From: Trichothermofontia sichuanensis B231
GTDB lineage: Bacteria > Cyanobacteriota > Cyanobacteriia > B231
Length of the DNA: 64,000 nucleotides
Direction of reading: 5' to 3'
NCBI RefSeq assembly: GCF_026240635.1
Contig: NZ_CP110848.1
Coordinates: 2,641,501-2,705,500, forward strand
Each line of letters begins with the position of its first letter. Position 1 is the stretch's first letter. This document shows positions 1-64,000 of this stretch, piece by piece. The position numbers and the translations under genes were made by a program. The notes beneath the pieces were generated by a model. The model was not told where the DNA came from. It did no database searches and saw only the letters and a program-made list of their open reading frames with translations.

Positions 1-1606
1 CTCGACGACTGAGCAGGTGGAAGTTTTCCTCAAAGAACTCGCTTACTACAACGCGGCTAAGAAAGCAGGGCGAGGGCGACAGATGATTTGCTCAATTTCC
101 CATTCACCCTATTCTGTTAGTGAGCAGATGGAATCCGCTGTGCTATTTACGCCACAGGTCTATACAAATAAACAACACCTAGGGGGTTCTAATGCTAAAC
201 GCAACATCTCCAGTATCGCTGGTACCGAGATAATGCTACGACAAATTTTAATGAACCAGACTCAAGCCGTTGGTAAAAGCTTTGAAGATAGCAAATATCG
301 CTATCTCTATTTTTATCCTACCTACTACTTCACCCCAGAAACCAACTCATTTCTACACCGGGCCTATAGTACTATTGCCCAAACTCGATTTGATACCGGC
401 ATTCGCAACCACTTCATCCCTAAGCAACGAGAAGCAGACTTTAGCCGTGAACGCTATCAAACCGTTGATGCTTTTCTGATGGATGAAGCCTTGCCTCAGC
501 ACAAACAATTGCCTGAAGAGGACCCTAATTTTAGACGCGATCGTACCTTCAAACTAGCCTACCCCGATGATAAACCCCTAACCTTCTATTTTATGGCGCT
601 ACCCCCAGGACGAGACAGTACAGATACCGAATCCTGGGTAATGCCCAGTTGGTTAGCCTTTGCTTTTCCCATGATATTGGATGTTAAAACCGTTGTCTCA
701 GAATCACCCATCCCTCCTTTTACGGATGGGGCTGAATTTGAGGAAAGTGTTTTTCTCGATTCTGCTCCCCACGCTTTTCGTACCTTGGTCGGTCAAGATC
801 GCTTTCGCTTAGATAGTATTCTGGAAGGGTGGACAGATAGCAGTGGAATAAAACGACCGGCACCGCTAAACGTCCTGACTGCCGCCTATGCCATCCATAT
901 AGATGTCAATGCTAAACAGGGCAAAAGAGGCTATGACGCTAACTGGGGACATTTCACAGAACTAGCCAAAGATCTTGAAACCAGCCCACTATATGTCTTT
1001 TCGTATCTGGCCAAGTGGTGTCGGGGCCAAAAGATTGATGAACCCAATCTGCAAAAAATTAGACTCTATACCTATTACTTTTATCCCTGTTTTGATCCCT
1101 ACTGCACCTATAATTTTAATGAGGAAGAATGGAACATGACCACAGAATCAGCCCTGAATCACCCTAAAAAGTTGACAGAATTGTATCGCAAATTCTATCG
1201 AGCCAACAAGCGTTACAATCCCAAAGCTAATGCAGTTCTCAAACCGATTGACATTGCTGCTGATACCATCCTTAAGGCTGAAACCAGTATGTTTCATGAT
1301 GAGGCCCTAGTCACTGTTGTTGCTGCCGAAGTTTGTAAGCTCATGGATCGAGTTCACTCATCCACGGCTGAAGGTCGTTGGGTTGTCAGCGATCGTGAAC
1401 AAGAGCGGCAACTAGTTTTGGACTTTGCTCGCTATTTTGTTATTGATGTATTTGAGAAAGCCTTTGCCGGCGATCGTGCCCGTCTAGCGGGTCGTCAACT
1501 TAACCTGATCCGTGACACCTGCGAATTTCTCTATCGTCTAGAGCAAGACAAGGAAAACCAGGAACTCAAGGCTAAAGGCGAGGCGATCCAGGATGATACT
1601 GAGTAG
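1..1606 (+). CDS. cas10d: Type I-D CRISPR effector large subunit Cas10d (Csc3), C-terminal part, cut by window edge
   Basis: The reading frame is open from base 2 to the stop at 1604-1606, so the gene starts outside the window; the GTG at 17 is only an internal codon. About 535 C-terminal residues are visible of a family that is usually near 1000. Cas10d is the large subunit of the type I-D interference complex. The call rests mainly on context: csc2 and csc1 follow directly, which is the type I-D order cas10d-csc2-csc1. The fragment is rich in Tyr and Phe and has a helical C-terminal part. The N-terminal half, where the family carries its nuclease-like region, lies outside the window, so integrity cannot be judged. 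Spacing to csc2 is 64 bp, so co-transcription is likely. Confidence 0.87.
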   Translation, partial: STTEQVEVFLKELAYYNAAKKAGRGRQMICSISHSPYSVSEQMESAVLFTPQVYTNKQHLGGSNAKRNISSIAGTEIMLRQILMNQTQAVGKSFEDSKYRYLYFYPTYYFTPETNSFLHRAYSTIAQTRFDTGIRNHFIPKQREADFSRERYQTVDAFLMDEALPQHKQLPEEDPNFRRDRTFKLAYPDDKPLTFYFMALPPGRDSTDTESWVMPSWLAFAFPMILDVKTVVSESPIPPFTDGAEFEESVFLDSAPHAFRTLVGQDRFRLDSILEGWTDSSGIKRPAPLNVLTAAYAIHIDVNAKQGKRGYDANWGHFTELAKDLETSPLYVFSYLAKWCRGQKIDEPNLQKIRLYTYYFYPCFDPYCTYNFNEEEWNMTTESALNHPKKLTELYRKFYRANKRYNPKANAVLKPIDIAADTILKAETSMFHDEALVTVVAAEVCKLMDRVHSSTAEGRWVVSDREQERQLVLDFARYFVIDVFEKAFAGDRARLAGRQLNLIRDTCEFLYRLEQDKENQELKAKGEAIQDDTE

Positions 1607-1670
1607 CACGTAATCAGCTCATCTCCTGGTTAATTGATCAATTTTCATTGACTATTAAGAGGATACAAAC

Positions 1671-2681
1671 ATGGCCCTACTAAAATCCGTTGATGCCAAG
1701 TTCTTCCACACTGAAATTCCCTATAAACCGATGGGGAAATATGCCCATTTTCTGACAGTGCGGGTCACCGAATCCTATCCTTTATTCCAAACCGATGGTG
1801 AACTCAATAAGGCGAGGGTACGCGCGGGAATAAGAGACAATAGCACGATCAGCCGTCTTGCCATGTTCAAGCGCAAGCAATCGACGCCAGAGCGCTTGGT
1901 AGGGCGAGAATTGCTGCGCACCTACGGTTTGGTCAAACCAGAAGAATGTGAGTATAACGTTGAGTTTGGGATGGATAACCCTGATTGTATTATCTATGGG
2001 TTTGCGATCGGGGATTCTGGTTCTGAAAAATCCAAAGTAGTCGTTGATACTGCTTTTTCAATTACCGCCTTTGACGAATCTCACGAAACTTTTACCCTGA
2101 ATGCTCCATTTGAGAACGGCACCATGGCTTCTAAAGGGGAAAAGGGTTCTAAACCAGGTGAAGTTACCAGCCGCATTAATCAGCAAGACCACATTCGCCC
2201 CCAGGTATTTTTCCCCAGTATCGTGACCCTCAAAGACCCTACAGAAGCCAGTTTTCTGTATGTTTTCAACAATATCCTAAGGACGCGCCACTACGGAGCC
2301 CAGACGACCCGCACCGGTCGAGTTCGCAATGAGTTGCTTGGGGTCGTATTTGCGGATGGTGAAATCGTCAGTAACCTACGGTGGACTCAGGCGATTTATG
2401 ATCAAATGCAGGCTGATGGTACACTCAAAGCGCCTGATCCTTTAGATGAAGACGATGTATTACAAGCAGCGACCACGACGATTCAATCTCTTATGGCTAA
2501 AGAGTTTATTGTACATACCGATCTGATTGGTCATGACTTTGAACCACTACTGACTGAGGTCAAAGAACTGACGGCTAGTGAGGCTGGTATTCGGTCTATC
2601 CTGAAACAGGCTGATGATGAGGCTAAGGCTTATGCAGAGAAGCACATTGGCAAGAAGAAAGTGGCTAGTGCGAGGTCATAA
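1671..2681 (+). CDS. csc2: Type I-D CRISPR backbone protein Csc2 (Cas7d)
   Basis: 336 residues, the usual length for Csc2, the Cas7-type protein that lines crRNA as the repeated backbone of the I-D complex. The start MALLKSVDAKFF with conserved YKPMGKYAHFLTVRV and the internal TRTGRVRNELLGVVFADGEIVSNL stretch (about residues 215-240) fit the family. The ATG at 1671 has a good ribosome binding site (AGAGGA about 9 bases upstream). The stop at 2681 is two bases from the start of csc1, so translation of the two subunits is probably linked. The basic C-terminus (KKKVASARS) may help RNA binding, which is inference. Confidence 0.93.
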   Translation: MALLKSVDAKFFHTEIPYKPMGKYAHFLTVRVTESYPLFQTDGELNKARVRAGIRDNSTISRLAMFKRKQSTPERLVGRELLRTYGLVKPEECEYNVEFGMDNPDCIIYGFAIGDSGSEKSKVVVDTAFSITAFDESHETFTLNAPFENGTMASKGEKGSKPGEVTSRINQQDHIRPQVFFPSIVTLKDPTEASFLYVFNNILRTRHYGAQTTRTGRVRNELLGVVFADGEIVSNLRWTQAIYDQMQADGTLKAPDPLDEDDVLQAATTTIQSLMAKEFIVHTDLIGHDFEPLLTEVKELTASEAGIRSILKQADDEAKAYAEKHIGKKKVASARS

Positions 2682-2683
2682 CT

Positions 2684-3397
2684 ATGCCCCATGTCTATCG
2701 AGTCATGTTAGAGCTGCATGACAACCTTTACTTTGCTACACGGGAAATTGGGCGACTCTACGAAACGGAACCTGTGCTGCATAATTATGCTCTCTCCTAT
2801 GCCCTGGGTTTGGTAGACAGCGAACAATATGCCACTACGGTTTCAGGAACCAATGGCTATCACTATTTCTGTTCAGAGCAAGTCCCCCAATATCAGGTGC
2901 ATCTTACTCCCCTCAATCAGCAGGGTATCTATGTCACACCCGCTAGGGCTGTTCGTCATTCGACGGTTTTGAACACCTGGAAATATGCTGACAACCGCTA
3001 TCACGTTGAAATGCAGAAAACCCAGAAAAATATCCCTAGCTTTGGGCGTGCGAAGGAGATTGCTCCTGAAAGCCAGTTTGAGTTTTTTGTCATTTCTGCG
3101 CAATCTCTAACCCTTCCTCATTGGATTCGGATCGGCAAATGGATGAGTAAAGCGGAGCTTCAGGTTAAAGAGTTGGCTAGCCCCAAACGTCACCCGGTGC
3201 AGGAATTTTTATTTCCTTATCCACTGAACCCGCTGGATGTCATGTTTACTAACCAGGTGTTAAGTTACGACACTATTAATATGCCTCCAGTCAGTTTAAT
3301 CCGTAATGTGCGGATGCGGGGTGACTTCTACACCTTTGATGGGTTGAGCGAAGCCTTGAAACTACCTGCTAATATGGAATATCGATTTGGCGATTGA
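2684..3397 (+). CDS. csc1: Type I-D CRISPR protein Csc1 (Cas5d)
   Basis: 237 residues. Csc1 is the Cas5-type subunit that caps the 5' handle end of crRNA in the type I-D complex. Its position two bases after csc2 and the N-terminal strand typical of a RAMP fold (MLELHDNLYFATREIGRLYETEP) support the call. In related cyanobacterial operons cas6 usually follows directly, but here 393 bp of repeat-bearing non-coding DNA intervenes, so cas6 may have its own promoter. No truncation is visible, and the C-terminus ends in MEYRFGD as an intact product would. Confidence 0.91.
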   Translation: MPHVYRVMLELHDNLYFATREIGRLYETEPVLHNYALSYALGLVDSEQYATTVSGTNGYHYFCSEQVPQYQVHLTPLNQQGIYVTPARAVRHSTVLNTWKYADNRYHVEMQKTQKNIPSFGRAKEIAPESQFEFFVISAQSLTLPHWIRIGKWMSKAELQVKELASPKRHPVQEFLFPYPLNPLDVMFTNQVLSYDTINMPPVSLIRNVRMRGDFYTFDGLSEALKLPANMEYRFGD

Positions 3398-3469
3398 CCG
3401 TGACCGTTCACAAACCCATTGCAGTCCTTTCCCAATTTGATCCCATACGGGTGTATCTCATTTGTGCAA

Positions 3470-3615
3470 CCCTCACCCTAAATCCGTCTCCCAGAACGGG
3501 AGCGGGGCTTAAAAATCCGCCTCCCCTTCGCCCCATCCTCCCGCAAACGGGGGGTTAGGGGGGCTGGGAGAAGGGGTTGGGGGATGAAGGCCGCATGTTT
3601 CCAACTGAGATGCTC
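3470..3615 (+). repeat. Dispersed GC-rich repeat, copy R1 (left partner of inverted pair around cas6)
   Basis: Fills much of the 393-bp gap between csc1 and cas6. It starts with CCCTCACCCTAAATCCGTCT, has a hairpin-prone CTCCCAGAACGGGAG core, and ends near AACTGAGATGCTC. The first 50 bp (3470-3519) are the exact reverse complement of 4847-4896. Related copies lie at 4794-4896, 19033-19121, 24205-24245, 43248-43290 and 60370-60466. The rest of the gap (3616-3790) shows no gene or CRISPR repeat. Confidence 0.85.
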
Positions 3616-3790
3616 TCATCCCATCCCCCTGTCGTTGGGCAGGGGTACGGAGGTGACTACAACGGTATTTATCGGGTTAACCTTCTGAACATCTAACTCA
3701 ACGCTGACACGACCTTAGGTTAGGATACCCACGCTCCTAACGCCGATCGTCTCATCCGTATCCTTGTCCACTCACTCCTAGCTTCAGATA

Positions 3791-4753
3791 ATGCCCCATA
3801 GTCTCGTTCTCAACCTACTGCCTGAATCCCCGATTCCGCCTGGATTTACCAGCGGCAAACATCTGTACGCTCTCTTCCTCAACTTAGTGAGTAGCATCGA
3901 TCGCGAGATGGGCGACGCTCTCCACACTAACGAACGCAACAAAGCCTTTACCCTTAGCCCGCTGCAAGTCCCCCAGGCCCTACGCTCCAAACCCTATCTG
4001 CAACAGTCAAAGATTAAAAGTCAAAATGCCAATCAAAATGCCAATCAAAATGCCAATCAAAATGCCAAGCGAAATTCAACGTTGCTAACCTGGCATTATA
4101 CCCAGCCGATTGCCCCTGGTACCCCCTGTTGGTGGCGGATCTCACTGTTGGACGATCGCCTCTTTAGCCGCCTCACGCCCCTCTGGCTTAACCTCAATTT
4201 GCAGCAACCCTGGCACCTAGGGCCTGCGAATTTACACATTGTTAGTATTCAGGGTACTCCCCAAAGCGGCCAGCCTTGGGCTAACTTTTGTCCCTATGCC
4301 CAACTCTATGAACAAGCATCTGATACGGATCGTAAACTGACCCTCCAGTTTTACACGCCTACTGCCTTCCGTCAGGGTAAATATGATACAGCTTTACCCA
4401 CCCCCGATCGTGTGTTTAGTAGCCTCCTGAGACGATGGAATCACCACAGCGGTCTTGAATTTTCCCCCGACATTGTGACCGTTATTCAAACCAGTTATTT
4501 CGATATTCACACTGAAATTGTCACCGATCCCCGTGCCCAATTCCAGCACACTGGCGTTACCGTTAATCTAGAAAATCAGTTCATTGGCTGCGTCGGCAAA
4601 GTCACCTACCAAGTTCTCGATCGCGTCTCTGGGCAAACCTTGAAACAAATCAATGCCCTAGCTGATTTTGCCCTGTATGCGGGGGTAGGCCGGAAAACTC
4701 CGATGGGGATGGGAATGGCCAAGAGGGAACAGGCTGCAAAATTGCCCTCTTGA
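3791..4753 (+). CDS. cas6: CRISPR pre-crRNA endoribonuclease Cas6
   Basis: 320 residues. Cas6 cuts CRISPR precursor transcripts within the repeat to release guide RNAs for the I-D complex. The C-terminus has the glycine-rich loop expected of Cas6 (YAGVGRKTPMGMGMAKR, about residues 296-312), preceded by a conserved region with NLENQFIGCVGKV. Residues about 78-92 are a low-complexity QNAN tract encoded by tandem 12-bp repeats. The ATG at 3791 is the first start after a long non-coding stretch. The gene sits between perfect 50-bp inverted repeats. No cas4, cas1, cas2 or array follows, because trmFO comes next on the other strand. Confidence 0.87.
   Translation: MPHSLVLNLLPESPIPPGFTSGKHLYALFLNLVSSIDREMGDALHTNERNKAFTLSPLQVPQALRSKPYLQQSKIKSQNANQNANQNANQNAKRNSTLLTWHYTQPIAPGTPCWWRISLLDDRLFSRLTPLWLNLNLQQPWHLGPANLHIVSIQGTPQSGQPWANFCPYAQLYEQASDTDRKLTLQFYTPTAFRQGKYDTALPTPDRVFSSLLRRWNHHSGLEFSPDIVTVIQTSYFDIHTEIVTDPRAQFQHTGVTVNLENQFIGCVGKVTYQVLDRVSGQTLKQINALADFALYAGVGRKTPMGMGMAKREQAAKLPS
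4022..4069 (+). repeat. Tandem 12-bp repeat (CAAAATGCCAAT, four units) inside cas6
   Basis: Three exact units of CAAAATGCCAAT at 4022, 4034 and 4046 and a fourth ending in AAG instead of AAT. The unit is in frame and encodes Gln-Asn-Ala-Asn, giving a flexible Asn/Gln-rich insert near residue 80 of Cas6. Because the unit is a multiple of three, copy-number change by slippage would lengthen or shorten the insert without breaking the frame. Confidence 0.97.
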
Positions 4754-4793
4754 TCGGTCTTTCACTCGTGTTCCCTTTATTTGGACTTGATCT

Positions 4794-4896
4794 GACCGGC
4801 AGCCCTCATCCCCCAACCCTTTCTCCCACGAGGAGCGAAGGGGAGCCGGATTTTTAAGCCCCGCTCCCGTTCTGGGAGACGGATTTAGGGTGAGGG
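4794..4896 (-). repeat. Dispersed GC-rich repeat, copy R2 (right partner of inverted pair around cas6)
   Basis: Same family as R1 but in opposite orientation. Bases 4847-4896 are the perfect reverse complement of 3470-3519. The left part (GACCGGCAGCCCTCATCCCC) is shared with copy R3 near 19033. It lies between the convergent stops of cas6 and trmFO, so it could also act as a bidirectional stem-loop terminator. Confidence 0.85.
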
Positions 4897-4952
4897 TGCT
4901 GCAAGTTGTGTCAGTCAATCAAGTTGTAAAGGTAGTGGCGACGGCGATCGCA

Positions 4953-6314
4953 TTACGGGCACAGCCCCAGTGTCGATCGTTGCCAGGTACTTAAATCCGC
5001 CAGGGCACGATCGCGGTATCGGCCATAGCGCTGGCGTTTATCCCGAACCCGCTCCGGCAAATCCGGCAGGATGCCAAAATTAGGCGGCATGGGTTGGAAA
5101 TGTTTGGGGGAAGCGCTGCTGATGAAGTCGAACAGAGCACCCATCATCGTCGTCTTAGGCAAAGCAACGGGCGGTAACCCGTGGGCCAAGCGGGCCGCAT
5201 TGGTCCCTGCTAACCACCCCCCAGCCGCGGCGGCAGTATATCCTTCCGTACCAATCAATTGTCCTGCGGCGAGGAGCGTGGGCCGTTGCTTGAACTGCAA
5301 CGTGGGCAAAAGTAATTCGGGCGCATTGATAAACGTATTGCGGTGCATTACCCCCAGTCGCACAAATTCGGCTTTTTCCAGACCTGGAATCATCCGAAAC
5401 ACTCGCATCTGTTCTCCCCACCGGAGATTGGTTTGAAACCCTACCATATTCCACAGGTGCCCCGCCCGATCCTCCTGGCGCAGTTGCACGACCGCATAAG
5501 GCCATTTGCCCTTCCCCGGTTCCCCCGTCCCCGGTCGCTCAATCCCCACAGGTTTAAGGGGACCATAGCGCATCGTATCTTCACCGCGACGGGCCATTTC
5601 CTCGATCGGTAAACAACCTTCAAAAAATTTCGCTGTCTCCCGTTCAAAGTTCTTCAATTCCACCTGCTCCGCTGTGCAGAGGGCCTGCCAGAAGGCAAGA
5701 TACTGCTCCCGATCTAGAGGGCAGTTGAGATAGGCCGCCTCCCCCCTTTGATAGCGGGAGGCCAAAAAAGCAATGCGGCGATCGATGGATTCCCCGACGA
5801 CGATTGGGCTAGCTGCATCAAAGAAGCTCAGGTAATCCTGGCCAGTAAAGCGTTGCAAGGCTGCCGCAAGATCAGGACTGGTAAGCGGCCCCGTGGTTAG
5901 CACGCTAATGCCCGTATTGGGCAGCGATCGCACCTCCTCCCGGCGTAATTCAATCAAAGGATGATTAGCCAGGGTTTCCGTTAGCGTCCGGCTAAACACA
6001 GCGCGATCAACAGCCAACGCACCGCCTGCTGGAACCGCATGGCGATCCGCCATCTGGATAATGATCGATCCCAATCGTCGTAATTCTGCGTGCAGGAGTC
6101 CAGCCGCACGATCACTCGCTTGTGCTCCAAAAGAATTACTACACACCAACTCAGCCAGATCGTCTGTATGGTGAGCAGGGCTGGTGCGCTGGGGACGCAT
6201 CTCGTACAGGATCACTGGGACACCCGCCTGGGCCAGTTGCCATGCCGCCTCAGTGCCAGCGAGACCCCCACCAATTACCTGTACGGGTTGTTGTGCAGTT
6301 GATACGGGGAACAT
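4953..6314 (-). CDS. trmFO: Methylenetetrahydrofolate--tRNA-(uracil-5-)-methyltransferase TrmFO
   Basis: 453 residues, normal for the family. TrmFO makes the T54 methyl group of tRNA using methylene-tetrahydrofolate and FAD. The N-terminus holds the dinucleotide-binding motif [19 protein letters not shown] (residues about 13-31), followed by the family signatures YEMRP, LVCSNSF and [10 protein letters not shown]; the mid-section has [14 protein letters not shown]. The start at 6314 is the first ATG before the Rossmann motif. It is the last of three consecutive minus-strand genes (sat, orthocaspase, trmFO), with a 99-bp gap to the previous one. Confidence 0.97.
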
Positions 6315-6413
6315 GCTGGATGTTGAATTTGAGGGTTTAGAGGGTTAGCTTTGGCCGACGAGATGCCTGCTCCGCGGCTATCTCGCCTTAACAACTTGCT
6401 AAACAATTGGATA

Positions 6414-8954
6414 CTAAACAACTTGATAAATGACATTAAAGGTTGCCCAAGTCCGAACGTCCAGACTATAGGTATCACTGGCAGCGGTCAAACGCTGACC
6501 TGTCGCCGCGGTCGCTTGCTGTAGATCCTTTAATACTGCCTGGGCCACTTCCAGCGGATTGGCCAGGGGCACTAGCCGCTGACCGTCGGTAATTCCCGCC
6601 GGGATCGTTTCGCGAATCGTGGACATTCCCTTACCTAGCGCGGTCATTGCTTGGGGGAAAGGGGCATGGCTGCCAATCAGGAACAATTCCATTTGCCCTT
6701 GCACGCCCGTTACCACCCAGGGACTCGGCGCATCGATCGCGGGCAGGGTGATCACAGCCCCCGGTGGGATCACCTGATCCTGAAGGCGCGGGCGCTTATC
6801 CTGGGGATAGGTCTTCAGGCTACCAGACAGGGCGATCGCATTGCCCCCCGTATCCAGACCCAACAACAGATAGTAGATAGGAGCACCGCTGTAGTTATAA
6901 AGGGAGTAGCGCACCTGGCTGCCAACTGGCACCTGAAGAATAGGTCCATCCGGTGGCAAGGGACTAGCCATCTTCATGGCACCCACAATCGCAGGCGCCT
7001 CTGGTGGCAAGGGCACCCGCTCCGTGAATTGTTGATACACCAAGCGATCTGGCCTCACCTGGATAATAGTTAAACACAGACCCAGTTGGGATGAGGTTGG
7101 ATTACTGGTCAAGCGCAGATACTTGACCGCCAACAAGGTTTGTAATTGCGGCGCAAGGCGATGGACCGCCACCTTCACGGCCTCCTCCCCCGCCACCAGG
7201 GTGTTGGGAATTACCTGTCGGGCGATCGACATCAGGCCATAACTGGCGCGATCAAATAAAGATGCTAAAGCAGGAGCCATATCAACCTGGGTAGTCGACA
7301 GGGAAGTCGTTGCCAGCGTTGGGGGACGAGGCGTTTTCCTGGGCAGTAATCCGGCGATGAGGGTCGGAGACAAGGGGCTGACTCGTCCAAACAGGTAATC
7401 TGCTGGCTGATCCGCCAGGACCGTAGAAACCATCGGCAGGGTAGAAAAGGCACTGGTGGCATCCACACGTTCAATCCGCTCCAGGGTACTGTCCAGCCCC
7501 ACCACCAAATTCATCTGACGCGGCACGACTCGCACCAATTCCTGAAGCAACTGGCCTACGGCAAGGGTGGGCAGACGCTTCTCCTGAGAGGATCCGTCAC
7601 CCGGCTCAGGGCTGGCTACTGCCCCGTCATCTGCCCCTGGTGTCGCTGCTAACAACCGTACACGCGCCAGTAACCCACTGCGGGACTGAACCTGAACCTG
7701 GAGCGGCTGGCTGAGGCTGGGGTCTAGTAGGGTGAATTGGGAATGGGCACCATATTGGGCGACCACCAGCGGTGGCAAGCCCGCCAACTGGATCTGCCCC
7801 GTTTTGCCATCTCCCTCCACCGCCACAACTACTGCATCGGCGTTAGCACCGTATGTTCCCGACAAGGCAGAAGCGGCAACCCCGATCGTATTAGGGACAT
7901 AGTAGGGAACACTGCGGGTTTCGCCACTGAGTTGGGGCATCTGGCTGCTCCCCGCCACCTGCTGCACGGCTTGGCGGGTGGCGGCAAAGCTAGTGACGAT
8001 CGTCGCTGCGGGCAGCAGGTGCCACAGGTGGTGAACCAAGCTAGCGGTCAACAACCCACTGCTAAAGCCATTCCAATCCACTTCAAAGGCATTTCCCCCG
8101 ATCGCGGGCAGCGGGGTTCCGGCGGGTAGTAACGGACTGGCGCTCAACAGGGTGCCCGGAAACCGTTGCCAGTAGGTGGCTTGCCCCTTAAGTTTGAGGT
8201 TGGTGGCTGGTTGGCGCAGGCTGGCTTGTGCCTCTAGGGCATCGGCACTGAGGTGACCCGTCAGGGGACTTAAGCGCGATCGCACCCGCAGGTTACCCGT
8301 CAACGCCGTTCCCACCCCCCAAAGGGGCAACTCATCCGCAGTCATCACCGTGTCATTAGAATCAGACAGGCTGTAGTAGCTCGTATCCAGTACCGTTGTG
8401 ACCTGATCCGTCCGCAGTGATCGCAGCAACAGATACAGGGTTTCCTCAACCAAATCATTAATCACGGGGATGGCATCTGGCGGGGTGGGCGCCAGGAGAC
8501 CATCGATCGGCACCAAGCTCAACTGGGGGGAAACCGTTGCCCCCGGCAGATTAACCAGACTGCCATAGCCGCTGAAGTGGACCAGGACCACATCCCCCGG
8601 TTGGGCCTGCTGAATCAGATGCTCCCGAAAAGCTGTCTCAATCCCCGCACGGGTTGCCTGTTGATCGGTCAACGTGAGGATATCAGCCGGCTGAAACCCA
8701 AACCGGTGGATCAACAATTCCCGCTGAAGTGCCACATCCGTCAGACACCCCTTCAGGGTCAAATCAGCAGTAGCCGTCGCCTCCAGGGCCTTGGCCGGAT
8801 AGGCGTTAATCCCAATCAACAGAGCCAGCTTGCGGCTGCCCGGTTTCGCCAACGCCCGCTGATAGCGATCGCCCAGCAGCGTCAGGGCCACCTCACTGAT
8901 AGCCGTTGCGGCGAGAACACCACCCGTTTGCTGCAAAAAGGTTCGTCGCTTCAT
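6414..8954 (-). CDS. Tat-exported caspase-like (orthocaspase) protein with Tyr/Ser in place of the His/Cys dyad
   Basis: 846 residues. The N-terminus MKRRTFLQQTGGVLAATA has a twin-arginine export motif and hydrophobic core. Residues about 41-200 are a peptidase C14 caspase-like domain: LALLIGINAY strand, TDQQATRAGI, then VHFSGYG and VLDTSYYS. Active members have His in HFSGHG and Cys in DCCHSG or DSCHSG; here Tyr130 and Ser192 occupy those positions. The C-terminal third resembles the DUF4384-type region often fused to cyanobacterial caspases (LYNYSGAPIYYLLLGLDTGGNAI). A non-proteolytic role in the periplasm or envelope is inferred. It starts 26 bp after sat on the same strand. Confidence 0.85.
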   Translation of the reverse strand: MKRRTFLQQTGGVLAATAISEVALTLLGDRYQRALAKPGSRKLALLIGINAYPAKALEATATADLTLKGCLTDVALQRELLIHRFGFQPADILTLTDQQATRAGIETAFREHLIQQAQPGDVVLVHFSGYGSLVNLPGATVSPQLSLVPIDGLLAPTPPDAIPVINDLVEETLYLLLRSLRTDQVTTVLDTSYYSLSDSNDTVMTADELPLWGVGTALTGNLRVRSRLSPLTGHLSADALEAQASLRQPATNLKLKGQATYWQRFPGTLLSASPLLPAGTPLPAIGGNAFEVDWNGFSSGLLTASLVHHLWHLLPAATIVTSFAATRQAVQQVAGSSQMPQLSGETRSVPYYVPNTIGVAASALSGTYGANADAVVVAVEGDGKTGQIQLAGLPPLVVAQYGAHSQFTLLDPSLSQPLQVQVQSRSGLLARVRLLAATPGADDGAVASPEPGDGSSQEKRLPTLAVGQLLQELVRVVPRQMNLVVGLDSTLERIERVDATSAFSTLPMVSTVLADQPADYLFGRVSPLSPTLIAGLLPRKTPRPPTLATTSLSTTQVDMAPALASLFDRASYGLMSIARQVIPNTLVAGEEAVKVAVHRLAPQLQTLLAVKYLRLTSNPTSSQLGLCLTIIQVRPDRLVYQQFTERVPLPPEAPAIVGAMKMASPLPPDGPILQVPVGSQVRYSLYNYSGAPIYYLLLGLDTGGNAIALSGSLKTYPQDKRPRLQDQVIPPGAVITLPAIDAPSPWVVTGVQGQMELFLIGSHAPFPQAMTALGKGMSTIRETIPAGITDGQRLVPLANPLEVAQAVLKDLQQATAATGQRLTAASDTYSLDVRTWATFNVIYQVV

Positions 8955-8980
8955 GATGTGCCCTGGGTGTCATAGGGGCC

Positions 8981-10156
8981 TTAGCCTTCCAGAAGCTGCA
9001 TGGCCTTGGCGAGTTCCGCTGCCACTTCCGGGCGAGAAAATTCAGGCGGAGGCAGTTCGCCGCGGCGCAGCATTTCTCGCACCTTGGTACCCGACAGGTG
9101 AATCCGTTCCTCTGGCAGGCTGGGGCTGGTTTTGGTCGTCGCCATCGCCTGGGTACGGGTGCAGTAGAACGCATGTTCAAATTTTAACGGCACAATCCCT
9201 AGGGCTGCCGGATCAAATTCGTCGAAAATGTGCTGGGCATCGTAGGTTCCGTAATAGTCGCCAACCCCCGCATGATCACGGCCCACAATGAAGTGGGTGC
9301 AACCGTAATTTTTGCGTACGATCGCGTGGAAAATCGCCTCACGGGGACCGGCATAGCGCATAGCCGCGGGATTGATCGCCAGAATCACCCGATCCCTGGG
9401 GAAATAGTGCTCCAGCATAATTTCATAGCAGCGCATCCGCACCTCAGCGGGAATATCATCCGACTTAGTCGCGCCCACCAGGGGATGCAAAAACAAGCCA
9501 TCCACAATTTCTAGGGCGCATTTTTGAATATATTCATGGGCACGGTGGATCGGGTTGCGGGTTTGGAAGCCCACCACCGTTTGCCAACCCTTTTCTCGGA
9601 AAAGTGCCCGGGATTCAACTGGATCGATCTGATACGTCGGGAAGCGCGGATCCAGGTCGCGTTGCAGTAGCCAGACCGGCCCCGCCAGGTTAATCGGTCC
9701 CTGCTCATAAACCACCCGCACCCCCGGATGTTTTTCTTCATTGGTGCGATAGACGTGCAGGGCCTCGTGCATTTTGTCGTAGGGATATTTCTCCGTGAGT
9801 TCCAATACCCCCACAAAACGGCCAGTAGCATCATCCAGCCGAACCAGATGGCCGATCGTCAGCCGTTCTGCCTCCCCCTCACTCACGGACAGGGTGATCG
9901 GAATGGACCAGGGCAACCCATTAACCAGGTGCATTTCATTGACGACGCGATCGTAATCCGCCTGTCCCATGAACCCCGTCAGCGGGCTGAAGCCACCGAT
10001 CGCAATCATAACGAGATCGGAAACAGCCCGTTCATCGAGTTCAACTCGGGGCAAATGCTCCGCCTTATCCAGCCATTCCTGGCGTTGTTCAGGGGAAGCA
10101 AGGCGATTGATCAGGGTGCCCCCGTGGGGCGCAATTCCGTACTTTTGCTGGCTCAT
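8981..10156 (-). CDS. sat: Sulfate adenylyltransferase (ATP sulfurylase)
   Basis: 391 residues, matching the homo-oligomeric bacterial and cyanobacterial enzyme that activates sulfate to adenosine phosphosulfate, the first step of assimilation. Both nucleotide-binding signatures are present: [12 protein letters not shown] (about residues 197-208) and [12 protein letters not shown] (about 290-301), followed by the C-terminal ISGTKVRE-like segment [25 protein letters not shown]. There is no fused kinase domain. The start ATG at 10156 gives the usual [13 protein letters not shown] beginning. The caspase-like gene follows after only 26 bp, so the two may share a transcript. Confidence 0.97.
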
Positions 10157-10395
10157 GAGTTTGTTGATGCGGATAGTCTAATCCAGAGAGGGCTACGTTT
10201 TCCCATCCTACCAAGCAGCGGGGCGAGCAAAGTCAGTCCCAAGGATACGTCTGGGAACAGGCAGATTCCCCCCGCCAATGAAAAAGCACCCCCGTCGCTT
10301 CCAGAGGTGCCCTTAGTCTTGAGTTTAGTCTTGTTGGGTTTAGTCTTGAGTCGTGACGACACAGATGAGTTAAGTCATGGCTGTCGATCGCAGGA

Positions 10396-10950
10396 TTAGA
10401 AGCGGAAGCCTGCCCCAAATTGAATGCTGACTGCACCTCCTGACCCTTTCGATTGATAGGCATCAATGCCATACTTGGCATCGGTGTAGACTACAATATC
10501 CCGGGTCACCGCAGCTTCTACCCCTGTTGTCAAGATCACCGTATCATCATTACCCAGAGGAGTTGGTTGCCGACGATTCGTTTTATCGGTTTCAAAGAAG
10601 GAGTAACCCCCCCCTGCATACAAATTTGCCCGATTGCTGAGGGGAACATCATAGGTTACTAGGGGCATGATCTGGCTAGCCGTATCACTAAAAATTACGG
10701 CTCCTCGTAACGACACCGGTGCATTGGGAATATCAACTCGGCCCTGGAGGTTGCCACCAAAGTTAGCATTTTCACCATTGCCATCTGCCGCACCGCCACT
10801 GGTTAAACCTGCCGCCCCACCTGCGCCGAAGTAACTGCCGCGCATCCCGGCAGTTTGGGCCGAAGCCCCATCAGCAACCAGGAGCAGGGAGGCTCCTGTT
10901 AATGCGGACAATGCAGCAATCGCCCCGATAGCCTTCCAACAACTTTTCAT
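10396..10950 (-). CDS. Small outer-membrane beta-barrel protein
   Basis: About 184 residues from the preferred ATG at 10950, which has GAGG eight to ten bases upstream and yields a clean signal peptide (MKSCWKAIGAIAALSALTGA...GASA, cleavage before QTAG). An alternative ATG at 10998 with an AGAGGA site would add 16 residues ahead of the signal. The mature part alternates polar and hydrophobic residues in short strands (ANLYAGGGYSFFE, TVILTTGVEAAVTRDIVVYTDAKYGID) and ends with a terminal Phe (AGFRF), all typical of an 8- to 10-strand barrel. No specific function is recognised, and the neighbours (csoR-like gene, sat) give no clue. Confidence 0.7.
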   Translation of the reverse strand: MKSCWKAIGAIAALSALTGASLLLVADGASAQTAGMRGSYFGAGGAAGLTSGGAADGNGENANFGGNLQGRVDIPNAPVSLRGAVIFSDTASQIMPLVTYDVPLSNRANLYAGGGYSFFETDKTNRRQPTPLGNDDTVILTTGVEAAVTRDIVVYTDAKYGIDAYQSKGSGGAVSIQFGAGFRF

Positions 10951-11381
10951 GGCTGACCTCACATCGTAGTAGAAAGTTAAAACTTTGGAATTCGACATGA
11001 CACTTTTCCTCTCCCAGGTTATGATGTCGTTTCCAAAGGTCAAAATGTTCCGCTATCATCACTCTACCCTATTACCCCCGGTTCTGACGGGGTAGATTTG
11101 TGTCATTGTAGGGAACCAGCGGCATCCTTCAGACCTTCAGGAAACGCTTCAATTGCGCAGTTCAACTGCACTTTTCAGTAGAACACTCAGTTCGATGCCC
11201 TAAAGCTAACGGGCGGCGCAGGCCCGTAGGGGGTTAGCCGTGCCACTTTCCCAAGTGGCTGGCAGGATGCGGCTTGGGGGCGATCGCCTGCGGGCTTTTG
11301 AGGAGGACACTTAGCCAAATGCCCCACTGGGCCACTGTGGTAATCAGCAATCAGGGCAATTCGTGTCAGGGCAACCCGTGA
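10951..11381. other. Non-coding stretch with a stem-loop
   Basis: About 430 bp between the barrel-protein start and the csoR stop, with no supported gene. It holds a clear stem-loop at 11242-11259 (GCCACTT, loop TCCC, AAGTGGC), extended by outer GCC/GGC pairs, within a GC-rich region at about 11205-11310. There is no T-run after the stem on either strand, so it is not a textbook terminator. A small RNA is possible but unsupported. Confidence 0.4.
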
Positions 11382-11777
11382 TCAGGGTAAAAAGCGATCG
11401 AGGGCGGCCTTGAGTTCCTCCAATTCCATCTCAATGTTGCCTTCCTGGGCCGCACGGGCGACACATTCAGTTAGATGTTCATCCAGAATCAGACGGGCGA
11501 CACGATCGATCGCCCCTCGCACTGCTGCTATCTGAATCAGTACATCTGGACAGGGGCGACTTTCCTGCACCATAGTCTTAATCCCTCGAATGTGGCCCTC
11601 AATTCGCGAAAGCCGATTCACAATCTGCCGCAGCGATGCCTCACTATGGACATGGCCGTGTGCATACCCACACGCATGGGGATGCGGGTGCGGGGTATCG
11701 GGGGTATGCTCAGGCTCTAGCGGCAAGGGGTGGGGGTGGGGCGCAGGGGTGGACATCGAGGAGTGGTGATGAGTCAT
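11382..11777 (-). CDS. CsoR/FrmR-family metal-sensing repressor, InrS-like, with His-rich N-terminus
   Basis: 131 residues. The DUF156 core (about residues 44-131) has the CsoR-type metal ligands Cys76, His101 and Cys105 in the contexts RPCPD and DEHLTEC. The N-terminal 44 residues carry 12 histidines (MTHHHSS, PHPHPLP, HPHPHACGYAHGHVH), resembling nickel-responsive InrS of cyanobacteria rather than the copper sensor. Such proteins repress metal-efflux genes and release DNA on metal binding. No efflux gene lies beside it here: gshA diverges 255 bp away. Identification as a nickel sensor is inference; formaldehyde- or copper-responsive relatives are alternatives. Confidence 0.85.
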   Translation of the reverse strand: MTHHHSSMSTPAPHPHPLPLEPEHTPDTPHPHPHACGYAHGHVHSEASLRQIVNRLSRIEGHIRGIKTMVQESRPCPDVLIQIAAVRGAIDRVARLILDEHLTECVARAAQEGNIEMELEELKAALDRFLP

Positions 11778-12032
11778 GGTTATAGGTTATAGCGTGGCAT
11801 CGTTAGCACAAGTCCCTCGATCTTAGCCCACTCGACAATGGCCCACCCTGAAACCGCCTCAGACCTAATTGCAACCAGGGTTCTGGGCTTGGCCTTGCAC
11901 TCCAAATCATTACCTCAAAAGGAGGGCAATAACCAGGCATGGTGAACGGTATTGCCGCACAGGTAATGCAGTACGGTTATGGAGAGGACAACTCTAACGA
12001 TTGTCGATGTCCTAGGGGACGGGGGGAAGTTT

Positions 12033-13172
12033 GTGCTATTACTCAAAGGCTTTGAAATCGAAATTTATACGGGAACACCGGAAGGACAGATTATTGGCTT
12101 CTCCGATCGCATCACCGCTGACCTGCCCGGTTTTGCACGTGAACCTGACAGCCGTAACGTGGAGTACACTACGCCGCCCTGTGGCCGTTACGAGCAATTG
12201 CTGTGTTATCTAATTAAACCCCGGGTGCAACTGCGAAAGTATTTACAGTCCCTTGGCAACTATACCCTGATTCCTGGAAGTACCCTATCCCTAGGCGATA
12301 GCCACCATTTCTACCGCTCTGACCCGACGCATCCCTACCATACTTACATTGAGCACACCTATGGCACCAAAGTGGTGACAGCCAGTGTCCACATCAACAT
12401 TGGCATCAGTGAGCCAGAATTGCTGATGCGGGCATGTCGCCTCGTGCGGGTGGAAGCTCCCCTGTACTTAGCCCTCAGTGCGGCCTCCCCATTCCTGGAT
12501 GGACAGGTGACCGGGTACCACTCGACCCGCTGGGGTATTTTCCCGAAAACCCCCGCGATCGTTCCCCTCTTTACCAGCCATGCCCACTTTATCGACTGGA
12601 CTGAACAGCAATTAGCCACTGGCACAATGCAAAATGTGCGCCATCTCTGGAGTGCCGTGCGTCCCAATGGCGATCGCCGTCCCTACAGTTTAAATCGGTT
12701 GGAATTGCGGGTATGCGATTTAGTCACTGATCCAATCGCGCTGCTGGCGATTACCGCCCTCTTGGAAGCCCGATTGTGGCAGTTATGCCAGGACGAAACC
12801 CTCGACCCGCTGCAACAGAGCCAACTGGATGCCGATACCCTCGTTACCCTCACCGACGCCAATGAAATGGCCGCTGCCCGCCAGAGCCTAGAGGCAACGC
12901 TGCACCACTGGCAGGATGGCCGGGAGATCTCAGCCCGCCAATGGATCGAACAACTTTATGAGGAAGTAGAAAGCTATAGCCAGCAACGGGGTTTTAAGTG
13001 TTTCCTCTCACCTGTGAAAAAATTACTGCGGGAGGGCAATACAGCCCAACAGTGGTTGCGATCGCACCAGGCGGGTCTGACGATCGCGGAGGTGGTACAG
13101 CAAGCGATCCAGGCCCTAGCTGAACAGGAACAGGAGTTAGCCGGAAATTTGTGCCACCCCCTGGTGGCATAA
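12033..13172 (+). CDS. gshA: Glutamate--cysteine ligase, cyanobacterial type
   Basis: 379 residues from the GTG at 12033, chosen because the family begins at (M)LLLKGFEIEIYTGTP and because GGGGGGAAG lies just upstream; an in-frame ATG at 11979 would add 18 unrelated residues. The enzyme joins glutamate and cysteine, the first step of glutathione synthesis. Family signatures include GFEIEIYTGTPEGQIIGFSD, PPCGRYEQLLCYLIKPR and SVHINIGI. The stop overlaps the possible GTG start of the next gene by 22 bp. Two gamma-glutamylcyclotransferase-type genes elsewhere in the window (42580, 54513) could act on its product. Confidence 0.88.
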   Translation: MLLLKGFEIEIYTGTPEGQIIGFSDRITADLPGFAREPDSRNVEYTTPPCGRYEQLLCYLIKPRVQLRKYLQSLGNYTLIPGSTLSLGDSHHFYRSDPTHPYHTYIEHTYGTKVVTASVHINIGISEPELLMRACRLVRVEAPLYLALSAASPFLDGQVTGYHSTRWGIFPKTPAIVPLFTSHAHFIDWTEQQLATGTMQNVRHLWSAVRPNGDRRPYSLNRLELRVCDLVTDPIALLAITALLEARLWQLCQDETLDPLQQSQLDADTLVTLTDANEMAAARQSLEATLHHWQDGREISARQWIEQLYEEVESYSQQRGFKCFLSPVKKLLREGNTAQQWLRSHQAGLTIAEVVQQAIQALAEQEQELAGNLCHPLVA

Positions 13173-14032
13173 GGATATCCCGACGATGCCGGGGAGGATT
13201 GGCTGAGTTAAGTACCGCGGTTAAAAAAGCAGATATTGGTGGTAAACGGCTGATCGGGTTAGCACCAACCGCGTGGGTCCAGTGGGTCACCCAGCGATCG
13301 GATGTTGTGGCCCAGGAGATTTTGGGGTCAGAGTTCCAGTGGCTGAGCCGGGAAAATGATGTTCTGGTGAAGGCAGTCAGCCCTACCCACGGGGAGTTTC
13401 TGATTCTCAATGAGTTGCAGTTGCGTTATGGAACACGGCTACCGCAGCGAATGCGGGCCTATGCGGCGCTAGCAACGGAGAAGTACAATTTGCCGGTCTG
13501 CCCCGTGTTGGTGAATATTTTGCCGCCGGCGTCAACGGTGCCGATTCAAACTTGCTATGAATCGAGTTTCCTGGGGCTACAGGCACGGCAGGATTATCGG
13601 GTGATTAACCTGTGGGAGGTAGAGGCAGAGATTGTTTTTGCCCAATCATTGCGGGCGTTGTCGCCGTTTGTGCCCATTCTCAAGGATGGGGGTGAGGTGT
13701 CGACGGTGCAGCGGGCGTTGAGGTTGCTGCGGCAGGATGAGCAGTTGGTGGAGTTAGAAGCACTCTTGGCGTTCTTTGCTAGTTTTGTATGGGAGAGCGA
13801 AGTGGTCCGGCAAATCATGAGGTGGGATATGGCAGTGCTACGGGAGTCGCCCTGGTATCAGGAAATTTTGCGCGAAGGCGCACGTCAAGGGGAGCGCAAG
13901 GAAGGTCAATCTTTGATCTTAAAGCAACTGAATCGGCGGCTGGGTGAACTAACTCCTGATCTGACTCTACGGGTGCAGGCGTTGGAGTTGCCACAGCTTG
14001 AGGCGCTGGGGGAGGCGTTGTGGCTCTCCTGA
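13151..14032 (+). CDS. Rpn-family PD-(D/E)XK nuclease with DUF4351 tail, C-terminus replaced by mobile-element insertion
   Basis: Up to 293 residues; start uncertain (GTG at 13151, or TTG at 13199 just after GGGGAGG). The N-terminal half resembles the recombination-promoting nuclease family common in cyanobacteria (KRLIGLAPTAWVQWVTQ, then ENDVLVKA and NELQLRY as the likely acidic and E-x-Q positions). A DUF4351 tail begins near residue 265 (LKQLNRRLGELTPDLTLRVQALELPQLEALGEAL). The last codons (WLS-stop) come from a 112-bp element at 14022-14133. Removing the element and one 8-bp duplication restores LDFTQVEDLVNWLDS-stop, ending at 14188. The nuclease domain itself is untouched. Confidence 0.85.
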   Translation: MPPPGGIRISRRCRGGLAELSTAVKKADIGGKRLIGLAPTAWVQWVTQRSDVVAQEILGSEFQWLSRENDVLVKAVSPTHGEFLILNELQLRYGTRLPQRMRAYAALATEKYNLPVCPVLVNILPPASTVPIQTCYESSFLGLQARQDYRVINLWEVEAEIVFAQSLRALSPFVPILKDGGEVSTVQRALRLLRQDEQLVELEALLAFFASFVWESEVVRQIMRWDMAVLRESPWYQEILREGARQGERKEGQSLILKQLNRRLGELTPDLTLRVQALELPQLEALGEALWLS

Positions 14033-14133
14033 GTTTATGGTGGGGGCGCTACGCGCCCCCACCATAAACTCAACGTTTGCGATCGTTTATTTGTAGTTCC
14101 TGATACTGTTTACCCCAAAATCCTAGAAGAGCC
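14022..14133 (+). mobile_element. 112-bp hairpin MITE with 8-bp target-site duplication (copy 1)
   Basis: Ends are GGCTCT (14022-14027) and AGAGCC (14128-14133). The flanks GGCGTTGT at 14014-14021 and again at 14134-14141 are an exact 8-bp direct repeat. Inside is a long perfect hairpin: GAGTTTATGGTGGGGGCGC paired with its complement up to about 14074. It codes for nothing. A second copy lies inverted at 20919-21028 and a lone right end near 59754. GGCTCTTC-like ends with an 8-bp duplication resemble ISL3-type transposons, which is inference. Confidence 0.93.
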
Positions 14134-14188
14134 GGCGTTGTTGGATTTTACGCAGGTGGAAGATTTAGTCAATTGGCTTGATTCTTAG
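14134..14188 (+). pseudogene. Displaced 3' end of the Rpn/DUF4351 gene
   Basis: Beyond the inserted element the original reading frame continues: after the duplicated GGCGTTGT it reads LLDFTQVEDLVNWLDS and stops with TAG at 14186-14188. This matches the usual end of DUF4351 domains and shows that the insertion is recent enough to leave the orphan tail intact. Confidence 0.9.
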
Positions 14189-14398
14189 GGGAATTTACGC
14201 TTGCTTAGGTCAATATCCGCAGACGTTAGCGCAATATCAAGGGCAAGTGCTGGGCATCCAGGAGCCATCCCCCTCAGATCAATAGCTCCCGCATCAATTG
14301 GCGCTTCACCCGGTGTCTCAATCAGTCCGGAAGGACAAAGCTGCTATTTGCCTGAATACTCTGTGCTACGATCGCGCCAAAGGGAGGAGAATGATGCC

Positions 14399-15796
14399 AT
14401 GCCGATGCTGCCCGCTGATGTCAAAAACCTGCTGGCTGATCTGATGCAACGCTACCAGGCGCGGGTGGATTACTTGGCCATTCGCCTAGAAGAGTCGGAA
14501 GATACCAATATCTTGCTACGTGGCAACCGGGTTGAAACCCTTAGTGAAGCCGTGGCGATCGGGGGCCAGGTGCGGGCCTGCTATCGAGGCGGGTGGGGCT
14601 TTGCCAGTTTTAATCACCTGGGTGCCCTGGCGGAGCGAATCGAAGAGGCGGTAAGCGCGGCCCGGTTGGTCGGAACCGAAGAAACCACCCTGGCTCCGAT
14701 CGCCATCGTCCAAGCCGAATGTCACCTCCCCCTCAGCGGCACTGACCCCCGTCAAATCCCCCTCGCTGAGAAAAAGCAACTGTGCGATCACTATGCCAGC
14801 GTATTGCGGCAGGTGGACGATCGCATTGCCACCGTCTCGGTGCGGTATGGCGACAGTGCCCAGCGGATGATTCTGATTACCTCCGAAGGCACCCTGATCG
14901 AGCAGTCCTGGGTGGATATGGAAATGCGGTTCGCGGCCACCGCCCGTAATGGCGAAACCGTACAAACAGGCCGGGAAACCACGGGATCACGGCGTGCCTA
15001 CGAAGACTTGCTGGGGTTAGATCAACAGGTACGCAGTGCGGCCCAACGGGCAGTTGATGCCCTGGTGCTACCCCCAGTGAAGGGTAATACCTACACAGTC
15101 GTGATTGACCCCATCCTCACGGGCTTGTTTGTCCACGAAGCCTTTGGCCATCTGTCCGAAGCTGATATGGCCTACGAAAATCCGGATCTGCTAGAGGTGA
15201 TGACGATCGGGCGGCGCTTTGGTCCCCCGGAACTGCAAATTTTCGATGGCGCGGCTCCCCTTGGCCATCGGGGTAGCTATCAATACGATGACGAAGGGAC
15301 TCCCGCCACCACCACCCAGTTGATTCGGGATGGGGAACTGGTCGGTCGCCTCCATTCGCGGGAAACAGCCGGTAAGTTAGGCGAAACTCCCACGGGGAAC
15401 GCCCGCTGCCTCAATTACCACTATCCCCCGATCGTACGTATGACTAATACCTGGATTGAGTCAGGGAAAACGCCAGTAGCTGACTTATGTAGCGATATCC
15501 AGGAAGGGGTCTATGCCCGTAATTGGCTGGGGGGGATGACCAATGGGGAAATGTTTACCTTTAGTGCCGGGGAAGCCTGGATGATCCGGAAGGGAAAAAT
15601 TGCTGAACCGGTGCGCGATGTCACCCTCTCCGGCAATGTGTTTAAGACCCTGGCTGATATTGAAGCGATTGGGGATGACTTCTATTGGGACGAATCTGGC
15701 GGGTGCGGCAAAGGAGGCCAAGGTGGGTTACCCGTGGGCTGTGGCGGTCCCAGTTTGCGGATTCGCAATGTGGTTGTGGGGGGTGAAGTGGTTTGA
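14399..15796 (+). CDS. tldD: TldD-type metalloprotease (TldD/PmbA family)
   Basis: 465 residues from the ATG at 14399, chosen because AGGGAGGAG lies at 14381-14389 and because family members start near this point; an upstream in-frame start at 14201 would add 66 unlikely residues. The zinc-peptidase motif HEAFGHLSEAD (about residues 245-255) gives the HExxxH signature. The C-terminal part has FTFSAGEAWMIRKGKI and CGKGGQGGLPVGCGGPSLRI, a conserved TldD ending. TldD usually works with TldE/PmbA on unfolded peptides or modified peptides; no partner gene is adjacent. It follows the damaged Rpn gene by 210 bp. Confidence 0.94.
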   Translation: MPMLPADVKNLLADLMQRYQARVDYLAIRLEESEDTNILLRGNRVETLSEAVAIGGQVRACYRGGWGFASFNHLGALAERIEEAVSAARLVGTEETTLAPIAIVQAECHLPLSGTDPRQIPLAEKKQLCDHYASVLRQVDDRIATVSVRYGDSAQRMILITSEGTLIEQSWVDMEMRFAATARNGETVQTGRETTGSRRAYEDLLGLDQQVRSAAQRAVDALVLPPVKGNTYTVVIDPILTGLFVHEAFGHLSEADMAYENPDLLEVMTIGRRFGPPELQIFDGAAPLGHRGSYQYDDEGTPATTTQLIRDGELVGRLHSRETAGKLGETPTGNARCLNYHYPPIVRMTNTWIESGKTPVADLCSDIQEGVYARNWLGGMTNGEMFTFSAGEAWMIRKGKIAEPVRDVTLSGNVFKTLADIEAIGDDFYWDESGGCGKGGQGGLPVGCGGPSLRIRNVVVGGEVV

Positions 15797-15982
15797 GATC
15801 CCTAGCCAATTGGCGCATCTAGCCGATCGCTTTGGCCCTCCACCGATAAACAGTCCCCATTAGGCAGACCTCTAGTTCTAGTTGCACCCGCTCGGGGGTC
15901 AGGGTGAAATGGGCGATTCTCCTGCGGAGGGGCGGTGCGATCGGCGGCATGATCAAGGGAAAGGGGCAAAACAGCCCTTTGC

Positions 15983-16543
15983 CTAGGGAGACGTTGCGTG
16001 ATCAGCTTCACCAAACAAGTCATCCGCTTCGGTGGCGGGGAAATCAACGCTATAAATCCGTCCTGCGTTGTCAAAGACAAGGAACAGATCGTCGGTGGTG
16101 CGTCCGAACTTGGCCTTGATAATCACCAAATTGCGCTGGGTTTGGGTGTTGAGTCGTCGCTCAAAGGGACCAGTGCGCCGGAGTAAGGATTCCCATTTTT
16201 GCTCGATCCGGGCCGGTGAGATCTCCGCTTGCAAAATCGGGTGGAGATAGGTCCATGCCTGCTCATAGTGCGCTGCGGTGAGGGCATCGACAAAGGCTTC
16301 GGCTCGGTCTTTGATACCCTGGATGAAAGCCCTGGTTGCCCGATCACGATGGTTGTCCGCTATCACGGGTGGGGATGTCGGGGTTGAGGACCTCTGGCGC
16401 AGGGGGCTAGGTATCGCCGTCTGGGGATGGGGCGTTGTGTCTGGCTCACCTGCGTTAACGGGGGCTAGTCCCCCTGCCCAAAGGGTCACCGCCAGACTCG
16501 CGATCAGACATGGCTGCGTAGATTTGATGATTTTGACGATCAT
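15983..16543 (-). CDS. Small exported protein with DUF3887-like domain
   Basis: 186 residues. Residues 1-31 form a signal peptide (MIVKIIKSTQPCLIASLAVTLWAGG...VNA). A Pro/Thr-rich linker follows to about residue 65. The C-terminal domain (AEAFVDALTAAHYEQAWTYLHPILQAEI to RIYSVDFP) looks like the DUF3887/NTF2-like fold: helices, then a strand pair ending in LFLVFDNAGRIYSVDF. No catalytic residues can be assigned. It stands alone between tldD (convergent) and glcD (same strand, upstream). Probably periplasmic; function unknown. Confidence 0.65.
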   Translation of the reverse strand: MIVKIIKSTQPCLIASLAVTLWAGGLAPVNAGEPDTTPHPQTAIPSPLRQRSSTPTSPPVIADNHRDRATRAFIQGIKDRAEAFVDALTAAHYEQAWTYLHPILQAEISPARIEQKWESLLRRTGPFERRLNTQTQRNLVIIKAKFGRTTDDLFLVFDNAGRIYSVDFPATEADDLFGEADHATSP

Positions 16544-16679
16544 GAAGCGTTCCTTTCTCGTCCTGAATGGTTGGCGGTCATCGTTGGCGGTCGGGTTTAT
16601 TGTATAGCGATCGCTGGTTGACTACTGCTGCTTCCCCGCCCATGGCCGGACATGAGAACTGGGCAGGGGGAGCTGGCCC

Positions 16680-18137
16680 TTAAAAAACCTCAACCCCTTG
16701 AGTTGAGTAGCTCAGTTTCGCTTGCGCCGCTTCCCCACAGGTACGGGGGGTAGGAAAAATCTTATCGGGATTGGCCAGTCCCTTGGGGTTAAATACCTGA
16801 CGTACCCAGAGCATGGTTTCTAAATCCGTGGCATTAAACATGGTGGGCATATAGCAGCGTTTGTCCGCCCCAATGCCGTGTTCCCCCGATAGGCTCCCCC
16901 CCACTTGCACACAGCGTTTGAGGATTTCACCGCCCAGTTCCTCCACTTTTTCCAGGGCACCGGGAACGGCGTTGTCATACAGAATCAAGGGATGGAGATT
17001 GCCGTCCCCGGCGTGAAAAACATTGGCAATCCGGAAACCATACTGTTGGCTTAACTGTTCAATTTCGCGCAGGATATAGGAAAGTTGAGTCCGGGGAATC
17101 ACGCCATCCTGAACATAGTAATCCGGACTCAGGTGACCCGCCGCCGCAAAGGCAGCTTTGCGACCCTTCCATAATTTCAGGCGTTGTTCTGGATCGGCAG
17201 CGCTCACCACACTGCGGGCACCATTTTGCTGACAGATGGCCGCGACCCGTTGGCTGCTGGTTTCCACATCCACTTCTAACCCATCCAACTCCACCAGCAA
17301 AATCGCGGCGGCATCGCGGGGATAACAGCCCGTGGCCACCACATCCTCAACGGCATTAATGCTGAGGTTGTCCATGATTTCCATGCCACCGGGGATAATG
17401 CCACTGCTGATAATGTCCGATACAGCAGCACCCGCAGCCTCGATCGCCGTGAAATCCGCCAGCAACACCCGCACCGCTTCCGGGGCCTTGAGAATCCGCA
17501 AGGTAATTTCGGTGGCAATCCCCAGGGTGCCTTCGGAGCCGACGAAGAGACCGGTCAGGTCATAACCGGGCATTTCTGGAATGCGGCCTCCCACATCGAC
17601 GATCGCGCCATCGGGCAGCACCAGTTTCAACCCCAGCACATGGTTGGTTGTGACGCCATACTTGAGGCAGTGGACGCCCCCGGAGTTTTCCGCCACGTTG
17701 CCGCCGATCGAGCAAATAATCTGACTCGACGGATCGGGGGCATAGTAAAACCCGGCCCCACTGACAGTTTGAGTGACCCAGTTGTTGATTACCCCCGGCT
17801 GCACGGTAATGCGCTGGTTATCGTAGTCAATATCAAGGATCTGGTGCATCAGGGCCGTGACGATCAGGACGCAATCTTCGACGGGTAAGGCACCACCAGA
17901 GAGACCGGTTCCCGCTCCACGGGCGACAAAGGGAACGCCTTCGCGATCGCAAATCTGCACGATCGCGGCCACTTCTTCGGTTGTCCGGGGTAAAACCACA
18001 ACAGCCGGTCGCTGGCGGTAGCTGGTCAGACCGTCGCACTCATACACCAGCAGCTCTTCCCGTTTACGGATGACCTGCTCTTGGCCAATTGCGGCGGCAA
18101 ATTGTCGAATCAGGAAAGACCAATCTCGCTGGGACAT
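16680..18137 (-). CDS. glcD: Glycolate dehydrogenase FAD-binding subunit GlcD
   Basis: 485 residues. A FAD-binding oxidase of the GlcD/D-lactate dehydrogenase family, in cyanobacteria oxidising photorespiratory glycolate to glyoxylate. The PCMH-type FAD domain is at about residues 40-220 (VPFVARGAGTGLSGGALP, SIGGNVAENSGGVHCLKYGVTTNHVLGL, GLFVGSEGTLGIATEITLRI). The C-terminal cap has NVFHAGDGNLHPLILYD and GGSLSGEHGIGADKR. The start MSQRDWSFLIRQF at 18137 fits the family. No glcE or glcF is adjacent, as is common in cyanobacteria. Confidence 0.93.
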   Translation of the reverse strand: MSQRDWSFLIRQFAAAIGQEQVIRKREELLVYECDGLTSYRQRPAVVVLPRTTEEVAAIVQICDREGVPFVARGAGTGLSGGALPVEDCVLIVTALMHQILDIDYDNQRITVQPGVINNWVTQTVSGAGFYYAPDPSSQIICSIGGNVAENSGGVHCLKYGVTTNHVLGLKLVLPDGAIVDVGGRIPEMPGYDLTGLFVGSEGTLGIATEITLRILKAPEAVRVLLADFTAIEAAGAAVSDIISSGIIPGGMEIMDNLSINAVEDVVATGCYPRDAAAILLVELDGLEVDVETSSQRVAAICQQNGARSVVSAADPEQRLKLWKGRKAAFAAAGHLSPDYYVQDGVIPRTQLSYILREIEQLSQQYGFRIANVFHAGDGNLHPLILYDNAVPGALEKVEELGGEILKRCVQVGGSLSGEHGIGADKRCYMPTMFNATDLETMLWVRQVFNPKGLANPDKIFPTPRTCGEAAQAKLSYSTQGVEVF

Positions 18138-18257
18138 GGCTACCGGGATGCGTGCAGAGATCTACGCTTTTTTCAGCTTAGCGTATGCGATCGCCGGATT
18201 CTGACAAGCGACCCAAGGCTTAGCCATATACTTAAACTGTGCCCTCCTTAAACTGCC

Positions 18258-18971
18258 ATGACTGCTCCCCCATCCGCTACCACCGTTAACACAAACCTGA
18301 TTCCTCCCCTCGAAAGTGGCGATCGCCTAACGCGGCCTGAATTTGAACGACGCTATGCCGCGGCTGTGGTGCCAAAAGCAGAATTGATTGAAGGAGTTGT
18401 GTACGTGGCCTCGCCCCTCCGTTGGCAGCAACACGCTGAACCCCATAGTCGTATTCATGGCTGGGCTTGGACCTATCAAATTGCTACACCAGGAGTGTGT
18501 TTAGGCATTGAACCCACGGTGCGTTTAGATCTCGATAACGAACCCCAACCCGATATCGTCCTGCGTCTGGATGAAACCGTTGGGGGGCAATCCTCCCTAA
18601 CTGCCGACGGCTATTTGCAAGGTCCACCGGAACTGGTGATCGAAATTGCGGCTAGTAGTGCCGCGATCGACCTGGGGGATAAAAAACAAGCCTATCGGCG
18701 GAATGGAGTGCAGGAATACGGTGTTTGGCAAGTTTATGAAAACCGGTTGGATTGGTTTCAGTTAGTCGCGGGTGAGTATCAACCCCTGTTACCCGATTCC
18801 GCAGGCGTCATCCAAAGCCGGATCTTTCCAGGCCTCTGGTTAGCCGTAGCAGCCCTCTTAAAGGGCGAGATGACCCAAGTACTGGTCACCCTCCAGGCAG
18901 GTTTAAACTCCTCAGAACATCAACAGTTCATCCAGAGACTTGCCGCTCGGGCTACTTCTACAGAAAGGTAG
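18258..18971 (+). CDS. Uma2-family PD-(D/E)XK nuclease-like protein (DUF820)
   Basis: 237 residues. This family is greatly expanded in cyanobacteria and has a restriction-endonuclease-like fold. The likely acidic residues are in EPQPDIVLRLDE (about residues 93-104) and PELVIEIAASSAAIDLGDKKQAYRR (about 121-145), giving the D...E-x-A plus Lys arrangement. The N-terminus has the usual GDRLTRPEFERRYAA opening. It stands alone, divergent from glcD by 120 bp. Biological role unproven, though nuclease activity is often proposed. Confidence 0.9.
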   Translation: MTAPPSATTVNTNLIPPLESGDRLTRPEFERRYAAAVVPKAELIEGVVYVASPLRWQQHAEPHSRIHGWAWTYQIATPGVCLGIEPTVRLDLDNEPQPDIVLRLDETVGGQSSLTADGYLQGPPELVIEIAASSAAIDLGDKKQAYRRNGVQEYGVWQVYENRLDWFQLVAGEYQPLLPDSAGVIQSRIFPGLWLAVAALLKGEMTQVLVTLQAGLNSSEHQQFIQRLAARATSTER

Positions 18972-19032
18972 TCACTTGCTACAGCCTTTACCTAATTTAC
19001 TCAGTACACAGCTCAGGTTTGGCTCTGGCGCC

Positions 19033-19121
19033 GACCGGCAGCCCGCATCCCCCAATCCCTTTGCTCGGTTTGGGCGAAGGGGAGCCGGATTTGCCAGCTC
19101 CTCTCCCGCTTTGGGGGAATG
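19033..19121 (-). repeat. Dispersed GC-rich repeat, copy R3
   Basis: Shares GACCGGCAGCCC, CATCCCCCAA and GAAGGGGAGCCGGATTT with copy R2 near 4800, in the same orientation. It lies downstream of the Uma2 gene and upstream of the terminator-like stem of the linker gene. No coding content. Confidence 0.75.
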
Positions 19122-19156
19122 ATTACAGCAAAGCAGCCACTGGGACCAAGCGCCTT

Positions 19157-19192
19157 CATAAGAAACACCACTCCTCGCCCTGAGGTGTGGTG
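19157..19192 (-). terminator. Rho-independent terminator of the phycobilisome-linker gene
   Basis: On the minus strand the arms CACCACACCTC and GAGGAGTGGTG form an 11-bp stem with one mismatch around a 5-base loop (plus-strand 19166-19192), followed by TTTCTT. It is about 90 bases beyond the linker stop at 19283. Confidence 0.6.
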
Positions 19193-19282
19193 ATCTGTGT
19201 GGCTACCCACAACTAATTTGGCCGCTTTTGATGACGTGAGAGCCGTCCTGCCGTGGGTTTCGAGACGCTAGACTGCTAGTCC

Positions 19283-20026
19283 CTAACGAATCAAGCTGCG
19301 CAAGGCTGCTTTTTGTTGAGGGGAGAGCTTTTGAGCCGCTTCGCGGGCTTTCTCCGCTGAGTCCAGCGATTGCAGCAGGTTAAGTAATTCAGCTTCCAGG
19401 TGGTCGGCAGTCGGCGAGGGTGGTGGATTCAAGGTTTCCACGACTTCAGGATGGTCACAGGCCCCCGCATTGCAATTGAGACCCAGCAAGTGCCAGTAGA
19501 TTGTAGGCACAACGCTCCCCCGCTGCTTAATCAACTCGTGGTTAAGGGTTTGAGTTTCCAGATAGGCGGTCGCTGACGGATAGTAAGCTGACTCGCGAGG
19601 GTAGGGCACTGTAAAGCAACCAAAGAAGTGGCGGTATTCCTCAGAATCCAGAATAGCTGTAATGCATTTATCGACACCCTTATGCATCAAAATGTCGCAG
19701 TAGTAGCGAATTTCCTCCTGATCGATCGGTGCCCGTCCCATGAAGTGCTTAAAGCACAGTTCCAGAAACTTCAGATTCGAGGAATTGTGATAGAACGAAT
19801 TGAGATAAACCTCTGAGTGGGCCAAAATTTTCAGGAAACGGCGAACGCCAATCTTATCCGACAAAAAGTCGGCCTCCGCCTGGGCTAGGATTTTGCGTTC
19901 GTAAGCGTAGGGTTGACGTTCTAGCACCTGCCGGTAAATTTGCACTAGGGCGGCCTGCCGCTCGGCACGGGTTGAGTAGCGGTTAACCGTAATTGGGGTG
20001 AATTGATGTTTAGGCATCATGATCAT
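19283..20026 (-). CDS. Phycobilisome linker-domain protein
   Basis: 247 residues. Residues about 15-145 match the phycobilisome linker domain (PF00427 type: QIYRQVLERQPYAYER, LSDKIGVRRFLKILAHSEVYLNSFY, FLELCFKHFMGRAPIDQEEIRYY, LDSEEYRHFFG). Only one linker domain is present and no CpcD or ferredoxin-reductase domain follows; instead there is an about 75-residue tail with GLNCNAGACDHP and a helical end. The start at 20026 has GGAG seven bases upstream. It lies 80 bp after the phycobiliprotein-like gene, likely in one operon. The rod-core linkers CpcG and ApcE differ in length, so the exact role is unknown. Confidence 0.85.
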   Translation of the reverse strand: MIMMPKHQFTPITVNRYSTRAERQAALVQIYRQVLERQPYAYERKILAQAEADFLSDKIGVRRFLKILAHSEVYLNSFYHNSSNLKFLELCFKHFMGRAPIDQEEIRYYCDILMHKGVDKCITAILDSEEYRHFFGCFTVPYPRESAYYPSATAYLETQTLNHELIKQRGSVVPTIYWHLLGLNCNAGACDHPEVVETLNPPPSPTADHLEAELLNLLQSLDSAEKAREAAQKLSPQQKAALRSLIR

Positions 20027-20106
20027 TGCTCCTTTAGTGGGTAGACTGAAATAAGGGTATCGGCAGATGCAAAAGTCCTTATCCTGACCCCCTAACCCTT
20101 TGGAAC

Positions 20107-20580
20107 CTAAGCGTGGGCTTGGAGGGCTGAGATCACGACATCAATGTAGGGGTGAATCAGAGCACTATCCTGACTGGGTAAGGTCTCATTGATCGCATCC
20201 TGAAGATAGCGATAGGCCGTACTACAATGGGCAGTGCGCTTATGGGCTAGCAAGATGGTATCGAGCCAGACCATCATTTGTTCCTTGAAAAAGATTTCAT
20301 CGTCGCGCAGGACAGAGAGCGCAATATACCGCAGGACTTCAGCCATGTCATACTTACACCGCTGGCCATGCTTTTGAATTACCTCTGGATATACCCGAGC
20401 CAGCTTCCGCAGGGCGGTGATCACCAGTTGCTCACTGTTCTCCCGGAGTTTGTGGTAGGTGTCCAACCGGGTCCGGTAGGTTTGTAGATACTGTTCCAGC
20501 GGTTGTAGTTCCTTGAGCGATAGATAACGTCCATCGGCATCCAGTACATTCTTTTCCAGGGTGTGATTGAGGGTATGCAT
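20107..20580 (-). CDS. Phycobiliprotein-family protein of unassigned type
   Basis: 157 residues from the ATG at 20580, close to the 160-165 of phycobiliprotein subunits; an upstream in-frame start at 20703 would add 41 implausible residues. The globin-like helices are clear: YLSLKELQPLEQYLQTYRTRLDTYHKLREN, ALRKLARVYPEV and MAEVLRYIALSVLRDDEIFFKE. Cys75 in CKYD matches the chromophore-attachment motif C-x-R-D, but the usual Arg is Tyr77, with Asp78 kept. It is not beside cpc or apc operons; its partner is the linker gene 80 bp downstream. Whether it carries a bilin is unknown. Confidence 0.8.
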   Translation of the reverse strand: MHTLNHTLEKNVLDADGRYLSLKELQPLEQYLQTYRTRLDTYHKLRENSEQLVITALRKLARVYPEVIQKHGQRCKYDMAEVLRYIALSVLRDDEIFFKEQMMVWLDTILLAHKRTAHCSTAYRYLQDAINETLPSQDSALIHPYIDVVISALQAHA

Positions 20581-20829
20581 AGAGAAATCAATCAATTCAG
20601 TAAGAGGACATACGAGCCGCCGCGGCACGCTAGGAGTACCCTTCCCAACCAGGATTGGGAGCGGAACCGATCGCCGCTTGAGCGGGAACAGCGGTAGTAA
20701 CACCCTTGCTTATGGGTTCTCTGGGGTGAGCAGATGCTCTCCTTTGAATCTATGCTCAGACTGCCCAACTGCAACCCTAGGTTAAACACCTTGCAGTGAT
20801 TCTTAATAGTTCTTGTTATAGTTCTTGGT
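20581..20829. other. Upstream region of the phycobiliprotein-like gene
   Basis: About 250 bp with no supported gene between the phycobiliprotein-like ATG and insertion-element debris. No Shine-Dalgarno sequence is visible before the ATG at 20580. It should hold the promoter of the phycobiliprotein/linker pair, but no clear -35/-10 pair was found. Confidence 0.4.
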
Positions 20830-20880
20830 GACATCCTCCCGATGCTGACCCTACGGGTACAGCGTGGGACTTATCGCTCC
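20830..20880. mobile_element. Probable IS200/IS605-type end remnant
   Basis: The sequence GACATCCTCCCGATGCTGAC, then a short stem-loop GCTGACCC-TAC-GGGT(A)CAGC at 20844-20863 and GTGGGACTTATCGCTCCCC, looks like the subterminal hairpin end of IS200/IS605-family elements seen in cyanobacteria. No tnpA or tnpB is nearby, so this would be a solo end. The assignment is from memory of such ends and is tentative. Confidence 0.4.
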
Positions 20881-20918
20881 CCGAACCCCTCATTAGTTAA
20901 TTAATTTTTAATTAAAAA

Positions 20919-21028
20919 GACTCTTCTGGGATTTTGGGTTAAGTAGTATCAGCAACTACAAATAAACGATCGCAAATGCTGAGTTTATGGTGGGGCGCGT
21001 AGCGCCCCACCATAAACTCAGGAGAGCC
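20919..21028 (-). mobile_element. 110-bp hairpin MITE (copy 2, inverted)
   Basis: Reverse-oriented copy of the element at 14022-14133, with ends GACTCT (20919-20924) and AGAGCC (21023-21028) on the plus strand. The internal perfect hairpin GAGTTTATGGTGGGGCGC has one fewer G per arm, which accounts for the 2-bp length difference. The shared TTTGCGATCGTTTATTTGTA segment is intact. Flanks ATTAAAAA and ATTAATGA agree at 6 of 8 bases, so a target duplication is only suggestive. It lies 3' of the EamA gene. Confidence 0.88.
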
Positions 21029-21075
21029 ATTAATGAGGAAGAATAGTTCATATTACCGGCAGGGAGATGAGGTCA

Positions 21076-21999
21076 CTAACGGACCAACAGCCCAATCCCG
21101 CCGATCGCAACGATCGCTCCCAAAACCGCCCGCAGACTCACGCGCTCGCCCATCGCAGCCGCAAATGGCAACACAAACAGGGGACTAGTGGCGCTCAGGG
21201 CTTGCACAATCCCAGCAGCAGTCAACTTAAAGGCAATCTGTTGCAGCCAAATAGCCAGATAGGTACTGAAAAAAGCTGTGAGGGCGATCGTGCCACTGAG
21301 CTTGGGGGAGCGTAGGGGTTGGAGTTGTTGGCTCAGGGGAAGGGGGCTGAGGCATAACCAGAGCCAAGTTAGCCCCACCCCTGCAAACAAGCGAATCTGC
21401 GTTGTCCATAGAGGGTTAATTTCCCCCTGGCTCAAGACAGCACGGGACAGGAGTGCCCCCACGGCATGGGTGGCCGTCGTTAGCAGGCCAAAGCCAATCC
21501 CCAGGAAGTAATGTCGGGTTGCGCCAATCGGGACGCGATCGACCGTCCGTTCACTGATGACCCAGCCCACCCCTGCGATCGTTAGGCCCATGCCTAATAA
21601 CTGCGCTGCCGTCAGGCGTTCCTGCAAGACCACCGCCGCCATGACGGTCGTAAAAGGAGCCGCCAACAGGCCCATGAGCAGCGTCTGGCGGGCACCCAGA
21701 TAATTTAAGGTTTGGAAATAAAAGGTATCACTGATGCCAATGCCTAGGGCACCACTCAGGCACAGCCAGCCCAGTTCACGCCGATGATGGTGAACTAACT
21801 CCCCCAGTAGTGCCACTGACTGCGGTTGCCATGCCAGGGTCACACTGATCAGCCCCAAGGCCACACAGCCCTTGGCAAAGTTCAAAACTAGGGGCGATAA
21901 GCGCTGCCCCACTTGGGCATAGACCAAGGTGGCGATCGCCCATACCCAAGCGGCGCTCAATGCGGCCAGTTCCCCCCGCCAGACGAGACCCTCAAACAT
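21076..21999 (-). CDS. EamA/DMT-family transporter
   Basis: 307 residues and about ten hydrophobic segments, the form of two tandem EamA repeats. Repeat 1 spans about residues 10-140 (LAALSAAWVWAIATLVYAQVG to AAPFTTVMAAVVLQERLTAAQLLGMGLTIAGV), and repeat 2 about 160-305 (FGLLTTATHAVGALLSRAVL to LFVLPFAAAMGERVSLRAVLGAIVAIGGIGLLV). Such proteins export small metabolites across the inner membrane, and the substrate cannot be read from sequence. It stands alone; the MITE copy lies about 50 bp past its stop. Confidence 0.9.
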   Translation of the reverse strand: MFEGLVWRGELAALSAAWVWAIATLVYAQVGQRLSPLVLNFAKGCVALGLISVTLAWQPQSVALLGELVHHHRRELGWLCLSGALGIGISDTFYFQTLNYLGARQTLLMGLLAAPFTTVMAAVVLQERLTAAQLLGMGLTIAGVGWVISERTVDRVPIGATRHYFLGIGFGLLTTATHAVGALLSRAVLSQGEINPLWTTQIRLFAGVGLTWLWLCLSPLPLSQQLQPLRSPKLSGTIALTAFFSTYLAIWLQQIAFKLTAAGIVQALSATSPLFVLPFAAAMGERVSLRAVLGAIVAIGGIGLLVR

Positions 22000-22053
22000 G
22001 GATCATAATCATCAGGACATCCATACCAGCACCCAATTGCCCTCATCCAACCC

Positions 22054-23175
22054 TCAATAGTCCACTTCAAACCGGGCCACAGCAGTCCCAGGGTAGTAGT
22101 GATTCAGAATTTGCAGATAGGTGTATCCTTGCTCGGCCAAATCCCGTGCCCCCAGTTGGCTCATGCCATGCCCCTGGAAGGCATCCATTACAATCTCATC
22201 CGATGCCGCATACAGAGATTCGACCACCCCACCGTGGTAACTGACAAACTGGCCCGCTGTGGCATCTACAGCTTGAATGGTGCGATCGGCGATCGTTTCC
22301 AAGCCCCGATACACCTGGTAATACTCCGTCGCCCCAATATGGTAAAGCGCATTCACGGGTCGGAAATAATACACCAGTGCGTAGGAACGCGCTGCCACCG
22401 CCTGAGCCTTCAGGGCCTCCATATCCCAGCTTGGGGAAACCTCACTGCCCACCACACTGTAGAGATAGCGCTTCAGATCAACGGCATTAATCGCCCAAAT
22501 TTGACCGGAGCGCACCACCAAAAGTAAATTGCCCGGATAGCGGCGATCGTCGAGCCGGAAACTCGCCCCCGGTGGCAGGGCGACGCCCACCATCTCCGGT
22601 AGGGCCATCCCCGCGATCGCCATCCCCGCCCCATCAGTGGTGACCGTATAGGCTTGCCCCGGTACCAACTGCATCAGGGCTTGGCCAGACGCATCCACGA
22701 TCGCTGCCGCCGTATCCACACTCAACGCCAGCGCGGGCGCTCCTTCCACGATCGCCACCCGCATCTCAATCATGCTGTCTACTTGGGCCGTTGCGGGTTG
22801 GAAACTGGCCTTCGCCCGATCGTTGATCGCCTGTTGCTCCGGGGTATAAGTCGGTTTTGGGGTAGCTCCTCCCGACGGGTGTGCTAGGGACTGAGGCGCG
22901 ACTGGGGGCGTGGTTGGAGGCGCGGCTGAAGGCGCGACTGGGGCAGTGCGATTCCCTGGCGGAGACACGACGCGATCAGCGGCTAACTGGGAGCGGATGG
23001 GGAGAGACGGGGGCAAGGGGGGCAAAGGCGAGGCAACCACCACGGGGGCACTGCCCTGGCTACGACCATAGAGAAAAATTGTAGAGAACGGTAAACAGCC
23101 CGCCAGCACTAAAACCAGGAACCAGAGACGTTGTCCCAGGGAAGATAATAGCGGGGGCGAGGGCGGTTGGTTCAT
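22054..23175 (-). CDS. SpoIID/LytB-domain protein, membrane anchored
   Basis: 373 residues from the ATG at 23175; an upstream TTG at 23232 is less likely. One transmembrane segment lies near the N-terminus (RLWFLVLVLAGCLPFSTIFLYG), then a Pro/Ala-rich linker (about residues 35-120). The SpoIID domain occupies the C-terminal part (YPGNLLLVVRSGQIWAINAVDLKRYLYSVVGSEVSPSWDMEALKAQAVAARSYAL, then GHGMSQLGARDLAEQGYTYLQILNHYYPGT). SpoIID of Bacillus is a peptidoglycan lytic transglycosylase; cyanobacterial relatives probably act on the wall, with the catalytic Glu likely in GSEVSP. Confidence 0.9.
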   Translation of the reverse strand: MNQPPSPPLLSSLGQRLWFLVLVLAGCLPFSTIFLYGRSQGSAPVVVASPLPPLPPSLPIRSQLAADRVVSPPGNRTAPVAPSAAPPTTPPVAPQSLAHPSGGATPKPTYTPEQQAINDRAKASFQPATAQVDSMIEMRVAIVEGAPALALSVDTAAAIVDASGQALMQLVPGQAYTVTTDGAGMAIAGMALPEMVGVALPPGASFRLDDRRYPGNLLLVVRSGQIWAINAVDLKRYLYSVVGSEVSPSWDMEALKAQAVAARSYALVYYFRPVNALYHIGATEYYQVYRGLETIADRTIQAVDATAGQFVSYHGGVVESLYAASDEIVMDAFQGHGMSQLGARDLAEQGYTYLQILNHYYPGTAVARFEVDY

Positions 23176-23232
23176 CACCGTCTCAACCGTCTGATCAGCA
23201 GGACTATCGGATGGCAACACAATGACACACAA

Positions 23233-23653
23233 TTTTTAATATCAGGGTATCCGGAGTGGCTTCTCAGCGCACAGGAGAAATACATACTAGGCTGAAATTA
23301 TGCCGTAGGCATTCCCCTCCTGCAAAGTCATAGGAGAATCAGTTAGTGTCCCCACAGGGCAGGCATCGGCAATTCTACGGTCCCCAGTCACCGACAAACT
23401 TCCTTAAAGTGAAAGAATCAGCTTAAACTGATACCGAAGGGATTGCATCGCAAACCATCGGGATTCTTACCGCTAGCCGGTCCTGCGTCAAGTTCCACGG
23501 CGGCTTCCAGAAAACCAAAGCGCTCAGGACACAAAAATCGATTAATCATCGCTCGATTAATCATTAGAGATCCTGGCAACCCTGTAAAAGGCCCACCGTT
23601 GTTTGGCTGCACGCTCTTTCACCCTGGGGCGATTTGCTCCCCTCAGCGCTACC
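23233..23653. other. Non-coding stretch with an 11-bp direct repeat
   Basis: About 420 bp between the SpoIID gene and the roadblock-like gene with no supported gene. It contains CGATTAATCAT twice (23539-23549 and 23554-23564), 15 bp apart, each with an ATTAAT palindrome, about 90 bp ahead of the downstream start. This could be an operator for that gene; no protein is known to bind it. Confidence 0.5.
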
Positions 23654-24067
23654 ATGTCGCTTACTTCATCTGCCGTTGATTCACCGTTGCCCACCCATCC
23701 CCCTGTGTCTGACTCCAACACTGACTTGGCTGACCGTGTGATTGGGGCAGCCATTTTTGACTTGAATGGTCTGCCTAAGGAGTACTTTGTCACCAACGAT
23801 AACAACAACATTAGCTGGGTACAGACGATCTTCCAGGCACTGGGCCTGCAATCACTGCTCATGTCATCTTTGAAGTTAGAGGGATTCCATCACGCCATCA
23901 TTCGCGGGCAAGACTGTAATGCGGTTATTGTCAAGCAGCGCAACTACTACGTTGCCTTGCTGATTCGTAGTACGGATGATATCCCCCTGAGCCACACCCT
24001 GGTGAACTGGGTCCATGACTTTGAAGTGGATACCCTGCGCAACCATCCCCGTTTTCGAGTTGCCTAG
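23654..24067 (+). CDS. Roadblock/LC7-like domain protein
   Basis: 137 residues from the ATG at 23654; an alternative TTG at 23603 would add 17. After a Ser/Pro-rich N-terminus, residues about 25-110 look like a roadblock/LC7 fold: VIGAAIFDLNGLPKEYFVTND strand pair, a helix (WVQTIFQALGLQSLLMSSL), then HAIIRGQDCNAVIVKQRNYYVALLIR. Such proteins often regulate small GTPases or dimerise as scaffolds. No GTPase gene is adjacent. A stem-loop with T-rich DNA follows 25 bp after the stop, so it seems monocistronic. The domain call is by pattern only. Confidence 0.6.
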   Translation: MSLTSSAVDSPLPTHPPVSDSNTDLADRVIGAAIFDLNGLPKEYFVTNDNNNISWVQTIFQALGLQSLLMSSLKLEGFHHAIIRGQDCNAVIVKQRNYYVALLIRSTDDIPLSHTLVNWVHDFEVDTLRNHPRFRVA

Positions 24068-24091
24068 GTAGCTTCCTTCCCAAGGTTCTCA

Positions 24092-24128
24092 AATCTTCTG
24101 ATTTGAAGATTGGAATCTTTTTGAATTT
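24092..24128 (+). terminator. Rho-independent terminator after the roadblock-like gene
   Basis: AATCTTC (24092-24098), loop TGATTT, GAAGATT (24105-24111), followed by CTTTTTG and a seven-T run. It starts 25 bp past the stop at 24067. Confidence 0.7.
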
Positions 24129-24204
24129 TTTTGAATTACAGCCTTTACCTTAATCATAAAGTACAGGTTTACCTGGCTAGGATGGTCGCAGTCCACAGGT
24201 GTGA

Positions 24205-24245
24205 CCCTCACCCTAAATCCCTCTCCCAGAGCGGGAGAGGAGCTT
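24205..24245 (+). repeat. Dispersed GC-rich repeat, copy R4 (partial)
   Basis: ACCCTCACCCTAAATCCCTC followed by the hairpin CTCCCAGAGCGGGAG. Same orientation and core as R1. The remainder of 24129-24384 holds no supported gene. Confidence 0.75.
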
Positions 24246-24384
24246 CGAGTCAGGGGTTTGGGTTAAAGTCCCTTCGCTGCTTGTGGAGGCGTGAGGATAG
24301 AGGAGTGAGCAGTGAGGGCAACTGAGTGACTCTCTCTGTTCTCTTTTCTCTCTCCTCTCTCCTCGCGAAAGAGGAAAAGATTGG

Positions 24385-24786
24385 TCAGTCAACCAGATCT
24401 TCTACGCAATTCACCGGAACTTCGATCGCCGTCACATCCACGGTATTGGCTTGCCCTAGGCGAATAAAGCGTTGCTCCTGCACTTCTAGGTGGGTGCCAC
24501 AATTAGGACAATCAAACTCAGCATTGGCTAGCCCAGCAAATTCATACTGACAGGCCGGACATTTATCCTGGACAATCTGGCGCTGCAACCACCACCGCAA
24601 TCCCACAAACGCTAAAACAGGGGCAATCAAGATCAGGCCCAGCAGTAAGAACAGACCGTTTAAGAGCCAATTGAGACCCAAAGTTCCCAGCAATAGCACG
24701 ATCGCCAGTAGGGAAAACCAGCAGCCCAAACCCGACAGGTTATTTTGGCCCCAGTTATAGCGCGTGAAGAAACTCTTAGGGTCCAT
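24385..24786 (-). CDS. Membrane protein with C-terminal zinc ribbon
   Basis: 133 residues from the ATG at 24786, which has GGAGG about eight bases upstream; an in-frame upstream start would add 41 basic residues of poor quality. Two adjacent hydrophobic segments (LGCWFSLLAIVLLLGTLGLNWLLNGLFLLLGLILIAPVLAFVGLRWW, about residues 20-65) are followed by a four-cysteine zinc ribbon CPACQYEF...CPNCGTHL (about 75-100). Function unknown; similar proteins are widespread in cyanobacteria. It is transcribed toward the repeat R4 region. Confidence 0.8.
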   Translation of the reverse strand: MDPKSFFTRYNWGQNNLSGLGCWFSLLAIVLLLGTLGLNWLLNGLFLLLGLILIAPVLAFVGLRWWLQRQIVQDKCPACQYEFAGLANAEFDCPNCGTHLEVQEQRFIRLGQANTVDVTAIEVPVNCVEDLVD

Positions 24787-24994
24787 ATCCCCACCTCCTG
24801 CACAATGAGAACGATACCTGTCTGATGCCCGGCAAATACAGACTGACCTTCTTGCCATCCTAGCAGTCGGGTAGCCTCTCGCCCCAGGGAAAGATCCTAA
24901 CCTGATCACACCAATGCGGGAGCGATGAGTGCTCCCGCAGAATGATCCCTCTGATCGGGTGCAACTGAGGACAGTAAACAGAATTCACCCGGTT

Positions 24995-25042
24995 GGTAGT
25001 AGCGACTTGAGTCGTTGCGGGCTGAAGCCCGCACTACAAACC
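24995..25042. repeat. Palindromic dispersed repeat
   Basis: Contains two stem-loops, CGACT-TG-AGTCG (25003-25014) and GCGGGC-TGAA-GCCCGC (25017-25032), bracketed by GTAGT and ACTAC. The type GTAGTAGCGACTT...GCGGGCTGAAGCCCGCAC is a recurrent motif in cyanobacterial genomes. It sits about 50 bp past the petD stop and may also serve as its transcript end. The remainder of 24787-25092 holds no supported gene. Confidence 0.75.
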
Positions 25043-25092
25043 TTGAATGATGGATTTATCTACTGCACTCGCTGCGACTAGGGTTAGGTGTT

Positions 25093-25575
25093 TTAGAACA
25101 AACCCAAGGTTAGGGACTTGTCGATCGGCATCGTCGCTCCAATCCCCAGCCAGAGTGTGACTGCCGTGCCAAACAAGAAGACCGTCGTGGCGATCGGACG
25201 ACGGAAGGGATTCTGGAACTTATTCACACTTTCAATGAAAGGCACCAGCATCAGACCCAGGGGGATAGAGGTCTGGAGCAGAATCCCCAGCAGTTTATTC
25301 GGTATAATCCGCAGAATCTGGAAGGCCGGGTAGAGATACCATTCCGGCAGGATTTCCAGCGGGGTCGCGAAGGGGTTAGACGGTTCGCCCACCATAGCGG
25401 GATCAAGGACTGCCAAACCAACAATACAGGCGATCGTCCCGGCAATCACTACGGGGAAGATATAAAGCAGGTCATTGGGCCAAGCCGGTTCACCGTAGTA
25501 GTTGTGCCCCATACCCTTGGCCAAGAGTGCCCGCAACTTCGGATTATCTAAATCCGGCTTCTTTAGCGTTGACAT
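25093..25575 (-). CDS. petD: Cytochrome b6f complex subunit IV
   Basis: 160 residues, the exact usual length. Subunit IV corresponds to the C-terminal part of cytochrome b and, with cytochrome b6, forms the quinol-oxidising core in the thylakoid membrane. The sequence shows [38 protein letters not shown], the conserved PEWY of the Qo site ([14 protein letters not shown]) and three transmembrane segments. It follows petB by 62 bp in the standard petB-petD operon. Confidence 0.99.
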
Positions 25576-25637
25576 AGATGTAGTGGTTCTCCTCTAGGTT
25601 AAGTCATCGTTTACCTAGACTGGGGGAGTACCCAGCC

Positions 25638-26306
25638 TTACAGGGGACCGGAGATCCCTTGCTTGCGGATCATCAGGAAGTGGAACAGCATAAAGGTAGC
25701 CAGCAACCAGGGCAAGACAAAGGTATGCAGGCTATAGAAACGGGTCAAGGTGGCTTGACCAACGCTAGTGCCGCCCCGAATTAACTCCACAATAAAGGGA
25801 CCTACCAGGGGAATCGCTTCCGGTACACCGGACACAATCTTCACAGCCCAGTAGCCCACCTGGTCCCAAGGCAAGGAGTAGCCAGTCACACCGAAGGAAA
25901 CGGTAATCGTCGCCATGATGACCCCCGTCACCCAGGTTAACTCCCGGGGTTTCTTGAAACCCCCAGTCAGGTACACCCGGAAGACATGCAGAATCATCAT
26001 CAGCACCATCATGCTGGCAGACCAACGGTGGATCGAGCGGATCAGCCAGCCGAAGTTGACATCGGTCATAATATATTGAACCGACGAAAACGCCTCCGTC
26101 ACCGTGGGCCGATAGTAGAACGTCATGGCAAAGCCAGTGGCAAACTGGATGATGAAGCAGACCAGGGTAATACCGCCCAGACAGTAGAAGATATTGACGT
26201 GGGGGGGAACGTACTTACTGGTAATGTCTTCCTCTATGGCTTGAATATCCAGGCGCTCCTGGAACCAGTCATAAACTTTTGAATCTTTGACCTGCTTGAT
26301 GAACAT
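25638..26306 (-). CDS. petB: Cytochrome b6
   Basis: 222 residues from the ATG at 26306 ([19 protein letters not shown]), the usual cyanobacterial start; the open frame runs 32 codons further upstream but that part is atypical. Four transmembrane helices carry the heme-ligand histidines ([24 protein letters not shown] and [21 protein letters not shown]). Cys43 lies in FYCLGG, the site of the extra heme c(i) in this family. Upstream it diverges from ctpA, a conserved cyanobacterial arrangement. Confidence 0.99.
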
Positions 26307-26552
26307 GAAGCCGAAAGTCCTAGAAAATGTAAGCAGCTTAATAAAAAATGTAACATAGCAGCAAAAGCACTTTGATGCGACTTCGGCGATTTGTACCGCC
26401 ATCGGCTTGTTGACCCGGCAACAAATTGCCAGAGGGCTTGGTTTGGCCAGGCTAGGAGCAGTTACTAATGGTTCGCGGATCCCCGCAGCGGCTCCCCGGC
26501 GGTTAAGGCGGAGCCATCCCTGTTTTTCTGATAAAAAAGTTAACTTTTGTAA

Positions 26553-27797
26553 ATGCCTACCCGTTTAATTCAGCTTGGTTTGTTGGTTCTGTTGCAGTTT
26601 GTGGTCTGCTGGGGTGTCTGGAGCCAGCCGGCGCTGGCGCTGACGGATGAGCAGGAATTGGTGAACGAGGCCTGGCGCATTGTCAACCGTTCGTACTTGG
26701 ATGCGACGTTTAATCATCAGAATTGGTTGCGGCTGCGCCACAAGCTCCTGCGGCAGCCTTTGAACGATCGTGCTTCGGCCTATGCGGCGATCGATCAGAT
26801 GTTGGCGAGTCTGGGGGACCCGTTTACGCGCTTTCTCGACCCGGACCAGTACCGCAGTCTCCAGGTGAGTACGTCGGGGGAACTGACGGGGGTGGGTTTG
26901 CAAATTACCATCGCGGAAGAGTCCGGGCAATTACAGGTAATCACGCCGCTGGAAGGGTCCCCAGCTGAGGCGGTGGGAATTCAACCGTTGGACTATATCC
27001 TCAAGATTGATGGGGTGTCGACGACGGGGATGTCTCTGGACGAGGCGGCGGATCGGATGCGCGGGCCGATCGGGACCCAGGTGGTGTTGACGATCGTCTC
27101 GAACCAGACGCCCCAAGCCAAGCCCCGCGACATCACCGTCACCCGCGATCGCATTTTGCTGAACCCGGTGACGGCCCAACTGCACCTGACCCCCCAGGGA
27201 ATGCCGATCGGTTATCTGCGCCTGAGTCAGTTCAATGCCAATGCGGTGCAGGAGTTGAAGCGCGCGTTGCTGACGCTGGAGCAGTCCCATCCGGTGGGTT
27301 ATATCCTGGACCTGCGCAATAATCCCGGTGGGCTGTTACAGGCGGGCATTGAGATTGCGCGTCTCTGGCTAGATGAGGGACCGATCGTGTATACCGTGAA
27401 TCGGCAGGGGGTGTTAGGGAGTTTTGAGGCAATGGGATCAGCCGTGACCCATGCTCCGCTGGTGGTGCTGGTGAACCAGGGGACGGCCAGTGCCAGTGAA
27501 ATTCTGGCGGGGGCTTTGCAGGACAGCGGTCGGGCAATTCTGGTTGGGGAGCGTACCTTTGGCAAGGGGTTGATTCAGTCCCTGTTTAAGCTTTCGGATG
27601 GATCGGGGATGGCGGTGACGGTGGCCAAGTATGAAACCCCGAACCACCACGATATCCATCAGCGGGGGATTCAGCCCGATCGCATCGTTCCCTTGCCGCC
27701 CCTGCCCCGCCAACTGATGGGGACGGAAGCGGATTTGCAATACCAGGCTGCGGTGGAGATCCTTACCCAGAAGACGGTCCTGGTCGGTGCTGCCTGA
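26553..27797 (+). CDS. ctpA: Carboxyl-terminal processing protease CtpA
   Basis: 414 residues. CtpA removes the C-terminal extension of the D1 protein of photosystem II in the thylakoid lumen. A signal peptide is present ([25 protein letters not shown], cut near residue 29). A PDZ domain spans about residues 100-185 ([41 protein letters not shown]). The Ser/Lys catalytic pair is in [15 protein letters not shown] and [10 protein letters not shown]. Divergent from petB. Its last 11 bp overlap the next gene. Confidence 0.95.
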
Positions 27798-29127
27798 TCG
27801 GGAGCCGGGGAAGGCGGGTTACAACCGCACTGAACGCATTTACCATGATCCCCTGCATGGGGCGATCGTTCTGGATGCCCGTGACCCGACCGAAGCACTC
27901 CTGATTCGACTGATCGACACGCCTGCCTTCCAGCGGCTACGACGGATTCGGCAACTGGGGCTGGCCAACCTCACGTTTCACGGAGCGGAGATGTCTCGCT
28001 TTACCCACTCGCTGGGGGTGATGGCCATTAGCCGACGGGCCTTCGATCGTCTGGCCCAGCGCGATCCGGTTCTGAAACCCTACCGGGCCGTTGTCCTAGT
28101 GGCCGCCCTGCTCCATGACCTTGGGCATGGTCCCTTCAGCCACACTAGCGAGGAGATTTTTGGCAACCACCACGAACAATGGACCGAGCGAATTCTCCGT
28201 GAATCCGCCCCGGTGCGGCAATTACTGGATGGCCATGATCCGGATCTGCTGCCCCAACTCCAGCAGGTCTACCGACACCAGCATCCGGTTCCCCTGATCT
28301 GGCAACTGGTGTCCAGCCAACTCGACTGCGATCGCCTGGATTACCTGCTACGGGATAGCTATTTCAGTGGCGCATCCTACGGAACCATCGACCTCGATCG
28401 CCTGCTACTGGCGATGAACTTTGACCCGGTGACCCAGCGATTGGTGGTAGCCCGCAAGGGGCTGACAGCGGTGGAGCATTATCTGTTGGTGCGTTACCTG
28501 ATGTATGCCCAGGTGTATAACCATCCCAAAAATATCGCTGCGAACTGGGGGCTGGCGCAACTCTTTGAGCGGGCACGGGAATTACTCGTCCCCGGTGTTA
28601 CCGCCCAGCCACCCTTTGTCGATGACACGATGCGGGCCTGGTTGACCCAACCGATCGCCCGATTGTCCCTGGCCCAGTATCTCGCTGCCGATGATGAGGT
28701 CTTTAGCTATCACCTGCATCGGTGGTACCACGACGCGGACCCAGTTCTGGCGGATCTGGCCCGTCGTTTGCGCGATCGCGATCTGTTCAAGGCCCTTGAC
28801 ATAACGGATTTAGGGGAAGCGGGTGCCCAGGCCCTTTGCCAAATTGCCCAGGATTACTGGCAACAACAGGGGTATCCTCCCCAGTACTACGTGGGTCTGC
28901 GCGTTTCCCACCAGCGGGGCTATAGCCTCTATCAACGGGGGATTAAGTTACTCACTGCCGATGGTCTCCAGGAAATTAGCCAGGCGTCCCCCCTGGTTCA
29001 GATCTTGATTCAACCCTACCGGCGGCGGTGGCTGATCTATCCGCGAGCGATCGCGGCCCATATTCAGGCATGGCGGCAGCAATTATTGAGGGACTTGCGC
29101 AGGGACAATCCCAGTGGCAATGGCTAA
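27787..29127 (+). CDS. HD-domain phosphohydrolase (dNTPase/SAMHD1-like)
   Basis: 446 residues. Starts with GTG at 27787, overlapping ctpA by 11 bp, so translational coupling is likely. The N-terminus has YHDPLHGAIVLD and TPAFQRLRRIRQLGLANLTF, then the metal site H...HD...D: MSRFTHSLGVM and ALLHDLGHGPFSH, followed by SSQLDCDRLDYLLRDSYFSG. This is the pattern of SAMHD1/YwfO-type triphosphohydrolases. The substrate is unproven in cyanobacteria. Context with ctpA suggests shared expression rather than shared function. Confidence 0.9.
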   Translation: MLPDREPGKAGYNRTERIYHDPLHGAIVLDARDPTEALLIRLIDTPAFQRLRRIRQLGLANLTFHGAEMSRFTHSLGVMAISRRAFDRLAQRDPVLKPYRAVVLVAALLHDLGHGPFSHTSEEIFGNHHEQWTERILRESAPVRQLLDGHDPDLLPQLQQVYRHQHPVPLIWQLVSSQLDCDRLDYLLRDSYFSGASYGTIDLDRLLLAMNFDPVTQRLVVARKGLTAVEHYLLVRYLMYAQVYNHPKNIAANWGLAQLFERARELLVPGVTAQPPFVDDTMRAWLTQPIARLSLAQYLAADDEVFSYHLHRWYHDADPVLADLARRLRDRDLFKALDITDLGEAGAQALCQIAQDYWQQQGYPPQYYVGLRVSHQRGYSLYQRGIKLLTADGLQEISQASPLVQILIQPYRRRWLIYPRAIAAHIQAWRQQLLRDLRRDNPSGNG

Positions 29128-29288
29128 TTGAACCCAGGCTTACTGGACCCAAGCTTGAGAAGATTAAATAATAATTAAATAATTTTAATAAACTCTTCAT
29201 TGCTCCAATTAACCCTGCTTTGGCCTCTAGGAAAACACTGGCTATTCGTGATAGAAATGGAGTCACGTTACGAGGCAGTAGTGGTGTG

Positions 29289-32200
29289 ATGATGCAATGG
29301 TCAAAACGGTGCCTCAGCACTGGGGTGGTTGTGTTGGCAACGCTGTTCCCCTTCAGCAATACAGATGCGAACGAGCTTGATCTTTCCCTTGCCTCGGACT
29401 CGAATTCTGACTTAACCCAGGCGGCAATCCCAAGAATTAAAGATTTAATTGAAGATTTACCGGTTACACCCACAACTGTACCGGAAAATTTCGTGCCACT
29501 CTTCACGCCACGGGTTGGGGTACGCTCCAGCACTGCTGAGGCCGGGGGAAATCCGTTCTCGGTCATTGAAGGCTTTGTGCCCCTTGCCCAAAGTCGGGGG
29601 CGCGATCTGCTCTTCATGGAAGGTCGCCAATTCTATGATCTGGCCGAAGGAACGGCGGGGCGTAATTTCCTGCTGGGGTATCGGACCTATGATGCGAAGA
29701 ACGATCGTGTCTGGGGGGGCTATGTTGCCTATGACAATCGTGATACGGGGAATAGCCTGTTTGATCAAATTGGCGTCGGTTTAGAAAGTGTTGGTCAAAA
29801 CTGGGAACTGCGCCTCAATGGCTATTTACCGATCGGGAATACCCGCGATCAAGTTTTGGAGGTTTATGCGAGTGGGGGCCAGTTCCAGGGAAATTCCCTG
29901 CTGGTGGAGCGGGCACGGGTGTTTGAATCGGCCCTGGGTGGGTTTGATGCGGAAGTGGGAACCCCTCTGGCCCGCTGGGATACCGGTCAACTCAAGGGGT
30001 ATGCTGGGGTCTACTATCTCGGTGGCAGCGGCAGCAGCGATACGGTGGGGCTGCGGGGACGGTTGCAAGCCCAGATCAATGACCTGACGGCGGTGGGGTT
30101 GACCCTGGAGCAGGATGATTTGTTCGACACACGGGCGATCGTCAATGTGGGCCTGACCTTCCGACAAACGCCCAAGGGTCGGGGCGATCGTCCGCTAGAA
30201 ATCTCCCCCGTGATTGCCAGCTTGGGCAGCCGGGTCCAGCGCAGCAGCAGCATTGCCATCAATAGTGACATTAGCCAGGATGTGACGATCGCTCGGAATC
30301 CCGATACGGGTCAACCCCTAACCTTCCGCCATGTGGATTTAGGCAATGGCACCGGCGCCGGGACTGTAGAGAGTCCCTTTGGCAGTATGGAAGCCGCCCT
30401 TGCTGCTGCCAATCCCGGGGACATTGTGCGGGTGGGAGCCGCCACGGATACGACCCTGGGTGAGTTGCGCATCCCTGATCGGGTGAACCTGGTTGCCGCG
30501 TCAATGCCCACCGCCGTTCGCACGCGCCAAGCGGCACGGGTGGCGTTACCCAGGGCGGCGAATACGGGCCGGATCACGGTGAATGGGCCGGTAATTTTGG
30601 AAAGCAATGGTACCGTTTCCGGGTTGATTATCAATGCTCACAATAATCATGGGGTGATTGGGAATAACGTCTCAGGGGTGGCCTCGGTGGTGGACAACAC
30701 CATCAATGTGACCGGCGAGTTTGACGGGATTAACATCACTAATACCGGCGGTTCGGTTGACTTGACCATTGCCCGGAATGAAATCAATGGCGGTCGCAAT
30801 GGGATTTTTATTAACACTCAAGAAGGTGCTGAGGCGACGGTTACTGTAGCTGATAACCGGATTCAAGATACGCGGGGATCTGGAATTTTCTTCCGGATCG
30901 AAGGCGACTCACGGGTTAATGCCACCATTGCACGGAATACGGTCCTACGGAATCAGGGCCTCGTGCCCCAGGATGGCGGGCTGCGGTTTGGGATTTTTAA
31001 TACCGCGATCGGGAACGCGATCGTGCAAGACAATACCTTTAACAACAATCGCAGTCATGGTATGTTTGTTGGCTCCCAAGCCAATGGCCAACTGACGGCT
31101 ACCTTCACCAATAACACCGCCAATAACAACCTGGGGAACGGCCTCTTTTTCGGTGCGGAACAGAATAGCATGGCCAGTGCCACGATCGTCGGCAACACGA
31201 CCAATAACAATCAACTGAATCCGGCCTTGGGCGCATTTCCCACGGGACATGGGCTGGCAGTGGGGTCACAAAATGACGGGCAAACCCGCGCCACGATCGC
31301 CAATAACACGGCCAACAATAACGCCAGCAATGGCATTTTTGTCTTTGCCCAACCCGGTGCCACTGCTCCAGATGCACCTCCGCCGCGACCCCTGACGACG
31401 GCGGATATCCTGAACAACACAGTCTATGACTCCGGGTTAGGGGGGATTATCCTGAATAACGCCACGGGGCGGATGACGATCGCCGATAATCGCGTACAAA
31501 ATATCGGTGGGCCCGAGGGGAATGGGATTGCTATTTTCGGCTTTGGTGGGTTGATTGACCTGGATATTCGGAATAATACCGTTGAAGATACGACTGGGGT
31601 TGGGATTGGGATTTTTAGTCGCAATCAGGTGCAGACGATCGCCCGTGTGGATAACAACACCACCCGCAATAGTGTCGGCTCTGGGATTCGCTTTTTCACC
31701 TTTGATGATGCCCAAGTTACGCCCATTGTCACCAATAATGATCTCCGGGGTAACCAAGCCCTCGTTGGCCAGGATGGGGCGATTCGGATTGGGACGTTTA
31801 ATCGCGGTCAAGTGACGCCCACCGTGGTTGGGAATACGATTCGCGATAATACCAGTAATGGTATCTTTATGGGCGGGGAAGATGAGGCCCGTGTGAATGC
31901 GGTAATCCGCGAGAACCGGGTCATTAACAATACGGGCAATGGCATTTTCTTTGGCTCCCAAAACCAAAGTGAACAGCGTGGGTTGATTATTGATAATTTT
32001 GTGACCGGACAAAAGATCAATACGGCAGTGCCCAACTTCCCCACTGGCCACGGGATTTTCTTTGGTGCGCAAGGGAATGGCCGTGCCTTTGGGACGATCA
32101 CGGATAACGAAATTACCAATAACGAGAGTAATGGCATTTTCACCTTCGTCTCAAATACAGGGTTTGGGGAAGCCAGTATTCTCAATAATGAAATTCGCAA

Positions 32201-32753
32201 TAATGCCCGCAGTGGGATTGAAGTTAACATTGGTCTGAACCCGGTACCGATTAACTTCCCGGAAGGCAGCGAACCGCCACCTTTACCTGAACCGGGAACA
32301 TTCCAGGGGAACTTTACGATCGCCGATAACGACATTTCCGGAAATCCCGGCGCGGGGCCACCGGGTCAAGGCGGAGCCGGGATTGTGCTGCTCACGTTTA
32401 ATAATGCCTTGGTGCAGGCGATCGTCGAAAATAATCGGGTCGTTAATTACAATGGCGTCGCTCCAAACGCTGTAGCTGGTGGTTTAGGACTCCTAGCGTT
32501 TGATGATTCCCAGATTAATGCACGGGTTCGGTTTAATGAACTCATGGAAAACTCCGCCAAACCCCAATTTAATGCAGTTTCTTTGAATCGGAGCCAGTTC
32601 TGCCTAGCCCTAGAAAACAATCGTAGCGATACAACCTACGCCCTGAGTCAGGTGGAAGATAGCCAATTCCAGGCCCAAATTAGTGGCAACCGTGGCCCCC
32701 GAATTGTCCGGATGGGTAACGTGCGATCGCTCGGTACCTGTCGGATTCCTTAA
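29289..32753 (+). CDS. Inverse-autotransporter-like surface protein: N-terminal beta-barrel plus beta-helix passenger
   Basis: 1154 residues from the ATG at 29289, which begins a signal peptide (MMQWSKRCLSTGVVVLATLF...); an in-frame start at 29220 adds 23. The numbers below count from 29220. Residues about 95-320 form a predicted barrel with alternating strands (RNFLLGYRTYD, RVWGGYVAYDNRD, GVGLESVGQNWELRLNGYLP), like the intimin/invasin-type barrel. Residues about 355-1165 form a right-handed parallel beta-helix with many DNTxxNNxxNGIF turns. Two units of about 266 residues (near 540-805 and 806-1075) align end to end. The barrel-first order fits type Ve secretion. Ligand unknown; adhesion is inferred. 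Confidence 0.75.
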   Translation: MMQWSKRCLSTGVVVLATLFPFSNTDANELDLSLASDSNSDLTQAAIPRIKDLIEDLPVTPTTVPENFVPLFTPRVGVRSSTAEAGGNPFSVIEGFVPLAQSRGRDLLFMEGRQFYDLAEGTAGRNFLLGYRTYDAKNDRVWGGYVAYDNRDTGNSLFDQIGVGLESVGQNWELRLNGYLPIGNTRDQVLEVYASGGQFQGNSLLVERARVFESALGGFDAEVGTPLARWDTGQLKGYAGVYYLGGSGSSDTVGLRGRLQAQINDLTAVGLTLEQDDLFDTRAIVNVGLTFRQTPKGRGDRPLEISPVIASLGSRVQRSSSIAINSDISQDVTIARNPDTGQPLTFRHVDLGNGTGAGTVESPFGSMEAALAAANPGDIVRVGAATDTTLGELRIPDRVNLVAASMPTAVRTRQAARVALPRAANTGRITVNGPVILESNGTVSGLIINAHNNHGVIGNNVSGVASVVDNTINVTGEFDGINITNTGGSVDLTIARNEINGGRNGIFINTQEGAEATVTVADNRIQDTRGSGIFFRIEGDSRVNATIARNTVLRNQGLVPQDGGLRFGIFNTAIGNAIVQDNTFNNNRSHGMFVGSQANGQLTATFTNNTANNNLGNGLFFGAEQNSMASATIVGNTTNNNQLNPALGAFPTGHGLAVGSQNDGQTRATIANNTANNNASNGIFVFAQPGATAPDAPPPRPLTTADILNNTVYDSGLGGIILNNATGRMTIADNRVQNIGGPEGNGIAIFGFGGLIDLDIRNNTVEDTTGVGIGIFSRNQVQTIARVDNNTTRNSVGSGIRFFTFDDAQVTPIVTNNDLRGNQALVGQDGAIRIGTFNRGQVTPTVVGNTIRDNTSNGIFMGGEDEARVNAVIRENRVINNTGNGIFFGSQNQSEQRGLIIDNFVTGQKINTAVPNFPTGHGIFFGAQGNGRAFGTITDNEITNNESNGIFTFVSNTGFGEASILNNEIRNNARSGIEVNIGLNPVPINFPEGSEPPPLPEPGTFQGNFTIADNDISGNPGAGPPGQGGAGIVLLTFNNALVQAIVENNRVVNYNGVAPNAVAGGLGLLAFDDSQINARVRFNELMENSAKPQFNAVSLNRSQFCLALENNRSDTTYALSQVEDSQFQAQISGNRGPRIVRMGNVRSLGTCRIP

Positions 32754-32832
32754 TACAGCTTAATACAAGAGTAGCATTCAGCCTTAGGGAAAACTTCTGA
32801 TATTCTATCCGAGTTGCCAGGGCTTCCTACTG

Positions 32833-32935
32833 TGGTCAATCCAAATAAGAACGACACAGTTTTTGACTCCCCTCTCCCGCTCTGGGAGACGGGTTGGGGG
32901 TGAGGGTGCTGTTTCAGCCTAAATTGCAATGACTA
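32833..32935 (+). mobile_element. 103-bp MITE, copy A
   Basis: One of three equal-length copies (also 49388-49490 and 62570-62672). The left end TGGTCAATCCAAATAAGAAC and the right end (read in reverse) TAGTCATTGCAATTTAGGCT agree at 18 of 27 terminal bases as imperfect inverted repeats. Flanks here are TG and TA, so a TA duplication is not intact. It ends 20 bp before the dacB start and so may supply promoter-region DNA. Confidence 0.85.
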
Positions 32936-32954
32936 TAAAAGTGAGGCGTGGGGC

Positions 32955-34526
32955 GTGATGACTGATCCCTTGTTAGCAAGCAAACCGGGCATATCTGCCC
33001 GATCGCCACGAGTGCGTTGCGGGTCTCCAGGCAAATCCCCCTTCCCAGCCCTTGGCCTTACACTTCGCCTGATATTCCTCAGTAGCTTGAGCCTCTACCT
33101 GACCCAACCAGGCCAAGCGGTTTCCAATTCCCTCTGCCCCCGTGATCTGGAGGCCGCGATCGCCGCGATTACGGATCGCCCAGCCTTGGCGCGATCGCGC
33201 TGGGGCATTCTGGTGCAAACCCTAGCAACCACTGCCGAGCCACCCCAAACCCTCTACCAACACGATGCCGAGCATTACTTTATCCCCGCCTCCAATGCCA
33301 AACTCCTGAGCACTGCTGCCGTTTTGCACCACCTTGGCCCCCGATTTCGGATTCCCACGACGGTTTACCAGATCCCTGATCCCGATGCTACGGTCTTGCA
33401 AATCGTGGGACGGGCTGATCCCAGTTTGACGGATACAGGATTAACCTCGCTGGCCCAGCAGCTAAAACAGGCAGGTATTCGCCAGATCAATCGTCTGATT
33501 CTGGACGAATCCTATCTGGGGGAAACGTTTGTGAACCCCAATTGGGAATGGGAGGATATCCAGGCGGGTTATGGTGCTCCTTTGAATAGCCTGATCGTTA
33601 ACCAAAATGCCATCCCCTTGCAGTTAGTCCCCCAGCGCCTCGGTGAACCCTTGGCTATTGTCTGGGAGGATGCGATCGCCGCCCAAACTTGGCAGGTGGA
33701 CAACCACTCCCAAACTGTTGCCCCCCAGGCCCCAGAATTTGTCAAAGTCGGTCGTGATCTCAGCCGTCCAGTGGCGAAGATCGCCGGACACCTGCGGGTC
33801 GGTTCAGAACCCGAACCAGTCGCGATCGCCGTGGTCAACCCAACCGAACACTTTGGCCAACACTGGCAATGGATTTTACAAACCCAGGGCATCGCCGTTA
33901 AGAAGATAGAGGTAACAACAAGCCCCCGCCCGTCAGGCGCGATCGTCCGGGCCACTTGGCAGTCCCCTCCCCTCGCCGCACTCTTGCAGGAAACCAATCA
34001 ATCCAGCAATAACCTGTATGCCGAAGCCCTCCTAGCCATCCTGGGCCGGGAGAGAATGTCCCTAGCTCCCGACCAATCCCCCACAGAGGCAGGACTAGCG
34101 GTCATGGCCGTCACCCTCAGCCAACTGGGCATCGATGCCGAGGGATATGCACTAGCCGATGGCTCAGGGCTTTCCCGGCATAACCTGGCCACGCCTGCGG
34201 CCCTTGTGCAAACCCTGCAAACAATGGCGCGATCGCCCCACGCCGCGACCTATCGGCATTCCCTCGCCATGATGGGTAAAACAGGCACCCTCAGACAACG
34301 CTTAGCCCATACCAGCCTGCCCCTGATCCAAGCCAAATCCGGTGCAATGCAAGGGATCGCCAGCCTATCGGGCTATCTGGAGCGTCCCGATGCCTCCCCC
34401 CTCGTCTTCAGTATCCTCATCAATCAGGCCACCGCCTCCCATGGGGTACTGACGCAGACGATCGATGATCTCGTGCAGGTCCTCACCCGGCTGCGATCGT
34501 GCCCAGAACCCCATCAGGAACCTTGA
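32955..34526 (+). CDS. dacB: D-alanyl-D-alanine carboxypeptidase/endopeptidase, PBP4 (S13) family
   Basis: 523 residues. All three penicillin-binding motifs are visible: SxxK in SNAKLL (about residue 113), SxN in SSNNLYAE and KTG in MMGKTGTLRQRL. An N-terminal hydrophobic segment (LRLIFLSSLSLYLTQPGQA) should export it. PBP4 enzymes trim or cleave peptidoglycan cross-bridges in the periplasm. The 3' end overlaps the convergent LON-domain gene by 13 bp. Other wall genes in the window (SpoIID, L,D-transpeptidase) are not linked to it. Confidence 0.93.
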   Translation: MMTDPLLASKPGISARSPRVRCGSPGKSPFPALGLTLRLIFLSSLSLYLTQPGQAVSNSLCPRDLEAAIAAITDRPALARSRWGILVQTLATTAEPPQTLYQHDAEHYFIPASNAKLLSTAAVLHHLGPRFRIPTTVYQIPDPDATVLQIVGRADPSLTDTGLTSLAQQLKQAGIRQINRLILDESYLGETFVNPNWEWEDIQAGYGAPLNSLIVNQNAIPLQLVPQRLGEPLAIVWEDAIAAQTWQVDNHSQTVAPQAPEFVKVGRDLSRPVAKIAGHLRVGSEPEPVAIAVVNPTEHFGQHWQWILQTQGIAVKKIEVTTSPRPSGAIVRATWQSPPLAALLQETNQSSNNLYAEALLAILGRERMSLAPDQSPTEAGLAVMAVTLSQLGIDAEGYALADGSGLSRHNLATPAALVQTLQTMARSPHAATYRHSLAMMGKTGTLRQRLAHTSLPLIQAKSGAMQGIASLSGYLERPDASPLVFSILINQATASHGVLTQTIDDLVQVLTRLRSCPEPHQEP

Positions 34527-35173
34527 AACGCATCCTTCAGGGCCGCCCGTGCCGACAGGTGATTGCGGGTAGACGTGAGAATCTCCAACTCCCGCTCCAG
34601 ACGACTGGCCGTATCCTGCATTTCCAACAACGCCTGCTGTTCCGGCACCACCCGATACAAGTTGCTGGCCACCCAATAGGAAAGCTCGATCGGCAAATCC
34701 GGCACCTCTTCCGGAAAATCAATCTCCTGTCCCGTCAACTTATTCGAGAGATAAAACACCTCCCGCAAAGCCTGCCGCACTTCCTCGGCCAGAGGCCGCA
34801 GATCCTTCGTCGGCGGCTGATCTTCAATCCATTCCACCAGCCCAACCCGGTACGGCTTTTCACGGGTATATTCTAAAATCCGAAACCGTTGCTGCCCCAA
34901 GGTGATCATCTTCATGCGATCGTCCGGCAAGCGCTGATATTGCAAAATCTCCGCACAACACCCCACACTCACCGGCTCTCCCCGTACCGGATCAAACATC
35001 ACCACCCCAAAGCGACGATCGCCCTCCAGGATCGTGTTCATCATGATCCGATACCGAAACTCGAAAATGTGTAGCGGCAAAGGTCTGCCTGGAAACAGAA
35101 CCACTTCCGGCAGCGGGAAAATCGGGAGTTCGCGCACAGCGATCGACGAAAAAGAGGTCATGGTCAAACTCAA
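34514..35173 (-). CDS. LON peptidase substrate-binding-domain protein
   Basis: 219 residues. Carries only the N-terminal LON substrate-binding fold (LPIFPLPEVVLFPGRPLPLHIFEFRYRIMMNTIL, then RRFGVVMFD and MKMITLGQQRFRI), with no ATPase or protease domain. Such stand-alone domains are common in cyanobacteria; function unknown. The C-terminal third is helical with Leu/Glu-rich stretches (ASRLERELEILTSTRNHLSARAAL), maybe a coiled coil. It overlaps dacB tail to tail. Confidence 0.9.
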   Translation of the reverse strand: MSLTMTSFSSIAVRELPIFPLPEVVLFPGRPLPLHIFEFRYRIMMNTILEGDRRFGVVMFDPVRGEPVSVGCCAEILQYQRLPDDRMKMITLGQQRFRILEYTREKPYRVGLVEWIEDQPPTKDLRPLAEEVRQALREVFYLSNKLTGQEIDFPEEVPDLPIELSYWVASNLYRVVPEQQALLEMQDTASRLERELEILTSTRNHLSARAALKDAFQGS

Positions 35174-35249
35174 GCCTGTTTTCAGTCTAGCTTACCAAGA
35201 CACATCCCCAACAACAGCTTACAAGCCAACTAGCATTAATCGGGAACCC

Positions 35250-35316
35250 CAGAGACACAGAGAACACAGAGAAACAACTTCGTGTTCCTTTGTGCCCTTA
35301 GTGCCTTTGTGGTTAA
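35250..35316. repeat. AGAGACACAGAGAACACAGA / TTTGTGCCTTAGTG-type dispersed repeat
   Basis: CAGAGACACAGAGAACACAG, a short spacer, then CCTTTGTGCCCTTAGTGCC and TTTGTGGTTAA. The reverse strand reads AACCACAAAGGCACTAAGGG, a widely scattered motif in cyanobacterial genomes. It lies between rpsJ (3' end) and the LON-domain gene (5' end). Confidence 0.6.
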
Positions 35317-35324
35317 CTCCAAAC

Positions 35325-35642
35325 CTAGAGCTTAACTTCAATATCAACCCCAGCCGGCAAATCCAGCTTCATCAAAGCATCGATCGTCTTGGGAGACGGT
35401 TGATAAATATCAATAATCCGACGATGGGTACGGGTTTCAAAATGCTCCCGCGAATCCTTATCCACATGGGGCGATCGCAGTAAACAATAAATACGACGTT
35501 TAGTCGGCAGCGGAATCGGACCAATCGCCGTCGCCTGGGTACGATTAGCCGTATCCACGATCTTTTCGCACGACGTATCCAGAAGGCGCCGATCAAACGC
35601 TTTCAGTCGAATCCGAATTTTTTGCTGTTGCAGAGTAGCCAT
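35325..35642 (-). CDS. rpsJ: 30S ribosomal protein S10
   Basis: 105 residues, the standard length ([52 protein letters not shown]). It closes the str-type operon 181 bp after tuf, the normal cyanobacterial position, away from the large S10 cluster. S10 is part of the 30S head and also serves as the NusE antitermination factor. Confidence 0.99.
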
Positions 35643-35823
35643 AGGACATTCGTTAAAAACTCAATAAGCGATTAGGTTCAATTGTCAAGGTACGGAAAAT
35701 CAAACACTGGCAACACGGTCAAACCGGCACTAACCACCCATCCCATCCTTAACACAGAGGAGCAGCCAGCCATGACCACCGACTGCTCCCCAAAATTATT
35801 CCGCGTAGGGAGACGCTAGGCGA

Positions 35824-37056
35824 TTATTCCAAGATCTTGGAAACCACACCCGACCCAACAGTACGACCACCTTCCCGAATCGCAAAACGCATTTGCTGCT
35901 CGATCGCGATCGGCTTGATCAACTCCACCGTCATCTTGATCCGGTCGCCGGGCATGACCATTTCCGGTGTACCGCCTTCATCATCGGTGAAGTCGGCAAT
36001 CGTACCCGTCACGTCCGTTGTCCGCACATAGAACTGGGGCCGATAGCCCTTGAAAAACGGCGTTGACCGACCGCCTTCTTCCTTCGTGAGGACGTAGACT
36101 TCTGCCTCAAACTTAGTGTGGGGCGTGATCGAACCCGGCTTAGCAATCACCATGCCACGCTCTACATCATCCTTCTTCAGACCGCGCAGTAGCAGCCCAA
36201 CGTTATCCCCCGCTATTCCTTCATCCAGCGTCTTCTGGAACATTTCCACACCGGTGACAGTGGTGTCACGCGTGTCACGAATCCCGATAATCGACACCGT
36301 ATCACCAATGCGCACCTTACCCCGCTCAATCCGGCCTGTGGCCACCGTCCCCCGACCAGAAATCGAGAATACATCTTCCACCGCCATCAAGAAGGGCTTG
36401 TCCACATCCCGCTCCGGCGTCGGAATGTAGCTATCCACCGCATCCATCAATTCATAGATTTTGTCCACCCAGGGATCATCTCCCCGCTTCAGGGAAGGAT
36501 TCGCCGTCAGCGCTTCCAGCGCCTTCAAGGCCGACCCCCGAATGATGGGGACATTGTCACCATCGAATTCATAACTGGAAAGCAATTCCCGCACTTCCAA
36601 TTCCACCAGTTCCACCAGTTCGTCTTCCCCTTCCATCTGGTCTGCCTTGTTCAGGAAAACCACCAGGTTGGGTACCCCGACCTGACGGGCCAGCAGAATG
36701 TGCTCACGAGTCTGGGGTTCCGGACCATCGGCAGCCGATACCAACAGGATCGCCCCATCCATCTGGGCCGCCCCAGTGATCATGTTCTTCACATAGTCAG
36801 CATGACCCGGACAGTCCACATGGGCATAGTGACGAGCATCCGTTTCGTACTCCACATGGGCTGTGTTGATCGTGATCCCACGGGCCTTCTCTTCTGGAGC
36901 CGCGTCGATCTCATCATACTTCCGAGCCTTCGCCTTCCCCAGCGCCGACAGCGTCATCGTGATTGCCGCCGTCAAGGTCGTTTTACCGTGGTCAACGTGG
37001 CCAATCGTACCAATGTTGACGTGGGGTTTAGTCCGTTCAAACTTTGCGCGTGCCAT
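35824..37056 (-). CDS. tuf: Elongation factor Tu
   Basis: 410 residues. G-domain motifs are all present: [22 protein letters not shown] and GSALKALE. The cyanobacterial and plastid-type insert near residues 185-200 fits the length above the 394 of E. coli. Delivers aminoacyl-tRNA to the ribosome. It lies 24 bp downstream of fusA, and its own ribosome binding site (GAGAGGAATG) precedes the ATG at 37056. Confidence 0.99.
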
Positions 37057-37080
37057 GAATTAACATTCCTCTCTGGTGAT

Positions 37081-39156
37081 TTATGCGTTCCCTTTGCTTT
37101 TAGCGATGATCGCTTCGGCCACATTCCGAGGAACCTCAGCGTAATGGCTGAATTCCATCGAAAAAATACCCCGACCCTGGGTCATTGAACGAATGTCGGT
37201 TGCGTAACCAAACATCTCGGCGAGGGGGACTTTCGCGCTAACCTTCGCGATTCCGTCTTCCGACCCCATGCCCTCAACCTGGCCTCGACGGGAGTTCAAG
37301 TCACCAATGACATCGCCCAGGAAGTTTTCGGGGACTTCAACTTCCACCTTCATCGTCGGTTCAAGGAGGACGGGGGACGCCTTCATCACGGCATCCTTAA
37401 TCGCCATCGAGCCAGCAATCTTGAATGCCATTTCCGACGAGTCTACTTCGTGGTAAGACCCATCCACCAGCGTTGCTTTCAGGTCAATCACTGGATACCC
37501 AGCTAGAATACCAGATTCGCAGGCTTCCTTCATGCCCTGTTCCGCGGCAGGCACGTATTCCTTGGGAATCGCACCCCCCACGATCTTGGACACAAACTCA
37601 AAGCCCGATCCCGGTTCGCCGGGTTCGAGTTCAATCACAACATGGCCGTATTGACCCTTACCCCCTGACTGGCGCACAAACTTGCCTTCGGCCCGCACGC
37701 TCTTGCGTATGGTTTCCCGATAGGCCACCTGCGGCGCACCAACGTTGGCTTCCACCTTGAATTCCCGCATCATGCGATCGACCAGAATTTCCAGGTGCAA
37801 TTCCCCCATCCCCGCAATCACCGTCTGGTTGGTTTCAGGGTCAATGCTCACCCGGAAGGTCGGATCTTCTTCCGCCAGGGACTGGAGGGCTTTGGAAAGC
37901 TTCTCCATGTCCTGCTTGGTCTTGGGTTCGACCGCGACCGAAATCACTGGTTCAGGGATAAACAGGGATTCCAGGATGATCGGGCTGTCTTCCTGGCAAA
38001 TGGTATCCCCCGTAAAGGTATCCTTCAGCCCCAAGGCCGCCCCCAAGTCGCCAGCGCGTAGCTCGTCGACTTCAATCCGCTCGTCAGCCTTGAGCACGAT
38101 CAAACGCGAAATCCGCTCTTTCTTACCCTTGGTCGCATTTAACACATAGCTTCCCTTTTGCAGGACGCCGGAATAAACCCGAATAAAGGTCAACCGCCCG
38201 TAGGGGTCAGCCATGATCTTAAAGGCTAGTGCGGCCAAGGGTTCAGCATCGTCGGCGCGACGCTCCGCCGTATCCCCATTGGGTAGAGTCCCCTGAATCG
38301 GCGGAACATCAATGGGCGAAGGCAGGTAGTCGATCACGGCATCCAGTAACCGCTGGATCCCCTTATTCTTAAAGGCTGACCCACATAGAACAGGCACGAT
38401 CGTGCCCTCGATCGTTCCCTTGCGCAGAGCCGCTTTGATCTCGGCAATGCTGATCTCTTCTTCACCGAGATACTTCTCCATCAAATCGTCGTCGGCTTCT
38501 GCTACGGCTTCGATCAGTTTGGTCCGATACTCATGGGCCAATTCCTGCATATCGCCAGGAATATCCGTTTCCAGAATGTCAGTACCGACATCGTTGGTGT
38601 AGATGTAGGCACGCATCTCTACCAAATCGACCAGCCCCTGGAACTCGCTTTCACTGCCGATCGGAATTTGAATAGCTACAGCATTGGTACGGAGGCGATC
38701 GATCAACTGGTTGTAAACCTTGTAAAAGTTGGCCCCAGTCCGATCCATTTTGTTCACAAAGGCAATGCGCGGAACCCGATAGCGATCGGCCTGACGCCAC
38801 ACGGTTTCCGACTGGGGTTGCACCCCCCCCACGGAACAGAAGACGGCAATCACCCCGTCCAGTACCCGCATGGAGCGCTCCACTTCGATCGTGAAATCAA
38901 CGTGGCCAGGGGTATCAATGATGTTGATCTGGTGATCTAACCAAGTGGTACTGATAGCGGCAGCCGTGATCGTAATGCCGCGCTCTCGTTCCTGCGCCAT
39001 CCAGTCAGTCACTGCGGTGCCATCATGGACCTCGCCCATTTTGTGCACTACACCGGAATAGAACAAGATACGCTCGGTCGTTGTCGTTTTGCCCGCATCA
39101 ATATGGGCCGCAATCCCAATATTGCGGATGCGTTCAAGCGGGACTGTCCTAGCCAC
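37081..39156 (-). CDS. fusA: Elongation factor G
   Basis: 691 residues, the full five-domain translocase. GTPase motifs [21 protein letters not shown] and NKMDR are intact, and domain IV carries [13 protein letters not shown]. The start [23 protein letters not shown] at 39156 is standard. Third gene of the str operon; the gap to rpsG is 234 bp. Confidence 0.99.
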
Positions 39157-39390
39157 AGCTACCTCCTATCACTCTGCCGTCAATCATGAATCGTACTACT
39201 TTGTTAAAATTCTATACAATTTCCGGCCCAGTCGCTATGAGCAACCTTGAGGTCACTCGCGCCCCTTCCAGGCTGATTGAGCATCACCGAGAACGTAACT
39301 CTCGCCCACCCCAAACTCGCAGACCTCACCCTACTGCGGGGACTGGCTGGTGCCTGGCTGGTGTACCGACGGCTGCGTTTCCCCGTTCCG

Positions 39391-39861
39391 TTAGTAGCGG
39401 TAATGGGCAAAGGCTTTATTGGCTTCCGCCATTCGGTGGGTTTCCTCGCGCTTGCGAATCGCACTGCCAGTTTCGTTGGCGGCATCCATCAACTCATTAG
39501 CTAGCTTAGCTGCCATTGATTTCCCCGATCGCTGCCGTGCAAAGTGGATCAACCAGCGCAGAGCTAAGGCCGTCCCGCGATCGGCGCGCACTTCCATCGG
39601 CACTTGGTAGGTGGCCCCCCCAACCCGTCGGGCCTTCACCTCCACCAAAGGGGTTGCATTCCGCACGGCTGTTTCAAACGTCTCCAGCGGATCATTCCCC
39701 GTCCGCTGTTCAACCGTTTTGAGGGCATCGTACACAATGCGAGAGGCCAGCGATTTCTTGCCATTTCCCATGATGCGCTGAATCATCATGCTAACTAACC
39801 GGCTGTTGTAAACCGGGTCAGGCGTGGTTAAACGTTTTTGAGCAACACCGCGACGCGACAT
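39391..39861 (-). CDS. rpsG: 30S ribosomal protein S7
   Basis: 156 residues, standard length ([47 protein letters not shown]). S7 initiates assembly of the 30S head. It lies 205 bp downstream of rpsL in the str operon. Confidence 0.99.
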
Positions 39862-40066
39862 GATCTGTTGAACCTTTCTTGAAATCTTTTAAGAGTCTGG
39901 TAAGAGTCTGGCAATCATTCGGGAATCATCTGAAAATTCACGAACCAAAACGGTGCCCAAGGTGCAGTGCTTTAGCCAATCCCTGTTAGGCTCTTCAGTT
40001 ACAGACTTAGCTGCTGGCCAAACCCGCTTACGCCTGCCTCCTTAACCGCGCTTTAATCAGGTTTGG

Positions 40067-40441
40067 CTATGCCTTAGGACGTTTAGCTCCATACTTGGAA
40101 CGACCCTGCCGCCGATCCTTCACACCCGCAGTGTCGAGCGTGCCCCGGATAATGTGATAACGCACACCAGGTAAATCCTTGACCCGTCCGCCCCGAATCA
40201 TCACCACTGAGTGTTCTTGCAGGTTGTGGCCAATCCCTGGAATATAGGCTGTAACCTCAAAACCAGAGGTCAGACGCACCCGCGCCACCTTCCGCAGGGC
40301 CGAGTTAGGCTTTTTCGGTGTGGTGGTATAGACTCTGGTACAAACCCCCCGGCGCTGTGGGCAGCTTTTAAGAGCAGGGGACTTAGTCTTTTTCTTCGCC
40401 TTGCGGCGTTCTGCGCGAATGAGTTGCTGAATCGTGGGCAT
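40067..40441 (-). CDS. rpsL: 30S ribosomal protein S12
   Basis: 124 residues ([51 protein letters not shown]). The segments [10 protein letters not shown] and [12 protein letters not shown], which hold the streptomycin-sensitivity lysines, are wild type in appearance. First gene of the str operon; its promoter must lie in 40442-40589, the gap to the divergent YbjQ-like gene. Confidence 0.99.
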
Positions 40442-40589
40442 GGGGCGATCGAGCCTGAATTGGTCACACTAAAATTTTCAACAGTCTTTTAGTATATGAA
40501 GGACGTGTAACTTGTGTCAATTTTTTATTTAAGCCTTGTGTCGAGGCAGGTCCTACGGTTAATCAACAAAATGATCTTGGGGTGAGGCG

Positions 40590-40940
40590 ATGCTGTTGAC
40601 AACGACGGATGTGATTCAGGGGGCGATCATCGAGCGCTACCTGGGGGTTGTGACGGCGGAGGTTGTCTACGGCACTAACGCCTTTCGGGATTTTTGGGCT
40701 GGGATTCGAGATTTTGTGGGGGGGCGCACAGCCAGCTATGAGGAGGTGTTTAAGCGGGGCCAACAGGAAGCCTTGGATGAGTTGAAGCGGCGAGCACAGC
40801 GACTGGGAGCGAATGCAGTCATTGGGATTCAGATGGATACAGGCACCGTGTCGGTGGATAAATCGGGGTCATTGCTCTTGGTCACGGCCTCTGGAACCGC
40901 CATTCGTTTGCAGGAAACTGACAATGGCTGGCCCCAGTAG
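40590..40940 (+). CDS. YbjQ/DUF74-family protein
   Basis: 116 residues. Matches the YbjQ (heavy-metal-binding domain) family: LLTTTDVIQGAIIERYLGVVTAEVVYGTN, GRTASYEEVFKRGQQEALDELKRRAQRLGANAVIGIQMDTGTV. Family members form homopentamers; the metal-binding idea is weakly supported. It diverges from rpsL and is followed, tail to tail, by the BMP-family gene after 45 bp. Confidence 0.92.
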   Translation: MLLTTTDVIQGAIIERYLGVVTAEVVYGTNAFRDFWAGIRDFVGGRTASYEEVFKRGQQEALDELKRRAQRLGANAVIGIQMDTGTVSVDKSGSLLLVTASGTAIRLQETDNGWPQ

Positions 40941-40985
40941 CGCGTCAACATAGGGTTTAGGGATGCCTACCCCACGGGATGCGAA

Positions 40986-42272
40986 TTATTGACTGGGGCC
41001 TTCAATCCCTTGCAACAACTGCGGCATATACCAGATTTGGACTGGGGTAGCGGTTTCTCCCGCCGCGAGGAAGGGCGTACCATCTTGGAACTGGAGGGGA
41101 CCTTGATAGAGGTTAATCGAACCGTCGCCTAAACCCTTGATGAAGGTTTTCAGGGATTGGCGCTGCTGGGCATTGAGGGCATCGCCCATAACAAAACCAA
41201 CGGCAGAAGTGTCAGGGTTGTTGATATCGTTCCAATCAGGCGGTGCCCAGATGAATTCCCCCTTAAAGTTACCTGCTTGGGCATCCGTCGTCGCCTTGAG
41301 ATAGAGGGGACCCCAGTTGTAAACCGGAACCCCCACACAAATTTCTGGAGCGAGGTTACACCCCGTGGGGGTGGTGTAGTGGAGGAATTTAACGGCCTTA
41401 CCTGCTGCTGCGGCCTTCTTGCCTTCGACCGCGACTTCAGGGGTATCGATCCCGCTCATCACCACATCGTAACCCCGGTTGTAAAAATCATCGGCCACTT
41501 TGGTCGGATCGAGGGTGACACCAGGGATATTGAACCAGAACCCGATCCAGGTGACCTTAAAGTTGAGATCTTCAGGGTTCTTGTTGCGATAGTTTCGCCA
41601 GCAGTAATTAGCCCCTAGGTAAGCAGCCGAGACCAGACGGCGGGTTTCATCGTTAATCAGGGGACCTAGGAAGCCAATCTTGCCCGTTTCTGTGGTTAGG
41701 GCAGCAGCACAACCCGCGATCATGCGACCATATTCCATCTGGGGCATGATGTTGCCCAAGTTGGGTTGATTTTTGTAGTTTTTGCCCTCCTTCCAGGCGT
41801 AGTCACCGGAGGCGTGAATCACGGCCACGTCGGGATGCTTTTGGGCAGTTTCCAAGGCATCATCCTTAAAGTCGTCGGAATTGAAGATGATCAGCTTAGC
41901 CCCTTTGGCAATGAGGTCATCGGCGACCTGAGAACCTTTAACATTGGGCCGATCGCTGGGGTTGACCTTATCGACATACTCGACCACGACCTCTGGCTTC
42001 TTCGTTTTGACATATTCCATCCCTCTAAAGTGGGCTTCGCTCCAACCAGCATCATTTTTAGGACCCACCATAATCAGGCCGACGGTAAAGGGTTTTTCTC
42101 TCTGGGCAGTTTCTGTGGCCATCGGGTTGTTAGTCGCTGCTGGACTTTCAGTCACCGTAGGTGTTGAAGGGGTACAGGCACTCAGCAGCAGACTGGCTAG
42201 GACAGCTAGGGTCCAAGGGCGACCGGAGGTCAGGGATGGGGGAAAGCACAGCATTGTCGGGTTTGACAGCAT
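40986..42272 (-). CDS. BMP-family (PnrA-like) substrate-binding lipoprotein
   Basis: 428 residues from the ATG at 42272, chosen because it gives a lipoprotein signal ending in the lipobox LLLSAC (about residues 31-36); the open frame upstream to 42707 is not protein-like. The domain FTVGLIMVGPKNDAGWSEAHFRGMEYV, the IFNSDDFKDDALETAQKHPDVAVIHASG region and NIPGVTLDPTKVADDFYNRGYDVVMSGIDTPEV fit the BMP/PnrA family that binds purine nucleosides or similar ligands for an ABC importer. No permease or ATPase genes are adjacent. Confidence 0.9.
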   Translation of the reverse strand: MLSNPTMLCFPPSLTSGRPWTLAVLASLLLSACTPSTPTVTESPAATNNPMATETAQREKPFTVGLIMVGPKNDAGWSEAHFRGMEYVKTKKPEVVVEYVDKVNPSDRPNVKGSQVADDLIAKGAKLIIFNSDDFKDDALETAQKHPDVAVIHASGDYAWKEGKNYKNQPNLGNIMPQMEYGRMIAGCAAALTTETGKIGFLGPLINDETRRLVSAAYLGANYCWRNYRNKNPEDLNFKVTWIGFWFNIPGVTLDPTKVADDFYNRGYDVVMSGIDTPEVAVEGKKAAAAGKAVKFLHYTTPTGCNLAPEICVGVPVYNWGPLYLKATTDAQAGNFKGEFIWAPPDWNDINNPDTSAVGFVMGDALNAQQRQSLKTFIKGLGDGSINLYQGPLQFQDGTPFLAAGETATPVQIWYMPQLLQGIEGPSQ

Positions 42273-42579
42273 AGGAAAACGGTAGACAGGTAGGGGACGG
42301 GGAGTAACCGTAAGCATGAATCTACGGTTCGCCGATCGAGATTGTGGCCTTTTCGAGACGCCTTGGCTATAATGGGTCCCAATGTTCCTAAAGATAGCGG
42401 TGCCCCTACAGGAAATAACAGTTATCAAAGTTACAACTGACTCAAAGTTACCGAAACTACTGAAGTTGTTTCTCGTGACGGATGGTTCCTGTTTTCTGGG
42501 TATCGAGTTGGCCAGAATCGATTCGTTTGCTCGTCCTGAGTTTTGCCGATAGCGGGCCGTGATCGCCGACCCAAGTCCT

Positions 42580-43209
42580 ATGCAGCAACTGTCCCTAACC
42601 CAGCCTGTCACCCGTGATTCCGATCTTGCCCGTCCGGCACAGCAGACTTGGCAACCGCGATGTTCTGGTGAGGGCCCTGGGAGGACGCTACCCCCGAAGG
42701 AACCCACGTTTTACTACTTTGCGTATGGGTCGTGCATGTGTCCTGTCGATTTGAAGCGGACCTTGGGGGAGAATACGCACGACTATGTAATTGGTCCGGC
42801 GATCTTACCTAACTACCGGCTAAGTTTTAATCGTTATTTGCAACGACGGAACTGCGGTGCCCTGGATATTGTGCCTGCTCCAGGCCATCAGGTCGAAGGC
42901 GTGTTGTATGAGTTGCCTTGGCGGTTGAGCCACTACTTGGATGAACGGGAGGAGATTCCGACGGGGGGCTATCGGCATGAATTTGTTGATGTTTACCGAG
43001 GATTACAGGTATTCCGGCAGGTTCGCACCTATGTGGTCGTTGATAAACTTGCTCAAGAGTTGGCTCCTAATGATTGGTATTTCAGCGTAGTGTTGCGGGG
43101 AGCCATTACCTGTGGGTTATCGGAGCAATATTGTTGGCAGTTGTTTGAACACATGCGGCGGCTACAACAGCGGGGATGGGCAGTGGGCAAGACAGGGGTC
43201 TCGACCTGA
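42580..43209 (+). CDS. Gamma-glutamylcyclotransferase-like (AIG2/GGCT) protein
   Basis: 209 residues from the ATG at 42580; an upstream in-frame start adds 7. The GGCT fold is recognised by FYYFAYGSCMCPVDLKRTL, then LPNYRLSFNRYLQRRNCGALDIVPAPGHQVEGVLYELPW and LDEREEIPTGGYRHEFV. The YGS loop and the Glu of DEREE fit the active-site pattern. May turn over gamma-glutamyl dipeptides, which is inference. A TATAAT at 42368-42373 may be its -10 box. A stem-loop covers the stop codon. Confidence 0.85.
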   Translation: MQQLSLTQPVTRDSDLARPAQQTWQPRCSGEGPGRTLPPKEPTFYYFAYGSCMCPVDLKRTLGENTHDYVIGPAILPNYRLSFNRYLQRRNCGALDIVPAPGHQVEGVLYELPWRLSHYLDEREEIPTGGYRHEFVDVYRGLQVFRQVRTYVVVDKLAQELAPNDWYFSVVLRGAITCGLSEQYCWQLFEHMRRLQQRGWAVGKTGVST

Positions 43210-43230
43210 CTTGCCCCAAAGTTAGGTCGA
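43201..43230 (+). terminator. Stem-loop over the GGCT-like stop codon
   Basis: TCGACCTGAC (43201-43210) pairs with GTTAGGTCGA (43221-43230), ten pairs with one G-T, loop TTGCCCCAAA. There is no T-run after it, so termination efficiency is uncertain. Confidence 0.45.
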
Positions 43231-43247
43231 GAACACGGTTGTGCCAA

Positions 43248-43354
43248 TCTCTGGGAGAGGGATTTAGGGTGAGGGCCGTACCTGTGGGCTGCACCCAGCC
43301 TAACCCAGGTAAGGGGGGGGGTGAGGGGGCTGTTTCAGTCTAAATTGCAATGAT
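43248..43354 (-). repeat. Composite repeat: R-family piece plus right end of the 103-bp MITE
   Basis: The first part (CTCTGGGAGAGGGATTTAGG, GTGAGGG) belongs to the GC-rich dispersed family; the last part (CTGTTTCAGTCTAAATTGCA, then ATGATA) matches the right end of the 103-bp element with two changes. It looks like a degraded copy. The remaining gap to the Nudix gene shows no supported gene. Confidence 0.65.
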
Positions 43355-43502
43355 ATATGGCTATATGGTCCAACCGAGCAACCAGATCAGGGGTTGGTGC
43401 AACGGTTGGGTATGGGCGGCGGGGCAGGTTGTTTTGAAGCTACGCTGGCAATCAGCATTGGCGGGGGAAGCAAGGGGTCTTCATCCCGTCTGGCGGAGTG
43501 TC

Positions 43503-43940
43503 CTAGCGCTTTTGGGGAGAGGGGCGCTGGCCATAGTGGCGGTACAGGAGGTAATCGGCTAGGACGCGATCGTGATCAAAGCACAAACGTTGAGGAAAGT
43601 TCCAGGGTTCAAAGATGCCTACCCGCAAGGCATCATCTTGGGCAATGGGTTCCCCGATCGCCGTGGCAATGAACACGATACTCAGGGTGTGCTGGCGCGG
43701 ATCACGCTGGGGGTCGGAGTAGACATACAGTTGGTCAATGAGTGTCACGGTTAGGCCGGTTTCTTCCTTTGCTTCCCGACGGGCAGCCGTTTCTAGCATT
43801 TCCCCATAATCCACAAACCCGCCAGGGATAGCCCAACCCAGGGGGGGATTGCGACGTTCAATCAGCACAATCGGGCGATGGGGGCGATCGTGTAGTTCAA
43901 TAATGATGTCAACCGTGGGAACAGGATTGCGATAGGTCAC
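43503..43940 (-). CDS. Nudix hydrolase
   Basis: 145 residues with a full Nudix box: [24 protein letters not shown] (about residues 37-60), matching GX5EX7REUXEEXGU. The domain cleaves nucleoside-diphosphate-linked compounds; the specific substrate cannot be told. The N-terminus [17 protein letters not shown] is typical of the ADP-ribose pyrophosphatase-like subgroup. It diverges from malQ across a 192-bp gap with tandem repeats. Confidence 0.95.
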
Positions 43941-43977
43941 AGCAGTCTACCAGGCAATGGGCCGAGCGCTCGAAGAC

Positions 43978-44041
43978 AAGGGTATTAAATAAGGGTATTA
44001 AATCTTGTCAGCGTTATAAGGGTATTAAATCTTGTCAGCAT
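43978..44041. repeat. Tandem direct repeat (27-bp period) between Nudix and malQ genes
   Basis: AAGGGTATTAAAT occurs at 43978, 43991 and 44018. The last two copies extend to AAGGGTATTAAATCTTGTCA plus GC, 27 bp apart. It sits in the only non-coding space between two divergent starts (43940 and 44133), so it may be an operator or promoter-spacing repeat. Confidence 0.85.
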
Positions 44042-44132
44042 TGCGCGTTTCGCTGATCCAAAACTGTAGACTAACCTCTAGACTTTTGGCAAAGTTTCCC
44101 TTATCGCAGTAATCCCTATTTGAAGTAACCCA

Positions 44133-45632
44133 ATGCCTTTTCCTAGAGCCAGCGGTATTCTCCTCCATCCCACCTCCTTCCCCAGTCGCTTTGGAATTGG
44201 GGACCTGGGTCCCGGTGCCTATACCTTTATTGACTTCCTTGCCAATGCCAAGCAGCAACTCTGGCAGGTGTTACCCCTAGGGCCAACCGGGTTTGGTAAC
44301 TCTCCCTATATGTGTTACTCTGCCCTGGCTGGTAATCCCTTATTGATCAGCCCCGAATTATTGCGAGATCAGGGGTTGCTCAACAACGGTGATTTGGACC
44401 AGTATCCCCATCTGTCGCCCGATCGGGTTGACTACGAGGCCGTGGAGCGGCTGAAATATCCCCTGTTCCGCCGTGCGTTTGAGAACTTCCAAGCCCGTAA
44501 CGACCCCACGCTGAAATCGGCCTTTGCAGCGTTCTGTCAGCAACATGCATCCTGGTTAGATGACTACGCCCTTTTCATGGCGCTCAAGGATGTCTTTAAG
44601 TTGAGTTGGAACCAGTGGGATAAGGCGATCGCCTGGCGGGAACCCAGTGCCTTGGCCCATTGGAAGTCAGAGCTACAGACCGAGATTCAATATCGCCAGT
44701 TTCTCCAGTTTGAGTTTTTCCGGCAGTGGGCGGATTTACGTCGATATGCCAACGAGCGGGGAATCCGTATTATTGGCGATATTCCCATCTATGTCGCCCA
44801 CGATAGTTCAGACGTGTGGGCCAATCCCAAGAACTTCCGCCTGGATGAAGCCACGGGTGAAGCGGCTGAGATGGCGGGTGTCCCCCCTGATGTCTTCAGT
44901 GAGACCGGCCAACTCTGGGGCAACCCAATTTATAACTGGGACTACCAGCGGCAGCAGGGGTTCCAGTGGTGGGTCCAGCGTTTCCAAAGCCTGCTGGAAT
45001 TTGTCGATGTGATTCGCGTGGATCACTTCCGGGGCTTTAGTGCGTATTGGGCTGTCCCGCAGGGGGAAAAAACCGCTATGAATGGTAAATGGGTAGATGC
45101 CCCCGGTCATGAATTGTTCCAAACTCTGCGCGATCGCCTCGGTGGTCTCCCGATCGTGGCCGAAGACTTGGGTATTATTACGCCGGATGTGGAGGAACTG
45201 CGCGATCGCTTCGAGTTTCCAGGCATGAAAATTCTGCTGTTTGCCTTCGACTCCGGCAGCGATAACCCCTACCTGCCCTTCCAATACATCCACAACTGCA
45301 TTGTCTACACCGGAACCCACGACAACAACACGACGATCGGCTGGTTTAATGAAGCTGAGGATTGGAAACGGCAAGCCTTTGAGCGGTATCTGGGGCGTTT
45401 TGGCCACTGGGGGATTCATTGGGACATGATTCGGCTGGCCCTGAGTTCCGTCGCCGACTGGGCAATTTTGCCACTCCAGGATGTGATGGGGTTGGGGGGG
45501 GAAGCACGCATGAACTTCCCCGGCACCAGCCAAGGGAATTGGGTCTGGCGCTATCGCTCCGAGATGCTCAATAGCGAAATGGGCGATCGCCTGCGCCACA
45601 TGACGGAAATCTATGGCCGTGCCCCTCGCTAG
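44133..45632 (+). CDS. malQ: 4-alpha-glucanotransferase (amylomaltase)
   Basis: 499 residues, typical of the GH77 family that transfers maltooligosaccharide units in glycogen breakdown. Signatures: RASGILLHPTSFPSRFGIGDLG at the start, IIGDIPIYVAHDSSDVWANP, RVDHFRGFSAYWAVP (catalytic Asp of RVDHF), IVAEDLGIITPDVEELRD (acid/base Glu) and YTGTHDNNTTIGW. A long open frame of 338 codons on the opposite strand is only a shadow of this gene. Monocistronic, divergent from the Nudix gene. Confidence 0.98.
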   Translation: MPFPRASGILLHPTSFPSRFGIGDLGPGAYTFIDFLANAKQQLWQVLPLGPTGFGNSPYMCYSALAGNPLLISPELLRDQGLLNNGDLDQYPHLSPDRVDYEAVERLKYPLFRRAFENFQARNDPTLKSAFAAFCQQHASWLDDYALFMALKDVFKLSWNQWDKAIAWREPSALAHWKSELQTEIQYRQFLQFEFFRQWADLRRYANERGIRIIGDIPIYVAHDSSDVWANPKNFRLDEATGEAAEMAGVPPDVFSETGQLWGNPIYNWDYQRQQGFQWWVQRFQSLLEFVDVIRVDHFRGFSAYWAVPQGEKTAMNGKWVDAPGHELFQTLRDRLGGLPIVAEDLGIITPDVEELRDRFEFPGMKILLFAFDSGSDNPYLPFQYIHNCIVYTGTHDNNTTIGWFNEAEDWKRQAFERYLGRFGHWGIHWDMIRLALSSVADWAILPLQDVMGLGGEARMNFPGTSQGNWVWRYRSEMLNSEMGDRLRHMTEIYGRAPR

Positions 45633-45866
45633 CAAACCAGTCTGTTGACAGCGATCGCTAACCGCAGTCGTTGGCGATCGCACCGGTGTGTCGGGGGGGA
45701 TCGGTAAGGGGTAGACATCCAACGCTCCCCCTGAACTGGCCCAGTCAGGCATTTGCTTCTCAATAGAGACTTGGGACGGGTCAGCAATCAACCCCCCAAG
45801 ACCGGCTAAATAGGGTTTGAGCACTGACTCGCCCGGATGGTTGTCTATACAGCCAACACCACCTCC

Positions 45867-46712
45867 CTAAAACTGCAAAGGCAGGGGTAAACTGGCAGTT
45901 TGGGCTTCAGATTCAAAGACCACTTCTTCAACGGCGCCTGGTTCACCCAAGCGCTCGTCTTTACCGTCATTAAAGCTCAGGAGAACCGCTCCGGCATCCC
46001 CCGCCCGGACAACCAACTGTTGATTTGCAGCCCATTGTTGATTCGCTCCCGGCTGGAGCACCCCTTCAAAAGCCGTCTGGCCGTCTGCCACTACCCGAAT
46101 CCACGACTGGGAGACTAAGGTAACTCGTACCCGTAGGGGCTTAGTGGGTTGGGAAGCGGTAACGATCGTCGGTTGGGCGGTGACATTCTGGCTTGCCGTT
46201 GCTGCCTCCTGCCCTCCGGCAGTCGGTGGTTCAGCAGAGGGCGTCAATTCAGTCAGGCTAGGGGGTTGTCCCGTTTGCCCGATCGAAGGATTAACCAGAG
46301 ACGAGAGGCCGTTCACGGCACAGACCACAACAAAGATATAGATCAAATACAAGTGAAAGGGACGCAATTGGGCAACCGGCAGTTGCAACCACGCCAGTCG
46401 ACAGCGATCGGGACACACACTATCGCCCGTAGGAAACTGCTGCGCCAACGGTGCGCCTTCTAACCCTAAGGCTTCGGCAAAGCGACGAATAAACCCCCGG
46501 ATATACACGGGTTCCGGCAACGCCTCTAGCCGTCCCTCTTCGATCGCCTGTAGCAAACGGGCCTGCACCAGCGTCCTGGCAGCAACATCCTGGAGGGAGA
46601 GGGCCTGTTGTTGACGTACTTCGGCCAGGTAAGCCCCGATCGCGGCCAGTTGCATGGCCTGTTCTTCTTTCAGATGAAAGCCGCTTTTGCGCATGTTCCC
46701 AATCTTGCTCAT
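45867..46712 (-). CDS. RodZ-like helix-turn-helix membrane protein with C-terminal DUF4115
   Basis: 281 residues. The N-terminal helix-turn-helix (about residues 20-90: IGAYLAEVRQQQALSLQDVAARTLVQARLLQAIEEGRLEALPEPVYIRGFIRRFAEALG) is the RodZ/HTH_25 type. One transmembrane segment follows (LYLIYIFVVVCAVNGLSSL, about 122-140), then a Thr/Pro-rich linker and a small beta domain (RVRVTLVSQSWIRVVADGQTAFEGVL), the DUF4115 type. RodZ links the MreB cytoskeleton to the wall. Its ATG overlaps the end of the upstream pseudouridine synthase gene by 4 bp (ATGA), so the two are translated together. Confidence 0.85.
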   Translation of the reverse strand: MSKIGNMRKSGFHLKEEQAMQLAAIGAYLAEVRQQQALSLQDVAARTLVQARLLQAIEEGRLEALPEPVYIRGFIRRFAEALGLEGAPLAQQFPTGDSVCPDRCRLAWLQLPVAQLRPFHLYLIYIFVVVCAVNGLSSLVNPSIGQTGQPPSLTELTPSAEPPTAGGQEAATASQNVTAQPTIVTASQPTKPLRVRVTLVSQSWIRVVADGQTAFEGVLQPGANQQWAANQQLVVRAGDAGAVLLSFNDGKDERLGEPGAVEEVVFESEAQTASLPLPLQF

Positions 46713-47521
46713 AGCCTGCGCTCCTCACTCGCAGTCGATATTCCTAAAACCTGATCCGTCTCTGACTCGGCCCAGCGATCGCCCACCCGTTGGGATACGC
46801 ACTTGAGAGCCGCGACCTCCGGCGGCGTCAGCGATCGCCATTGACCAACTGGTAAGTTACCTAATTGAATTGGGCCGATCGCGACCCGATGCAGTTGCAC
46901 AACGGGATGCCCCAACTGCTCAGCCACCCGCCGGATTTGCCGATTTCTACCTTCGCGTAAGATAATTTCCAAACAGGTCCGATTCGAGTCCGGGCAATGG
47001 GCCAAAACACGCACATCAGCGGGTCGGGTTTGGCGCCCCAGTAGGGAAATTCCCTGCCGCCACTGTTGCAGGATCGCCGCTGAGGGATTACCCTTAACCC
47101 ACACCCGATAGGTTTTCGCCACGTGATGACGCGGATGTGTCAGATAAAACGTTAGCGCGCCATCATTGGTGAGCAAGAGAGCACCCGTTGAGGCAGCATC
47201 TAACCGACCCACCGGATGAAGACCCCGCGATTGCCACTGGCGTGGCAGTAAACTCAAAACAGTTGGCCGCGCCTGGGGATCACGACAAGTGGAGACGACG
47301 CCTGCCGGTTTGTGCAGCAGCAGATACCTAAAGTGGGAGCTGGCATCCAGAGACAACCGTTGGCCATCAATGGTAATGACGTCCGCTTGGGGGTTGGCTT
47401 TTTGCCCCAACTGGGCCGTAACGCCGTTTAATTGGACCCGCCCCGTCAGGATCATCATTTCAGCCTGACGACGGGAGGCAATGCCTCGTTGGGAAAGGAT
47501 TTTTTGCAGCCGTTCTTCCAT
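46709..47521 (-). CDS. Pseudouridine synthase, RluB/RsuA family
   Basis: 270 residues. An N-terminal S4 RNA-binding domain (RLQKILSQRGIASRRQAEMMILTGRVQLNGVTAQLG) precedes the catalytic domain with the active-site Asp in HPVGRLDAASTGALLLTNDG (about residue 103). Others: YLLLHKPAGVVST, HHVAKTYRVWVKG and EGRNRQIRRVAEQLGHPVVQLHR. Modifies uridine in rRNA; RluB and RsuA cannot be separated safely from sequence. The start at 47521 is the family start (MEERLQKILS). The 272 bp upstream hold no confident gene. Confidence 0.93.
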   Translation of the reverse strand: MEERLQKILSQRGIASRRQAEMMILTGRVQLNGVTAQLGQKANPQADVITIDGQRLSLDASSHFRYLLLHKPAGVVSTCRDPQARPTVLSLLPRQWQSRGLHPVGRLDAASTGALLLTNDGALTFYLTHPRHHVAKTYRVWVKGNPSAAILQQWRQGISLLGRQTRPADVRVLAHCPDSNRTCLEIILREGRNRQIRRVAEQLGHPVVQLHRVAIGPIQLGNLPVGQWRSLTPPEVAALKCVSQRVGDRWAESETDQVLGISTASEERRL

Positions 47522-47793
47522 AGGGGGTATATCAGTCAGAATTCGATGACATCTTACCTGGCACGACCGTTCCCTCGTAACCCGTTACGGTGGACTTTTG
47601 CCAATGGACTGCACCTAGCAGAAGGGTCCTTACCTGTTGCCGCTTACCTCGAACCGCTCCCTGGCCTCCACGCAATTAACTGTTCTATATTCAACCACGG
47701 GAGTAAAGCAATGTTAAGCACTCTTCAAACATCTCCCGATAAATTGGCTACTCGGTCGACTGCCAGTGAACAGGGGGAGCTACCCCCCGCCAG

Positions 47794-49254
47794 CTATGAA
47801 CGGGGATAATGGTTCCCTGGCGCTGCCGGCGGGTGTTGGGGTAACCAGACCTGAAGCCAAGCCCCCCCCGTTTCCGGATGGTTACTGGCTTGGACCCTGC
47901 CCTGGTGGGCCTCGACAATCTGGCGCACGATCGCTAAGCCCAACCCACTACTGCCGGTTAGTATGGTTGCGGTTGTCGCTTCCCCCACTCCTTTCTGAGT
48001 TTCCCCTAGCGGCGATGGCGAGCGCGAGGGGTCGGTGACCGACGCGGGGCAAGGGTTATGGGTAAAGTCAATGCGTGTGCGGGAGAGATCAGCCCGATAG
48101 AACCGCTCAAAAACATACGGCAGATCGGCTTCCGAAAAGCCCTGGCCCCAGTCAATTACGTCAATCTGCACCCAGCTTGAGGGATCCGCATACTCCGCCT
48201 CGGCTGAGAGGGAGCGTCCCCCGATCCCCCTAGGAGGAGTTGTCTGGCTCTGTACCTGCACCTGCACCTGACCCGCCGGTGGACTGTATCTAATACTATT
48301 ATCGAGCAGATTCGCCATCACTCGATAGAGACGGGAGTAATCTCCCCAAATCATCAGGGAGGCTGGTCCGTGATATTGCCACTGCACCTGGCGCTGCTGT
48401 GCCAAGGGATCAAGGCTATGCCATACAGAATGGATGAGATCAACTAGATCAAAGTGGGTGTACTGGAGACAGGTTTTAGCCCCCCGCTCCAGTTGGCTCA
48501 GATCCAGGAGGTCTTGAACCAGGGTACTCATGCGGATCACCTCCTTGATGACGCGATCGGCCCAGTGATGTAAGTCAGAGTCTAGGCGATTCTGGATGGT
48601 TTCCATCACCAGCCGAATGGAGGTGAGGGGTGTTTTTAATTCATGGGCCAGGTCTGAAAAGACGCGATCGCGTTGCTGTTGGAGTTGGAGGACTTCCTGG
48701 CGGTTTTCCAGAAAGACACCGACCTGGCCATTAGCCAGGGGAATGCCCCGTCCCCGCAGACGCACGCTCGGGGTGGGGGTGGGGGCATGGGGTGAAATTG
48801 TCAGGTGTGAGTAGTGGAAGGTCCATTCGTGTTCGATTGGCGCCTGGCTTTGGCGAGTTTGGGCAATCAACTGATCTAACTCATAGGAACGGACGACTTC
48901 CAATAACAGGCGCGGTCTGGGCGCTTCCCAAGTTTGAATTTGGAGTAGCCGATAGGCTTGGGCATTACACCACACCAGCCGATCCTCAACATCCACTTGT
49001 AAATACCCGACCGGGGCTTGATGCAGAATTTGTTTCCAGGTCTCTAGGGCCTGTTCCAGGTTGGCACAGTGTTGCTTGTGAAGATTGATCGCCCCTGTCA
49101 GTCGCGAGGTCAAAGGCAGGGCGACCTGCAGGGCGTCGGGTTTCAGCTCCCGCACCAGCGATCGGAGCTTGCGATCAAACCGCCAGTGATAGCCCAAAAG
49201 GCAGATCAGGCCGATGGCTAACCCTTGCAGGAATGCTAATAGCACGCTTCCCAT
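47794..49254 (-). CDS. sphS: Membrane-associated sensor histidine kinase, SphS-like
   Basis: 486 residues. One hydrophobic N-terminal segment (VLLAFLQGLAIGLICLLGY), a PAS-type region (about residues 72-185: WKQILHQAPVGYLQVDVEDRLVWCN), then a HisKA domain with phospho-acceptor His204 in FSDLAHELKTPLTSIRLV and an ATPase domain with N box (YRVMANLLDNSIRYSP), DWGQGF and GSSGLGLAIVRQIVEAHQG. A low-complexity insert lies between the G boxes (about residues 400-435). The layout fits SphS, the cyanobacterial phosphate sensor. It follows the response regulator gene on the same strand, but 377 bp with a MITE lie between. Confidence 0.8.
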   Translation of the reverse strand: MGSVLLAFLQGLAIGLICLLGYHWRFDRKLRSLVRELKPDALQVALPLTSRLTGAINLHKQHCANLEQALETWKQILHQAPVGYLQVDVEDRLVWCNAQAYRLLQIQTWEAPRPRLLLEVVRSYELDQLIAQTRQSQAPIEHEWTFHYSHLTISPHAPTPTPSVRLRGRGIPLANGQVGVFLENRQEVLQLQQQRDRVFSDLAHELKTPLTSIRLVMETIQNRLDSDLHHWADRVIKEVIRMSTLVQDLLDLSQLERGAKTCLQYTHFDLVDLIHSVWHSLDPLAQQRQVQWQYHGPASLMIWGDYSRLYRVMANLLDNSIRYSPPAGQVQVQVQSQTTPPRGIGGRSLSAEAEYADPSSWVQIDVIDWGQGFSEADLPYVFERFYRADLSRTRIDFTHNPCPASVTDPSRSPSPLGETQKGVGEATTATILTGSSGLGLAIVRQIVEAHQGRVQASNHPETGGAWLQVWLPQHPPAAPGNHYPRS

Positions 49255-49387
49255 CCCGCTAATCTCTGCTGTTAATCGGCGCTGGTAGACCCCTCGCGAT
49301 CGGCTAGAGGAGATGCCTTCTCAAGATTCCTTCTTAATCTTTAATTGAAGGTTACCAACATTAAAAAGTTGTTAAAACTCATGATTA

Positions 49388-49490
49388 TGGTCAATCCAAA
49401 TAAGAACAATACAGTTTCTCACTCCCCTCTTTCGCTCTGGGAGAGGGGCTGGGGGTGAGGGTGCTGTTTCAGCCTAAATTGTAATGACTG
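49388..49490 (+). mobile_element. 103-bp MITE, copy B, between sphR and sphS
   Basis: Same length as copies A and C and about 90 percent identical to A (about 10 differences in 103). Flanked by TA on both sides (49386-49387 and 49491-49492), consistent with a TA target duplication. It lies in the 377-bp gap within the two-component gene pair. The rest of the gap shows only AT-rich DNA (49320-49380), a possible promoter for sphS. Confidence 0.88.
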
Positions 49491-49631
49491 TATCGCGGTT
49501 TTTTCAAAACAGATGCCTCCCACGGACTGGGCAGGACTCCTGTTTCTGCTATCATAGCCTCTTTATCTAAATCAGTTAAGCTTCTCGCCGGAAGGTTTCC
49601 TGACCCTGATCCCATTTGCTAGGAATCCGAG

Positions 49632-50426
49632 TTAGCCAAAGCGATAACCGAAGCCTCGCACTGTGATCAGGTAATCTGGATTGCTGGGATCGACTTCTAG
49701 CTTTTCACGCAGCCAGCGAATATGAACATCTACGGTTTTGCTATCGCCCATAAAATCGGGTCCCCAGACACGCTCTAGCAATTGTTCCCGCGACCATACC
49801 CGCCGGGGATAGCTCATGAACAGTTCCAATAGGCGAAATTCCTTGGGAGATAGGTTAACTTCTGACTCGCGGACTACGACCCGACATTCCTGGGGGTAGA
49901 GGGCAATTTCTTGGAAGCGCAGGATGGGAGGTTGATTTTCCGTCTGGGTGAGCCGATGACGCCGCAAAAGTGCGCGACAGCGAGCGACTAACTCCCGCAT
50001 CCCAAAGGGTTTAGTCAGGTAGTCATCCGCCCCCACCTCTAGCCCCACAACCCGATCGGTCTCTGATCCCCGTGCACTCAAGATCAAAATGGGGACATTA
50101 TTCCCCTCGCGTCGCACTAGGCGGCAGAGATCTAAGCCATTGATGCCGGGTAGCATCAAATCAAGAATCATCAGATCAAAGTGGGGAGGTAGGCTGGCGG
50201 CCTCTGGTGCCACGCCCAACAGATCACGGTTCCCGCCGGCGAGAGCCGCATAACTCCCCTGGGTTAGAGTCAGGGCTTGCCGCCCATCACTAGCTACGAC
50301 GACTTCATAACCTTCTTCCCGGAGCGCCAGGGCGATCGCGTCACGAATTAATTCTTCATCTTCAACCAGCAAGATACGACCAAAGTTCAGGCTCGGCTCC
50401 GGTTTGGTGGCTTCTAGTAACGGCAT
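49632..50426 (-). CDS. sphR: OmpR/PhoB-type response regulator, SphR-like
   Basis: 264 residues. The receiver domain has the acidic pair VEDEE (about residue 22), phospho-acceptor Asp89 in LMILDLMLPGINGL and Lys in DDYLTKPFGMRELVARCRALL. An about 20-residue insert (LAGGNRDLLGVAPEAASLPP) lies between helix 2 and strand 3. The C-terminal winged helix ends with VWGPDFMGDSKTVDVHIRWLREKLEVDP and YLITVRGFGYRFG. With the SphS-like kinase it likely controls phosphate-starvation genes. No phosphate-uptake genes are in the window. Confidence 0.82.
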   Translation of the reverse strand: MPLLEATKPEPSLNFGRILLVEDEELIRDAIALALREEGYEVVVASDGRQALTLTQGSYAALAGGNRDLLGVAPEAASLPPHFDLMILDLMLPGINGLDLCRLVRREGNNVPILILSARGSETDRVVGLEVGADDYLTKPFGMRELVARCRALLRRHRLTQTENQPPILRFQEIALYPQECRVVVRESEVNLSPKEFRLLELFMSYPRRVWSREQLLERVWGPDFMGDSKTVDVHIRWLREKLEVDPSNPDYLITVRGFGYRFG

Positions 50427-50727
50427 AAATACTACTACTGTTTTCAGTCCCAGGCCGGTGTGACCTCATCACTTAGCCCCTGACACGAGGGTGCTGGTCA
50501 AGGGTCGTGCCTACATTGTGCCTAAGGTTCTACGCCTGCCAAGTTTTGTCACTCTCTCCGTCCAGCCTCTAGACGGAGACCCTAGGGATGAGGTTTGCCG
50601 ACACCGAGTTCTCTGACTAATTCTCTCCATCAGAGGTGAATCAGAGAACCAACTAGCGATCGCAGCGACTAGCACATCGCTATCCTAGCACCTAGATCGG
50701 CTATCGCTAACCTTACTTAACTGAAGC
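50427..50727. other. Upstream region of sphR with inverted repeat
   Basis: About 300 bp with no supported gene. It has a perfect 9-bp inverted repeat, GTTCTCTGA (50608-50616) and TCAGAGAAC (50641-50649), with a smaller CTCT/AGAG stem between the arms. It could be a stem-loop after ftn2 or an operator for sphR. No T-run follows. Confidence 0.45.
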
Positions 50728-53169
50728 TTAACCCACCACCTGCATGGACTGAATCCGCCATTCACCGCCCTGACGCACGAGGGAGTACCGCACCCGCAAG
50801 GTATCCTGGTAAGAGGAGGCTTCATCTAAGCGACCATTTTGATAGAAGGCGGCCCGTTCTTGGACTTGCGCTTCAACTTCTGCCTGATCAGGGTTGTTGG
50901 GATCCTGGGTCACCGTTTCCACCCGCACGGTATGCTCATATTCACCATGCCAGTTATCCCGTTTTGCCCCATCGGCTTGCTGTTGCCACTGTCCGAGGGC
51001 TGGCTCCGCTAGGATAGTGGCCAGTTTGTCGGTTGCATGTTTGGGGCCAAGGGCTGCTGCTTTGGTCGCCAGCCAGGTTTCAATCAGCCAAGTGGCCAAT
51101 TCTTTATTCATCGGTCCCTCCATTGAGGGACGGAAGGCGGCACTGCCTGGCTCTGGGAGAATAAAGAGAGGGCTATCCAGGGGAACCTCAGCCGATTCCC
51201 GCACCAGTTGTGGCCCTGAGAGGGCGCGAAAAATTCCTGTCAGCCACCCGTAGGTTGCCCTTACCAGGAAGACAGTTCCCCCCAGCAGCCCCAACCCCAG
51301 CAGCCCCACCAGCAGGAGGCGTCCCAGTCGGGGGATAGCATGCGTGGTGCCCGCTCGTGGCGATGATCGCCGACTACTCACGCTTTCGTCCCGGATAGCA
51401 TACTCCTGATGGGAGCTGGAACTATTCTGCGAGACCGTTGGCGAAACCGCCGCTTGAGTAAACCGGGAGAGAGGCTCGGTGACCGATCGGGCAAAGCGAC
51501 GAACCTTGGGATTAGGTTGGGCCGGTCCTGCCGCTGCCGTCATCCCAGAAGCAGCAGGCTCAACTGGGGTAGGCGAGGCGGCTGTCCGTCGGGACTGGCG
51601 GGTGGGGTGGGGGGGTAAAACGGGGGATGGGGGGCTAGAGGCCGTGGGGTGGGGGGGATCGGCTAACGGGGGCAGGGTGGGATCTTCCCAAGCAACAGCG
51701 GTTGTCGAGGGGGCTGGGGGGGATAGTCGCCCGGTTGCCTGCTCGTCTCCTCGTTCGTAGGGAGGGGGGGTGAGATCAGTTGTAATCGGGGTCCAGGTAT
51801 CCGCCTCAACTTCACGCTCATTGGGCAGAGCTTCCAGGTAAGCTTGCACCTCTTCATTGGCGAAGTAAGCCTTCAATTGGGCGACTTCATTCGCCAGATC
51901 CCGAAAGTGGGGAAACACCTCCTCCTGTAGCCAGCGTTCACTATACAGGCACAGGCCGGGGAGTAAGTCTGGGGACCCTTGAGAGTGATCCCGAATAAAG
52001 GCGATCGACTCATACTCCTGACTGAGTTCGAGTGCCCGACTCGCCTCTTCCGTTTGCCCGAGCAGCAAAGCACAGATGGCCTGCTCCAGGTGCACATCCT
52101 GGCGCACACTCAGCCGCAATAGCAGTTGTTTCGCCTGGTGAATCAAGGCGGGTTGAAACTGGGCAAAGCCCCGGGCGATCAGGGTATACACGGCTAAGTA
52201 GGTGGCCACCGCCGAAGGTCGCCGTGCCTCTGCCTCAAACAGAGCCTGCTGCTCAGCGGCGGTCAGATAATCGCGAATTTGTTGGATGAAGCGCAGAAAG
52301 TCATCGACCGTCAGCCCGGAGTGATCATCCCCCGTGCCATCAATTCCCCCGCGCTCATTCAGCATGTCCTGAAGCAGTTGTAGTCCCTGTTGGCGCTCAC
52401 TGGTATTGGTTTCTGGCAAGGCCAAGAGTTCGAGGATGCGATAGGGGCGCAATTTATAGAGATCGGCCTGGATCTCACCCCGTACCCCTGCAAATACCCC
52501 CTCCTGCAACAGCAGGGTTTGGCCCGACTGTAGAACATCAGCGGCCCGTTCATATTGCCCCTGTTGCCAGTATTCTCGCCCCAGTTCCAGGTAGGCTAGG
52601 GCCAAGGTAAGGATAATATCCGATCGCGCGAGATCCGGTGTCTCAGCACCATCTTGGGAACGGTTGCGCCAGGTTGTTAGCTGCGGACGGGCCAGTTTGA
52701 GGATGAGATCGTACTCACCCAGTTCGTACAGGATGAGCAGGGCGCCGGGAACCTGCTCTGGTTTGACCTCCAAGAGAGGAGGGGGAACCGGTAAGGGTGG
52801 CTCTGGGATCGGTTCCGGGGGGGTAGCGATCGGCTTCGGTAGTTCTGCCCCATTGAGCAGTTCCGGTGTTGATTTGGCCTGATCGGGATCGGCAGAAACG
52901 ACTTGGCCCTTTGCCCGCTCGGGGGCAACATCCACAGCAACATCCACAGATTGGCCTCGCAGACGGGCATCATAGAGGCGACGTTGTTCTGGATCAGCCA
53001 GGACGGCATAAGCTTCGTCGAGGAGGGCCTTACGACCAGCGATCGCTGCTTCGGAATATTCCCGACGCGGCAACTGTAGGGCACGATCGTGATGTGCCTG
53101 TTGCAGTTGCTCTAGGGTGGCTTGCGGGGGTAAACCCAGAATGCGATAGTAGTCGAGCGGGATACGCAC
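50728..53169 (-). CDS. ftn2: Cell-division protein Ftn2/ZipN (ARC6 homologue)
   Basis: 813 residues from the GTG at 53169 (MRIPLDYYRILGLPPQAT), the family start; an in-frame upstream start adds 12. The N-terminal J-like domain (about 5-70) lacks the catalytic HPD of true DnaJ (HHDRALQLP here), as in ARC6. A long helical region follows, then a Pro/Ser-rich linker (about 485-600), one transmembrane segment (LGRLLLVGLLGLGLLGGTVFLV, about 625-646) and a C-terminal DUF4101/IMS domain (IETWLATKAAALGPKHATDKLATILAEP to GEWRIQSMQVV). Ftn2 tethers FtsZ to the membrane at the division site. Divergent from pdhA. Confidence 0.93.
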   Translation of the reverse strand: MRIPLDYYRILGLPPQATLEQLQQAHHDRALQLPRREYSEAAIAGRKALLDEAYAVLADPEQRRLYDARLRGQSVDVAVDVAPERAKGQVVSADPDQAKSTPELLNGAELPKPIATPPEPIPEPPLPVPPPLLEVKPEQVPGALLILYELGEYDLILKLARPQLTTWRNRSQDGAETPDLARSDIILTLALAYLELGREYWQQGQYERAADVLQSGQTLLLQEGVFAGVRGEIQADLYKLRPYRILELLALPETNTSERQQGLQLLQDMLNERGGIDGTGDDHSGLTVDDFLRFIQQIRDYLTAAEQQALFEAEARRPSAVATYLAVYTLIARGFAQFQPALIHQAKQLLLRLSVRQDVHLEQAICALLLGQTEEASRALELSQEYESIAFIRDHSQGSPDLLPGLCLYSERWLQEEVFPHFRDLANEVAQLKAYFANEEVQAYLEALPNEREVEADTWTPITTDLTPPPYERGDEQATGRLSPPAPSTTAVAWEDPTLPPLADPPHPTASSPPSPVLPPHPTRQSRRTAASPTPVEPAASGMTAAAGPAQPNPKVRRFARSVTEPLSRFTQAAVSPTVSQNSSSSHQEYAIRDESVSSRRSSPRAGTTHAIPRLGRLLLVGLLGLGLLGGTVFLVRATYGWLTGIFRALSGPQLVRESAEVPLDSPLFILPEPGSAAFRPSMEGPMNKELATWLIETWLATKAAALGPKHATDKLATILAEPALGQWQQQADGAKRDNWHGEYEHTVRVETVTQDPNNPDQAEVEAQVQERAAFYQNGRLDEASSYQDTLRVRYSLVRQGGEWRIQSMQVVG

Positions 53170-53453
53170 AGTCTCTGTCCCTAGCAGTCCAAATATCAGC
53201 CTCAAATCCCGACTTTCCGGCTCAAATCCTGACTTTCCGGCGAGGCTGGGTCCATACCGTCAAGCAATTGCCGGACGAAACAGTCCTTATTGAGCATACA
53301 CGACCCGAATCGTGCCAATATCATAACGCGTATCTTCTGAATTGAAGGGTTGCTGACGGAATTGCAAGGTCAGCAACTAGATCAGTAGGATTAGTAAGTT
53401 TGGCAAGGTCTCCCTTGCCACGGTGCACATGGCTATTGCTTAGGGGAAACGGC

Positions 53454-54491
53454 ATGGAAATGGTACAAGATCGAACCTTACCCAAGTTTGACGCGACTTC
53501 GGTCCAGATCACCCGTGAAGAGGGATTGATCTTTTATGAGGATATGGTTCTGGGGCGGTTGTTTGAAGACAAGTGCGCCGAGATGTACTACCGGGGCAAA
53601 ATGTTTGGCTTTGTCCACCTCTACAACGGTCAGGAGGCAGTTTCCTCTGGTGTGATTCGGTCCTTACGGCGGGATGAGGATTTTGTGTGTAGCACTTATC
53701 GGGATCACGTCCATGCCCTGAGCGCGGGGGTGCCGGCCAAGGAAGTGATGGCGGAACTGTTTGGCAAGGAGACGGGGTGCAGCAAGGGTCGGGGGGGATC
53801 GATGCACCTGTTCTCGGCTGCCCATCGGCTGTTGGGAGGCTATGCGTTTGTTGCTGAGGGCATTCCGGTGGCGACGGGGGTGGCCTTCCAGTCCAAATAT
53901 CGGCGGGAGGTTCTCCAGGACAGCCGTGCGGATCAGGTAACGGTCTGTTTCTTTGGCGATGGGGCAGCCAATAATGGCCAATTTTTCGAGTGTTTGAATA
54001 TGGCAGCCCTCTGGAAGTTACCCATCATTTATGTGGTGGAGAATAACAAGTGGGCGATCGGGATGGCCCATGAACGGGCAACGTCGGTGCCGGAAATCTA
54101 CAAAAAAGGCCCAGCCTTTGGCATGGTTGGGGTCGAGGTGGATGGGATGGATGTGCTGGCGGTGCGCGATGCCGCCCAGGCGGCGATCGCCCGCGCCCGT
54201 GCCGGGGAAGGTCCCACCCTGATCGAAGCCCTGACCTATCGTTTCCGGGGTCACTCCCTGGCGGATCCGGACGAGTTACGCAGTAAGGCCGAAAAGGAAA
54301 CCTGGTTGGCCCGCGATCCCATTAAGCGATTTGAGGCCTACCTGACGGGGAAGGGGTTAACAACCGAGGCCGAATTGCAGGCGATCAAGGCTCGGGTTCA
54401 AGCTGAGGTGGATGCGGCGGTGGAGTTTGCCGAAGCGAGTCCCGAACCCAATCCTGACGAACTCTACCGCTATGTTTTTGCGGACGACTAA
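53454..54491 (+). CDS. pdhA: Pyruvate dehydrogenase E1 component, alpha subunit
   Basis: 345 residues from the ATG at 53454 (AGGGGAAA eight bases upstream); an in-frame start at 53400 adds 18 unlikely residues. The thiamine diphosphate motif [31 protein letters not shown] (about residues 168-198) and the phosphorylation-loop region [16 protein letters not shown] are intact. It decarboxylates pyruvate in the complex that makes acetyl-CoA. The beta subunit is not adjacent, as is common in cyanobacteria. A chaC-type gene follows after 21 bp. Confidence 0.97.
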
Positions 54492-54512
54492 ATCCGCTTA
54501 ACAGGAGATCGG

Positions 54513-55220
54513 GTGATGACCTTGACTCGGGCCGACTTGCAGGCATCGCGGTTACAACAGATGATGCGTGAAGCGGGGGTGGCCCTACCGCTGTGGAGCG
54601 ATCGCGAACTCCAGGCTTCGATCGACGCTACGCTGCAAAGCCATCCCCCAGGGGAGGACCTCTGGCTATTTGCCTATGGTTCCTTGATTTGGAACCCAGC
54701 CCTGCACTATCGAGAACGGCGGGTCGGGAAGATTTATGGCTGGCACCGCCGTTTCTGCCTCTGGACGCCCCTAGGCCGGGGTACTCCGGAACATCCAGGA
54801 TTGGTTCTGGGCCTCGATCGCGGCGGCAGTTGTCAAGGGGTTGTTTACCGGATCGCAGCAGCGGATCTGGCCACGGAACTGCTCCTCCTGTGGCGACGGG
54901 AAATGGTTGTCGGGTCTTATCTCCCCCGCTGGGTCAAAGTCTTTGCGGGGTCACACTGCTTTCCCGCTCTGACCTTTGTGATCAATCCTGAACACGATTG
55001 CTATGCCGGTCGCTTGCCGTTGACGACAGCGGTTCACCACATTGCCACCGCCCAGGGCCAAATTGGCCCCTGCGCCGAGTATTTATTCCAAACGGTGGCG
55101 GGACTGGCGGCGGTAGGCATTCATGATCGCACCCTCCACCACTTGGCCGAGCAAGTCCTACAGCGGCAACAGGAGGCCGGGGCTGCTCGAGGGTCCGGTT
55201 CGAGCGAAGATGCCGCGTAA
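54513..55220 (+). CDS. chaC: ChaC-family gamma-glutamylcyclotransferase
   Basis: 235 residues. Signatures: LWLFAYGSLIWNPALHYRERRVGKIYGWHRRFCLWTPLGRGTPEHPGLVLGLDRGGSCQGVVYRI and RREMVVGSYLPRWV, the latter carrying the catalytic Glu. ChaC enzymes split glutathione to 5-oxoproline and Cys-Gly. The start (ATG at 54516, or the GTG at 54513) follows a GGAG. Only 21 bp after pdhA, so it may be co-transcribed; a functional link with pyruvate dehydrogenase is not obvious. The C-terminus is a poorly ordered Gly/Ser-rich tail. Confidence 0.93.
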   Translation: MMTLTRADLQASRLQQMMREAGVALPLWSDRELQASIDATLQSHPPGEDLWLFAYGSLIWNPALHYRERRVGKIYGWHRRFCLWTPLGRGTPEHPGLVLGLDRGGSCQGVVYRIAAADLATELLLLWRREMVVGSYLPRWVKVFAGSHCFPALTFVINPEHDCYAGRLPLTTAVHHIATAQGQIGPCAEYLFQTVAGLAAVGIHDRTLHHLAEQVLQRQQEAGAARGSGSSEDAA

Positions 55221-55266
55221 TTTGTCAGCATCCGCTAGCCGCTGTGCTCCCAACTCACGAGAGCGG

Positions 55267-55647
55267 CTAGCCGACGGGCCGAAGATCAAGGCTCGGCGGG
55301 GGTTCTATCCGAATACAGTCTTGCAGCAGGTAACTAAGGGTGAGACGGAGATCATCCCGCCCCTTAAAACTTTCAAAGCGGTGGATAACCTGCCCGCGAT
55401 GGATCAAGAGCAGCGTTGGCAAGTCCCGGAGTCGGTAGGTACTGGCCAGGATTAGGTTTTCATCGGCATTGACGGAAATGAGTTTGATTTGCCCAGTATA
55501 TTGGGTCTGCAAATCCTGAAGCGACGGCTCCACCAGCCGACATAACCCACACCACGGTGCCCAAAAATTCACCAAAACCGGAATTGGCGATTCCAAAACC
55601 TCGTGTTTAAACTCTTTATCGTTAACCGATAGCACAACGTTCCCCAC
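55267..55647 (-). CDS. Thioredoxin-family protein with WCGLC active site (TrxC-type)
   Basis: 126 residues. The redox motif is WCGLC (about residues 32-36) in place of the usual WCGPC; the variant is reported for the cyanobacterial TrxC group. The cis-Pro is present in LRDLPTLLLIHRGQVIHRFESF. The Leu for Pro change probably alters redox potential. C-terminal tail of about 20 residues beyond the fold. It precedes nothing on its strand; the NnrU-like gene lies 27 bp upstream, so they may be co-transcribed. Confidence 0.88.
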   Translation of the reverse strand: MGNVVLSVNDKEFKHEVLESPIPVLVNFWAPWCGLCRLVEPSLQDLQTQYTGQIKLISVNADENLILASTYRLRDLPTLLLIHRGQVIHRFESFKGRDDLRLTLSYLLQDCIRIEPPPSLDLRPVG

Positions 55648-55674
55648 GTTCTAAAGGTTTGGTTTGGGATCATC

Positions 55675-56394
55675 CTACCAGGCAACGCTCCCTGTGGTAC
55701 GGATCAACAGGGGATGTGCCCACCACAGTCCTAGGACAAAGAGCAACACGCCCAGGTAAGCAGGCCGGAGAAACTCCTGCCAGATAAGGGTTTGCCGCCC
55801 CTGGAAGATGGCCAGGAAGGGAACGATCGATGTTCGTTCCCTGACTTTTACAAAGGCATCGCCGTACCGGGCCAGCAGGCGACGATCGCCATGCCAAACC
55901 CCAAACAGGTGGTGCAGGATCAGGCCCGCCGAGGTCACCAGCATAAAGGTCGTACCTAACCAGAGGCTATGGGCAAAACACCAGATTACCTGTCCCACCA
56001 TTTGGGGATGGCGGGTAATGCGAATGATACCCGTTTCGTAGAGGTGGACCTGGGGCTTCTGGATAGCAGCAATTTCCAGTAGGTTAAAGGTGGCGGGGTA
56101 CAGAAATAGGAAGGAAACTGCCGATAGGCCCCACACGAGGGGTCGAATGCCAGGGATACCTTGTAACTGCCACAGGTGTAGCCCGTCGTAGCGATGGTTA
56201 ATGAAGTAGATGATCAGTACGGTTGCCAGCGGGAGGCTGACGAGGGCGAACAGGACACGGTAGAGCCGTGCCCCAATGCGGACTTCTGCCCACGGTCGTA
56301 GAGCGGCCAGACCACTGTGGGCTGTGGCAAAGGTAAGTAGTAAAGCCACCATGATCCCGTGGCTGGGGGTCAACCAGGTAAAGGCCGTGGGCAT
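55675..56394 (-). CDS. NnrU-family membrane protein, Z-ISO-like
   Basis: 239 residues, six to seven hydrophobic segments. The family core YETGIIRITRHPQMVGQVIWCFAHSLWLGTTFMLVTSAGLILHHLFGVWHGDRRLLARYGDAF is shared by NnrU and 15-cis-zeta-carotene isomerase (Z-ISO), which uses histidine/cysteine-ligated heme. Conserved His residues (RHPQM, FAHSLW, LHHLF) are present. A role in carotenoid isomerisation is plausible in a cyanobacterium but not proven from sequence. The start at 56394 gives MPTAFTWLTPSHGIMVALLL. The 360 bp upstream hold no gene. Confidence 0.85.
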   Translation of the reverse strand: MPTAFTWLTPSHGIMVALLLTFATAHSGLAALRPWAEVRIGARLYRVLFALVSLPLATVLIIYFINHRYDGLHLWQLQGIPGIRPLVWGLSAVSFLFLYPATFNLLEIAAIQKPQVHLYETGIIRITRHPQMVGQVIWCFAHSLWLGTTFMLVTSAGLILHHLFGVWHGDRRLLARYGDAFVKVRERTSIVPFLAIFQGRQTLIWQEFLRPAYLGVLLFVLGLWWAHPLLIRTTGSVAW

Positions 56395-56664
56395 GAAATG
56401 TCAACTTCAGCAATGTAGACTGCAAGAAAAACCTTCAACTGTTACTTTAGCGGCTTTTCTGGCATTCTCAAGGATGGGGTCCCGATCGCGATCGCCGCCG
56501 TTACCACCGTACCCACACTCTTTCCCCAACCGCGGGCTGCCCCCACCTATCCGCAACCATCACCGCCTCACAAGATCGCTAGGACTCAGTCCACGATCGG
56601 TAGTCTCCCCCTTTCCCCAAGCCCTAACCCGACGATCGCTGCCAGGGGGGCAGGGGTGACGACG

Positions 56665-56694
56665 TTGACAATTGTATAGCCAGATGGTTATATA
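56665..56694 (+). promoter_or_regulatory. Candidate sigma70-type promoter for the YgaP-like gene
   Basis: TTGACA at 56665-56670 and TATATA at 56689-56694, separated by 18 bp. It lies 61 bp before the ATG at 56755. The -35 is perfect; the -10 matches four of six bases. The rest of 56395-56664 shows no supported gene. Confidence 0.5.
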
Positions 56695-56754
56695 GTGATA
56701 AGTCAATAATTAAGTTATCGTTGTGTTCAGAGTTGATGTTCGGAGGGAAGGATC

Positions 56755-56961
56755 ATGACGACGAATGTGGGTATGTTTGATCGCATCTTGCGGTTATTGC
56801 TGGCTGCTGTGGCCCTGTACTTAGGCTTTTTTGTCTATTTGGGGTCTGCTTTGGGAATTGGGTTGACGATCGCGGGAGCTGTGTTTGGGTTAACGGCGAT
56901 TGTGGGACTTTGCCCCCTCTATAGCTTGTTGGGTATTCGGACCTGTCAGACACGAAACTAG
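56755..56961 (+). CDS. YgaP-like small membrane protein (DUF2892)
   Basis: 68 residues, two transmembrane helices (ILRLLLAAVALYLGFFVYLGSALGIGLTIAGAVFGLTAIVGLCPLYSLLG) with the family motif GLCPLYSLLGIRTC. The ribosome binding site GGAGGGAAGG is strong. DUF2892 proteins are often linked to sulfur-handling rhodanese modules, but none is here. It precedes a disulfide-reductase-type flavoprotein gene by 68 bp on the same strand. Confidence 0.9.
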   Translation: MTTNVGMFDRILRLLLAAVALYLGFFVYLGSALGIGLTIAGAVFGLTAIVGLCPLYSLLGIRTCQTRN

Positions 56962-57029
56962 GCCAGCTTGAGTAGGGCATCAGTCAACAAAAAGGGCAGA
57001 AAAGAGGGCAGATTAAAGAGGGCAGATCT

Positions 57030-58466
57030 ATGGCATACGACTACGACGTTCTGGTCATTGGGATGGGGCCGGCGGGCATGGCTGTTGCCGCGATGGCGGC
57101 GGAAATGGGGCTGAAGGTCTGCGCGATCGAGAGCCATCGGCTGGGAGGCGAGTGCATGAATGTGGGGTGTATTCCCAGTAAGGCATTGTTGCGGATGGCC
57201 AAAACCCGCCATGTGGTGCATAAGCTCAACCGCATGGAGTTGGAATCGGTCCCTCCCCCCTCAGTGCGGGACCCCTTTGGCCGTATCCAGGCCGATATCC
57301 GCTACATCAATGACAACAAGACGACCCGGATGTTTGCCAAGGTCGATCTGATCCTCCAGCAGGGGAAAGCGCGATTTGTGGATCCCCATACGGTTGTGGT
57401 GGGGGACGGAGCGGGGACGCCGGGTGAACGCCGCATCAGTGCTCGGCGGATTTTTATTGCTACGGGAACCCAGCCTGCCATTCCCCCCTTCCCAGGCATT
57501 GACCAGGTGGAGGTGTTGACCAATAACAACCTGTTCAGCCTCGATCGCGTTCCGGAAAGTTTGGTGGTCTTGGGGGGTGGCGCAATTGCCTGCGAGATGG
57601 CCCAAGCCTTTGCCCGGTTGGGCAGCCGCTGCACGATGATTATTCGGGGACCACACCTATTGCGGGGGGTGGATGCCGATGCTGTGGCGTTACTGGAGAA
57701 GACCTTTGCAGCAGAAAGCATCGAGATACTGAATCAGCGCACCATCCAGCAAATTCTCCCCCATGAGGGTGGGGTGAAGGTCTTGACGGAGGAAGGGGAA
57801 GCGATCGTGGCCGAAAAGCTGCTGGTGGCCACGGGGCGGCGTCTTGATTTTTCAGATCTGGCGCTGGAAAAGGCGGGGGTGAAGTACACTGATCAGGGGA
57901 TTACGGTCAATCGCTACCTGCAAACCAGCCAGAAGCATATTTTTGCGGTCGGAGACTGCAATGGCTATGCGATGTATTCCCATGCGGCGATGCACCAGGG
58001 CATGATCGCGATCGCCAATTGTGTGTTGCCCCATCCCTTTAAGCAAGATTTCCGTAAGTTTGTGGTTCCCTGGACGATTTTCACCGAGCCACAAATTTCC
58101 CACGTGGGACCCTCTGCTGCTGAGTTACAGGCACGGGGCATTGCCTATGAAACCGTGCAGGTGAAGTATGAAGATTATGGCGCTGCGATCGCGGAAGCAG
58201 TGGATGTAGGTTTTGTGAAGGTGTTGACAAATGCGACGGGGCGTCTCTTTGCGGCAACGGTGGTCGGCGAAGGGTCGGGTGAAATGGTGAATGAGTGGGG
58301 GCTGGCGATTCAAAAGGGGTTGCGGATGTATGATCTGCTGTTCCTGCAACACTCTTTCCCATCGATGGCGTTTTTGAATAAACGGATTGCGGAAACCTGG
58401 ATGATGAAACGCATGCAGGTATCGTGGATCAAGTCGATGGCCGGTACCCTGTTCCGACTGTTTTGA
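57030..58466 (+). CDS. FAD-dependent disulfide oxidoreductase (dihydrolipoamide dehydrogenase / mercuric reductase-like)
   Basis: 478 residues. FAD motif YDVLVIGMGPAGMAVAAMAAEMGLKV at the N-terminus, redox-active cysteines in LGGECMNVGCIPSKALL (about residues 42-47), NAD(P) motif LVVLGGGAIACEMAQAFARLG, second FAD contact IFAVGDCNG and a dimerisation domain with VPWTIFTEPQISHVG. The C-terminus lacks the usual His-Pro-Glu pattern of dihydrolipoamide dehydrogenase (QHSFPSMAFLNK here), so the substrate is uncertain. It lies 68 bp after the YgaP-like gene. Confidence 0.87.
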   Translation: MAYDYDVLVIGMGPAGMAVAAMAAEMGLKVCAIESHRLGGECMNVGCIPSKALLRMAKTRHVVHKLNRMELESVPPPSVRDPFGRIQADIRYINDNKTTRMFAKVDLILQQGKARFVDPHTVVVGDGAGTPGERRISARRIFIATGTQPAIPPFPGIDQVEVLTNNNLFSLDRVPESLVVLGGGAIACEMAQAFARLGSRCTMIIRGPHLLRGVDADAVALLEKTFAAESIEILNQRTIQQILPHEGGVKVLTEEGEAIVAEKLLVATGRRLDFSDLALEKAGVKYTDQGITVNRYLQTSQKHIFAVGDCNGYAMYSHAAMHQGMIAIANCVLPHPFKQDFRKFVVPWTIFTEPQISHVGPSAAELQARGIAYETVQVKYEDYGAAIAEAVDVGFVKVLTNATGRLFAATVVGEGSGEMVNEWGLAIQKGLRMYDLLFLQHSFPSMAFLNKRIAETWMMKRMQVSWIKSMAGTLFRLF

Positions 58467-58554
58467 GACAGTTTGGGTAACCTGACTGTTAGGGGCGGCG
58501 CAATGGGAGCGGGGGTGAGTATACTACAACAGACCCGCCACCGGAGCGTTGCCC

Positions 58555-59742
58555 ATGTCTACTGCCTTTATTGAACAAGTGATCGCCCTGACGAATCAGG
58601 AGCGGGCCAGGGCGGGTGTGGCGCCTCTGGTTCCTGATTCGCGCTTGATCAAGGCGGCTGAGGCCCACAGCCAAGATATGGCCTTGCACGATTATTTCAG
58701 CCATACAGGGTTAGATGGGTCAACAGCCGTCAGTCGGGCGGCGGCGTTTGGGTTTACTGGCGTGGGAGCGGAGAATATAGCCGCTGGTCAGCCGTCACCG
58801 GAACAGGTCGTGGCGGGTTGGCTGAATAGTCCCAACCATCGCCGGAATATGCTAGATGCAAGTTTAAAAAGCATTGGCGTGGGCTATTTTTTCCTGGCCA
58901 ATGACACCGGGAATGTTAACTATAAGCACTATTGGGTACAGGTTTTTGGTCGGACGGCAGGGGATAATATCATTCCGAATGGCTCCGGGAATAGTGGGGG
59001 TGGTAATACCAGCAATAATGATTCTGGGAATAATACTGGGAATAATTCCGGGAATAACGCTGGCAATGATTCCGGAAACAATGCGGGTAATGAGCATTCC
59101 GCAGGTGACGAGCTTGGGGATGTTACGAATACGGTGATGGGAACCGATGCTAACGATACGTTGATGGGTACCCGCGCTAACGATATGATCTTGGGCCGGA
59201 GTGGCCATGATTTTGTGCAGGGTCGTCAGGGAAATGATCTGCTTTCTGGTGAGACGGGCAATGATACGGTACGCGGGGGGAAGGGGCTGGACCGGGTCGC
59301 TGGTGGGGATGGGAATGATTGGCTTTATGGCGATCGTGAGAACGATACGGTCATGGGTGGTAATGGCGATGATATTCTCTATGGCGGTAAGGACAATGAC
59401 TCCCTGGTAGGGGATGCAGGCGACGATAGTTTAGTGGGGGATTTAGGTCGAGATACCCTGATTGGCGGGGCTGGTCGAGATACCTATTTCCTGGCTGGAG
59501 ATACGTTTGATGTGGTTTTTTATAACGATGGTGAAGATTATCTGCGGTTACCGATTGGTCTTACATTCTCGAATTTGATTATTAGGCAGGGTTCAGATGA
59601 GTTTGTCCAAGATGGTCAGATTGAAACACTTTTGACCGATCGCAATACGGGCCAATTAATCGCTGTCCTCCCTGGAATTGAAGCTAGTTTGATTGGACCG
59701 GAGGATTTTACAGTCTTTCCTGACTCGTGGGGTACAAGATAG
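58555..59742 (+). CDS. CAP (SCP)-domain protein with C-terminal RTX calcium-binding repeats
   Basis: 395 residues from the ATG at 58555. Residues about 5-130 form a CAP domain (LTNQERARAGVAPLVPDSRLIKAAEAHSQDMALHDYFSHTGLDGS, GAENIAAGQPSPEQVVAGWLNSPNHRRNML, YKHYWVQVFGR). A spacer rich in NNSGNN repeats (about 145-185) leads to about ten RTX nonapeptides (GNDLLSGET, GNDTVRGGK, GDDILYGGK), then a short C-terminal domain. There is no N-terminal signal peptide, so export by a type I secretion system through the RTX end is likely. No transporter genes are adjacent. Confidence 0.92.
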   Translation: MSTAFIEQVIALTNQERARAGVAPLVPDSRLIKAAEAHSQDMALHDYFSHTGLDGSTAVSRAAAFGFTGVGAENIAAGQPSPEQVVAGWLNSPNHRRNMLDASLKSIGVGYFFLANDTGNVNYKHYWVQVFGRTAGDNIIPNGSGNSGGGNTSNNDSGNNTGNNSGNNAGNDSGNNAGNEHSAGDELGDVTNTVMGTDANDTLMGTRANDMILGRSGHDFVQGRQGNDLLSGETGNDTVRGGKGLDRVAGGDGNDWLYGDRENDTVMGGNGDDILYGGKDNDSLVGDAGDDSLVGDLGRDTLIGGAGRDTYFLAGDTFDVVFYNDGEDYLRLPIGLTFSNLIIRQGSDEFVQDGQIETLLTDRNTGQLIAVLPGIEASLIGPEDFTVFPDSWGTR

Positions 59743-59753
59743 TCAAAGTATAT

Positions 59754-59793
59754 TAGTTTACACTGTTTACACCCAAATCTCAGAAGAGCCATG
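59754..59793 (+). mobile_element. Solo right end of the GGCTCT-type MITE
   Basis: TTAGTTTACACTGTTTACAC then CCAAATCTCAGAAGAGCC resembles the right ends of the elements at 14022-14133 and 20919-21028 (GTTTACCCCAAAATCCTAGA then AGAGCC). No hairpin or left end is present, so it is a remnant or the end of a related element. Confidence 0.5.
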
Positions 59794-59933
59794 TGGGCGT
59801 AAGATAGGGGGACGGCGTTAACCTCTTGTCAGAGAACCCCAACAAATTACCCATCGTCGAACGATCGTACCCTAGGGGCCAGAGTGGGGACAGCGCCCTA
59901 TGCTGTCAGGTTTAAGCAATTCCATGCGGCACT

Positions 59934-60311
59934 TTGGTAATTGGGGACGGTCTGGATTGCTATCTGTTGATCCCATTACCAATCCAAACCTCCAAGCACC
60001 TACCCAAGGCGGCGGAGATACCTAATAATACCCGCACCTGGGATGACGTTCAATTCGATGGTAATGGCTGGACGGCTACGGATCACGACTTCCGGATTGG
60101 TAATCTTTCTGCGCCAGATTTTCGGTTCGGTTTCCCATTAAATATCCCAATGTCTTTTTCGGCCAATGATCTCAACGCGGGTGATCGAATTGAGATTAGC
60201 CCAGACTATAGTACATTCGCCTCAGAAATTTCGGGTTTTCGCTTCTTCCCAACGGAACAGCCAACGATCATCTCGGAGCAAACTGACCCGGTGACGGCCA
60301 TCCTGATCTGA
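59934..60311 (+). pseudogene. Possible fragment of a surface-protein gene
   Basis: 125-residue open frame. The part from about residue 30 (TWDDVQFDGNGWTATDHDFRIGN ... SGFRFFPTEQP) is protein-like. The first 30 residues are poor; an adjacent frame starting MRHFGNWGRSGLLSVDPITN reads up to the same region before stopping. A frameshifted remnant is the simplest reading. No family recognised. Surroundings are repeats on both sides. Confidence 0.35.
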
Positions 60312-60369
60312 CCGACGAACTTCATCCCTGGTATTCCGACTGACACGCTAGCGCTGGCGGTGGCCTAGG

Positions 60370-60466
60370 GAGCATCTCAGTTGGGCAAGATACAGCCCTC
60401 ATTCCCCAACCCCTTCTCCCCACTCGGGAGAAGGGGAGCCGGATTCTCAAGCCCCTCTCCCGCTTC
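60370..60466 (-). repeat. Dispersed GC-rich repeat, copy R6
   Basis: Reads GAGCATCTCAGTTG, then AGCCCTCATTCCCC, GAAGGGGAGCCGGATTCT and CTCTCCCGCTT. In reverse complement it shares the AACTGAGATGCTC end with R1, which defines a family length of about 145 bp. Confidence 0.8.
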
Positions 60467-60531
60467 CCTTACTTCTGACGTCTCTATCCTCAATCCTCAC
60501 GCCTAATCACCGGGCAGGGTCTACTTGGGGT

Positions 60532-61467
60532 TCAACGGAAATTATTAGGGTTTAACTGGCTACCACTGCCGGTCTGAGCGGGGGAGGCGTTCAGGCGAAT
60601 ACCTCCCTGGAGATAGGAGCCGGTTCCCCCATCCTGACGATCGAGGAAAGGACGCAGGTTAATATCCCCCGTGGCAGTGCGGATGTTCTCACGGGGGCGC
60701 GCCCCGCTATTGCCACTGGTCCTTGGTAAATGGATGTTGAGCAGGTTACCAATCTGGTTGATCAGGCCGTTAGTTTCCTGTCCTTCGACAAAAGTAGTGA
60801 CTGCCTGGGTGGACTGGCCGCTATCGGCCACGACCAGATTCTGAAACACGCGATCGCGGGTCATTTCAGGATTTTGCCCCGGTGGAACGGTCAGCACAAT
60901 CCGACAGGTGGGGTTTTGTTGGGTTGTTACGCACACCGTATCGTAGTTGTTTTCGACCGCCGTGCGCAGTTCTAACAAGCCATCGGGTCGATAGAATTCA
61001 AGGCGACGGCTAATTTCGTTACAACGGCGCTCCGGTGACCAGCCTCCACCCAAAGCAGTCGGGGTTGCCCAGGGATAGGCTTGATCCGGCTGACTAGCGG
61101 GATGATACATCACCGTATACTGCCCGTTATAGAACTGGCAGGTAAAGCGGGTACTATCGCCGACCGTCACGGGAGGTGTTGGCGTCCCGCTACCCGCCGG
61201 GGTGGGTTCCTCAGGAGAGGAGGCAGGGGAGGTCGGGGTTGAGGTCGACGAGGGTGTGCCCGGACCAATTGGGGGCAGGGGGAGCGTTCCCGATTCTGCC
61301 ACTTGATGGAGTAGGTCGAGGAGCCGAGGCACTGGCATGTCCCCTTGCGGACGCTGTGCGAACGCGGGGGAACCAACGAAAAAGGGCAGCGTCACTGTCC
61401 CCACCAAGGTCAAACTTGCCAGGTAAACCCTGAGCGGTTTATGGCGACGGATGTGCAGCTCAGCCAT
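60532..61467 (-). CDS. COP23-domain exported protein
   Basis: 311 residues from the ATG at 61467; an in-frame start at 61518 adds 17. Signal peptide LRVYLASLTLVGTVTLPFFVGSPAFA, a Pro/Ser/Thr linker (about 55-105), then the COP23 domain (about 107-245: TRFTCQFYNGQYTVMYHP, RRCNEISRRLEFYRPDGLLELRTAVENNYDTVCVT, CRIVLTVPPGQNP). The circadian oscillating protein COP23 is a peripheral membrane protein of a unicellular cyanobacterium; its function is unknown. The C-terminal 65 residues are low-complexity and unlike the core. Confidence 0.85.
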   Translation of the reverse strand: MAELHIRRHKPLRVYLASLTLVGTVTLPFFVGSPAFAQRPQGDMPVPRLLDLLHQVAESGTLPLPPIGPGTPSSTSTPTSPASSPEEPTPAGSGTPTPPVTVGDSTRFTCQFYNGQYTVMYHPASQPDQAYPWATPTALGGGWSPERRCNEISRRLEFYRPDGLLELRTAVENNYDTVCVTTQQNPTCRIVLTVPPGQNPEMTRDRVFQNLVVADSGQSTQAVTTFVEGQETNGLINQIGNLLNIHLPRTSGNSGARPRENIRTATGDINLRPFLDRQDGGTGSYLQGGIRLNASPAQTGSGSQLNPNNFR

Positions 61468-61701
61468 CTGATCTTCCTCACTAGCATTCAACGGTTTGCA
61501 AGCTGGAAACCCGGTCAAAAATTAAGAATAGTGCGAACCTAGACCTCTCCCCACTCCCCGCCGGCAGATTTCTGTCTGGGGATTTAAAGACGTTGCTCTT
61601 AGCTATAAAGTTCCCGCGTTTTAAGGTTCCCAATGGCTGCTGGGTTTTTATCATGGGGGAAGAATTCAGGGGGGAGGGTCAGGACAGGCGTCTCCTGCGC
61701 G

Positions 61702-62481
61702 TTACCGGGTTGCGACCAGAACCCCCATCAGACCGCCACTGATAGGATAGTGAACGGCGTGGGTAAAGCCAGTCACCTTGGCCAAGTGGACCTGTTCGGC
61801 GCCGGTGGGAAACCGGGCAAGGCTGGGCGCGATGTAGGCATATTCCTCGCGGAGGCCCCAGACTTGGGCCACGGGCACGACGATCGTGCTTAAGTACCAG
61901 GCTTGAAAGGCTTGGATGTGAGGGGAGTGGGGGTGGTTAAAGTCCAGAATTGCGGCTCTAGCACCTGGTTTTAAGACACGATAGATCTCGACTAAACTGC
62001 GGGGAATATCCACCACATTGCGCAGGCCATAACTCAAGGTGATCGCATCAAAGAACTGCTCCGGAAACGGGAGGGCCAAGGCATCCCCCTGGAGCCACTG
62101 GATGGGTAGGTGTGGGGCTGTACGCTGGTGGCGTTGACGGGCGATCGCCAATTGGCCTGCGGCAAAATCCAGACCGTAGACCTGACCCGCTCTCCCAACC
62201 TCTTTGGCCAACAACAGCGTCAGATCGCCACTGCCACAACAAATATCCAGACAGGTATCCCCTGGTTGAGGGGCACACCATTTCACCGTCATTTGCTTCC
62301 AAATGCGATGGAGACCCAAACTCAGCCAATCATTGAGGGCATCATAGCAGGGGGCAATTTGGTTAAAAATAGCCTGAACCCGACTGGCCGCACTATCGCC
62401 CAACCCGTCGGGGGGGATACTTAAGCCAGGGAAAACGGCGGATGGGGCAAGCGCGGCAGCGATCGGGTTTTGAGCAGTAGA
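61702..62481 (-). CDS. menG: Demethylphylloquinone/ubiquinone-type C-methyltransferase (UbiE/MenG family)
   Basis: 259 residues from the ATG at 62481; an upstream in-frame start adds 12. Methylates the phylloquinone precursor using S-adenosylmethionine. Signatures: IFNQIAPCYDALNDWLSLGLHRIWK, CLDICCGSGDLTLLLAKEVG, DALALPFPEQFFDAITLSYGLRNVVDIPRSL and LKPGARAAILDFNHPH. The N-terminal 30 residues are an unconserved extension. It stands alone, with a MITE 88 bp upstream of the start. Confidence 0.94.
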   Translation of the reverse strand, partial: STAQNPIAAALAPSAVFPGLSIPPDGLGDSAASRVQAIFNQIAPCYDALNDWLSLGLHRIWKQMTVKWCAPQPGDTCLDICCGSGDLTLLLAKEVGRAGQVYGLDFAAGQLAIARQRHQRTAPHLPIQWLQGDALALPFPEQFFDAITLSYGLRNVVDIPRSLVEIYRVLKPGARAAILDFNHPHSPHIQAFQAWYLSTIVVPVAQVWGLREEYAYIAPSLARFPTGAEQVHLAKVTGFTHAVHYPISGGLMGVLVATR

Positions 62482-62569
62482 CATAGTCAAAACGCAGACA
62501 GTCACATTGTTAGTCACACCGAGTTCGCACCCGGTTCATGCATACTCCCAAGGTGTATGCGTTGTCTTA

Positions 62570-62672
62570 TAGTCATTGCAATTTAGGCTGAAACAGCACC
62601 GTCACCCCCAGCCCCTCTCCCGCTCTGAGAGAGGGGAGTGAAAAACTGTATCGTTCTTATTTCGATTGACCA
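62570..62672 (-). mobile_element. 103-bp MITE, copy C (inverted)
   Basis: Reverse-oriented relative to copies A and B and the same length. Flanked by TA on both sides (62568-62569 and 62673-62674). The core CTCCCGCTCTGAGAGAGGGG is related to the dispersed R repeats. It lies between menG (5' end) and mtnP (3' end). Confidence 0.88.
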
Positions 62673-62698
62673 TACATTCACATATTTTTCACATATTT

Positions 62699-63571
62699 TT
62701 ATAAATGCTTTTGCAATAGCCAGTGCAGCTTCGCCTTCGTTGCCTCTGGCACCTGATCTAAGGGTGTTAGAATGGCATGTTTCAGTGCTGTATGGGCTGC
62801 CGAAGCCGGTGGATCGAGGTGCAGGCGCCGCACGGTTTCCTGGACTACCTTTTGGGCATTGGTCGCATTCCGGTGTAAGTTCGTGAGGACCATATCAACA
62901 GTGACGCTATCATGCTCAGGGTGCCAACAGTCATAATCTGTCACCAAAGCCAGGGTGGCATAGGCAATTTCTGCTTCCCGCGCTAACTTGGCTTCTGGTA
63001 AATTCGTCATGCCAATAATATCGGCCCCCCAACTCCGATACAGCCGCGATTCCGCTTTGGTGGAAAACGCCGGCCCTTCCATACATAAATAGGTGCCCTG
63101 GCGATGCAGCGTCACATCCGGCAAATCCAAACTGGCCACCGCGTCCGCTAAAACACCCGCCAACTGAGGACAGATCGGATCACTAAAGGTAATGTGGGCT
63201 ACAATGCCGTCACCAAAGAAGGTGGAGGGACGGTTCTTGGTGCGATCGATCAACTGATCCGGAACCACCATATCCAGAGGTTTCACCGCATCTCGGAGGG
63301 ACCCCACCGCCGATGCGGAGAGGAGGTATTGCACTCCCAATTGCTTCATGGCATGGATATTGGCCCGGTAGGGAATCTCTGAAGGCAGCAGCCGGTGGTG
63401 GCGACCATGACGCGCAAGAAACGCTACCCGCGCGCCTTCTAACGTTCCCACCATGAGGACATCCGAAGGCGGACCAAAGGGAGTTTCTACCTGCACTTCT
63501 TCTACATCCGTCAGGGCGGCCATTTGATACAGCCCACTGCCGCCAATAATACCGATCGTTGCCTGGGTCAT
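62699..63571 (-). CDS. mtnP: S-methyl-5'-thioadenosine phosphorylase
   Basis: 290 residues from the ATG at 63571 ([17 protein letters not shown]); an in-frame start at 63604 adds 11. Cleaves methylthioadenosine to adenine and methylthioribose-1-phosphate in the methionine salvage pathway. Signatures: [90 protein letters not shown]. The C-terminus has one more helix. No other salvage gene is adjacent. Confidence 0.97.
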
Positions 63572-63684
63572 CTCTGGGTTAGGGTTTAACTGCTGAGGTT
63601 TCAACTAAGCTTGGTTTGAGATTACCCTAGGATACCTGGATTTTACCCACAGAATCTGGCAACATCCGCGATATCCCCTGTTCA

Positions 63685-64000
63685 CTAGCGATGCACAACA
63701 ACCGGTGTTCCCAAACTGGCCCATTCAAATAACCACTTCGCGTGATCGACTGCCACATTCACACAGCCATGACTCACGGGTGTCCCAAAGCGGTTGTGCC
63801 AGTAGGCCCCGTGGATGGCGTAGTTACCGGAGTAATACATCGTGTAGGGAACATCTGGGACATCGTAGTCGGCTCCCCGCATCCGCGCATAGCGATGGCG
63901 GCTCTGGATGGCAAAAACCCCTGATGGTGTCGGGGTTGAGGGCTTACCCGTAGACACAATCACAGCATAGACCTGTTTATCTCCCTCCCAGGCAAATAGA
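63685..64000 (-). CDS. L,D-transpeptidase (YkuD-type), C-terminal part, cut by window edge
   Basis: About 105 residues are visible; the frame stays open to base 64000 ([19 protein letters not shown]), so the start lies outside. The YkuD active-site signature [20 protein letters not shown] includes the catalytic Cys in SHGCVN. Such enzymes make 3-3 cross-links in peptidoglycan or anchor envelope proteins. It ends 114 bp before the mtnP start, same strand. Confidence 0.93.

Follow-up and report, generated by a model that had tools for sequence, protein, structure and literature searches.

A putative nested antitoxin start in an Rpn-like/DUF4351 gene of the cyanobacterium Trichothermofontia sichuanensis truncated by an ISL3-type MITE

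In Microcystis aeruginosa PCC 7806, a 187-nt ISL3-type MITE that contains a stem-loop, has ends of the GGCTCTTC type, and makes 8-nt duplications is present in more than 30 identical copies, one of which lies in the 3′ part of sbp and truncates that gene (PMC11448079). In rpn genes, a small C-terminal protein called RpnS is translated from within the gene and blocks the toxic nuclease RpnL, and this C-terminal protein is named DUF4351 in some species (PMC10327210). E. coli and C. difficile are species in which nested antitoxins have been demonstrated. The stretch of T. sichuanensis B231 DNA analyzed here, referred to as the window (64,000 nucleotides), carries a locus that can be compared with both systems. 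Its features are as follows.

13151–14032, plus strand: host ORF as it stands at present, Rpn-like, with DUF4351 cut to profile positions 2–46; the start is uncertain (GTG at 13151 or TTG at 13199).
13819–13824, plus strand: internal Shine-Dalgarno GAGGTG, with 6 nt from the GAGG core to the nested ATG.
13829–14032, plus strand: putative nested antitoxin-like ORF, DUF4351 part, 67 aa now and 79 aa before the insertion (precedent in PMC10327210).
14014–14021, no strand assigned: target site duplication, left copy GGCGTTGT, read from the sequence.
14022–14133, plus strand: ISL3-type MITE of subfamily A, 112 bp, assigned from near-identical copies genome-wide and their 8-bp duplications.
14022–14042, plus strand: MITE left end GGCTCTCCTGAGTTTATGGTG, identical to the terminal repeats at either end of L161, a complete ISL3 element of another cyanobacterium.
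14030–14032, plus strand: TGA stop contributed by the element, read from the sequence.
14030–14072, plus strand: perfect hairpin with a 20-bp stem and a 3-nt loop TAC (14050–14052); the loop is inverted (GTA) in other copies.
14109–14133, minus strand: MITE right end, reverse complement GGCTCTTCTAGGATTTTGGGGTAAA, assigned by its likeness to the left (promoter-side) ISL3 end.
14134–14141, no strand assigned: target site duplication, right copy GGCGTTGT, read from the sequence.
14142–14188, plus strand: orphaned 3′ gene end, which codes for most of LDFTQVEDLVNWLDS plus the stop in the joined frame, found by joining the flanks.

Because the published Microcystis MITE causes a similar C-terminal truncation, the window MITE belongs to a known kind (PMC11448079). 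Both elements are cyanobacterial, end in GGCTCTTC-type sequences, contain a stem-loop, are flanked by 8-nt duplications, truncate a gene in its 3′ part, and have an ISL3 partner that is proposed from the ends, whereas they differ in length (112 nt for the window MITE) and in internal sequence. Furthermore, an empty allele is known in Microcystis, as are ISL3 transposases whose ends match, whereas the window MITE is accompanied by a relic only and resides in an Rpn-like host gene (PMC11448079). As an instance of a known process, the insertion is clean but unremarkable. What is new here is the host gene, whose sequence resembles that of an Rpn nuclease gene harboring a nested antitoxin.

An earlier note, made from the letters of the window, had described an element with GGCTCT/AGAGCC ends between exact copies of GGCGTTGT, and upon rereading of the sequence its coordinates, termini, and flanks were all as described. 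The 112-bp element is non-coding, lacks a transposase gene, and has a folding energy of −50 kcal/mol (z = −7.6). An exact 8-bp duplication is expected by chance at a single site with a probability of about 1.5e-5, and exact duplications recur in 46 of the 56 copies sampled, which bears out the note's reading of a MITE with a target duplication. The element thus has the shortness, the ISL3 ends, the 8-bp duplication, and the many dispersed copies of an ISL3-derived MITE.

We consider the following account almost certain as a whole. A non-autonomous ISL3-family MITE moved by transposition into the 3′ end of an Rpn-like nuclease gene, creating an 8-bp duplication; an ISL3 transposase, of which no intact version is any longer encoded in the assembly, would have acted in trans; and the resulting truncation would have shortened the product of the nested start as well. 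The insertion is evident from the anatomy of the element, its copy number, its duplications, the ends it has in common with complete ISL3 elements, and the orthologous empty sites.

The MITE family is large. In the 4.44-Mb genome, which is assembled as one contig with 99.76% completeness, we counted 190 left ends (two mismatches or fewer) versus none for a reversed-pattern control, along with 125 right ends. Near-full copies number 98, with 64 carrying loop TAC and 34 an inverted or derived loop, so the further duplicated copies whose search the note had proposed do exist. They fall into two subfamilies, A (GGCTCTCC...AGAAGAGCC) and B (GGCTCTTC...AGAAGAACC), with exact duplications in 30 of 36 and 16 of 20 sampled copies, respectively. 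Eighteen subfamily A copies share one form (112/112 identical), and the window copy has one identical twin (G000:C1:932694); so many identical copies point to recent transposition. One copy (G000:C1:1867010–1867097) mixes subfamily A and subfamily B bases, which suggests recombination between copies.

Loop TAC and its reverse complement GTA are both present in each subfamily among the copies across G000. Related 112-bp MITEs in G007, a genome of another family, are 76 to 81% related, share the same layout, and have exact or near-exact 8-bp duplications; their loops are TCA and TGA, and paired stem changes convert ATGG/CCAT to AGGG/CCCT (L192–L202). Template-switch loop inversion would be expected to leave such a pattern (PMC8794818), and in the roughly one hundred near-identical copies with a two-way loop, hairpin inversion is naturally recorded many times over.

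The ends shared with a complete ISL3 element identify the element as an ISL3 MITE. The complete element, L161, carries GGCTCTCCTGAGTTTATGGTG at both ends (21/21 identical to the MITE left end) and is flanked by the 8-bp duplication GACTAATC, and these matches uphold the family assignment made in the note. The MITE right end is similar to the promoter-side end of ISL3 elements. In comparison with the insertion sequences L161, L154, and L155, the MITE is alike in its 21-bp end (L161) and 8-bp duplications but has no transposase, and the palindrome that follows its left end is absent from the full elements.

The note had also proposed a search for an ISL3 transposase with matching ends. Such a gene was found elsewhere, in L161, whereas locally there is only a fragment. 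A profile search of the single-contig assembly found no intact ISL3 transposase gene, and the only DDE_Tnp_ISL3 match in this genome covers profile positions 1–87 of 240. Its zinc-ribbon and HTH parts remain recognizable, and the N-terminal part of the L161 transposase is 59% identical to it. The second frame of the relic is displaced relative to intact relatives by a net frame change, and the broken end of the relic carries a subfamily B MITE flanked by the duplication TGACTTAT; the transposase relatives of other cyanobacteria sit within complete elements. Because the sole ISL3 transposase gene is broken, the MITE family looks orphaned in this assembly, although a plasmid may be missing from it.

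Several observations were made on the relic and its group. A lone 50-bp MITE left half, consisting of the end and the hairpin (L042:939–988), directly adjoins the relic element on its left, with no base between them. Also beside the relic is part of a gene for a BsoBI-like restriction endonuclease (L042:569–982, minus strand). In the cyanobacterial ISL3 group (L153, L154, L155, L161, and others, as well as the relic, L042:1053–1836), the transposase is encoded in two overlapping frames, mostly with a −1 offset, and A-runs (for example CAA AAA AAA CAG) occur at the overlap in several members. This arrangement suggests programmed frameshifting in the group, on which a search of one literature library found no paper centered.

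As the note had proposed, the element supplies the present TGA, which lies inside it. Because the MITE carries this in-frame stop, the reading frame now ends 12 residues early and the end of DUF4351 is lost, as the sequence shows. The present protein ends in ...GEALWLS, having lost 15 residues and gained three (W, L, and S, from the junction and the element). When the flanks are joined, the frame reads GEALLDFTQVEDLVNWLDS up to the stop, its tail being ...LEALGEALLDFTQVEDLVNWLDS and the stop a TAG at 14186–14188. The Pfam DUF4351 match, which now breaks off at profile position 46 in agreement with the truncation that the note described, rises upon joining from 52.1 bits (2–46 of 59) to 80.2 bits (2–59). 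The rebuilt C-terminus aligns without gaps to at least seven uninterrupted orthologues (about 66 to 72% identity) with the same ending. The ancestral frame can thus be rebuilt, as had been claimed, with the empty site known from orthologues and the joined frame, not from an allele of the same species. In this comparison with orthologues and in the search for further copies, neither outcome that the note had named as a refutation was observed.

We infer the effect of the truncation on protein function from the sequence: both proteins may still be partly functional, judging solely from the untouched catalytic part, internal start, and repeat helix. Because DUF4351 occurs at 12 other places in the genome, the loss at this locus may be buffered.

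The nuclease label deserves separate consideration. The N-terminal part of the host family is conserved and carries D..ExQ motifs; it is followed by a variable linker of four-residue repeats (GRQE/QQGL, whose number varies among orthologues) and by several C-terminal domain types, including an RpnS/DUF4351-type domain preceded by the repeats. The family is like E. coli Rpn (RpnL/RpnS) in its C-terminal domain (DUF4351 in some species), its four-residue repeats, and a Shine-Dalgarno and start located internally, where the nuclease and C-terminal parts meet (PMC10327210). However, the nuclease part of this subfamily has diverged too far for Transposase_31 or TIGR01784 to recognize it. The nuclease domain of the window protein has no Pfam or NCBIfam match, PADLOC returned no match for the window protein, and the family profile matched no sequence in the PDB. 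Profile comparison with RpnA gave a weak match (E 0.16) in which D..ExQ..RM.YA line up, and one orthologue has a weak TIGR01784 match under the cut-off. The structure model of an orthologue is poor (pLDDT 60.6), with no significant PDB fold match. Of the label given in the note, the DUF4351 part stands; that this divergent subfamily is an Rpn nuclease is plausible, but the sequence does not prove it.

At the boundary between the nuclease and C-terminal parts, the sequence reads ATG AGG TGG GAT ATG, with the second ATG (13829) in frame. Arginine has six codons. The boundary Arg codon is AGG in 66 of 66 orthologues versus 21 of 843 other Arg codons in the aligned region, counts that are not phylogenetically independent; it has zero codon entropy, ranking first of 69 sites with a degeneracy of at least 3. 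The Asp codon is likewise GAT in 66 of 66, and the Met is invariant. Since the orthologue set was gathered partly by peptide patterns that span the AGG site, two controls were used. AGG is present in 14 of 14 loci that lack that exact peptide. Across 390 genomes, strings coding for Ile-Met-Arg-Trp-Asp-Met use AGG in all of the 95 matches listed except three (two AGA and one CGT), versus 35 of 492 other arginines in the scan genes that were fetched (Fisher p 9e-33 for this subset). One of the fetched scan loci (L223) matches by chance, since no long frame contains it.

The pairing energy of the nested Shine-Dalgarno is −10.3 kcal/mol, whereas the mean for the remaining internal starts is −2.5. 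Each of the 66 genes has about 23 candidate internal starts, and the nested one has the strongest Shine-Dalgarno in 39 genes, the second strongest in 24, and the third strongest in 3. Two paralogues in this genome (L213 and L214), which are related to the Rpn model TIGR01784 just below its cut-off, have different but equally strong Shine-Dalgarno and start pairs at the same boundary. By the same measure, the known internal start of E. coli rpnA at codon 244 is apparent. The invariance of AGG and the strong Shine-Dalgarno lead us to infer a nested antitoxin-like protein of 67 instead of 79 residues. A second, separate product consisting of the DUF4351 part is thus probably made from the conserved internal start, as with the intragenic antitoxins of E. 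coli Rpn proteins; the note missed this probable separate translation of the truncated domain. The small protein is probably an antitoxin. If the nested start is real, the insertion would shorten the putative nuclease and the putative antitoxin alike.

Other readings of these data were weighed. The hairpin might be a regulatory or extragenic palindrome of the host, REP- or terminator-like, that is retained for function instead of being a transposon copy. Its perfect pairing and high stability would fit, as would the stem pairing kept through changes on both sides in G007. Copies also shun genes: with 300 bases considered on each side, an open stretch of at least 400 nt spans just 2 of the 46 empty sites that were reconstructed, versus 74% of random window positions. 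However, such avoidance is also expected from selection against damaging insertions together with A+T-rich target choice (the mean G+C of the duplications is 34% versus 55% for the window). A host palindrome is also at odds with the duplications, the fixed 112-bp length, the ISL3 ends, and the absence of a T-run after the hairpin, and we regard it as extremely improbable. For the ISL3 MITE that we prefer, insertion within genes is rare, and the one in the window is tolerated at an extreme gene end. The note had called the element active or recently active. Recent movement is supported by the identical copies, which would also suit a family that is still mobile through a transposase encoded in this strain. 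Present activity, however, conflicts with a sole ISL3 gene that ends early in the DDE profile, has a net frame change, and carries a MITE at its broken end, in an assembly that is nearly complete and in one contig; continued mobility is therefore improbable.

A comparable question concerns the boundary, where the conserved ATGAGGTGGGATATG could be a DNA-level element, such as a recombination anchor for C-terminal domain swaps, and not a ribosome-binding site. The C-terminal domains of orthologues diverge directly after ATGAGGTGGGATATG, as domain exchange would give. Nevertheless, this stretch forms a strong Shine-Dalgarno at optimal spacing ahead of an invariant in-frame Met, and in another Rpn-like subfamily of this genome an equally strong one is formed at the same boundary from other letters (GGGAGGAG and GGGAGGGC). 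There is also experimental precedent in Rpn genes (PMC10327210). We consider a DNA-level role unlikely and retain the nested ribosome-binding site.

It is likely, in our judgment, that cyanobacterial Rpn-like/DUF4351 genes have a deeply conserved intragenic start that would produce a separate C-terminal antitoxin, in a subfamily unrecognized by current Rpn models, and that the MITE here cuts both proteins to give a natural truncation mutant of a gene-within-gene toxin-antitoxin pair. The host gene is more interesting than the MITE, in that its invariant rare codon makes a strong case for nested antitoxins kept across cyanobacteria in a divergent family. The truncated locus represents a natural allele in which the domain common to both putative proteins is shortened.
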